The position numbers were made by a program, and so were the translations under genes. Of a stretch of 35,626 nt of DNA, positions 1-35,626 are shown piece by piece; position 1 is the first letter of the stretch; the number at the start of each line of letters is the position of its first letter. Source of the stretch: Nodosilinea sp. LEGE 07298 (GTDB lineage Bacteria > Cyanobacteriota > Cyanobacteriia > Phormidesmidales > Phormidesmidaceae); the NCBI RefSeq assembly GCF_015207265.1, contig NZ_JADEXE010000036.1:1-35626 (forward strand). The letters run 5' to 3'. Below the pieces are notes generated by a model. The model did no database searches. It worked only from the letters and a program-made list of their open reading frames with translations, and was not told where the DNA came from.

Positions 1-75
1 CGGTTAGGGGTTGTTAAGGAGAGCCGCGCTCATCCAAACGTTGCACCCTGCGCCGTGAACCCTGCACCGCTTCTC

Positions 76-3000
76 TTAAAGCCGGTTCATTTCGGCGCGG
101 ACGTTGTCTTCGATGGTGGCGACCTGCTCGTTAGTGAGGCCGAGTTCTTCCTGGAGATCGAGCAGTTGGGCCTGTTCTTCTAAGTCAATTTCGCCGTCGT
201 TGTCGAGGAAGGCGCGGAACATCAGGGCAAACTCGGTGGCGGCATTTTCCACCGTATTCTGAGGGAGAAATTGGGCGGCGATCGCATTGGCATCCGCTAC
301 CGAAACCCCGTACTTCACTCGAAATTTTTCCAGCAATTCCTGTTCTGTAGCTGAGGGAGTACCCCGGCGATAGCAGGTTTCCACCAACTTGGCGTATTTG
401 CCCAAGTTTTCAGAAAGAGCGACAGGGGTCGATATGGCCAGTGGTGCGGTAGCGGGTGCTGGCGGAACGGGCACGGCAGCAGCGGGGATATCCGTAGGAA
501 TGAACAGCCGATGGGTGGTAACAAAATCGGAAATCGCCGCCTGGATGCGCTGGTACTCGTCGCTATCGGTGCCGCCCGGAATCGTTTGCTCCTGCTGTTG
601 CAGATAGGTCATCACCTGGTCGTAAAGGGCCTGCTTTTGGGGTTTGGTGGCCGCCTGGTCGCCGATCGATCGAATCGCTCCATCCAGGGTTTCGGCTAAC
701 CGACGATTTTGATCCGTCAGCAGAAAATCCTCGGCCTCCTGCCAGGTCGTCCCCATCACTTCGGTCTGATCGAAGCCAGTGAGCTTGTTGCGATAGGTAA
801 ACTTGACCTCAGCAAAGCCTGTCACCCGGTTATCTTCCTGGCGTACCAGGCCCAGGGCATTGGCCAGCATCAGGTTATAGCGGGCCTGCCGCTCGTTGCT
901 GGTTTCGGGCATCACGTCGCCAAACTGGCGGTAGTCTTGGTGGGTGTGCAGGGGGTTGTGGTCGGCCTGGCTGACGGCCCGGTAGAGCGATCGCATCCGC
1001 TCCATACCCTCAATTAGCCGCAGCGGAAAGGCCCCGGTTTCCTGCACAAAGTAGATGTGGTAGGGGTCGTTGAGAGGGCGAATTTCTTTGTCGGTGACGG
1101 TGCTGGTTTTACGAATCATCGGCAGCAGAGCCGAAACCGCCGGATCGGTGGGTTTGCTGCCGCCCTGAATGCCCACTAGCTTTTGGTACTTCTCTAGCTT
1201 GTCGTCCCAGCCCAGTTTCTTTTGCTCCTGGCTGAGGCGCAAAAAAGCTTCCGATTTTTCAAAGGTGGTTTTGATCTGGGCCTCCTGCATCTCGACGGTG
1301 GGGTACTGCTCCAGAAACTTGCGGGCGGTAGAAATATCGAGCTGGCTGCGACGGCGAAAGACATCCATCGCCTGACCCAGCAGTCGCTCGTAGAGGTCTT
1401 TGGTCTTGAGGGCGTCATAGGGATAGAGGTCGAACAGGTGCACTCGCAGTTCTTCGAGCACCTGCTGAGAAAGGGTCTGGCAGAGGGTTTCTTCCTGGTC
1501 GGCGACGGTTTTGCGGTAGGCCGCGTCAATTTCTTTTTCGTCGTAGAGCAAAATGCCGTTGACCGTCAGGCCGCCGGTTTCGCGGGTGTAGACGCGCTCT
1601 TTATCCTTCAGTTCGACCTGGACATTGCCCAGCACCGTTTCAAAGGCAGTCAAATCAACCAAGAGCTGGTCAATTTCTTCGCGCAGACCGTCCAGCAGCA
1701 TCACCCCCAGGGTGCGGGCTTTGACTTCTACCTTAGAGACGTAGACCTGCTCCAGCGCCTGCATAATGCCCTGGAAGTCATCTTCGATCACCTTCTTGCG
1801 GTTGAGCATCATCATCTGCTTGGCGTGATCGTCGATCTGCTTCAGCAGGGTTTGCAGGGCATTTTGGGCCGATCGCTCGCGAGGTAGCCAGTATTTCTGC
1901 CTATCCTGGTCAAATTTACTGCGAAAGTCGGCAAAGACCTCGATCAGCACCTCTAAAAACTGTCGGGTAAACTTTGGCCCTCGGAAGCGGTCTTCCACCA
2001 TCAAGTACACTGCCGCCCGCAGCTCCTTGCGCTTTTCGGGGATCAGCCAGGTGAGGTTGTCCCACATTTTTTGGAAGTAATCGCTCCAGCGCTTGGGGTC
2101 GGTGCCGGTGTCGTGGAAGTGGGGAGAATATTTCTCCTGCTCGTTGGAGATAAACCGTTGCAGGTTCTCAAAGGGAATATTTAGGTCGTTGCGGCGCTTG
2201 CGAATGCCCGCGACCCAGTCGGCCACCTCTTTGGCATAGGGCTTTTTGTTGTCGCCCATGCTGATGCTGTCGATAATCTGGTGGTCATGCTCCGACTCAG
2301 CCAGGAACAGACCGGGCAAAATCTCGGTGCGAATCAGGTCGGACATCGCGGCGGGGGCGGGGGTGGGGTTGCTCCACCAGTCCACCGTTTGAGCCGCCAG
2401 TCGAGCCGCACAGGCATTTAGCACCCGCTCTACTGGAAACTGAATGCTGGAGAGGCCAAAGCTCATGAAATTTTGCGGATAGCCCAGGGCGTCGGGGCTG
2501 GCCCAGTGCTTACGGACGTTGTCGCGCACCAGTTTTTTGTACTGACTAAAGCCGGAGCTAAAGTCGAGAAACACGTTCTGGGAGACCATTTCCAGCACGT
2601 CGCCCAGGGTGGGAAAGGTGACCTTGTCGTTGCTGTTGCCTACTAGGTAGGTGAAGTTGAAGGGCACGTCGAGGCCGCTCTGGCTGGTGATGCGATCGCT
2701 CTGGCTGTCGCTGTACTGAACGTCAAAGCGGGTGTCGCCCCGGCTGTAGTGGTTTAGCTCCATCAGGGCGGCGTAGGCGTTGGCAATGACGCGATCGCCC
2801 AGCCCCGAAAACGCCCCCGGCAGCACCAAAAAAGCGCTGGTTTGCGGCAGTTCTGAAACGGGTACCCAGTCGCGCAGATTGTAGGCCAAGTCCATTACCA
2901 TGCCCGAGCCAGTACCGCCCGAGAGCGAGCACACCACAAAAATGTTGACGCCCTTGTCGAGCTGCACTTTCCAGCGATCGAGCATGAACTTTTCGTGGCC

Positions 3001-3429
3001 GACAATACGCCCCCGTGCCTTGGTAAAGTAGTCCTTAATTAGCGGGTAGTTGAGGCTAAAGGCAAACCGACCGAGGGCGCGAATTTGCCCTGCTCCAGAC
3101 AAAATTGAGTCGGTGCCCTTGAGCTCGCTAGGGAACCATTCGTCTAAATACTGGTAGGCGGAGAGCTTGTTGAGAATTGCCTTGGCATCTTCGACCTTGG
3201 CCCAGACCTGCTCGATGGGTCGCAAGGAGATATCTTGCTTGAGCACCGTCTGCGCTTCAGAAACGCGAGCATTTTGCTCAGTGTCGATGTGCAAAAACGA
3301 GACAATGGGTAGGGCATCAAGGGAGCCATACTGCTCCACAATCATGCGGCGAATCTTGATCAAAATTTCTTTGCCGGTTCCCCCCAAACCGATGATTACG
3401 GTGGGGGTCATGCCTGTGTATTCACTCAT
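76..3429 (-). CDS. Tubulin-like (Tubulin_2-type) protein
   Basis: This 1117-residue protein has a nucleotide-binding tubulin/FtsZ-like N-terminus. It shows IGLGGTGKEIL at residues 13-23 and the tubulin signature GGTGSG at 171-176, preceded by a hydrophobic strand (NIFVVCSLS). The region 1-350 fits the Tubulin_2 family of large bacterial tubulin-like proteins. The middle (about 400-850) is charged and helical, as expected for an elongated structural part. A Pro/Ala linker (about 1010-1030) leads to a C-terminal helical module of two similar halves. The second half carries DNDGEIDLEE, which resembles an EF-hand loop but lacks the first acidic position; a TerB-like fold is an alternative. No signal peptide is visible, so it is probably cytoplasmic. 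There is no clear Shine-Dalgarno before ATG 3429, and ATG 3411 (MTPTV) is an alternative start. It is transcribed away from the UPF0182 gene. Family assignment is by motif; the cellular role is unknown. Confidence 0.75.
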   Translation of the reverse strand: MSEYTGMTPTVIIGLGGTGKEILIKIRRMIVEQYGSLDALPIVSFLHIDTEQNARVSEAQTVLKQDISLRPIEQVWAKVEDAKAILNKLSAYQYLDEWFPSELKGTDSILSGAGQIRALGRFAFSLNYPLIKDYFTKARGRIVGHEKFMLDRWKVQLDKGVNIFVVCSLSGGTGSGMVMDLAYNLRDWVPVSELPQTSAFLVLPGAFSGLGDRVIANAYAALMELNHYSRGDTRFDVQYSDSQSDRITSQSGLDVPFNFTYLVGNSNDKVTFPTLGDVLEMVSQNVFLDFSSGFSQYKKLVRDNVRKHWASPDALGYPQNFMSFGLSSIQFPVERVLNACAARLAAQTVDWWSNPTPAPAAMSDLIRTEILPGLFLAESEHDHQIIDSISMGDNKKPYAKEVADWVAGIRKRRNDLNIPFENLQRFISNEQEKYSPHFHDTGTDPKRWSDYFQKMWDNLTWLIPEKRKELRAAVYLMVEDRFRGPKFTRQFLEVLIEVFADFRSKFDQDRQKYWLPRERSAQNALQTLLKQIDDHAKQMMMLNRKKVIEDDFQGIMQALEQVYVSKVEVKARTLGVMLLDGLREEIDQLLVDLTAFETVLGNVQVELKDKERVYTRETGGLTVNGILLYDEKEIDAAYRKTVADQEETLCQTLSQQVLEELRVHLFDLYPYDALKTKDLYERLLGQAMDVFRRRSQLDISTARKFLEQYPTVEMQEAQIKTTFEKSEAFLRLSQEQKKLGWDDKLEKYQKLVGIQGGSKPTDPAVSALLPMIRKTSTVTDKEIRPLNDPYHIYFVQETGAFPLRLIEGMERMRSLYRAVSQADHNPLHTHQDYRQFGDVMPETSNERQARYNLMLANALGLVRQEDNRVTGFAEVKFTYRNKLTGFDQTEVMGTTWQEAEDFLLTDQNRRLAETLDGAIRSIGDQAATKPQKQALYDQVMTYLQQQEQTIPGGTDSDEYQRIQAAISDFVTTHRLFIPTDIPAAAVPVPPAPATAPLAISTPVALSENLGKYAKLVETCYRRGTPSATEQELLEKFRVKYGVSVADANAIAAQFLPQNTVENAATEFALMFRAFLDNDGEIDLEEQAQLLDLQEELGLTNEQVATIEDNVRAEMNRL

Positions 3430-3766
3430 AAGGGGGGACCGAAGGGTTGTATCGCCTCTAGGTTTCCCAGGTAACTTCCGTAGGATCCCGGCAATTCCGC
3501 AAGAGCTTATTAAAAGTTGACAATCGGTTCGACCGGCACCGCCTCAGCCTCTGTCGATAGCCCGCAATGGATAGCCAGACACAAAATTGAGCCGGGTGTC
3601 TAAATGCGATCGCGGTCCTAAAAAAAGGTTAAGCCTGGGGGCCTGGGCAGCTTGTCTGGGAGATGAGATCGCTAGACTTTAGAAGCAACAGCATCTCAGA
3701 CGCTACTTAAGTCCTTCATCTTGGGGCATTTTGCTGAGGTGCAATCCGCCCTTAACAGCCATACCT
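3430..3766. other. Divergent intergenic region
   Basis: About 340 bases separate the tubulin-like gene (minus) from the UPF0182 gene (plus) and must hold both promoters. I see one HIP1-like GCGATCGC and an A-tract near 3620. No convincing -35/-10 pair, RNA or small gene could be identified. TTG 3731 is an in-frame upstream start for the following gene. Confidence 0.5.
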
Positions 3767-6547
3767 GTGACCTATTCCCCGACCAAATCTCTCCGCGCCC
3801 GTCGACTGCTGCCCTGGTTGGTGGCCCTTACGCTGCTGCTGGTGTTCTCTGGCGGCCTGGTGCACCTGCTGACCGAGTCGTGGTGGTTTGAGTCGGTGGG
3901 CTACGGGTCAGTTTTTTGGCTCCGCATTAAGTGGCAACTGGCGCTGGGGTTGGGCAGTTTTGTCCTCTATGGCGGAGGGCTGTGGACCAGCTATCAAATT
4001 GCGCTACGACTGACCCGCGATCGCACCTACCGATTTTTGAGCCGCTACAGCGACCCGGCTCAGCGAGAGCAGTTCGCGCGCCTGCTGCACCTGGGCATGG
4101 CGGGGCTAATCTTTGTGCTAGCCCTAGGAGTAGCCCTGCGGTCGGCAACGGCCTGGCAAACGGTGCTGCAATTTCTCAACCCCACCGCCTTTGGTATCGC
4201 CGACCCGATCTTTCAGCGCGATATTGGCTTTTATGTGTTTAAGCTGCCCCTGTGGCAGGGGCTACAGGACAACCTGCTGGGGCTACTGATATGGGCACTG
4301 CTGATTGCCATTACGGTCTACACCCTCAAGGGTGAGGTGCGCCCCGAGCGCGGTTGGAAGTACTTTCTCACGGGCGAGGCCAAAGCCCACCTGTGCCTGC
4401 TGCTGGCGGCGATCGCGGTGGTACTGGCAGCGGGCTTTTGGCTCGATCGCTACTCGCTGCTGTACTCCGACAGCGGGGTCATTTTTGGGGCGGGCTACAC
4501 CGATGTACACGCCCGGCTACAGGCCTACTGGCTGATGGGGTTTGTCACCCTGGCCGTGGCAGCCCTGTTCATGATTGCTCTGACCCGCAGCGGCTTTTCG
4601 CTACCCATTTTTGGCATTGTGATTTACCTGGGCGTGCTGGTGCTGGTGAACGGCCTCTACCCATGGTTTCAGCAAAATTTTGTGGTCGAGCCCAACGAAC
4701 TCACCATCGAGCGCCCCTATATTGAGCACAATATTGCCTTTACCCGGCGGGCCTACAGCCTCGACAGCGTCACCTCAGAACCCTTTCCGGCTGAAGCCAA
4801 CCTCACCCGCGATGTCATTGAGGCCAACACCCCCACCGTAGGCAACATTCGCCTGTGGGATTACGCCCCCCTGCTCAGCACCTACAAGCAGCTGCAAGAA
4901 ATTCGCCTCTACTACAACTTTGAGGATGTCGATATTGATCGCTACACCCTCAACGGCGACTACCGCCAGGTATCCCTCTCGGCCCGTGAACTGCCGGTGG
5001 AGCAGCTGCCGTCCGAAGCCCAAAACTGGATCAACCGCCAGCTCAAATTTACCCACGGCTTTGGAACGGTAATGAGCCCGGTTAACCAGATTACCCCCAA
5101 CGGGTTGCCAGAATTTTTCATTCGCAATGTGCCCCCCGACAGCAACGTCGATCTGCCCCTAGAGCAGCCCCGCATTTACTACGGCGAAAGCACCCGCAAC
5201 TACATCTTTACCGGAGCCAGCACCGACGAGTTTGACTATCCCCAGGGCGACACCAACGCCGCCTATCGCTATACCGGGGCTGGGGGGGTGCCGCTTAACT
5301 CATGGCTGCGGCGACTGATCTACGCCTACGATCTGGGCAATTTTCGGGTTTTAATTTCTAACTACTTCAGCCCCGAAACCCGCATTCACTACCACCGGCT
5401 GATTACCGACCGGGTGCGGCAGGTAGCCCCTTTTCTCACCTTTGACAGCGACCCCTACCCAGCCATCATCGACGGGCGCATCAAATGGATCTTAGACGGC
5501 TACACCAGCAGCGATCGCTACCCCTACTCGGAGCCGCTCAACCGACGCGACGACCTGATTTCACTGGTCGACAGCGCCAACCCGCTGATGCGCAACGGCG
5601 TCAACTACATTCGCGATGCCGTCAAAGTCTTTATCGATGCCTACGATGGCACCCTAGAACTTTACGCCCGCGATCGCGAAGACCCACTACTAGCTACCTA
5701 CGGCCGCATCTTTCCCGAGCTGTTTAAACCGATTGAAGACCTGCCCGCCAGCTACCGCGATCACCTGCGCTACCCCCAGGATATTTTCACGGTGCAGGCC
5801 CAAATGTACCGGGCTTACCACATGGAAAACCCCGAGGTCTTCTACAACCGCGAAGATCTGTGGCGCTTCCCTCAGCATGAGGAAGATGGCGCGGTGGAGG
5901 CGATGGAACCGTACTACATCATCATGAAGCTGCCCCGGCTGAACCAGGAGGAGTTTCTGCAAATTTTGCCCTTTACCCCTGCTAACCGCGACAATATGAT
6001 CGCCTGGATGGCCGGTGGCTCTGACGGCGACAACTATGGCCGCCTGCTGCTCTACGAATTTCCTAAGCAGGAGCTAGTGTTTGGCCCCACCCAAATTGAG
6101 GCTCGCATTAGCCAAACGCCCGAAATCTCTGAGCAGCTTACCCTCTGGAGCCAGCAGGGATCGGGAGTGATTCGCGGTACCCTGCTGGTGGTTCCGATCG
6201 AGCAGTCGCTGCTGTACGTGCAGCCCATTTACCTGCGGGCCGATCAGGGCGAGCTGCCCGAACTGCGGCGGGTAATTGTCGCCTACAACGATCGCGTCGT
6301 GATGCGAGAAACCCTTGAGCAAAGCCTAGATGCTATCTTTGGGGAAGCGAGCACACCCGTACCTACACCTACAACGCCGGGAGCAGTAGCACCACCGCCC
6401 AGCACCACAGCCGACCTCGTTCAGGCCGCTCTTGAGTCATATCAAGCTGGCCAACAGGCGCTTCAGCAGGGTGATTGGCAACGCTATGGAGAGGCCCAGC
6501 AGCAGTTAGAAACTGCGTTGCAACAGCTAAATCAACAAATTCCGTAA
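3767..6547 (+). CDS. UPF0182 family integral membrane protein
   Basis: This is a large membrane protein of the UPF0182 (COG1615) family, whose function is not established. The frame opens at TTG 3731. I prefer GTG 3767, which gives MTYSPTKSLRARRLLPW directly before the first membrane helix (926 residues); neither start has a good ribosome site. Counting from TTG 3731, about seven hydrophobic helices lie at 28-47, 65-88, 119-137, 182-200, 219-237, 264-283 and 291-309. A conserved UPF0182-type stretch follows (PNELTIERPYIEHNIAFTRR, from 321) and then a long soluble, probably extracytoplasmic domain. A Pro/Thr linker precedes a Gln-rich helical tail (ESYQAGQQALQQGDW), commonly seen at the end of this family. 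Length is normal and the frame is intact. It stands alone, divergent from the tubulin-like gene, and is not obviously co-transcribed with the next gene. Confidence 0.9.
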   Translation: MTYSPTKSLRARRLLPWLVALTLLLVFSGGLVHLLTESWWFESVGYGSVFWLRIKWQLALGLGSFVLYGGGLWTSYQIALRLTRDRTYRFLSRYSDPAQREQFARLLHLGMAGLIFVLALGVALRSATAWQTVLQFLNPTAFGIADPIFQRDIGFYVFKLPLWQGLQDNLLGLLIWALLIAITVYTLKGEVRPERGWKYFLTGEAKAHLCLLLAAIAVVLAAGFWLDRYSLLYSDSGVIFGAGYTDVHARLQAYWLMGFVTLAVAALFMIALTRSGFSLPIFGIVIYLGVLVLVNGLYPWFQQNFVVEPNELTIERPYIEHNIAFTRRAYSLDSVTSEPFPAEANLTRDVIEANTPTVGNIRLWDYAPLLSTYKQLQEIRLYYNFEDVDIDRYTLNGDYRQVSLSARELPVEQLPSEAQNWINRQLKFTHGFGTVMSPVNQITPNGLPEFFIRNVPPDSNVDLPLEQPRIYYGESTRNYIFTGASTDEFDYPQGDTNAAYRYTGAGGVPLNSWLRRLIYAYDLGNFRVLISNYFSPETRIHYHRLITDRVRQVAPFLTFDSDPYPAIIDGRIKWILDGYTSSDRYPYSEPLNRRDDLISLVDSANPLMRNGVNYIRDAVKVFIDAYDGTLELYARDREDPLLATYGRIFPELFKPIEDLPASYRDHLRYPQDIFTVQAQMYRAYHMENPEVFYNREDLWRFPQHEEDGAVEAMEPYYIIMKLPRLNQEEFLQILPFTPANRDNMIAWMAGGSDGDNYGRLLLYEFPKQELVFGPTQIEARISQTPEISEQLTLWSQQGSGVIRGTLLVVPIEQSLLYVQPIYLRADQGELPELRRVIVAYNDRVVMRETLEQSLDAIFGEASTPVPTPTTPGAVAPPPSTTADLVQAALESYQAGQQALQQGDWQRYGEAQQQLETALQQLNQQIP

Positions 6548-6677
6548 CATTTAGGGTGTCATTTCCCTAGGTTTACATACCGCTAAAGGTTGATTGTGCC
6601 AATATCAGCCACCACGGGCATACTATAGGGAATTCTCCGGCCCAGTGCGCTGAATTCATCGAATTCAATAGACCTCT

Positions 6678-9600
6678 ATGTCTACTACGCCTCCCAATGT
6701 TCTGCAATTGGCCCGTCAGGGTGACCCAGACGCGATCGCAGCCCTGATGAATCGCCATCTAGAGACCCAGGGCATTACTGCCCATGTGGCACAGCAGGAA
6801 AGTACGCTCCAGGTCAACCTAGAGGGTGCTCAAATTCCAAATCAGGCCGATTTAGTTGCCTTTGTTAAAAAAGGCATCACGGGGCTGGATCTAGCCGCTG
6901 TTCATCACCTCACGGTGAGCGGCAAACAGGTTGGCGCTGGCACCAGTGCCTGGAGCGAAGATCTGGTACTGCAAACCACCGTCAACGACGTCGAGTTTGA
7001 TCTCGATACCGCTCCTGGTGACGCGAGCGTGGGTGACGCCCTCGCCAGCGATGACCTAGACCTGGAGTTTGACCTCGACAGCGCAGCGCTAGACACAACC
7101 GACCTTGGCGATCTCGACATGGCCCTGGGCAACGACCTTAATGAGGCCGATTTGGACCTGGATTTAGGCCTTACTAGCAGCGATTTGGGCCTTGAGGCAC
7201 CTACAGACTTCGACTTAAACTTTACCGACAGCGACTTTGGTCTCGATCTCACCGACCCTGGTTCTGAGCCCGAGATTGCAGACAGCTTCAACCTTGACTT
7301 TGGCGACAACGCCGCTGCCGATCTCGATCTTGACCTCAGCGACGGCCTTGCCAATGACCTCATCACCGACAACGGCTTTGACCTCGATCTAGCCATGCCT
7401 GAGGAGCCATCTGCCGACCCCATCGACCTCGATTTTGACTTAGGTCTCGGTGAGGCTACTGTTGAACCAACTACCGATTCTGGTAGCCTAGATTTTGATC
7501 TAGGTCTTAGTGAGGCCGCTGCCGAACCCCCTGTTGATTCTGGTGACCTGGATTTTGATCTAGGTTTCACTGAGGCCGCTACCGAGCAGACTACCAGCTC
7601 TGACGACCTCGATTTTGATTTAGGTCTCCCCGATGGGCCAGCTGATGCCAACGCGCCTACCGATGTAGATTTTGAGTTGAATTTTGGCGATCAGCCTGTT
7701 GAAGCTGCCCCTACCAGCGATCTTGATTTTGATCTGGGTTCCGACGATAACGCTGCGGATGCCGCCGCTGATCTTGATTTGGGCTGGGCTGACGAACCGG
7801 CCCTCGATCGCCCAGCCGGAGAGTTAGACCTAGACTTTGGCCTGGCCGATGAACCAGCAGGCGCTCCCTCCGCCATTGACTTAGATCTCGACTTTGACCT
7901 GCCTGAAACCCCAGCCCCAGCCAGTGCTACCGACGATCTAGAGCTTGGCACCGCTGACTTTGATTTTGGGTTTGATGACACCGAGGCGACTGGTAGCGAG
8001 GCCACCCTAGACATCACCGATGATCTAGAGCTGGACTTTGGCACAGGGTTTGACGCCGAAGCAAACCTGGACCTCGCCGAAGCCGACGCTGACTTTGGCA
8101 TGGAAGAATTAGAGGCGATCGCAGACGTTGACAATCTCGAAACCGACGGCTCAGGCTTCGACCTTAATGCCCCTCCGGCCCCACTAACCGCGCCTGAAGT
8201 CGAGGCTGATCTCGATGATCTGTGGGACGATAGCGACACAAATGCGATCGCGCCTGGGTCAGCCACAACCGACCTGTCTGCTGTTGATGACCTAGCCGCC
8301 TTTGACATCGACTTAACCTCTGAATTCGATCGCCCCGACGAGTGGAGCGATCTGGCGGCCATCCCTGATGATGATGTGGGTACCGAGGCGCTAGAGCTTG
8401 ATACTGGCGATCCAGATCTGGCGGCCATCCCTAATGATGATGTGGGTACCGAGGCGCTAGAGCTTGATACTGGCGATCCAGATGCGATCGCCTTTACCGA
8501 CTTAGGGCTTGAGTCTGAAGACCCGTCAATAGAGGCGATCGGCAATACAGATGACCTGCCTCCCGACCTGATCATTCCCGATGAGCCCGTTTTTGCAGAT
8601 TTAGGGGCAGCCGCCGACCTCGATTTAGCGGCGGGCAATGCAACCGACGATTGGGCTGGTGTCCCAGCCGACCTCTCCTGGGGCACCGAGGCCGATACCG
8701 ACCTGGAGGACACGGCCGACTTCGACCTTGCTGCCTTCGATCTGGCTGAAGACAGCTCTGCGGAAGCCCCAAATACTCCCTTTACCGACGACTTTAATGA
8801 CTTTGACCTGGCGGCAGAAGACGATCTATCCCCCAATTTGCTGAGTGAAGATGCTGCCGCCCCAGAGGAGGTTTTCTCTACCCCAGATTTGAGCACCGAT
8901 TTCGATGCCGACTTGGGCACCGATTTTGATACCGACTGGGCTGAACCTACGGTTGACCCAGACTTTGCAAATTCATCTACTCCATCCTGGGAAGAGTCCG
9001 CTGACGACTTTGACTCTGATTTAGCGCTAGATACCCCTAGCAATATCGAGGCTGACCTTGGGACCAACTTTGACCCAGGTCTAGTCTTCGACCCGCTAAC
9101 TGAAGCCGGTGATGCCACCCCTAATCCCTTTGAAGCCGAGGCATTTTTACCTGAAGGCGACGACCCCTACTCTTTCAACACCCCTGAGTTCGAAGCAGAC
9201 GGCTTAGAGGCCTTTGGCTCAGACTCTACCCCAGGGTTTGAGCCGGAGTTTGTCTCTGAAGGGGAAACGGTTAGCCCAGAGGCCTTTACTCCAGAGTTTG
9301 AGTCAGGGTTTGAGACGGATTTTGCTCCGGAAGCCGATGCCGATCTGCCCTTTTCGACCATGGAACTCGATCAAACCGCTGCGGGCAACTTTGTTCCTAA
9401 TCTAGACCTAGACGACAGCGCTAGCGAGCTTGACGCCTATGACGAAGCCTTTTTCGTAGAGCAGACTGAAGACAACACTGCCGAGGCCGAACTCATTCCC
9501 GTACCCATGGAGTTTGGCCATGATGCTGACGAAGATCTAGCATTTGAATCGGTTGAATTTGAAGGCAATGATTTTGGCAGCTCTGGGTTTGACACACCAG

Positions 9601-10343
9601 GCTTCAACGTCGGAGATGTCAGTGCTGAATCAGATTTTGAAGCCCCAGAGTTTAGCGATCAAGGGTTTGGCAACGAGGCCAGCTTTGGGGACGAAGGTTT
9701 CAGTAATGAAAGCTTCGGGGAGGAAGACTTCGACGCTGACGTATTCAGCGACAGCCACGATGATAGCAACGGCTTCATTCAAGACCGCAACGGTGTCGCC
9801 CTGATGGCCGATGAACCAGATGCCACCGATGACTTTATCCAAGAGTTTGGCTCAGACCCCTCTACCCACGTTGCGCTGACCCCTGACCAGTTTAATGACG
9901 ACGGCAGCGTGCGTCGTCGCTCTGGAAGCTCGGGTCTTCCGATGCGGCTCATTTTAGGCCTGGGCCTAGGGGCCTTAGTGCTGGCTCTGGCGGGCCTACT
10001 GCTCAATGGAGTGCTGGGTCGGCTGCGCAGCCTTGAGGGTGACCCAGTGGCTACCGAGTCTGCGGTTCCTGATCCTGCAAATCTTCCTACAGATCCGGCT
10101 ACCGTGACCGAGGAAGATCTATTTAGGCAGGCAGTTAATGCAGCCCAGACCGCTGCTAACCAGGCTCAAACGGCTAGCACGCCGGCCCAGTGGCAGGAGG
10201 TAGCCGATGCCTGGGCCTTGTCCATCAGCCTAATGCAGCGGGTGCCCGCTTCTGACCCCAACTACGCTACGGCTCAGCAAAAAGCCATCGATTACCAACC
10301 CAACCTCAACTATGCTCAGCAAAATGCTGAGCGCTTGCAGTAG
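6678..10343 (+). CDS. Giant acidic repeat protein with one C-terminal TM helix
   Basis: This 1221-residue protein has three parts. Residues 1-100 (LARQGDPDAIAALMNRHL, then PNQADLVAFVKKGITGLD) match a small domain that recurs at the N-terminus of many cyanobacterial proteins. Residues about 100-1075 are low-complexity and extremely acidic, built from variants of LDFDLGL and later of FxxxGF, with almost no Lys or Cys. A basic patch (VRRRSGSS) precedes a single membrane helix at about 1089-1114. The last 80 residues (FRQAVNAAQTAANQAQTA to NLNYAQQNAER) form a helical domain also known from cyanobacterial membrane proteins. The order suggests an acidic cytoplasmic arm anchored by the helix, though topology is inferred. 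It contains a tandem array of four 60-bp units and a 66-bp tandem duplication. The frame stays open through all repeats. Both end domains are of unknown function, and I cannot assign a role. Confidence 0.85.
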   Translation: MSTTPPNVLQLARQGDPDAIAALMNRHLETQGITAHVAQQESTLQVNLEGAQIPNQADLVAFVKKGITGLDLAAVHHLTVSGKQVGAGTSAWSEDLVLQTTVNDVEFDLDTAPGDASVGDALASDDLDLEFDLDSAALDTTDLGDLDMALGNDLNEADLDLDLGLTSSDLGLEAPTDFDLNFTDSDFGLDLTDPGSEPEIADSFNLDFGDNAAADLDLDLSDGLANDLITDNGFDLDLAMPEEPSADPIDLDFDLGLGEATVEPTTDSGSLDFDLGLSEAAAEPPVDSGDLDFDLGFTEAATEQTTSSDDLDFDLGLPDGPADANAPTDVDFELNFGDQPVEAAPTSDLDFDLGSDDNAADAAADLDLGWADEPALDRPAGELDLDFGLADEPAGAPSAIDLDLDFDLPETPAPASATDDLELGTADFDFGFDDTEATGSEATLDITDDLELDFGTGFDAEANLDLAEADADFGMEELEAIADVDNLETDGSGFDLNAPPAPLTAPEVEADLDDLWDDSDTNAIAPGSATTDLSAVDDLAAFDIDLTSEFDRPDEWSDLAAIPDDDVGTEALELDTGDPDLAAIPNDDVGTEALELDTGDPDAIAFTDLGLESEDPSIEAIGNTDDLPPDLIIPDEPVFADLGAAADLDLAAGNATDDWAGVPADLSWGTEADTDLEDTADFDLAAFDLAEDSSAEAPNTPFTDDFNDFDLAAEDDLSPNLLSEDAAAPEEVFSTPDLSTDFDADLGTDFDTDWAEPTVDPDFANSSTPSWEESADDFDSDLALDTPSNIEADLGTNFDPGLVFDPLTEAGDATPNPFEAEAFLPEGDDPYSFNTPEFEADGLEAFGSDSTPGFEPEFVSEGETVSPEAFTPEFESGFETDFAPEADADLPFSTMELDQTAAGNFVPNLDLDDSASELDAYDEAFFVEQTEDNTAEAELIPVPMEFGHDADEDLAFESVEFEGNDFGSSGFDTPGFNVGDVSAESDFEAPEFSDQGFGNEASFGDEGFSNESFGEEDFDADVFSDSHDDSNGFIQDRNGVALMADEPDATDDFIQEFGSDPSTHVALTPDQFNDDGSVRRRSGSSGLPMRLILGLGLGALVLALAGLLLNGVLGRLRSLEGDPVATESAVPDPANLPTDPATVTEEDLFRQAVNAAQTAANQAQTASTPAQWQEVADAWALSISLMQRVPASDPNYATAQQKAIDYQPNLNYAQQNAERLQ
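7428..7667 (+). repeat. Four tandem 60-bp units inside the acidic protein
   Basis: Units begin at 7428, 7488, 7548 and 7608, each opening with a Leu codon followed by GATTTTGA and encoding about 20 residues that start LDFDLG. The first three units are close (LGLGEATVEPTTDS, LGLSEAAAEPPVDS, LGFTEAATEQTTSS); the fourth diverges after LDFDLGL. The period is a multiple of three, so copy changes keep the frame. Confidence 0.85.
8349..8480 (+). repeat. 66-bp tandem duplication (two copies)
   Basis: Copies at 8349-8414 and 8415-8480 differ at only one base by eye (CCCTGATG against CCCTAATG). They encode DLAAIPDDDVGTEALELDTG plus two residues, then the same 22 residues with Asn for one Asp. Near-identity implies a recent in-frame duplication. 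Confidence 0.95.
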
Positions 10344-10356
10344 CTTTGCCCTATCA

Positions 10357-10374
10357 CCGCTGTTTTTGCAGCGG
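10357..10374 (+). terminator. Small hairpin after the acidic-protein gene
   Basis: Six-base arms CCGCTG and CAGCGG flank a TTTTTG loop 14 bases after the stop codon. There is no U tract after the stem, so termination is only possible, not clear. Confidence 0.3.
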
Positions 10375-10399
10375 ACAAGCATGGCTCCATCCAGTCAGA

Positions 10400-10439
10400 G
10401 CACCATACATCAGCATGAAGTATGGTGCACCAATTTTCC
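10400..10439 (+). terminator. Candidate terminator or leader hairpin before purB
   Basis: Perfect nine-base arms GCACCATAC (10400-10408) and GTATGGTGC (10420-10428) flank an 11-base loop and are followed by ACCAATTTTCC. It could end the acidic-protein transcript. It also lies about 60 bases before purB and could be part of the purB leader. Confidence 0.45.
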
Positions 10440-10490
10440 ACGGCTGAGGGCAGCCGGGTAGAATAGGACGGTTGTATTCAGACCAAAGCC

Positions 10491-11786
10491 TTGATTGAAC
10501 GCTATACCCTGCCCGAGATGGGCAACCTCTGGACCGACGACTACAAATTTCAAACCTGGCTTCGGGTCGAAATCGCAGTATGCGAAGCCCAGGCTGAATT
10601 AGGGTACATTCCAAAAGAGGCGGTAGACGAGATCAAGGCTAAGGCTAAGTTTGACCCTAAGCGCATTCTTGAAATTGAAGCCGAGGTGCGCCATGACGTA
10701 ATCGCCTTTCTCACCAACGTCAACGAGTACGTAGGCGATGTGGGGCGCTACATTCACCTGGGTATGACCAGCTCTGACATGCTGGATACAGCGCTGTCAC
10801 TGCAGCTGGTGGACAGCCTCCAAGTGATTATGATTCATGTAGAAAGCTTAATTCAGGCCATTCGCTACCGGGCTCAAGAACACCGCGATACGGTCATGAT
10901 TGGGCGATCGCACGGTATTCACGCCGAGCCGATGACCTTTGGCTTTAAGCTGGCTGGCTGGCTGGCCGAAATGCTGCGTCACCGCGAGCGGTTAACGCAC
11001 CTGCAGGATGCGATCGCGGTCGGCAAAATCTCAGGTGCCGTGGGCACCTACGCCAATATTGACCCCAATATCGAGGCTCTGGCCTGCCAAAACCTGGGTT
11101 TGCGCCCCGACACCGCCTCTACCCAGGTCATCTCCCGCGACATTCACGCTGAGTTTATGAATGCTCTGGCACTGCTAGGTGCCTCCATCGAGCGGTTTGC
11201 GGTAGAAATTCGCAATCTTCAGCGCACCGACGTACTCGAAGTCGAAGAGTTTTTCTCGAAGAAACAAAAGGGGTCATCAGCCATGCCCCACAAGCGCAAC
11301 CCGATTCGCTCTGAGCGCCTGACCGGGATGGCACGTCTGTTGCGAGGCAACGCCATGGCAGCCCTAGAAAATGTTGCACTGTGGCACGAGCGCGATATTT
11401 CCCACAGTTCGGTAGAGCGGGTGGCCTTTCCGGATAGCTGCATTCTGACCCACTTCATGCTGGTCGAAACCACCGAGCTAATCAAAAACCTGCTGGTCTA
11501 CCCCGACAATATGGCCCGCAATATGAATGTCTATGGCGGTGTGGTATTTAGTCAGGGAGTACTGCTGGCCCTAGTCGATAAAGGTCTGGCCCGAGAAGAG
11601 GCCTATGCGATCGTGCAGGCCTGTGCCCACCAGGCCTGGAATACCGATGACGGCAACTTCAGAGGGCTTATTGAGGCCGATGAGCGAGTGACCGCCCATC
11701 TATCGGCCGCAGAAATTGCCCACTGCTTTAGCCCCGAACGCCACCTGCGAAATCTAGACCAGGTCTACCAACGCCTAGGTATTTGA
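10491..11786 (+). CDS. purB: Adenylosuccinate lyase
   Basis: This fumarase/aspartase-superfamily enzyme acts in the cytoplasm. It cleaves SAICAR to AICAR and adenylosuccinate to AMP, releasing fumarate in both cases, in purine biosynthesis. The 431-residue length is normal. The superfamily signature GSSAMPHKRN lies at residues 261-270, the TSSD substrate loop at 93-96 and the conserved SHGIHAEP stretch around 140-147, whose His141 is a catalytic candidate. The start is TTG 10491: translation from it gives MIERYTLPEMGNLW, the usual N-terminus of the family, and no ATG or GTG lies nearby in frame. The weak start and absence of a strong Shine-Dalgarno suggest modest translation. It stands alone; the next gene is about 390 bases away and unrelated. 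Confidence 0.97.
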   Translation: MIERYTLPEMGNLWTDDYKFQTWLRVEIAVCEAQAELGYIPKEAVDEIKAKAKFDPKRILEIEAEVRHDVIAFLTNVNEYVGDVGRYIHLGMTSSDMLDTALSLQLVDSLQVIMIHVESLIQAIRYRAQEHRDTVMIGRSHGIHAEPMTFGFKLAGWLAEMLRHRERLTHLQDAIAVGKISGAVGTYANIDPNIEALACQNLGLRPDTASTQVISRDIHAEFMNALALLGASIERFAVEIRNLQRTDVLEVEEFFSKKQKGSSAMPHKRNPIRSERLTGMARLLRGNAMAALENVALWHERDISHSSVERVAFPDSCILTHFMLVETTELIKNLLVYPDNMARNMNVYGGVVFSQGVLLALVDKGLAREEAYAIVQACAHQAWNTDDGNFRGLIEADERVTAHLSAAEIAHCFSPERHLRNLDQVYQRLGI

Positions 11787-11794
11787 GCCTAGGC
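11773..11794 (+). terminator. Hairpin across the purB stop codon
   Basis: Arms GCCTAGG (11773-11779) and CCTAGGC (11788-11794) flank an eight-base loop that contains the TGA stop. There is no T tract, so terminator function is uncertain. Confidence 0.3.
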
Positions 11795-11894
11795 ATCAGC
11801 TCTAGATTCATTCAACCGGTAGCCCAGAGACCATACAGGGCAAATCTTTTTTGCCATAGTAAATGCGGTCCCACGGCGTACATCCAATCCTACT

Positions 11895-12023
11895 TGGCTA
11901 ACCCTAACTGGCTAACCCCCATTGGTTAGCCCAACATTGTTTGCCCCTGCGAAAACGGTCTGTTTCAATTGGGGCCAATAATGTTGGGTATGGTATTAGC
12001 CATAGTACTGGCTAATGCTATGG
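11895..12023. repeat. Nested inverted repeats upstream of antiporter
   Basis: Within the 390-base gap after purB, three hairpins are arranged symmetrically. The first has arms GGCTAACC and GGTTAGCC (11910-11931, loop CCCATT). The second is a long stem, CCCAACATTGTTTGCCCC (11930-11947) pairing with GGGGCCAATAATGTTGGG (11971-11988), with one mismatch, a wobble pair and a 23-base loop. The third has arms ATTAGCCA and TGGCTAAT (11995-12016, loop TAGTAC). TGGCTAA-type words recur in both flanking hairpins and also at 11895. The layout resembles a small palindromic mobile element or a folded leader. Confidence 0.6.
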
Positions 12024-12177
12024 CCTGGGAGGCAGTTAATTGACCGATCGCAGAAACTAGAGCGGCTCACTCATAACGGCCCCAAGAGTCTATGCCAAAA
12101 CGTCCTCACCTATAGGCGATTGCTATATCGATGAGGCTAGCCTGGTTTAGCGCCCTCTCTTACTTCAGGAGCAATCT
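12024..12177 (+). promoter_or_regulatory. Leader of the antiporter gene
   Basis: I see no convincing -35/-10 pair here. A good ribosome site, AGGAG at 12166-12170, is seven bases before ATG 12178 and supports that start. Confidence 0.5.
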
Positions 12178-14280
12178 ATGGCTGCATTGACAACCGCAGA
12201 TAGCGCCGCAAATGGGCTATTGAGCTTTTTACCCAGTAGCCCAATTACAGCTTTTACGGTGTTGCTGCTGGTGACGCTGATTATTCCGCCCATTTTTGAG
12301 CGGTTGCGGCTGCCGGGGTTGGTGGGCCTGCTGGCAGCGGGGGTCATCCTAGGGCCTAGCGTTCTGGGTTTGCTTGACCCGGCTGGGGATGTGGAAACCC
12401 TGCTGTCGGATGTGGGCAAAATCTACCTCATGTTTGTGGCCGGGTTAGAGATTGACCTCAAAGACTTTAAGCGCACCCGAAATCGATCGCTGGGGTTTGG
12501 CTTTACGACCTTTACAGTGCCGTTAGTAGCGGGCATGTTGTTGAGCCGAGCCTTTGGCTTTGACTGGATTGCAGCGGTGCTGATTGGGTCGCTGCTGGCC
12601 TCCCACACCCTGCTGGCCTATCCCATTGTGATGCGCTTGGGGGTAACCAAAGAACCCTCGGTAACCGCAACCGTAGGTGCCACGATTTTTACCGATATTG
12701 GGGCGCTGCTGGTGCTGGCCATGTGTGTCGCCGCTCAGGCCGGAGAATTTTCGGCCCAGACGGTGGTAGCCCAGTTGCTGATGCTGGGAGTTTTTGCCAC
12801 AGCGGTATTGGTCGGCATCGACTGGGTGGGTAAGCAGTACTTCCGGCGCAACGGCGATCGCGAAGGCAATCAGTTTTTGTTTGTGCTGGCAGCGGTATTT
12901 TTGGCGGCGGTGGGGTCGCAGTTGATCAATGTGGACAAAATTGTTGGAGCATTTCTAGCTGGGCTAGCGGTCAACGACGTGGTGGGCAGCGGGCCGGTGA
13001 AAGAAAAAGTAGAGTTTGTCGGCGGGGTGCTGTTCATTCCCTTTTTCTTTGTGTGCATGGGGCTGCTGCTCGACCTGCAAGTGCTGATGGAGTCCATGAC
13101 TACAAACCTGGCCTTTACCCTGGCGCTGACGGGCACTCTGGTTCTCAGCAAATTTTTGGCGGCCCTGGCCACTAAGCCTTTTTACCGCTATAGCTGGACC
13201 CAGGTTTTGACCATGTGGTCACTGTCCATGCCCCAGGTGGCCGCCACCCTGGCCGCAGCCCTAGTCGGGCTACAGCAGGGTATTATCTCGGGTTTGGAGT
13301 TTAATGCTGTCATTGTGATGATGCTGGTCACTTCGGTGGCGGGGCCGCTGCTGACGGCTCGCTATGCGGGGCGGTTAATGGCACCCAAACTTCCCCGTGT
13401 CGAATCTGATTCGCTGTGGTTTGACTACGGAGCCGCCCCCGAAAGTCGCCAAGACTCGACCATTACTGGGCCGTTTACGGTGGTAGTACCCATCTACAAC
13501 CCGGTGACTCAGCGCTACTTAATTGAGATGGCCGCCCTGCTGGCTAGCCACGAAGGCGGCTATGTGATTCCGGTTACGGTAGCCCGCGCCCACGTGCACA
13601 TGGATGACCCCAACCTGCTCAGCACCCTAGGCCAGTGCCGCCAACTGCTGCAAAAAGCCGAAACCCTGAGCCAGGAGTTTAAGGCTCAGGCCTACTCGGT
13701 ACTGCGCATTGATGACGATGTATCAGAGGGCATTACTCGCACCGCTCGTGAACAAAACGCCAGCCTGATTCTGCTGGGTTGGAGCCGCCGGGGGTTGCGG
13801 GCCAAGCTATTTGGCACTCTAGTCGATGAGGTATTTTGGTCGAGCCACTGCCCGGTAGTGGTAGCCCGGTTGCTGACTGAGCCGACAGAAATGCGCCGCA
13901 TTCTGGTGCCGATGAAGACTATTACGCCCCAGGCCGTGCGCACGGCTCGCTTTGCCCAGGTGTTTGCTGACACCCATCACGCAACGGTGACGCTGCTACA
14001 CGTGCGCGATCGCTATACTCTCGACGACCAAATCAAAGCCATAGAAACCGCGTTAACTAAGATGATGGCCAACGGCCCGCAGATTAGCTGGAACCTAATC
14101 ACCACTAGTGGCGACAGCCCCGCCGAGGTCATTCTTGAGACCGCTCAAACCCACGACATGATCGTGCTGCGATCGATGCGGCGACGCACGGCGGGCGGCC
14201 TAGCGGTCAGCGATGTTACCCACCAGGTCATTGACGAGGCTACCTGTTCTCTAGTGCTGTTTGGCGAGCCTCACACCTAG
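12178..14280 (+). CDS. CPA2 cation:proton antiporter with two C-terminal UspA domains
   Basis: Residues 20-405 form a multi-helix Na+/H+ exchanger domain of the CPA2/KefB type. Typical elements are LPGLVGLLAAGVILGP (45-60), FVAGLEIDL (86-94) and TIFTDIGALLVLA (169-181), where Asp173 is a candidate ion-coupling residue. Two universal-stress-protein-like domains follow, about 430-570 and 573-697. The first keeps a Gly-rich segment (LLGWSRRGLRAKLFGTLVDE) resembling the nucleotide loop; the second is more degenerate (RSMRRRTAGGLAVSD). The inner-membrane transporter would exchange Na+ or K+ for protons, and the UspA pair may sense nucleotides; both points are inferred. The 700-residue length is usual for cyanobacterial antiporters of this build. 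A strong bidirectional hairpin follows the gene. Confidence 0.92.
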   Translation: MAALTTADSAANGLLSFLPSSPITAFTVLLLVTLIIPPIFERLRLPGLVGLLAAGVILGPSVLGLLDPAGDVETLLSDVGKIYLMFVAGLEIDLKDFKRTRNRSLGFGFTTFTVPLVAGMLLSRAFGFDWIAAVLIGSLLASHTLLAYPIVMRLGVTKEPSVTATVGATIFTDIGALLVLAMCVAAQAGEFSAQTVVAQLLMLGVFATAVLVGIDWVGKQYFRRNGDREGNQFLFVLAAVFLAAVGSQLINVDKIVGAFLAGLAVNDVVGSGPVKEKVEFVGGVLFIPFFFVCMGLLLDLQVLMESMTTNLAFTLALTGTLVLSKFLAALATKPFYRYSWTQVLTMWSLSMPQVAATLAAALVGLQQGIISGLEFNAVIVMMLVTSVAGPLLTARYAGRLMAPKLPRVESDSLWFDYGAAPESRQDSTITGPFTVVVPIYNPVTQRYLIEMAALLASHEGGYVIPVTVARAHVHMDDPNLLSTLGQCRQLLQKAETLSQEFKAQAYSVLRIDDDVSEGITRTAREQNASLILLGWSRRGLRAKLFGTLVDEVFWSSHCPVVVARLLTEPTEMRRILVPMKTITPQAVRTARFAQVFADTHHATVTLLHVRDRYTLDDQIKAIETALTKMMANGPQISWNLITTSGDSPAEVILETAQTHDMIVLRSMRRRTAGGLAVSDVTHQVIDEATCSLVLFGEPHT

Positions 14281-14297
14281 CAACACCAGCAACACAA

Positions 14298-14325
14298 AGC
14301 CCTCGGCAGAGTTCTGCCGAGGGCT
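14298..14325. terminator. Bidirectional terminator hairpin
   Basis: Perfect 13-base arms, AGCCCTCGGCAGA and TCTGCCGAGGGCT, lie between the convergent antiporter and DoxX genes, 17 bases after the first stop and 24 bases beyond the second. There is no T tract on either side, but stem strength and position fit termination in both directions. Confidence 0.75.
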
Positions 14326-14349
14326 GGAGGGGACAGACAATTGGAAAAC

Positions 14350-14904
14350 CTATAGACCCGACTTGATCTCAGCCTTAGCTTCGTCAGATAGTTGAAAGAC
14401 AGTTTCTAAAGAAGCCCGCTTGCCGCTGGCTTGCTGGCTCAGCATGCCGCCCAGCACCTTGGTCAACAACGCGTCGACAGAAAACCGGCCACCACCATTA
14501 ATCACAAAGAAGAGAAACGTCGCCGCGTACAGGGCAGACAGCTCCAGGTAGGGAATGCTCAGACCCGCCACCTTAACGTGGTGGTACATGGCTACCGACA
14601 TGGTAAAAAAGAGGCCCAGAGCAGCCGGGCGAGTAAACAGCCCCAGAGCTACTAAAGGAGCGCCAATCAGTTCAGTGAAGGCTGCCATATAGCTGAGGGT
14701 AATGGGGAAGGGCAGCCCTAGGTAGGCCACGTAAGCCTGGGCAAAGCTTTCGATATTAGCCAGTTTGTCGAGACCGTTATGAACCATAACGATACCGGCT
14801 ACAACTCTCAGAATTGTCCAAGAAATCTGAAAAGCAGTATTAGAGGATTGGTTGGGCTGAAGCGCAAGGCCGCCCAGGGATAGGATGCGCTGCTGAGCAG
14901 TCAT
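14350..14904 (-). CDS. DoxX family membrane protein
   Basis: This 184-residue protein has about four hydrophobic helices between residues 28 and 145. DoxX-like features are RVVAGIVMVHNGLDKLANIE near the first helix, FTELIGAPLVALGLFTRPAAL in the middle and a terminal FFVINGGGRFSVDALL. DoxX proteins sit in the inner membrane; some have links to oxidative stress or quinone-linked oxidases, but no single activity is established. The N-terminus (MTAQQRILSLGGLALQPNQ) is polar, and no strong ribosome site precedes ATG 14904. It is a single gene converging on the antiporter, with a shared terminator. Confidence 0.88.
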   Translation of the reverse strand: MTAQQRILSLGGLALQPNQSSNTAFQISWTILRVVAGIVMVHNGLDKLANIESFAQAYVAYLGLPFPITLSYMAAFTELIGAPLVALGLFTRPAALGLFFTMSVAMYHHVKVAGLSIPYLELSALYAATFLFFVINGGGRFSVDALLTKVLGGMLSQQASGKRASLETVFQLSDEAKAEIKSGL

Positions 14905-15457
14905 ATAGATTAAGAAAAATGAACTACGTTATTAATTATCCTAACGAAGTTCTAAGGAAAGTAAAGGGTTGGCTTATACCAATTTGCTCTCTCCACTAAA
15001 AAACAAAGCCGTTACTCATCCCTAGACGCTAGGGCTATTGGCAAACCAGCAAGCGATCGCACTAAAATCTGGGCTTCAAACCTGTAGACATTAGTTTGCA
15101 CAGTTTTGAAGCCTACGTTTGGGCGACTCTAAGCGTGGGTAGCTAGGAAATAGCCCGGACCCAACACAGCCCTAACCCAACAAGCAAACCTACGAATCGG
15201 CAAAACCTTATCCTGGATACTCTGCCCCTAGACCAAAGCCGAGTTTGCAGCGTGGCCGTATTCCGCTTGATACGGACGAAGCAATTATGCTCTAGGTCAA
15301 AGCCATCTCTGTGGAAGTAGGGTCAAGCCCTGCCGTAGCCGATTAGAAACCTGAGGACCAGCGTTAACTTTTGTATTGAGTTACCTCTTCACCTTGTGAT
15401 GAGGCGTAACGGAACTTGATAATTAGTTCAGAACGCAGATTCATCAAGGACACACCC
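14905..15457. other. Long intergenic region with structured segments
   Basis: These 553 bases lie between divergent genes. The word CCCTAGACCAAAGCCG at 15226-15241 nearly repeats at 15290-15304 (CTCTAGGTCAAAGCC) and at 18770-18785 upstream of murF. Hairpins include CCGTAT/ATACGG near 15257-15276 and GTAGGG/CCCTGC near 15317-15333. No tRNA or rRNA is seen. A small RNA or long 5' leader is possible but unproven. Confidence 0.4.
15380..15429 (+). promoter_or_regulatory. Structured 5' leader of the AKP-rich protein gene
   Basis: The first stem pairs GTTAC (15380-15384) with GTAAC (15406-15410), and CTCTTCAC with GTGATGAG with one mismatch, around a CTT loop. A second small hairpin, GAACT/AGTTC (15412-15429), follows 28 bases before the start codon. 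The fold could affect translation; no riboswitch class is recognised. Confidence 0.4.
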
Positions 15458-15886
15458 ATGGGTTTAATTAAGTCTATTTTTGGGGCTATCTTTGGGCTTA
15501 TTGGCGGCATCTTCAAAACCGTTGGTGGCCTAGTGGGCCTGGGCAAAAAGTCTGAATTTTTTATGGAGCTAGACGAGGGCGATAGCAGCAACCAGCCTGC
15601 GATCGCCCCTAGCAATCCTGCTCCGGCAGTTAAGGCCGAACCTGCGGCAGCAGCCAAATCTCCGGCCAAAGCAGAGACTAAAACCCCTGCTAAAGCTGCG
15701 ACCAAAGCCCCTGCCAAAAAAGAAACCAAAGCTCCGGCCGTGGCAGCGGCCCCGGCCGAGCCTGTGCCTACCGGCTTTGCCTCCAACTACCTAACCAGCG
15801 TTGGCACCGCTCTGCCCCGCCGCCGCCGCCCTGGTCCTAGCCTCTCTCCCTTTATGGATATGGCTAAGGAAGTGAAAGTGCGCTAG
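15458..15886 (+). CDS. Small Ala/Lys/Pro-rich cyanobacterial protein
   Basis: The product has 142 residues. I chose ATG 15458 because AAGGA (15446-15450) sits seven bases upstream, although the frame opens at 15416. The N-terminus is a hydrophobic, Gly-rich amphipathic stretch (MGLIKSIFGAIFGLIGGIFK) likely to bind membranes. A short conserved-looking segment follows (KSEFFMELDEGD). The middle is a low-complexity AKP-rich region (repeats of the type PAKAETKTPAKA), reminiscent of histone H1 tails but probably just a flexible linker. The C-terminus has RRRRPGPSLSPFMDMAKEVK. This three-part build recurs in cyanobacterial proteins of unknown function, from memory of the family. It is a single gene with a structured leader and a clear terminator, so it may be well expressed. 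Confidence 0.8.
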   Translation: MGLIKSIFGAIFGLIGGIFKTVGGLVGLGKKSEFFMELDEGDSSNQPAIAPSNPAPAVKAEPAAAAKSPAKAETKTPAKAATKAPAKKETKAPAVAAAPAEPVPTGFASNYLTSVGTALPRRRRPGPSLSPFMDMAKEVKVR

Positions 15887-15919
15887 ATCAAGGTCTAGGT
15901 TGAGCCATTCATGATAGGT

Positions 15920-15956
15920 AAGCCAGAGTTGCCATTGGTAGCTCTGGCTTTGTTTT
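15920..15956 (+). terminator. Rho-independent terminator
   Basis: Nine-base arms AAGCCAGAG (15920-15928) and CTCTGGCTT (15942-15950), with further pairing toward an ATT loop, are followed directly by TTTGTTTT. This is the clearest intrinsic terminator in the window and ends the AKP-rich gene. The facing minus-strand gene ends 11 bases further on. Confidence 0.85.
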
Positions 15957-15966
15957 AGGGCACCCC

Positions 15967-17046
15967 CTAGGGAGCAGCAGCCAAAAACCGCAGACTGCTG
16001 TAGAGGTGAAAGGCTGCATCCCAGGATGAGGGTAGCGGTCGCGCCAAATCTACATGGGACTTAAACGGAGGTAGCAACTCAATTAAGTCAAGGGCGCTTT
16101 CGCCGAAGCCGCTAAAGTCGGTGATTGGTCCAGAGATGATGCAGTCTGCAAAGTAAGTCTTCATCGCCTTCCAGGCCGTAGCGGCAATCAGCGGCGAAGG
16201 AAACGCCGCCGCTGGGGGTAAGGGCACAGCATCGCGGTATTTGTAGGTGCGATCGCAAAACCGCAGCACGCACCCCCGCCCGTGCAGGTGCCAGTCGATC
16301 AACTCGCCGTAGTCTTGGGTAGCCTCTTTGCGCTTCAGCTTGCCTCGGGCATCTAGGTCAACTATAGATTCATAGATGGGCAGCTGACCCACCACCCATT
16401 GGGTAATGTCGCTCCAGGTCAACTGAATGGTGCCCTGCTGGCCCGCATCATTCTGGCATATCACCATTAGCTGCGGCTCGATTGACTGAATGGCCTGCAC
16501 CCGGAAGGTAGCTAGTCCCTTAACCTGGGCTGCCGTAGCCCAGCAGGCTGGGGTGCCCTCAGCCTGCAGGCGTTCACAAAAGTACTGTAGTTCTCCCGCT
16601 GGCCCTACTCGCAGCAGCCGCCAATGCTTGCTGGGTAGCCGGGTGCGAGCTGTATAGGCATCGATCTGCATCACTCGGGCCAGGCCCTGGGCTGAGGTCT
16701 CTCGGCGATCGCCCCTTACCGGCGCTAGTGCCAGCACCGCTGCCCCCGTTGCCCCTGGCTGCTGCTTAGCCGCACTGAGATCATGCTCTCGGCGCTGGGC
16801 AAGGCGATCGCGCACCCGCTGCACCCCCTCCCGCGCATTGGCTAGCACCTTGGTATTGGCACTACTTTGTAGCAGCCGAGTATAGGTAATCTGGGCTTTT
16901 TCCAGCTCGTCTTTGGCCTCCCAATACTGCCCCATCACCAGCTTTAGCCAGGGGTCTTGGGGAGCCTTTTGCTGCCACTGCTTAATCAGCTGGGCAGCAT
17001 GGGTCAGCTGCTGAGCCTCCAAGGCGGCAGAAACAAGGTCATACAT
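15967..17046 (-). CDS. TPR-containing cyanobacterial protein of unknown function
   Basis: This 359-residue protein opens with a tetratricopeptide-like helical hairpin region (residues 1-75: LVSAALEAQQLTHAAQLIKQ, then DPWLKLVMGQYWEAKDELEKA). A charged linker leads to a conserved core (about 115-350) containing MQIDAYTARTRLPSKHWRLL, LPIYESIVDLDARGKLKRKE and WDAAFHLYSSLRFLA. I recognise this architecture as widespread in cyanobacteria without a known role; the TPR suggests protein binding. No signal peptide or membrane helix is seen. It starts 52 bases after the stop of the 449-residue gene on the same strand, so the two probably form an operon, with this gene second. Confidence 0.8.
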   Translation of the reverse strand: MYDLVSAALEAQQLTHAAQLIKQWQQKAPQDPWLKLVMGQYWEAKDELEKAQITYTRLLQSSANTKVLANAREGVQRVRDRLAQRREHDLSAAKQQPGATGAAVLALAPVRGDRRETSAQGLARVMQIDAYTARTRLPSKHWRLLRVGPAGELQYFCERLQAEGTPACWATAAQVKGLATFRVQAIQSIEPQLMVICQNDAGQQGTIQLTWSDITQWVVGQLPIYESIVDLDARGKLKRKEATQDYGELIDWHLHGRGCVLRFCDRTYKYRDAVPLPPAAAFPSPLIAATAWKAMKTYFADCIISGPITDFSGFGESALDLIELLPPFKSHVDLARPLPSSWDAAFHLYSSLRFLAAAP

Positions 17047-17098
17047 GAGTGAAGCGATAGAAAGCTATGCCTGCTAAGACTTTAACACCCGTCATCAA

Positions 17099-18448
17099 CT
17101 AGCGGGAGCTAGTGTGGGAGAGATCGACGCTGCCAAAGTTGAGGCTAAGGGCAATATTGATATTTTCAAACATATTGACCAGCCAGGCTACCGTTTCACT
17201 AGAGGCGGTTTCGTAATGGTTAAACAACAGCGAGAAGCGCCGCTCTAGAAAAGGCCTGACCTTTTGGCAAATCAGCAAAATTCGCAAAAGTAGCCCTGTG
17301 GTTTGCACCGGCCCCAGGTTGTTAATGAGGTCAAGGAAGACGTAGTGCTGACGGCCAGCGGAGGGGTCAACCACTAAAAAGTTGAACAGGTTGCTGCACG
17401 TACGTACCCTGAGGAAGTCATCTACAGGTCGGCCATCACTGTCGGAGAAAGTGGATAGGAGATGGTCTTGCAGCATCAATTTGAACTGCCGCTGGCTGTA
17501 GCCAGCATTCACATCGGCGATAATGTAGTCAAACAAGTCTTCTTTAAATTCGCGAAATGAGGCCCCCTGGTTGTGGGTCAGCAAAAAGCGCTGGGCTCCA
17601 TCACGGTAGCTCTGTCCGTGATCGCGACGACGCGCAAATTGCTTCAGCGACGATACCAGCTCCTGGTCATTGAGCAGTGTAGGGTTGTGCACAACCCGCA
17701 GCTTATCGATGTAGTCTGCCTGGCCCTGCTGGTGTAGCCGCCTCTGGCGCACGCGATAGGTCACGTAGTGGGTCAGGTCGACCTCAAACTTGTGTTGGGC
17801 CTCAACCTGCATGTTTCGCACGTACTGCTGGTGCTGCAGGTCGCTATCTTCGGTCACCAGGCAGTGCTCATAGAGGTAGGGGTAGCGGTTGATTAGCGAC
17901 CCCAACGGCACGGCTTCGGCCTGACGGTTGCGGGGCAGCGCCGAGTGGCGCGCCTCAATAATGCAGGCCAAGCGCTTTAGGGCCAGGTACTGCTCGGTAT
18001 CGCGAAAGCCTTCAGTAACCTGGCGCAGACGGCGCACCGAGCGCGATCGCGACAATTCTGAAACTCGGCTATTTGGAACAGTCTCTAGCAGCTCCACCAG
18101 AATCGGGATGGCGGGCTGTAGCTGAGTATTGGTCTGCCAGCGATTGATCAAAATGTGGCAGCAGCGATTGAGGATGAAGCGGAAGTAGTCCTCAATTTCC
18201 TGGTTGGCCAGCAGGCGATCGAGCGCAGCGACTACATCGCGATCGGGATAGCCACAACCATCCAAAAACAGCGCCTGAAACCGATCGATCATGGCATCAG
18301 GAGACTCTACCGCCACACAGGCAAGCAGATGGCTATACAGACGCTGCTCGTCGGCGGTAGTAATTCGATTGTTACAGGTCGCTTTTGTCTTCACAGATTC
18401 ACCGCCCTTGCCCCATCTACAGGTGAGCTTATGCTTGTAGGCCCACAC
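17099..18448 (-). CDS. Conserved cyanobacterial protein of unknown function
   Basis: The frame opens at GTG 18448 (449 residues), but the first 18 residues (WAYKHKLTCRWGKGG...) look non-native. GTG 18394, giving MKTKATCNNRITTADEQRLY (431 residues) and preceded by a purine-rich GGCGGTGA, is a likely true start. The protein is helical and soluble, with segments such as FRFILNRCCHILINRWQ near 100 and DFLRVRTCSNLFNFLVVDPS near 345. It has no catalytic motif I know, no signal peptide and no membrane helix. Similar proteins occur in many cyanobacteria next to the TPR gene that follows here 52 bases downstream, so a joint role is likely. The 550-base region upstream presumably holds its promoter and that of murF, in divergent arrangement. 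Confidence 0.75.
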   Translation of the reverse strand: MWAYKHKLTCRWGKGGESVKTKATCNNRITTADEQRLYSHLLACVAVESPDAMIDRFQALFLDGCGYPDRDVVAALDRLLANQEIEDYFRFILNRCCHILINRWQTNTQLQPAIPILVELLETVPNSRVSELSRSRSVRRLRQVTEGFRDTEQYLALKRLACIIEARHSALPRNRQAEAVPLGSLINRYPYLYEHCLVTEDSDLQHQQYVRNMQVEAQHKFEVDLTHYVTYRVRQRRLHQQGQADYIDKLRVVHNPTLLNDQELVSSLKQFARRRDHGQSYRDGAQRFLLTHNQGASFREFKEDLFDYIIADVNAGYSQRQFKLMLQDHLLSTFSDSDGRPVDDFLRVRTCSNLFNFLVVDPSAGRQHYVFLDLINNLGPVQTTGLLLRILLICQKVRPFLERRFSLLFNHYETASSETVAWLVNMFENINIALSLNFGSVDLSHTSSR

Positions 18449-18998
18449 CGACTGTAGTGAGAAAAATTTTGGGATATAACCAACAGTTAGAGTACGACGT
18501 TGGAAGATGCACGGTTTCGATGGCAGTAACAGTCCCTAAACCTAATTAAAAACCCTATAGACGTTTACCCGCGTCAGTTTTTACACTGGGATGCTGTTCG
18601 AATACCTTCAGACTACTGCGTGAATTTTCTAGTTTCCGAGATTATGTCAGGGGTATTAACAAAATTCCGGTAAAGTTTGCTACCAGACCGTAAGGTAACC
18701 ATAAACTCCGGCCCAATCCGTATTGTCCAGCCGGTAAAACACCTCACTCCATGAGTTCTGCGCTTTAAACCCTAGACTAAGGCCGTACCGCTGGGAAGAG
18801 GGCTCAGTACCATCACCGGCCTCTGTAACGCCTTACAAATCATGGCTGAACCTAAATCGAGGCTTATAACGCCCAATTTTGGGGCAGTTTCCCGAATTTT
18901 TCCCGCCCGAACAGCCTTACAATCAAATTACTTTGGGCCAGACTTTAGTGAAAAACTGGTATGGTGCCATCTTTGCTACAGCACACTAGGCAGAAGCT
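18449..18998. other. Divergent intergenic region upstream of murF
   Basis: About 550 bases, AT-richer than the flanking genes, lie between a minus-strand unknown gene and murF. The segment CCCTAGACTAAGGCCG (18770-18785) resembles one at 15226-15241 upstream of another gene. A short repeat of GGTAAC-like words occurs at 18670-18705. A 65-codon frame from 18842 has no ribosome site and overlaps the murF start, so I do not call it. No known RNA family could be assigned. Confidence 0.4.
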
Positions 18999-20360
18999 AT
19001 GGGTTTTTCGTCGCTAGCTACCCTCGCAGCGGCCATTGAGGCTCCTTTGAATCATGTCCCGCCATTGTTGTGGGGCAATCAAGTATCAAATATCACTACA
19101 GATACGCGAGATCTACGAGAAAATGCGCTGTTTGTAGCGCTTGTGGGCGATCGCTTTGATGGCCACGGATTTGTGGAGCAGGCAATCGCCAATGGAGCGA
19201 TCGCGGCTGTGGTAGCAGAGGGCAAGCAAGTTCCTCACCTGCCTTGTTTGCCGGTGGCCGATACCCTGATCGCCTATCAGGCCCTAGGCCAGTGGTGGCG
19301 CACCCAGCAGACGGCCAGCATTGTAGCCATTACTGGGTCGGTGGGTAAAACGACCACCAAAGAGCTGATTGCTGCCGCCCTCCGTACCCAGGGGCGGGTA
19401 CACAAAACTCAGGCCAACTACAACAACGACATTGGCGTTCCCAAAACCCTGCTACAGCTGCAGCCTGACCACAACTTTGCGGTAGTCGAAATGGGCATGC
19501 GAGGGCCGGGAGAAATTGCTCGCCTAGCCCGCATTGCCGTGCCCGATGTGGCGGTCATCACGAACGTGGGCACCGCCCATATCGGCCGTCTAGGGTCAGA
19601 GCAGGCCATTGCCAATGCCAAATGTGAACTCCTAGCCGAGCTACCCGCTTCGGGAATAGCGGTGCTCAACCACGACAATGCCCGGCTCATGGCTACCGCC
19701 AATCCGATGTGGGCCGGTCGCACGATCACCTTTGGACTGGAGGGTGGAGACGTTCAGGGCCACCTACTCGACAGTGAGACCATGGAGGTGCAGGGGGTGA
19801 AGCTACCCCTACCCCTGCCTGGTCGCCACAATGCTCTCAACTTACTGGCCGCGATCGCCGTTATGCAAGCCCTTGACCTCGACTGGCAAGGGCTGAGCGC
19901 CGGACTGACGGTCGATTTGCCCAGCGGTCGCGCCCGTCGGGTGGTGCTGCCCAATGACGTGGTGCTGCTCGATGAAACCTACAACGCCGGGATCGAGTCG
20001 ATGACCGCCGCCATTCACCTGCTGGCTGAAACCCCAGGCCAGCGACGCATTGCCGTGCTGGGCACCATGAAAGAGCTGGGAGAGCAATCGGTAACGCTGC
20101 ATTGCCAGGTTGGCCGAGTAGTCAACCAGCTCGGGCTAGATCGCCTGCTGATCTTGGCCGATCCTGAGGAGGCGGTAGCTCTAGCTGAAGCGGCTAATGG
20201 GGTTGAAGCCACTATCTTTGACAACCACAGCAGCTTATCTCAGCACCTGATAGCGATGCTGGAACCAGGCGATCGCGTGTTGCTCAAGGCGTCGCGATCG
20301 GTCGCCCTAGACCAGGTCGTCGATCAGCTGATCAAAGCCTTTGATACGTCAGCGCAATAG
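18999..20360 (+). CDS. murF: UDP-MurNAc-tripeptide--D-Ala-D-Ala ligase
   Basis: MurF adds D-alanyl-D-alanine to UDP-MurNAc-tripeptide with ATP hydrolysis, the last cytoplasmic step of peptidoglycan precursor synthesis. The 453 residues cover the three Mur-ligase domains. The N-terminal uridine-binding part contains VSNITTDTRDLRENALFVAL (29-48). The ATPase P-loop is ITGSVGKTTTKE (111-122), followed by NYNNDIGVP (140-148), EMGMRGPGEIA (164-174) and AKCE with Lys208, the probable carbamylated lysine. The C-terminal domain has LDETYNAGIESM, typical of MurF rather than MurC, D or E. ATG 18999 is preceded by only a weak AGGCAGAAG site. The gene stands alone and converges on the DUF3086 gene with a 22-base gap. 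Confidence 0.96.
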   Translation: MGFSSLATLAAAIEAPLNHVPPLLWGNQVSNITTDTRDLRENALFVALVGDRFDGHGFVEQAIANGAIAAVVAEGKQVPHLPCLPVADTLIAYQALGQWWRTQQTASIVAITGSVGKTTTKELIAAALRTQGRVHKTQANYNNDIGVPKTLLQLQPDHNFAVVEMGMRGPGEIARLARIAVPDVAVITNVGTAHIGRLGSEQAIANAKCELLAELPASGIAVLNHDNARLMATANPMWAGRTITFGLEGGDVQGHLLDSETMEVQGVKLPLPLPGRHNALNLLAAIAVMQALDLDWQGLSAGLTVDLPSGRARRVVLPNDVVLLDETYNAGIESMTAAIHLLAETPGQRRIAVLGTMKELGEQSVTLHCQVGRVVNQLGLDRLLILADPEEAVALAEAANGVEATIFDNHSSLSQHLIAMLEPGDRVLLKASRSVALDQVVDQLIKAFDTSAQ

Positions 20361-20382
20361 CCTTGCAGGCCTTGAGCAAACC

Positions 20383-21537
20383 TTAGTAGTAGTCGTACTC
20401 AGTTGCCGGATTCATGGGATCGGGGGCAAAGGCCAGCCATAGCGGAAACTGTAGCAGCGCTAGGCTAATGACTGACTCGGCCTCGTCGACAACGATAAAG
20501 GGCAAGCCATTGTCGGCGGTAATGCGATCGGCCCGCTGGGCCAGGGGTTCTGGCGCATCGAATAGCATTACCCCCTGGCCAGTGCCAAAGTCGGCCCGAG
20601 AGATGCCTAGACAGTCTTGCAAGCCTCGTCGCCATTCGCCCAGCCGCTCGGGGCTATTGGAGAGTACCAACGTGCGCAGACGATTGCCGTAGAGGGCATA
20701 GAGGATTGACAGTGCTGCCGAGGCCACCAGCACGTTTTGTAGGCGACTGCCCATACTCTTAACAGCCCCACGACCACCCTGGGCAAAAAACCAGTTTGAA
20801 ACCCGCTCAGCATGAATGGGTTCAAACGTGCGGCGCAGCTGCCACAGAGGACCGTAGTAGTCGGGTCGCATCCGGTACTGGTCGAGCAGGCTGCGAATGC
20901 GCTCGGTTTGATCTTGAAAGGCGTTGGAGGCAAAGGCTGGCTGGGGGGAGTCAGCCTCGGCAACAGCCCGGCGGGAGGAAGACGGACGATTCACAGTGCG
21001 TTCCGCCCCGGCATTACCTCTATCATCACCCTCCGATGCCACCCTGGAACGCGTTGACGGGGACAGGTCAAGCTGCTCTGCTGCCACGGCCAAATCTTGC
21101 AGACTGCCTACCAGATAATCTTTAAAGCCCTGTACCCGCACGGCTAAATCTTGAGAAGATCCAGCAAAGGTGGTGCGCATTTCAGTCTGAATCCGCTCTT
21201 GACGGCGCTCTAGAGCTTCGATGTCTTTTTGTAGGGAACGTTTGCGCTGCTCTAGCTCGGCTGTGCCCTGCTGCACCATACGGCCAATATCGGTCTGAAT
21301 TTTTTGAACCTGGTCTTGGGTGAGCCGGTTGTAGGCCAATTGCAAATCGGCAATACTGCGCTTCAGTTCAGTTTCCTGCTGGCGTAGGGCGTCAATCCGA
21401 GTACTCCAGTCTGACTTGAGACCAGCCGAGTCAGCAGACCCTAAGCTAGAACCAGCACCGGGGCCACCTTTGCCACCAACACTGTCTGATTCTAAACTTG
21501 ATTGTGATAGCTCCTCTGCAGCCATAGCGGTTCCCAT
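20383..21537 (-). CDS. DUF3086 family coiled-coil protein
   Basis: This 384-residue cyanobacterial protein has an acidic N-terminus, a long coiled coil at about 45-120 (DALRQQETELKRSIADLQ, later LEQRKRSLQKDIEALERRQE), a variable Ser/Arg-rich linker, and a conserved C-terminal globular domain (about 215-384) starting RIRSLLDQYRMRPDYYGPLW. No enzyme motif is visible. Initiation may be at the second ATG, 21525 (MAAEELS), which has GGGA six bases upstream; the first ATG has GAGG too close. It is the last gene of the mlaE-DUF3119-DUF3086 set, 67 bases after DUF3119. The context suggests a role with the lipid ABC transporter, but this is inference only. Family assignment is from the distinctive coiled-coil and C-terminal sequences. 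Confidence 0.82.
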   Translation of the reverse strand: MGTAMAAEELSQSSLESDSVGGKGGPGAGSSLGSADSAGLKSDWSTRIDALRQQETELKRSIADLQLAYNRLTQDQVQKIQTDIGRMVQQGTAELEQRKRSLQKDIEALERRQERIQTEMRTTFAGSSQDLAVRVQGFKDYLVGSLQDLAVAAEQLDLSPSTRSRVASEGDDRGNAGAERTVNRPSSSRRAVAEADSPQPAFASNAFQDQTERIRSLLDQYRMRPDYYGPLWQLRRTFEPIHAERVSNWFFAQGGRGAVKSMGSRLQNVLVASAALSILYALYGNRLRTLVLSNSPERLGEWRRGLQDCLGISRADFGTGQGVMLFDAPEPLAQRADRITADNGLPFIVVDEAESVISLALLQFPLWLAFAPDPMNPATEYDYY

Positions 21538-21604
21538 AGACCTCGATGTCAGCCTATCAGATGAAAGCCAGGTTCGCCTTCAGCAGCCCACTACTCTGCT
21601 CCCA

Positions 21605-21994
21605 CTACTCTGGCTCTTTAGCCGCTGCACAGTGAGTCTCCAAACAGGTCCGCAGTTCGCTAGGACTAAATAGCACCGGCAAAAAGTGAATACTGTTGAC
21701 CTCACGAAAGTAAAACAGCACCGGCACAGGATTCCAAAAAATTTCCCAGTGCTGCCAGTCAGCGTAGGGGAAGTGGCGAATGACGGTGTCGCGCCGATAG
21801 ACATCGAGGGCGCTGTCAGTAAAGCGCAGCGTCAGGGTAAGGGTCTGCACCAACAAAAACAGGCCAAACAAGCCTACTACCGCTCCTAGCCACAGCTTGA
21901 TCAGCGCCAGCGGAATCGCCAACCCCATTACGGCTAAGGGAATACGATAGCTGCGGGGCAACTCGGTGTAGGTTGTTGCTGAGGTAGATGTCAC
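21605..21994 (-). CDS. DUF3119 family small membrane protein
   Basis: The product has 129 residues with two adjacent hydrophobic helices at about 20-56 (IPLAVMGLAIPLALIKLWLG, then VVGLFGLFLLVQTLTLTL). A soluble C-terminal part resembles a small beta domain (ALDVYRRDTVIRHFPYADWQ, then WNPVPVLFYFREVNSIHFLP). The build matches DUF3119, found in cyanobacteria and plastid-bearing organisms, function unknown. It lies 81 bases after the mlaE-type permease gene and 67 bases before DUF3086, all on the minus strand, so co-transcription is likely. A partner role in lipid transport is suggested by position only. Confidence 0.82.
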   Translation of the reverse strand: MTSTSATTYTELPRSYRIPLAVMGLAIPLALIKLWLGAVVGLFGLFLLVQTLTLTLRFTDSALDVYRRDTVIRHFPYADWQHWEIFWNPVPVLFYFREVNSIHFLPVLFSPSELRTCLETHCAAAKEPE

Positions 21995-22075
21995 GGCTCA
22001 CAAAAACGATGGGACTACTTGAAGTATAAAAGCGTCAGGCCGAACGATATCGGGTTCCTAGAGCAGCTGCGATCG

Positions 22076-22873
22076 CTAAAAGTTGCTGATGACCGCGCTG
22101 CCGGTGCCCTGGAACATGAGCCAGGAGAGAAAAAAGTTGCTGATAAAGATAGCCAGTAAGGCGGTCACTACGGCAGTAGTCGTCGATTGCCCCACCCCCT
22201 TAGCACCACCCGTCGTAGTTAACCCCCAGCTAGTGCCGATGACAGCGATTAAAATGCCGAAGAAAAACGCCTTAATCAGGGAACTGACCAGATCCCAAAT
22301 GGACAGAAAATTTTTGGCAGAATCCAAAAAGACGTTGACCGGAATATCGTACTGGTTGGTGGCAATCAGCAGCCCGCCGGTCATGCCAGTAATAAAAGAC
22401 AAAACATTGAGCAGCGGCAGCATAAGCGCGCAGGCGATCACCCGTGGAATGACTAGGTAGTCAATGGGGTCGGTTTTGAGAATTTGCAGAGCATCGATTT
22501 GCTCTGTAACGCGCATGGTGCCGATTTCAGCCGCAAAAGCTGACCCTACCCGCCCAGCAATAATGACCGCCGTTAGTACAGGCCCTAGCTCGCGAGCTAG
22601 GGTAAGGGCGAGAACACCACCTACCGCTGTCCCGGCCCCAAAGCTGAGAAATTCTCGTGTTACCTGGATCGTAAATACCATGCCCACAAAGGCAGCGGTA
22701 ATCAGGGCAATCAGCAAGGACTCTGGCCCCACGGCCGCCATCTGATCTAGAGTATTGCGCCGATGTATGGGACGAGAGATCAGGTGAATAACGATCTGGC
22801 CCGACAAGAAGGTTGCGGCTAGGGCTCGTCGGCCCCACTGCCTCAGATTTGAGCCATCCACCGCCTGTGTCAA
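22076..22873 (-). CDS. MlaE-family lipid ABC transporter permease
   Basis: This 265-residue permease has about five membrane helices and the MlaE/TGD1 signature region ARELGPVLTAVIIAGRVGSA followed by FAAEIGTMRVTEQIDAL (93-129). MlaE proteins form the membrane core of ABC systems that move phospholipids between inner and outer membrane; the plastid homologue TGD1 imports lipids into chloroplasts. The matching ATPase (MlaF) and MCE substrate-binding subunit (MlaD) are not in this window, so they are presumably encoded elsewhere, as is common in cyanobacteria. The start is TTG 22873, preceded by a GGGGG-containing ribosome site about seven bases upstream; GTG 22861 is an alternative. It heads a probable operon with DUF3119 and DUF3086. 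Confidence 0.93.
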   Translation of the reverse strand: MTQAVDGSNLRQWGRRALAATFLSGQIVIHLISRPIHRRNTLDQMAAVGPESLLIALITAAFVGMVFTIQVTREFLSFGAGTAVGGVLALTLARELGPVLTAVIIAGRVGSAFAAEIGTMRVTEQIDALQILKTDPIDYLVIPRVIACALMLPLLNVLSFITGMTGGLLIATNQYDIPVNVFLDSAKNFLSIWDLVSSLIKAFFFGILIAVIGTSWGLTTTGGAKGVGQSTTTAVVTALLAIFISNFFLSWLMFQGTGSAVISNF

Positions 22874-23216
22874 AGCCTGCCCCCTTTGTGTAACTGAATA
22901 ATGCCAGATTGATGATGGCTGCCAGTCTGAGCCAGACCTGCCCTAACCTGCATCCTTTGGAAGTATGTTGTAACGATTAGGAGAATGAAAAGCGCGATCG
23001 CCCAATTCGTTGATCAGTGTGTTGCTCTTGCAGGTTCGTAGACGAATCTCTAAGGGCACTCTACCCAGGATTTGAGGCTTTGACAACTGTCCCGAGCTGG
23101 GTCAGGGCTTACTCCTTGGCACCATGATGTCTAGTGGTCATTGTTCATAAGACTCAATTATCCTGAAGGTCGGAGTCTAATCCATCTGGTCTAATCCATT
23201 TGTTTGAGTGCAGCTT
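22874..23216. other. Divergent intergenic region, mlaE and M16
   Basis: About 340 bases carry the promoters of the MlaE operon (minus) and the M16 peptidase pair (plus). One HIP1-containing site (GCGCGATCGC) occurs near 22992. The repeated word TCTAATCCAT near 23175-23200 sits just before the M16 start. I see no RNA gene or clear promoter boxes. Confidence 0.4.
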
Positions 23217-24800
23217 ATGAATGCAAAACTGCCAACGGTTCGAGGTGTTTGGGCGGGGTTAAGCCGCCTGCGCCCAGCCTTAGTAGGCCTGGTGGCTCTG
23301 GTGGCTCTCTGGCTGTGGTGGCCAATGGCTCCAGCGGCGGCGCGTGAGCCGGTCCAAACCACTCAGTCCATTCAGCCCTATTTAGATCGAGTGGCCGAGG
23401 CAGTAACCGAATTTACTCTCGACAACGGCATGAAGTTCATTGTGCTGGAGCGACACCAGGCTCCGGTGGTGTCGTTCATGATTCACGCCAATGTGGGCGC
23501 GGTGGATGAAACCGACGGCAAGACCGGGGTGGCCCACTACCTGGAGCACTTGGCCTTTAAGGGCACCAGCCGCATCGGCACCAAAAACTTTGCCGCTGAA
23601 CAGGCAATATTCACCCAGCTCGATGACGTATTCAACGATTTTTTAGCGGCTCAAGCCGCAGGCGACACGGCCCAAGCCGCTGAACTACAGGCGAAGATGG
23701 TAGCCCTGCAGAAGGAGGCAGCCAGCTTTGTCGAGCAAAACCAGTATGGCCAGATTGTCCAGCAGGCTGGGGGAGTGGGCCTCAATGCCACCACCTCCGC
23801 CGATGAAACCCGCTATTTTTACAGCCTGCCCGCCAACAAGCTAGAGCTGTGGATGTCGCTGGAGTCAGAGCGATTTTTAGACCCGGTCTTTCGAGAATTT
23901 TACGAAGAGAAGGATGTCATTCTTGAAGAACGCCGCATGCGGGTCGACAATTCGCCCATTGGCACCATGATTGAGCGGTTCTTAGAAGAGGCTTTTGTTA
24001 GTCACCCCTACCGCCGCCCGGTGATTGGCTACCAAGACGACCTATTTGTCGCCACTCGTGATGATATCCAAACGTTTTACGACACCTACTACGGCCCTGC
24101 CAATCTGACCGTGGCAGTGGTAGGCGATGTTGACCCAACCGAGGTGCGGAGGCTAGCAGAGGTCTACTTTGGCCGCTATACGGCTAGGGCGGTGCCGCCT
24201 GAACCGACTATTAACGAGCCGCCCCAGACAGCTCCTAGGGAATTTTCTCTGGCGCTGCCCTCTGAGCCCTGGTACTTAGAGGGATACCACCGCCCTAGCC
24301 TGAATCATCCCGACCACATGATCTACGGCATGATTGAGAGCCTGCTGGTGGGGGGGCGCACCTCCAGGCTTTATAAGACGGTGGTAGACAACGCTCAAGT
24401 GGCCCTAGACATCGGTAGTTTGAATGGGTTTCCGGGCGATCGCTACGACAATATCTTTTTGATCTATGGCCTGACCGCCCCTGGCCATACCCCCGAGGAG
24501 ATTGGGTCACTGTTTGCCCAGGAGCTAGAGCGGCTGAAGCAGGAGCCAGTCGGCTTAGAAGAACTGGCTCGGGTCAAAACCCAGGCCCGCGCAGGGCTAC
24601 TGCAAAGCCTAGACTCTAACGGAGGCATGGCCTCGCTGCTGGCCGAGTACCAGGCCAAAACCGGCGACTGGCGCAACATATTCAACAACCTTGAGACCAT
24701 TGAGGCGGTTTCGGCGGCGGATATTCAGCGGGTGGCACAGAGCCTTTTTCGCGCTGAGAACCGCACCGTGGGCAAGCTGGTGCAGTCCCCCGCTGAGTAG
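23217..24800 (+). CDS. M16 family zinc peptidase, catalytic subunit, secreted
   Basis: The frame begins at GTG 23208; I chose ATG 23217, giving 527 residues. The N-terminus has a signal or anchor helix (ALVGLVALVALWLWWPMAPA, ending AAA at about 40-42). The inverted zinc motif HYLEH is at 107-111 (His107, Glu110, His111), with the distal glutamate in ILEERRM near 237-238. The spacing is about 50 residues longer than classical M16 because of a helical insertion (about 130-180, LDDVFNDFLAAQ to KEAASFVEQN), a known subtype. A second M16 half follows (about 260-520). It probably degrades peptides in the periplasm. The next gene is a non-catalytic M16 paralogue 109-112 bases downstream, and the two likely form a heterodimer as in other M16B pairs. 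Confidence 0.93.
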   Translation: MNAKLPTVRGVWAGLSRLRPALVGLVALVALWLWWPMAPAAAREPVQTTQSIQPYLDRVAEAVTEFTLDNGMKFIVLERHQAPVVSFMIHANVGAVDETDGKTGVAHYLEHLAFKGTSRIGTKNFAAEQAIFTQLDDVFNDFLAAQAAGDTAQAAELQAKMVALQKEAASFVEQNQYGQIVQQAGGVGLNATTSADETRYFYSLPANKLELWMSLESERFLDPVFREFYEEKDVILEERRMRVDNSPIGTMIERFLEEAFVSHPYRRPVIGYQDDLFVATRDDIQTFYDTYYGPANLTVAVVGDVDPTEVRRLAEVYFGRYTARAVPPEPTINEPPQTAPREFSLALPSEPWYLEGYHRPSLNHPDHMIYGMIESLLVGGRTSRLYKTVVDNAQVALDIGSLNGFPGDRYDNIFLIYGLTAPGHTPEEIGSLFAQELERLKQEPVGLEELARVKTQARAGLLQSLDSNGGMASLLAEYQAKTGDWRNIFNNLETIEAVSAADIQRVAQSLFRAENRTVGKLVQSPAE

Positions 24801-24912
24801 ATCGAGGGGCCGACGAACTGACAATCGTGATCCACCGCCAGAGTGATGAGTTGCCAGAACAGGCTCCCCAAAGTATTCACCTTTCAGACCTACGGTATTG
24901 GAACGCACAGTG

Positions 24913-26412
24913 ATGAACGCGATCAGCTGGTTTATGGGTACCCGTCGCAGCCTACGGCGCAGAATGATGCCGCTGTTGGCCCTGGTCGGGTTGTTAGGGG
25001 TGTTAATGCTCGCCTGGCAACCATCCGCTAGCGCCCTGACCCCGCGCCACTACGATGAGCTAGAGTTTTCGCCCCTGCGCGACATTGAGATTCCGACCTA
25101 TGAGCGCTATGAGTTGCCCAACGGCATGGTGGTGTATCTGCTCGAAGACCACGAGTTGCCCCTGGTGAGCGGTAGCGCGACCTTTCGCACGGGAGGTCGA
25201 TTTGAACCTGCCAGCAAGGTTGGACTAGCGAGCCTGACCGGTGAAGCGATGCGCCTCGGGGGCACCACCAGCCTGGATGCCGATGCCCTTAACCAAGCCC
25301 TAGAGCAGCGGGCTGCGTCGATTGAAACCAGCATTGATACCAGCGAAGGCCGCGCCAGCTTTAGCGCCCTGAGTGAAGATACCGCTGACGTCTTTGCGCT
25401 ATTTGCCGATGTGGTGCAGCGTCCCGCCTTTGCAGAAGACAAAATCAGTCTGCTGAAAAGCCAGTACAGCGGCAGCATTGCCCGCCGCAACGATAACCCC
25501 GACAGCATTACTAGCCGAGAGTTTCGCAAGCTGGTGTACGGGGCCGATAGCCCCTACGCCCGCACGGTGGAGTATGCCACTCTAGCCGCCATTGACAGGC
25601 AGGATATTGAGCAGTTTTATCAGGCCTCGATTCGTCCAGAGCAGACTATTTTGGGGATTGTAGGCGATTTTGACAGCGCCCAAATGAAGCAGTGGATTGC
25701 CGACTACTTTGGCGAATGGCAGGTGACGGGAACGGCTTTGGATACGACGTTGCCAACCGTAGAACAAGCCAGGGCCGGTGTTTTTAGGGTGGCGCAGCCT
25801 CAGCTGACCCAGAGCTACATTCAGCTGGGCCACCTGGGGGGGGAGCTCGACTACCCCGACCACGCCGCCCTGGCGGTAATGAACGAGGTGCTCAACGGCT
25901 TTAGCGGGCGGTTGTTTAATGAAGTGCGATCGCGCCAGGGGTTAGCCTACTCGGTCTACGCCTTCTGGGCACCTCGCTACGACCATCCAGGGCTGTTTAT
26001 TGGCGGTGGTCAGACCCGTTCTGAGGCCACGGTGCCCTTTATCCAATCCACTCTGGCTGAGATCAATCGCATTCGCACTGCACCGATCAGCGATACAGAG
26101 CTAGCGCAGGCCAAAGATGCCGTACTGAACAGCTTTGTGTTTAACTTCCAAAGCCCCGATCAAACCCTGGCACGGCTAATTCGCTACGAGTACTACGACT
26201 ACCCCCAAGATTTTGTGTTTCAGTTCCAAGACCAGGTGCGAGAAACGACCGTAGCCCAGGTGCAAGAAGCGGCCCAAACTCACCTGTCCCCAGAGCAGCT
26301 GGTGATTTTGGTAGTCGGAAACCCGACAGATATTCAGCCCGGCCTCGATGCTCTAGCCCCCAATACCGCCGTTACGCCTATAGATATCACCATCCCTCAG
26401 CCCGAAGCCTAA
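24913..26412 (+). CDS. M16 family peptidase-like subunit lacking the zinc motif
   Basis: I chose ATG 24913 (GTG 24910 and TTG 24898 are upstream in frame), with GGAA nine bases before it; this gives 499 residues. A classical signal peptide is visible: basic TRRSLRRRMM, hydrophobic LLALVGLLGVLMLA and a probable cut after ASA at 39-41. The M16 fold is evident from YELPNGMVVYLLEDHELPLV, but the HxxEH motif is replaced (SLTGEAM), so zinc catalysis is not expected. The second half keeps the Arg and Tyr typical of partner subunits (VRSRQGLAYSVYAF). It should pair with the catalytic M16 encoded just upstream, supplying the substrate-binding half of the chamber. It converges on the CHASE2 kinase gene with an 11-base gap. 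Confidence 0.92.
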   Translation: MNAISWFMGTRRSLRRRMMPLLALVGLLGVLMLAWQPSASALTPRHYDELEFSPLRDIEIPTYERYELPNGMVVYLLEDHELPLVSGSATFRTGGRFEPASKVGLASLTGEAMRLGGTTSLDADALNQALEQRAASIETSIDTSEGRASFSALSEDTADVFALFADVVQRPAFAEDKISLLKSQYSGSIARRNDNPDSITSREFRKLVYGADSPYARTVEYATLAAIDRQDIEQFYQASIRPEQTILGIVGDFDSAQMKQWIADYFGEWQVTGTALDTTLPTVEQARAGVFRVAQPQLTQSYIQLGHLGGELDYPDHAALAVMNEVLNGFSGRLFNEVRSRQGLAYSVYAFWAPRYDHPGLFIGGGQTRSEATVPFIQSTLAEINRIRTAPISDTELAQAKDAVLNSFVFNFQSPDQTLARLIRYEYYDYPQDFVFQFQDQVRETTVAQVQEAAQTHLSPEQLVILVVGNPTDIQPGLDALAPNTAVTPIDITIPQPEA

Positions 26413-26423
26413 GGAGATCTGAA

Positions 26424-28895
26424 TTAGGAGTTGACCTCAGCGCTGCTGGCATCTTCATCGCTAGAGGATGCTTCTCCAGCGGTGGCAAACCAGTCACCGG
26501 GCAGCATGCGGGTGGGGTCGTCGGTCGCTTCAGGGTCGTCCATATTGTCGGTGGCAACGCTATCGATGCGCACACCGTAGTGGGGAGCGCCCAAATCTGC
26601 ATCGCTACTGGGGGTAGAGGTGCCCTCGGGTTGAGGTTGCGATCGCACCACCGCCTCAATCCGAGTTAAATCGGCCAGCACCTCCTCGGCCCGTTGGTAG
26701 CGATCGGTAAAGTCATAGAGCACCAAGCGGCTGACAATATCGCCAAATTCGGGGTTGAGGTGAGAAGCAGCCTCGTGACGCCAGATCAGCTCGCCATTGA
26801 CGTCGCGGCGCAGCGCATAGGCCGGAATACCGGTTAGCGCCTCAATGGCGGTAATGCCCAAGGCATAGAGATCGCTGCCAAACTTGGGCAGCCCCGCCGA
26901 CTGTTCGCTAGACATATAGCCCTGGGTACCCACTCCAACCGTAGAGGTGGAGGTGAGATTGACCCCGGTATCGGCCAGTTTGTTAGAAATAAGTTTTACG
27001 GCCCCAAAGTCGATCAGCACCAGCTGCCCATCTAACTGCCGTCGAATGATGTTGGAGGGCTTGATATCGCGGTGAATGACACCCTGGTCGTGCACAAAGG
27101 CAATTACCGGCAGCAGCCCCAGCAGCAGATCGAGCACGTAGGTCTGAGGCATCGGGCGGCGGGAGGCCAGCTCGTCTTTGAGCAGACGGCCCTCGATCAT
27201 TTCTTCAACGAGATAGAACGAGTTTTGAGCTTCAAAATAGGCCAAAAGCCGGGGAATTTGAGAATGGTGGCCCAAGCTTTCCAGGCTTTCGGCCTCACCC
27301 TGGAAAAAGCGCCTGCCCAAACGGTGTGCTCTCGGGTCATTGCTGATAATGCGCAGCTGCTTCACGACACAAATAGGCGACCCAGGCCGCTGGGTATCTT
27401 CGGCTACATAGGTTTCCCCAAAGCCCCCCGACCCCAGCAGGCGCACAATTCGGTAGCGGTTGGCCAACAGTAGGCCAATCACCTCCGCCTCCCGCAGCTT
27501 CAACAGATCTTGCAGGTCGTCCTGCTGACTAATAATTTCCTGCACAATGGGCGAGGTGACGTACTGCTCCAGGGTTTGGCGCAGCCGCTGCTTGCGCAAC
27601 TGCTCGGTGACAATATCGGCCACGATATAGGTGCTGCCCAGCACCATCAACCCGGTTATGGGTGCCCCCGTTGGCAGCAGCAGCCCGGCCCCGGCAAACG
27701 CGCTATAGCTGAGCCAAAACCAGCCGCCATTTGCCGCTGCTGTCCATCCTAGACGGGCGATCGGGCGGTTAAATCGACGCAGCAGCAGCACAAACCCGGT
27801 GCCTCCAACCAATACCAGTAGCCCCCGCAGCCAGGGACTGGGAAAGCCCAAGCGCAGACTGTTGCCGCTGCGCAAATTAGCAATATCGGTCGCTAAAATT
27901 TCGACCCCGGCCATGGCCTCGGGGTGCAGAAGGGTTTCTGAAAAAGGGGCCTGATGAAAGTCTTGCAGCAACTTAGACGTGGCCCCAACCAGCACAATTT
28001 TGTCTTTAAAGTAGCGCCCGTTGTTGAGGTATTCGGACCAGGGGTCGGGGTCGAGCACGTACCAGAAGGGCATGTGGCTGAAGCTGCGCGTTGGCCCGTA
28101 GAAGTTGATGAAGTCGCCCTGGTAGGGCGGATAGTCAACACCAGCGGCATCAAGGCTGGCTTCGGCAAAAGATCGTGTGTTATCAACGTCACTTTCCAAG
28201 CTGCTGACCGCATCAATTTCGGCCAGGCTGGATTCTAAGCCGTTGAGGTAGGCACGGCCGTGGCGATGAATGCGTCCATTGGGTTCAATAAAAAAGTTGA
28301 TATTTCCCGTGTGAACAGGTGTGTTGAGCAATTCAGGCAGGGGCTGAGTAGGGCGAATTAAGGCCCCTTGGCGCAGTTGGGCATCGTCGACGCGGGTGGC
28401 CAGCACGACGCGATCGCCGTAGCGGTTCAGTACCTCGGCCAGGGCCTGGTCATCGGCAGGGCCATAGCTGCTGTCAGCAAACATCAGGATATCTAGAACT
28501 ACGGCCTTGGCTCCGGCATCTAGCAACCGCTCGACCGCGATCGCATGGGCCTGGCGCTGCCAAGGAATGCCCGCAATTGGTGCCAAATGGCTGTACTGAT
28601 CGGGATCGGTGCGGTAATACTCGGCTTGCCCAAACGACTCATCATCCATAGCTAGGATGACAATGTCGTTGGGGGTGATAACCGGCCCGCGAATTTCAAA
28701 GAAGAGGGTTTGCAGCCGTCGCTCTAGCAGCTGCGTCGGCACCGAGTCGGTGGCCACGTGAGCGGCTACAAAGCTCAGCCACAGACCAGCCAGCGATAGT
28801 TTGACCCAGTCTCGCTTAATCTGCCGCTGCACCCAGCCCTTGACGCGATAGGTAGTGGAGAGGGTAGCGGTTTTAGTTTTAGAAGACGAGGTCAT
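26424..28895 (-). CDS. CHASE2-domain serine/threonine protein kinase
   Basis: This 823-residue membrane kinase has an N-terminal anchor helix (about 33-48), an extracytoplasmic CHASE2 sensor domain (about 50-340, with VVLDILMFAD and KDKIVLVGATS), two or three membrane helices (about 355-430) and a cytoplasmic Hanks-type kinase (about 480-750). Catalytic elements are complete: Gly-rich loop GSGGFG 488-493, Lys512 in VVKQL, HRDIKPSN with Asp610 and DFG 629-631. The C-terminal tail (750-823) is acidic and Ser-rich and may be phosphorylated or bind partners. CHASE2 domains sense unidentified extracellular signals, and fusion to a kinase is common in cyanobacteria. The gene is monocistronic as far as seen, with ATG 28895 (MTSSSKTKT). 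Confidence 0.95.
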   Translation of the reverse strand: MTSSSKTKTATLSTTYRVKGWVQRQIKRDWVKLSLAGLWLSFVAAHVATDSVPTQLLERRLQTLFFEIRGPVITPNDIVILAMDDESFGQAEYYRTDPDQYSHLAPIAGIPWQRQAHAIAVERLLDAGAKAVVLDILMFADSSYGPADDQALAEVLNRYGDRVVLATRVDDAQLRQGALIRPTQPLPELLNTPVHTGNINFFIEPNGRIHRHGRAYLNGLESSLAEIDAVSSLESDVDNTRSFAEASLDAAGVDYPPYQGDFINFYGPTRSFSHMPFWYVLDPDPWSEYLNNGRYFKDKIVLVGATSKLLQDFHQAPFSETLLHPEAMAGVEILATDIANLRSGNSLRLGFPSPWLRGLLVLVGGTGFVLLLRRFNRPIARLGWTAAANGGWFWLSYSAFAGAGLLLPTGAPITGLMVLGSTYIVADIVTEQLRKQRLRQTLEQYVTSPIVQEIISQQDDLQDLLKLREAEVIGLLLANRYRIVRLLGSGGFGETYVAEDTQRPGSPICVVKQLRIISNDPRAHRLGRRFFQGEAESLESLGHHSQIPRLLAYFEAQNSFYLVEEMIEGRLLKDELASRRPMPQTYVLDLLLGLLPVIAFVHDQGVIHRDIKPSNIIRRQLDGQLVLIDFGAVKLISNKLADTGVNLTSTSTVGVGTQGYMSSEQSAGLPKFGSDLYALGITAIEALTGIPAYALRRDVNGELIWRHEAASHLNPEFGDIVSRLVLYDFTDRYQRAEEVLADLTRIEAVVRSQPQPEGTSTPSSDADLGAPHYGVRIDSVATDNMDDPEATDDPTRMLPGDWFATAGEASSSDEDASSAEVNS

Positions 28896-29012
28896 GGGCA
28901 GAGCGCAAGAGGGGGGGCCACCCCTAGCTTAATCATCAAATTGCTCTACCGAGAGATGAGTTTACGGAATCTTAGCTACAGCCTGCGATCGCCTGCGCTA
29001 CTGGCCACCAAA

Positions 29013-29044
29013 GCCAAGGCCTGATGCAGCCATCAGGCCTTGGC
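29013..29044. repeat. Strong orphan hairpin
   Basis: Perfect 14-base arms GCCAAGGCCTGATG and CATCAGGCCTTGGC enclose the loop CAGC. It lies between two divergent genes, where a terminator is not expected, and has no T tract on either side. It may end an unannotated transcript or be an interspersed repeat. Confidence 0.7.
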
Positions 29045-29114
29045 ATCGTCCTCACCCCCCAGCCTTGATCATTTGGTTGATCTCTAAAGTCACTAGAACG
29101 ACAAAGCTAAACTA

Positions 29115-29169
29115 AACGGTTTGGTAAATTTGATCGATACACCGTTAAAATGAAGGTATAGCGCTATAC
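29115..29169. promoter_or_regulatory. Candidate operator of the TetR gene
   Basis: A perfect 14-base palindrome GTATAGCGCTATAC lies at 29156-29169. Just upstream, AACGGT (29115-29120) and ACCGTT (29141-29146) form an inverted pair around TTGGTA/TTGATC and TAAAAT words that could be promoter boxes. The half-site GCTATAC recurs at 29269-29275. Palindromes of this kind before a TetR gene often bind the regulator itself; here that is inference. Confidence 0.45.
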
Positions 29170-29307
29170 ACTACTGCTTTGGTCCCTGAGGGATGCTCCA
29201 AGATGAGCGATCGCTTGAGTTTGGTCAAAGACAGCGCCCCTGGCTACTGTGGCATTTGGTAGTCGGGTGCTATACATGAGTCAATTACGTTAGGAAGGTA
29301 GTCAGGC

Positions 29308-29910
29308 GTGGTTCAAAGTCCATCAGTGCTCAATGACAAAGCCGTGCAAATTTTGCAGGGAGCCATGCAAGAGTTCCTGCAAAATGGCTATGCAGGCACC
29401 AGCATGGACAAAGTAGCCGCTACAGCTGGGGTCTCTAAACCCACGGTCTACAATTATTTCAAAGATAAAGAGGGGCTGTTTCGAGCGCTGATTCAGTACG
29501 TGGCCGAGTCGCGCTGTCAGCAGGTGATGGGAGACGGCAACCTGGAGGGTCGCCCCGAAGTCGTCATTCGGCGGTTGGTGACTAACGCCATTGAGAGCGA
29601 GCTACACGACCTGGACTATCAAAACTTTGTGCGTTTGGTGGCAGGCGAGTCGGGGCGATTTCCGCAGCTGGCCCAGGCCTTTGTAGAGTACCTGACTAAA
29701 CCAGCTGCCGATCAGCTAACCGCCTACCTAAAAAGCTGTCCAGAACTCAACCTGCCCGATCCGGAAGCCACGGCGCGGGTGATATTGGGGGCAACCGTCT
29801 TTTTCATCATCACCCAGTGCGTGATGCATGGCGAGCACATTATGCCGATGGAGCCACAGCGCCTGGTGGATAGCCTGGTGGATCTGGTGATGCGATCGCA
29901 GGCGACCTAG
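29308..29910 (+). CDS. TetR/AcrR family transcriptional regulator
   Basis: This 200-residue repressor-type protein starts at GTG 29308, supported by AGGAAGG (29292-29298) nine bases upstream. The N-terminal helix-turn-helix spans about 12-58 with TSMDKVAATAGVSKPTVYNY then FKDKEGLF, typical of TetR. The C-terminal ligand-binding domain is all-helical (about 70-195); the ligand cannot be read from sequence. There is no adjacent efflux pump or enzyme gene on the same strand (the next gene, bioB, is convergent), so its target is probably itself or a distant gene. Palindromes upstream suggest autoregulation. Confidence 0.92.
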   Translation: MVQSPSVLNDKAVQILQGAMQEFLQNGYAGTSMDKVAATAGVSKPTVYNYFKDKEGLFRALIQYVAESRCQQVMGDGNLEGRPEVVIRRLVTNAIESELHDLDYQNFVRLVAGESGRFPQLAQAFVEYLTKPAADQLTAYLKSCPELNLPDPEATARVILGATVFFIITQCVMHGEHIMPMEPQRLVDSLVDLVMRSQAT

Positions 29911-29961
29911 GGGCGCTACAACCTCGGTTTCGGAGGTGCTGGATCATCCCACAAGTTTATC

Positions 29962-29983
29962 TGGTGGGCAGTGCCCACCCTAC
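29962..29983. repeat. Palindromic interspersed repeat, copy 1
   Basis: Arms GGTGGGCA and TGCCCACC around a single G, flanked by T and CTAC. The same 22 bases recur at 35402-35423 inside priA. This copy overlaps the bioB stop codon and could serve as a terminator for bioB or the convergent TetR gene. From memory, similar GTAGGGTGGGCA-type repeats are common in filamentous cyanobacteria. Confidence 0.8.
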
Positions 29984-31014
29984 GGGACTTCGGGCAGCTC
30001 AATGTCTTCACCGTCGGGGCCTTCGAGCACGAATCCGGCATCGCGAATCATGGCGTAGTCGGCCTGGGCTGCCTGACCGGGGGTGGTGAGGTAGTCGCCG
30101 ACAAAAATTGAGTTGGCGGCGTACAGCCCCAGCGGCTGTAGCTGCCGCAGCTGCACTTCTCGCCCTCCGGCGATGCGAATCTCTTGGGCAGGCAGCAGCA
30201 GCCGATACAGGCACAAAATACGCAGACACTGGCGCGGGTTTAGATCCTGCCGCCCCTCCAAAGGCGTTCCCGGAATTGGGATCAAGAAATTCAGCGGCAC
30301 GCTGGTTACCCCTAACCGCCGCAGGGCCAGGGCCATATCAATGATGTCGTCGTCGGCTTCGCCCAGGCCAAAGATACCGCCCGAGCAGGTGGTCATACCC
30401 GCCGACTGTACGGCTTCAAGGGTGGCGATGCGGTCATCAAACGTATGGGTGGTGCAGATCTCGCCGTAGTTGTTTTCGCCCGTGTTGAGGTTGTGGTTGA
30501 CCCGGTCAACCCCCGCCGCCGCCAGTTGCTGGGTCTGGGCTTCGTTGAGCAGGCCCAGGCAAGCGCAGATTTTCATGGGGTAGCGGGCTTTGACCTGGCG
30601 CACCGCATCGAGCACGTCGCCGAAGACGCGATCGGAGGGCGATCGCCCCGAGATCACCATACAAAAGGTGCCCGCTTTGAGGCTATTAGCCCGTTCGGCT
30701 GCCGCCAGAATTTTCTCCTGGGCCATAAAAGGGTACTTTTCGATTTCTGCTGTAGAAATCTTCGACTGCGAGCAGTAGTGGCAGTCTTCGGGGCATAGCC
30801 CACTTTGGGCATTGAGCAAAAAGTGCAGCCGCACTCGGTTACCCCAGTAGTGCCGCCGCACCCGGTAGGCCGCCGCCAGCTGATCGAGCAGTTCGGTATC
30901 GGGGGCTGCCAGCACAGCCTGGGCCTGCGATCGGCTCAGCACTTCACCCGCCAAAGCCTGATCTGCCAGAGCTTGCCAATCGACACGGGACGGAGCAATA
31001 GAGGTGGCAGTCAT
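29980..31014 (-). CDS. bioB: Biotin synthase
   Basis: BioB is a radical SAM enzyme that inserts sulfur into dethiobiotin in the last step of biotin synthesis. In the 344 residues the SAM-cluster motif is [13 protein letters not shown] (Cys74, Cys78, Cys81). The expected ligands of the second [2Fe-2S] cluster are present: Cys118 (GTFCMVISG), Cys150 (KICACLG), Cys210 ([12 protein letters not shown]) and the arginine in IRIAGGRE (Arg280). Later conserved features include [15 protein letters not shown]. Length and motifs are normal. No other bio gene is in the window. The gene lies 102 bases after the DUF4330 gene on the same strand, so read-through from it is possible. The TAG stop falls inside an interspersed palindrome. 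Confidence 0.97.
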
Positions 31015-31116
31015 AGCAACGAGGTGAATAGGTTCAAATGAGTGAGGTTTTTATTGTCTCAGATTAGATCCCCCTGAAGAACTGGTTTCAGAGACTCACC
31101 CCCTATTCCCCCTAGG

Positions 31117-31653
31117 TTAACTATCCTCTAGCACCCTTACGTCAACGGTGCTGGTATTGAAATTATAGAGATCACCGTCTAGCTCAATTTGGGTGCCCAC
31201 CTTGACCTTGCTATTGCCAAACACTGGCCCACTGTCGGTAATTTGAGCATCATCCTCAAGGGTAATCAGCATGTCGAGGGTGTAGTTAAGCTCTGGGCGC
31301 GGGTCAGGCAGGGCAATAACGGTGCCATCGGGCTGGGGAACTGCCGTACTGCGGGGTAGCAGCTGAGCATTTTTGACTTTGACCTGGCCGTAGGGCTGGT
31401 TACGAATAATGATGTTGGTAGTGTCTGAATTTTTGATGGTCTCAAACAGACGTTCGGGATCGGAGGAGGTTAGCCCTCGCACCATAACGTCTACTTCAAC
31501 CGGCTTGGTGGTTGCCCCTACCTGTGCCACCGACCCTGAGGTACCTGGGTAGAGGAAAATGCCGAACAGCACCATCAAAATAATCAGCGCCGCCGCCACA
31601 TCTAAGATGCTGACTTTGCCAAATAGGCGACCTTTAGCGTCAAGTAGGGTCAT
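31117..31653 (-). CDS. DUF4330 domain protein, membrane anchored
   Basis: I chose ATG 31653, giving 178 residues that begin MTLLDAKGRLFGKVSILDVA; the open frame extends upstream to 31923, but that part overlaps the divergent M48 gene and reads as noncoding. One membrane helix at about 17-35 (DVAAALIILMVLFGIFLYP) anchors a C-terminal extracytoplasmic domain (about 50-178) rich in beta strands (VEVDVMVRGLTSSD, YTLDMLITLEDDAQ, KVGTQIELDGDLYNF). This is the DUF4330 build, common in cyanobacteria, function unknown. The ribosome site is weak. It lies upstream of bioB on the same strand and divergent from the M48 protease, with about 250 bases between starts. Confidence 0.85.
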   Translation of the reverse strand: MTLLDAKGRLFGKVSILDVAAALIILMVLFGIFLYPGTSGSVAQVGATTKPVEVDVMVRGLTSSDPERLFETIKNSDTTNIIIRNQPYGQVKVKNAQLLPRSTAVPQPDGTVIALPDPRPELNYTLDMLITLEDDAQITDSGPVFGNSKVKVGTQIELDGDLYNFNTSTVDVRVLEDS

Positions 31654-31906
31654 AGCTGGGGTGCCCTCAACAGAGGGAGGGGGTGAGGTTTTTAGAACAG
31701 CGGAATGATCGATACCATTGAAGCACAGGCAGGCTCCTTTGCGGCATCTGTTGCCTGTCTGCTCTGGGCATGGGTAGGGAAACCGTATTTGGTACCCACT
31801 TTGCAATGGGGCCAAATTTATTACTGACCACTGGTTGTAGCCGCTAAAGGCCGAGCCGGGCAAGATGGGAATAGTCATGACCCTCAGCGGCACGCGAGGC
31901 GCTTCT

Positions 31907-32755
31907 ATGCTTTCTCCTCTCACCTATCTCAAAAAGAATTCTTTCCTGCGCCGTGGTTTATACGGCTTAATGGCGACCCTGATGGCGGTCACCATTGGGC
32001 TAGCTACGCCCACCCCCTCCCACGCTGGCCTGTTTGACCTGATTTTTCAGGGTATTCGCTATGTTCAGCTGGGCAATATGTCTGAGCGAGATGAAGTCAA
32101 CCTGGGCACCCAGATCGACCGTCAGCTTAAGGCCCAGGGAGTACGGGTTTATAACCGCAACTCAGGCATCAATGCTTATATCAATGAAATTGGCCAGCGC
32201 CTGGCAGCCAGTAGCGATCGCCCCAACCTGCCCTACACCTTTCAGGTAGTAGACGACGACAGCGTCAATGCCTTTGCCACCGCAGGCGGGTTTGTCTACA
32301 TTCAAACCGGGTTGATGAAAGCGGCCGCCAACGAAGCCGAACTGGCTGGGGTCATGGCCCACGAAATTGGTCATATTACCGGGCGTCACGCTATCAACCA
32401 GATGCGGCAGCAAGCTCTGGCCAGTGGCGTTGCCGGAGCCTTGGAGGTGCGGCAAGATGCCCTGGTGAACATTGGTGTACAGCTGGCCCTGCAGCTGCCC
32501 AACAGCCGCGAGGCAGAGTACGACGCCGATCGTCGCGGGTTCAACAACCTGGGCCGGGCGGGCTACGACACGACAGGCTTCATTAGCTTTATGCAGAAGC
32601 TGGAGGGGGGCAGAACCGCTGAATTTCTTAGCACCCACCCCAACCCCGGCAACCGGGTCAGTAACCTACAGGGTATGCACAGCGCTGGCACCTACGCCAA
32701 TGCCGGTGTCGGTACCGATACTGCAGCCTACAGAAACCGCATTAGCGGTCTATAG
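31907..32755 (+). CDS. M48 family metalloprotease, secreted
   Basis: This is a 282-residue zinc protease of the periplasmic BepA/YfgC-like M48 group. I chose ATG 31907, which has GAGG seven bases upstream; ATG 31865 and ATG 31877 are in-frame alternatives. The signal peptide covers about 1-40 (NSFLRRGLYGLMATLMAVTI, ending PSHA). The zinc motif is HEIGH (His152, Glu153, His156) and the third ligand is probably Glu204 in REAEYDAD. The conserved substrate-cleft histidine is in STHPNPGNR (His244). There is no C-terminal TPR domain, unlike longer BepA proteins. It probably degrades misfolded envelope proteins. The 3' end overlaps the convergent coaX gene by six bases. Confidence 0.93.
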   Translation: MLSPLTYLKKNSFLRRGLYGLMATLMAVTIGLATPTPSHAGLFDLIFQGIRYVQLGNMSERDEVNLGTQIDRQLKAQGVRVYNRNSGINAYINEIGQRLAASSDRPNLPYTFQVVDDDSVNAFATAGGFVYIQTGLMKAAANEAELAGVMAHEIGHITGRHAINQMRQQALASGVAGALEVRQDALVNIGVQLALQLPNSREAEYDADRRGFNNLGRAGYDTTGFISFMQKLEGGRTAEFLSTHPNPGNRVSNLQGMHSAGTYANAGVGTDTAAYRNRISGL

Positions 32756-33589
32756 CGGCTTTAGGCTCTTCAGCCCCTGTTGCTGGCAAGCCCTCAGCCC
32801 CCAAAACCCCAGGTCTGGATCGAGGTTAATCCATTGATCCAGACCTGGGGTCTGTTTTGTGATGGCTTGGTAGATAGCCACACCGTCCCCCCCGGTCAGC
32901 ACTACAGTCCCAGAGGGCCAGTCGGCTCGCCACGCGGCAATAAAATCGCGAATGCCTGCCAGCTGAGTATGCAGAATGCCGCTGGCGATCGCCCCAGCCG
33001 TATCGGTGGCCCAGCGCTGGGGCCACTGGTTTAGGTCTAAATCGAGAGCGGGCAGCTGATCGGTATGGGCGTGAAGGGCACGCAACTGCGATCGCAGACC
33101 CGGTAAAATTGCGCCGCCAATCAGGCGCTGGTCAACGCCAGCGGTAAAGGTCAGGGCCGTGCCGCAGTCAATTACCAGCACCGGCCAGCCCCAGCGATCG
33201 CCAGCCCCTACCAAGGCAAGGGCGCGATCGACCCCCAGCGTGGCGTAGGTATTGTGCAGCGGCACCTCAGCAAGGGTGACCCGATGCAGCGCCGGATAGT
33301 CAGCCAGCCAGGCCACCGGAGTCTCGACTACGGAAGCCATCCATAGCTCTGGAGAATCTGGCCAAGTCGCGGCCCCATTGATTAAAGCAGGTGGTGGGGC
33401 GACCAGAGGATCGATCTGCGGCCAGGTAGCAGGGGCGAAGTGATGCCGCTGGAGCGTTTGCACCTGAGCCTCAGAGAGATGAGTCGTGTGCCAGCTCCCT
33501 AACCAGCGATCGCCCTCAAAAGCGCCCCAGTGCCAGCGGCTGTTGCCAATGATTAAAGCCAGCCACAACGTCTGATGCCCCGAACTCAT
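32750..33589 (-). CDS. coaX: Type III pantothenate kinase
   Basis: CoaX phosphorylates pantothenate with ATP in the first step of coenzyme A synthesis. The 279 residues show the acetate/sugar kinase fold motifs: an N-terminal phosphate loop IIGNSRWHWG (13-22), the substrate segment TLGVDRALALVGA (117-129), the second phosphate motif IDCGTALTFT (140-149), GGAILPGLRSQLRAL (158-172) and a C-terminal VVLTGGDG. The first motif has Ile where bacterial CoaX usually has Asp (DxGNT/S); I believe this is a normal cyanobacterial variant. Asp121 and Asp141 remain. The gene converges on the M48 protease with a six-base overlap and begins at ATG 33589 (MSSGHQTLW). Confidence 0.92.
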   Translation of the reverse strand: MSSGHQTLWLALIIGNSRWHWGAFEGDRWLGSWHTTHLSEAQVQTLQRHHFAPATWPQIDPLVAPPPALINGAATWPDSPELWMASVVETPVAWLADYPALHRVTLAEVPLHNTYATLGVDRALALVGAGDRWGWPVLVIDCGTALTFTAGVDQRLIGGAILPGLRSQLRALHAHTDQLPALDLDLNQWPQRWATDTAGAIASGILHTQLAGIRDFIAAWRADWPSGTVVLTGGDGVAIYQAITKQTPGLDQWINLDPDLGFWGLRACQQQGLKSLKPL

Positions 33590-34181
33590 AAACGTATTTT
33601 GAATAGCTAAAGAAAAAACTATTGAATAAAATTTGAAGCAAAGATGTTTAAGTTCAGCACTTTTTGGGTACGGAGGATTTTGGTGGAGCTGGGGCGATCG
33701 CCATTTAAGCCTTTAAACAACTGAAGAGTGACCATCGTGGCCACTCTTCGTTAAGTGATTTGCGGTATGCATGCCAGACAAAGTCAGGATTGCCGTGGCT
33801 GGAATAGGCTGCTTAACCGAGTTAAACACCTCTTGAATGAACAAAGAATTCAACAGAATGGGCGAACTCTCTAAACTACAGTTACTTTGAACAACCCGTT
33901 GTCTGGCCGACAGTTAGGATAGGAAAGGCCGAGAATGACCACCTCTAGGAGGGTTGTTGTAAAGCGATTTTTGGGTTTGTTATGACTAGAACACCAGCTG
34001 ATTAAGGCGGTAAAGCCGAGTTGGGCTGGCGAGTTATTCAGTTGTTTTCGATATATCTAAATTATCACAGCCAGGAGGTGGTGGGAAGGCCGTTGACCTA
34101 TTGTTACCGGCTGTTACAGGGGTTAGCAATGCTAACAACATTTCCAGCAAAAAATAGTCAGATGGATCCTAAAAGCTAGTT
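33590..34181. other. Long noncoding region between coaX and priA
   Basis: These 592 bases contain several inverted repeats: a likely minus-strand terminator at 33723-33749, arms AACAACCC/GGGTTGTT (33890-33897 and 33951-33958) enclosing two GGCCGA words, and GTTAGC/GCTAAC near 34114-34128. There is one HIP1 site (GCGATCGC) near 33694. No open frame with a ribosome site is seen. Both flanking genes are on the minus strand, so the region holds the coaX promoter and the priA 3' end, and may encode a small RNA. Confidence 0.45.
33723..33749 (-). terminator. Candidate terminator downstream of priA
   Basis: Arms GAAGAGTG and CACTCTTC, with inner CCA/TGG pairing around TCG after one mismatch. Reading the minus strand, the stem is followed by AGTTGTTTAAA, a weak T-rich tract. 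It lies about 430 bases past the priA stop, so it may instead end a separate transcript. Confidence 0.45.
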
Positions 34182-35626
34182 TCAAGCTAGGTTGAGGGGG
34201 TCGACATCAATGGTAAGACTCACCGAGGCTGGGCAGTACGGCTTCAGGTCTTGTAAGTTTGGCAGAGGGTGCTCTAGCGGCCCCTTAACCAGCAAATGCC
34301 AACGATACCGACGTGCCACCCGTGGTATGGGGGCGGGTGCCGGGCCTAGCATTTGGTAGGGTAAGTCTTTGAGACGCTGGGCCAGTTGCTGGGCCAGGGT
34401 TTCAGCCGTTTTCTGCACCGCCTCGGGGTCGGTGCTGCTTAGCCGCAGCAGAATCATTTGCCCGGCTGGGGGATACTGCAACATCTGCCGCTGCGCCCAT
34501 TCTGTGGCGATAAACCCTTCGTAGGCGTGCCGGGTAACGGCTTCTATAACCGGGTGGTCGGGGGTATAGGTCTGCAAAAAGACCTGGCCCGGTTGAGTAC
34601 CCCGCCCCGCTCGGCCTGCTACCTGAATCAGCATTTGCAGAGCGCGTTCACTGGCCCAATAGTCATTCATATATAAGAGTCCGTCGGCGGCGATAATGCC
34701 GACCAGGGTAACTTGGGGCAAATCAATGCCTTTGGTCAGCATTTGGGTACCTACCAGCAGGTCGGCCTCGCCTTCGGCAAAGCGGGTTAACAGGGCGCGG
34801 TGAGCCCCTTTGGTCCGCGTGGTGTCGCTGTCAAACCGAATGCAGCTCAGCTCGGGAAAGGTTTCGGCCAAGGCGTTGACCACCCGCTGGGTGCCGCTGC
34901 CAAAGTGCTTTAGGTAGGGCGAACTGCAGGCGGGGCAGTGTTTGGGGTGACCCTGGCTAAAACCGCAGTAGTGGCAGCGCAGTGTCATAGCGCTGTTGGC
35001 CCCAGGCTGGTGGTACGACAGCGATACATCGCAGTGGGGGCACATCATCACGTGGCCACAGCTGCGGCACGACACAAAACTGCTGTGGCCGCGCCGATGG
35101 ATGAACAGCAAGCCCTGGTTGCCCTCCGCTTTCATGGTGGTCAGAGCCTTTTGCAGCGATCGACTGAGAATGCTGCGGTTGCCCTCCTGTAGTTCGTCGC
35201 GCATGTCTACCACATTGACGGTCGGCAGCGGCTGGGCCTGCACCCGTTCGGGCAGCGAGAGGTAGGTCCATGGGAGGATGGGGAGAGTGGATGGGTGGAT
35301 GGGTGGATGGGTGGATGGAGGTGGCGAGTTTTCCTCCATAGGTTGATTTGAGGGGCTTTTCAGGGAATCGGCTGCGGGTGAATCGGTGGATTCTGGGTTG
35401 ATGGTGGGCAGTGCCCACCCTACTGGGTTTTCCCTCTGGCGGTCGCCCAGCCCCTGGCACTGCACCCAGGTATCGAGGGAGGGGGTGGCGGAACCTAGTA
35501 CCAGGGGGCAGTTTTCCAATTCCGCTCGCCAGCGGGCTACGGTACGGGCGTGGTAGCAGGGGGGCACGTCTTGCTTGTAGCTGCTGTCGTGTTCTTCGTC
35601 GAGAATAATCAACCCCAGGGTGGGCA
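34182..35626 (-). CDS. priA: Primosomal protein N' (replication restart helicase), 3' part
   Basis: PriA recognises stalled forks and reloads the replicative helicase. Only the C-terminal ~480 residues are present; the gene runs off the right edge. Visible are helicase motif II (ILDEEH), motif III (LGSATPS), eight zinc-binding cysteines in two clusters (CRSCGHVMMCPHC and CHYCGF...CPAC), LLVGTQMLTKGIDLP, and motif VI (QVAGRAGRG). The C-terminal PriA domain follows. Between WVQCQG and LSLPERV the protein carries an unusual Pro/Ser/His-rich insert of roughly 60 residues, which includes sequence from an interspersed palindrome (VGWALPTI) and an octamer tandem repeat (HPPIHPS). The frame stays open through the insert. 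Confidence 0.95.
   Translation of the reverse strand, partial: PTLGLIILDEEHDSSYKQDVPPCYHARTVARWRAELENCPLVLGSATPSLDTWVQCQGLGDRQRENPVGWALPTINPESTDSPAADSLKSPSNQPMEENSPPPSTHPPIHPSTLPILPWTYLSLPERVQAQPLPTVNVVDMRDELQEGNRSILSRSLQKALTTMKAEGNQGLLFIHRRGHSSFVSCRSCGHVMMCPHCDVSLSYHQPGANSAMTLRCHYCGFSQGHPKHCPACSSPYLKHFGSGTQRVVNALAETFPELSCIRFDSDTTRTKGAHRALLTRFAEGEADLLVGTQMLTKGIDLPQVTLVGIIAADGLLYMNDYWASERALQMLIQVAGRAGRGTQPGQVFLQTYTPDHPVIEAVTRHAYEGFIATEWAQRQMLQYPPAGQMILLRLSSTDPEAVQKTAETLAQQLAQRLKDLPYQMLGPAPAPIPRVARRYRWHLLVKGPLEHPLPNLQDLKPYCPASVSLTIDVDPLNLA
35287..35318. repeat. Octamer tandem repeat (GTGGATGG x4) in priA
   Basis: Four perfect units start at 35287, 35295, 35303 and 35311. The unit length is not a multiple of three, so gain or loss of one unit would shift the priA frame. 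It encodes Pro/His/Ile/Ser-rich sequence on the minus strand. Confidence 0.9.
35402..35423. repeat. Palindromic interspersed repeat, copy 2 (inside priA)
   Basis: Identical over 22 bases to the copy at 29962-29983, with arms GGTGGGCA and TGCCCACC around a central G. On the priA strand it is read in frame as VGWALPT. Confidence 0.85.

Follow-up and report, generated by a model that had tools for sequence, protein, structure and literature searches.

A giant acidic arm between two recurrent domains in a Nodosilinea membrane protein, a possible client-docking scaffold

Results

The stretch of DNA analysed here (the window, 35,626 nucleotides), from the filamentous cyanobacterium Nodosilinea sp. 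LEGE 07298, carries at positions 6678–10343 of the forward strand an open reading frame for a protein of 1221 amino acids, P0001, in which an α/β N-domain of about 100 residues is followed by an arm of about 985 residues, one transmembrane (TM) helix and a three-helix C-domain. We tentatively propose, giving it somewhat under an even chance, that P0001 is a single-pass, membrane-anchored acidic scaffold for the docking of client proteins, which would work in the manner of HubP/FimV without being a member of that family. Reading frame, length and layout agree with a first-pass annotation of the sequence, which had described a giant acidic arm between two recurrent end domains. Across the genus Nodosilinea, the gene is located between UPF0182 and purB. 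Neither Pfam nor NCBIfam matched P0001 above cut-off; Pfam returned only Tri-helical (PF24465) at the C-domain, with an E-value of 0.15 and a score of 13 bits, where the cut-off is 27, and NCBIfam nothing at E ≤ 1. Judged by titles and abstract openings among the literature matches listed, where a nameless protein is easily missed, neither P0001 nor its end domains was found as a topic.

Parts of both ends were found repeatedly in the host genome, as anticipated: a search with P0001 hit 12 places including itself, the other 11 being seven C-terminal and four N-terminal ones. Profiles of the N- and C-domain found 7 and 11 matches in this genome, P0001 included, and are represented in 100 and 115 of 386 genomes of the phylum, respectively. 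Searched separately, the ends recur across cyanobacteria with arms of variable length between them, and match no named family.

The N-domain (residues 1–100, positions 6678–6977, forward strand; predicted cytosolic) has the element order helix-helix-strand-strand-helix-strand-strand in an AF2 model, with pLDDT blocks of 78–87 over residues 11–100. N25 is invariant in 83 N-domain sequences, and A12, Q14, G15, A19, I20, A21 and L23 are nearly so. A PDB sequence search with the N-domain alignment gave two matches, at E-values of 0.77–0.85, which were not used, and Foldseek with the model gave none at E ≤ 0.001. The best VIA-align match was 4hlb, an alpha-lytic protease prodomain-like structure (Z 9.0, rmsd 3.4, 85 aligned residues), followed at Z 6–7.4 by KhpB, fatty-acid AMP ligase, RimP, BolA, FliF, PrgK and others. 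We read these model-based matches as a common α-β arrangement from which no function is drawn; an identity as a KH or BolA domain was dropped because no structural match stood out. Pfam partners of the N-domain in the host genome are DUF4870 and EcsC, with two more proteins scanned giving no Pfam match, and in various proteins it stands ahead of TPR+GUN4, NB-ARC, pentapeptide or WD40 regions. It thereby resembles the effector-associated domains (EADs), three of which are predicted to be α+β in PMC7159879: it is small, α/β and joined to varied partners (some TPR+GUN4 or NB-ARC), and the EAD trait of one small domain on several proteins of a single genome with different partners is found in the host. 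However, no Pfam EAD model matched P0001 at E ≤ 1, in a library that includes at least EAD5.

The membrane helix of the first-pass annotation was recovered by hydropathy as a single TM segment (best 19-residue window at residues 1091–1109, positions 9948–10004, forward strand; mean hydropathy 2.66), over which the AF2 model places a helix at residues 1095–1116 with a low pLDDT of about 51–59. From domain contexts and positive-inside counts we infer that N-domain and arm are cytosolic and the C-domain exoplasmic. Among 21 C-domain proteins without an N-domain, a set that leaves out the copy in the window and one duplicate and counts TM segments irrespective of odd or even number, 20 have an upstream element able to carry the domain across a membrane, 14 of them a hydropathy TM segment and six a lipobox (three by pattern, three by eye). 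In 24 of the 25 distinct full Nodosilinea-type orthologs (set A, P0001 included; one tie) and in 18 of 21 proteins of set C (three ties), Lys and Arg are more numerous before the TM segment than after it. A second group of long-arm proteins (set B, n = 6) had no such trend, with more in one, ties in two and fewer in three. WD40 is a weak mark of compartment: L173 and L181 combine WD40 and C-domain behind an N-terminal TM segment, and L180 has both with no visible signal.

The C-domain (residues 1143–1221, positions 10104–10340, forward strand) is modelled by AF2 as three helices (residues 1145–1165, 1169–1187 and 1196–1219) at pLDDT values of about 91–98, with an MIT/TPR-like shape. Foldseek matched MIT-type domains with probabilities of up to 1.00, among them that of Vps4 (9bl8; probability 1.00, TMt 0.74, rmsd 2.2), but all at E ≥ 0.19, the Vps4 match at 0.37. 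While the three-helix shape is similar to MIT domains of Vps4 and others, a PDB sequence search with the C-terminal part gave no MIT match at E ≤ 1 and the P0001 domain would be exoplasmic; the modelled resemblance could reflect nothing more than a simple fold common to both. The sole PDB sequence match of this part, at E 0.0025, was to 4yuu_q1, an extrinsic protein of photosystem II; as a single match to a helical bundle, it was not built on.

The arm (residues 101–1085, positions 6978–9932, forward strand) contains 198 Asp and 92 Glu (29% D+E), six Arg, no Lys and no Cys, amounting to a net charge of -284, and its longest run free of Lys and Arg spans 484 residues. FoldIndex was negative in 921 of 934 windows, as it was for all 25 Nodosilinea-type arms and all six other long arms; by this index the arm is predicted to be unstructured, probably a disordered, floppy chain, and Pfam found no ordered middle domain in P0001 or in one other long-arm protein (L115). 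With such a charge, the arm could conceivably act as a polyanionic sponge or buffer at the membrane, taking up cations or basic proteins. We consider this quite improbable, as it leaves the conserved hydrophobic motifs, the N-domain and the exoplasmic domain unexplained, and the presumed cytosolic placement would disfavour a calcium store.

The pattern [LVF]D[FL][DE]L is present in 10 copies in the arm against 0.21 expected (maximum 3 in 1000 shuffles) and F-x(2-4)-GF seven times against 1.08 (maximum 4), expectations that ignore tandem duplication, which is real in this arm. A 60-bp unit coding for LDFDLG is repeated 3.4 times at positions 7425–7628 (forward strand, 73% matches), and a 66-bp (22-codon) unit stands twice at positions 8349–8483 (forward strand, 98% matches), probably a recent duplication. 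The earlier picture of an arm made of LDFDLG and FxxxGF repeats needs a correction: LDFDLG fills about the first third, with nine of the 10 copies within residues 101–400 (positions 6978–7877, forward strand), whereas the remainder, also acidic, has a second half rich in Phe and carries single-copy motifs. An acidic and probably disordered chain studded with Leu/Phe stickers would also be expected of a scaffold that phase-separates on the membrane, and in set A, Phe lies beside Asp or Glu more often than composition predicts (P0001, 0.49 vs 0.29; L050, 0.57 vs 0.33; L054, 0.36 vs 0.20). However, no such enrichment is seen in the set-B arms tested (L119, 0.17 vs 0.27; L128, 0.26 vs 0.27; L111, 0.25 vs 0.26), and a chain so nearly devoid of positive charge should repel itself, leaving condensate formation the least probable of the roles considered.

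Several short islands of the arm have been retained. The juxtamembrane island ADEPDATDDFIQEFGS (residues 1044–1059, positions 9807–9854, forward strand), a candidate docking motif, contains DATDDFI, and this window just before the TM helix was matched in all six distant orthologs. In this blind window test, the island NFDPGLVFDP (residues 797–806, positions 9066–9095, forward strand), which contains FDPGLVF, scored above all shuffles in only three of the six. Over the 25 orthologs, and with patterns picked after inspection, DATDDFI-type sequences occur in 23, FDPxLV-type ones in 21 at about one copy per arm, and NGFxQ in all 25 at about one each (NGFIQ in P0001; residues 1031–1035, positions 9768–9782, forward strand). 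Altogether, 46 arm windows were matched by at least three of the six distant orthologs, compared to 0–4 in five shuffled-query controls; since these controls destroy repeats, shared repeats by themselves can push up the observed number.

Retention of motifs bears on an alternative role as a spacer or entropic brush, in which the arm would hold the N-domain at a distance from the membrane, or keep the membrane surface clear, by length and charge irrespective of motifs. Arm length indeed varies from 410 to 1374 residues among the 25 set-A orthologs and falls to 37 in relatives, and the repeats expand through tandem duplication. In addition, gaps between aromatic residues show no clear gain in evenness over shuffles in P0001 (coefficient of variation 0.79 vs 0.94 ± 0.10), L054 (0.90 vs 0.92 ± 0.16) and L111 (0.86 vs 0.94 ± 0.11). 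The other three of the six arms tested, however, are more even than shuffled (L050, 0.60 vs 0.94 ± 0.08; L119, 0.64 vs 0.95 ± 0.10; L128, 0.73 vs 0.95 ± 0.10), the motif islands exceed shuffles, and dN/dS in the indel-rich arm is 0.18–0.24 in eight of eight ortholog pairs, showing that the arm is under purifying constraint. A pure spacer therefore appears unlikely, albeit the strongest competitor of a docking scaffold. The suggestion of a fast-evolving arm holds relative to the end domains, whose dN it exceeds 1.4- to 8-fold in pairs where both are comparable, but not in the sense of an unconstrained sequence.

Other Cyanobacteria have the same N-domain–arm–TM–C-domain plan with short, mostly acidic arms of 37–345 residues. 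The arms of set B are long (722–1441 residues) and acidic with other motifs (LxxQLxxLWxEQ in five of six, SQExLEAQL in four of six), and five of the six proteins have no detected C-domain. Acidity is not universal: arms of 37–57 residues occur, D+E is only 16% in two arms of set C, and the host paralog L006 has a linker that reads as basic. In an N-domain tree of 101 rows, the Nodosilinea clade (100/97) is separate from the other long-arm group, on a weak backbone with unsettled bootstrap, and a single clade of all long arms was not rejected (p-AU 0.11; 14 vs 19 rows). Outside the genus, 27 loci of N-domain membrane relatives were compared; at 18 of them, the gene is divergent from one gene cluster and either adjoins it or is separated from it by a single small ORF. 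The only scanned member of this cluster, L103, is a GH57 glucan branching enzyme. At nine GH57 loci within Nodosilinea, flanks of up to 1.5 kb contained no N-domain ORF, for which reason a link to glycogen was set aside.

Discussion

Among the roles proposed at first pass, a scaffold fits P0001 best, because short arm motifs survive and because the plan of the protein resembles HubP/FimV. Both combine one TM helix and an exoplasmic domain with a long, poorly conserved acidic cytosolic arm, the sides in P0001 being those argued above. In PMC12918733, the cytoplasmic region of P. putida FimV has 25% D/E, compared to 29% in the P0001 arm, and HubP arms differ in size and repeats between close species. 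The same paper places the main client interface of HubP, as is thought, in its C-terminal TPR domain and not in the acidic part; PMC8789113 names the acidic cytosolic modules of HubP as those with which its partners "interact primarily". Unlike in HubP/FimV, the order is reversed in P0001, with the N terminus as the probable cytosolic end, and its end domains are unnamed. LysM gave no Pfam or NCBIfam match in P0001 at E ≤ 1, the putative exoplasmic part being the three-helix domain, and neither did the FimV/TPR domain (TIGR03504) at the same threshold. TIGR03504 had no match in the host genome either, with a control set that lacks a clear positive, since only S. elongatus among 14 controls responded, below cut-off. 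P0001 is thus apparently unrelated to these pole-marking proteins.

As a docking scaffold, P0001 would be placed by its C-domain, through binding of something in the periplasm or thylakoid lumen, with the single TM helix crossing the membrane. The long negative arm would form a multivalent docking strip in the cytosol, on which the repeated LDFDLG and Phe stickers bind weakly, whereas specific clients would be captured by the single-copy motifs DATDDFI (next to the membrane), FDPxLV and NGFxQ. The N-domain at the far end could serve as an adaptor for further partners. One can also imagine, as a rather remote extension, a non-homologous cyanobacterial counterpart of HubP, whose N-domain recruits other N-domain proteins (WD40, STAND, GUN4-TPR, pentapeptide, PrsW or signal peptidase proteins, where present) like-with-like, whose lineage-specific acidic arm adds clients via short motifs, and whose exoplasmic three-helix domain anchors it at a cell pole, at a septum or at some thylakoid site. 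If so, acidic membrane scaffolds with changeable arms would have arisen outside the HubP/FimV family, cyanobacteria would gain a candidate landmark protein, and two recurrent domains that have no Pfam or NCBIfam name in P0001 would acquire a role. The natural series of arms behind the same N-domain, from 37 to 1441 residues, offers a ready way to probe the dependence of function on the length and composition of the arm. PMC7880944 labels A2116 of PCC 7002 as FimV and includes it in a lumen-proximity set; in one 8-kb stretch each of two genomes that we guess to be near PCC 7002, the N-domain occurs in pentapeptide fusions only.

The gene and its orthologs within the genus

The focal open reading frame (6678-10343, + strand) encodes P0001, a protein of 1221 aa comprising an N-domain (residues 1-100), an acidic arm (101-1085), a TM helix and a C-domain (1143-1221). 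It is flanked by a UPF0182 gene (3731-6547) and purB, encoding adenylosuccinate lyase (10491-11786), and lies on contig C358 of a 7.25 Mb genome in 617 contigs, whose closest named relatives, among the matches listed, are Nodosilinea and its neighbours, e.g. N. nodulosa PCC 7104 (L073). The full gene is present in 23 of 26 same-genus genomes, including this one; one genome (G005) has the N-terminal piece alone, in an open frame of 226, and two, of 83-84% completeness (G014, G024), gave no ortholog-level match. purB adjoins the gene in 21 of 22 genus loci and UPF0182 in 19; UPF0182 is missing from L057 because the contig ends there, and was not found in L039 and L050 within the stretch examined, while L058 shows no purB within the 1986 bases remaining on that side. 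In L056 (11666-13771), the antiporter gene beyond purB is broken into two adjoining ORFs (504 and 193 aa), perhaps through a frameshift or assembly error. Two antisense ORFs opposite the P0001 arm (6905-7651, - strand, 248 aa; 7691-9118, - strand, 475 aa) probably arise incidentally from the codon composition of that arm.

The arm evolves faster than the ends, yet under constraint

In 25 distinct full orthologs, window included, the arm spans 410-1374 residues (median 971), with a D+E fraction of 0.20-0.34, only 3-12 K+R and no Cys in 24 of them (one Cys in L057). Across eight ortholog pairs, gap columns numbered 4 to 269, and arm dN was higher than N-domain dN by a factor of 2.3-8 (in one pair the N-domain was unchanged) and higher than dN of TM plus C by a factor of 1.4-8; dN/dS was 0.18-0.24 for the arm, 0-0.20 for the N-domain and 0.03-0.17 for TM plus C. 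The arm therefore changes more quickly and varies readily in length, yet remains under selection as protein, so that the fast evolution proposed in the first-pass annotation holds relative to the ends and not as an absence of constraint.

Ten-residue arm windows (n=981) were compared with six distant orthologs, each scored against 50 shuffles. In at least three of the six, 46 windows beat all shuffles, compared with 0-4 for five shuffled queries, although many matched windows are LDFDLG repeats, for which this control is lenient. Only the DATDDFI window was matched by all six, and FDPGLVF by three. As patterns selected after inspecting sequences, DATDxFI, FDPxLV and NGFxQ occur in 23, 21 and 25 of the 25 orthologs, at about one copy per arm, and in none of the six arms of a second long-armed group (set B).

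Predicted structure and topology

An AF2 model of the N-domain (83 sequences) reached a mean pLDDT of 76, with core blocks at 78-87, and found no confident relative among solved structures. In the C-part model (41 sequences), the C-domain formed three helices at about 91-98, MIT/TPR-like in shape without statistical support, while the TM helix (about 51-59) and arm end (1060-1089; 47-66) were of low confidence. Of 934 arm windows, 921 had a negative FoldIndex, but the index is a blunt tool, since the well-modelled C-domain also scores near zero (-0.00). The low pLDDT and FoldIndex are each compatible with a disordered arm, and neither proves it.

In the 21 C-domain proteins that lack an N-domain, scored for presence only, the C-domain is preceded by a TM segment in 14 and a lipobox in six (three flagged, three judged by eye); the WD40 protein L180 has no visible signal, as read from an unfixed protein start. 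WD40 is a poor compartment mark, because L173 and L181 carry it together with a C-domain, behind a TM. N-domains stand ahead of cytosolic-type domains or of the first TM, and positive-inside counts are consistent in the orthologs and in short-armed relatives (set C), not in set B. We infer a cytosolic N-domain and arm and an exoplasmic C-domain, across the plasma or thylakoid membrane.

Relatives across Cyanobacteria

The phylum sample of 386 genomes, which includes this one, has N-domain matches in 100 and C-domain matches in 115. Of 241 pattern matches in GTDB genome contigs, 143 encode relatives, and the top-scoring 80 of these all carry cyanobacterial titles. Set C comprises 21 proteins from 20 loci, near-copies such as L063/L117 counted, with N-domain, one TM and C-domain; their arms span 37-345 residues (D+E 0.16-0.51), 20 of 21 with negative FoldIndex. 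The own genome also encodes a paralog with the N-TM-C layout (L006, about 280 aa), whose linker is short and basic-looking. Set B consists of six proteins with long arms from beyond Nodosilinea (L111, L115, L118, L119, L128, L133), a seventh, L114, being excluded as truncated at a contig end. Its arms span 722-1441 residues (D+E 0.26-0.28, K+R 11-27), with LxxQLxxLWxEQ-type motifs in all but L133, SQExLEAQL-type motifs in all but L119 and L133, and a detected C-domain in L111 only.

A putative docking scaffold

Ends that stay fixed, an arm that changes yet is under selection, a handful of retained motifs and acidic/hydrophobic stickers together suggest, tentatively, that P0001 is a docking scaffold, whose arm would offer a docking surface between the two ends. 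We consider it rather unlikely that the arm acts as a brush, improbable that it serves as a polyanion sponge and very unlikely that it is a condensate scaffold. The precedent is HubP, a membrane-tethered polar landmark protein: partners bind primarily its acidic cytosolic modules (PMC8789113), and its repeats vary among close species, with its TPR end named as the likely main client interface (PMC12918733). If the latter model holds, the main client site of P0001 could, by analogy, be the N-domain rather than the arm. HubP/FimV proteins, however, carry LysM and a FimV domain, neither of which was found in P0001, and have the reverse domain order. Lacking these domains, P0001 does not qualify as a family member and would at most work like HubP/FimV. 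The overall plan is already known; in the literature listings searched we did not find the family, its pair of unnamed domains or its changeable arms recognised, itself weak evidence of absence. PCC 7002 A2116, labelled FimV and without a listed Synechocystis homolog in a thylakoid-lumen proximity-labelling table (PMC7880944), is a possible relative.

Genomic contexts of the N-domain

A divergently oriented gene cluster, typed in the one member scanned as GH57 1,4-alpha-glucan branching enzyme, lies directly beside relatives outside Nodosilinea, or one small ORF away, in 18 of 27 loci (the six of set B, L114 and 11 of set C); nine Nodosilinea GH57 loci had no N-domain ORF nearby (flanks up to 1.5 kb). 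Elsewhere, a tandem pair of N-domain-like stretches is joined to TPR repeats and a GUN4 domain (L060:4300-6996), and N-domains are fused to signal peptidase (S26) and PrsW intramembrane proteases (L149:5989-7626, L129:5959-7356, L103:7947-9212). In stretches of two ~3 Mb genomes (L195, L196), the N-domain is joined to pentapeptide repeats (one of three scanned, the others judged by eye), two such genes adjoining each other in L195. Finally, the window itself contains a perfect 8-bp tandem repeat, GTGGATGG x4, at 35287-35318.
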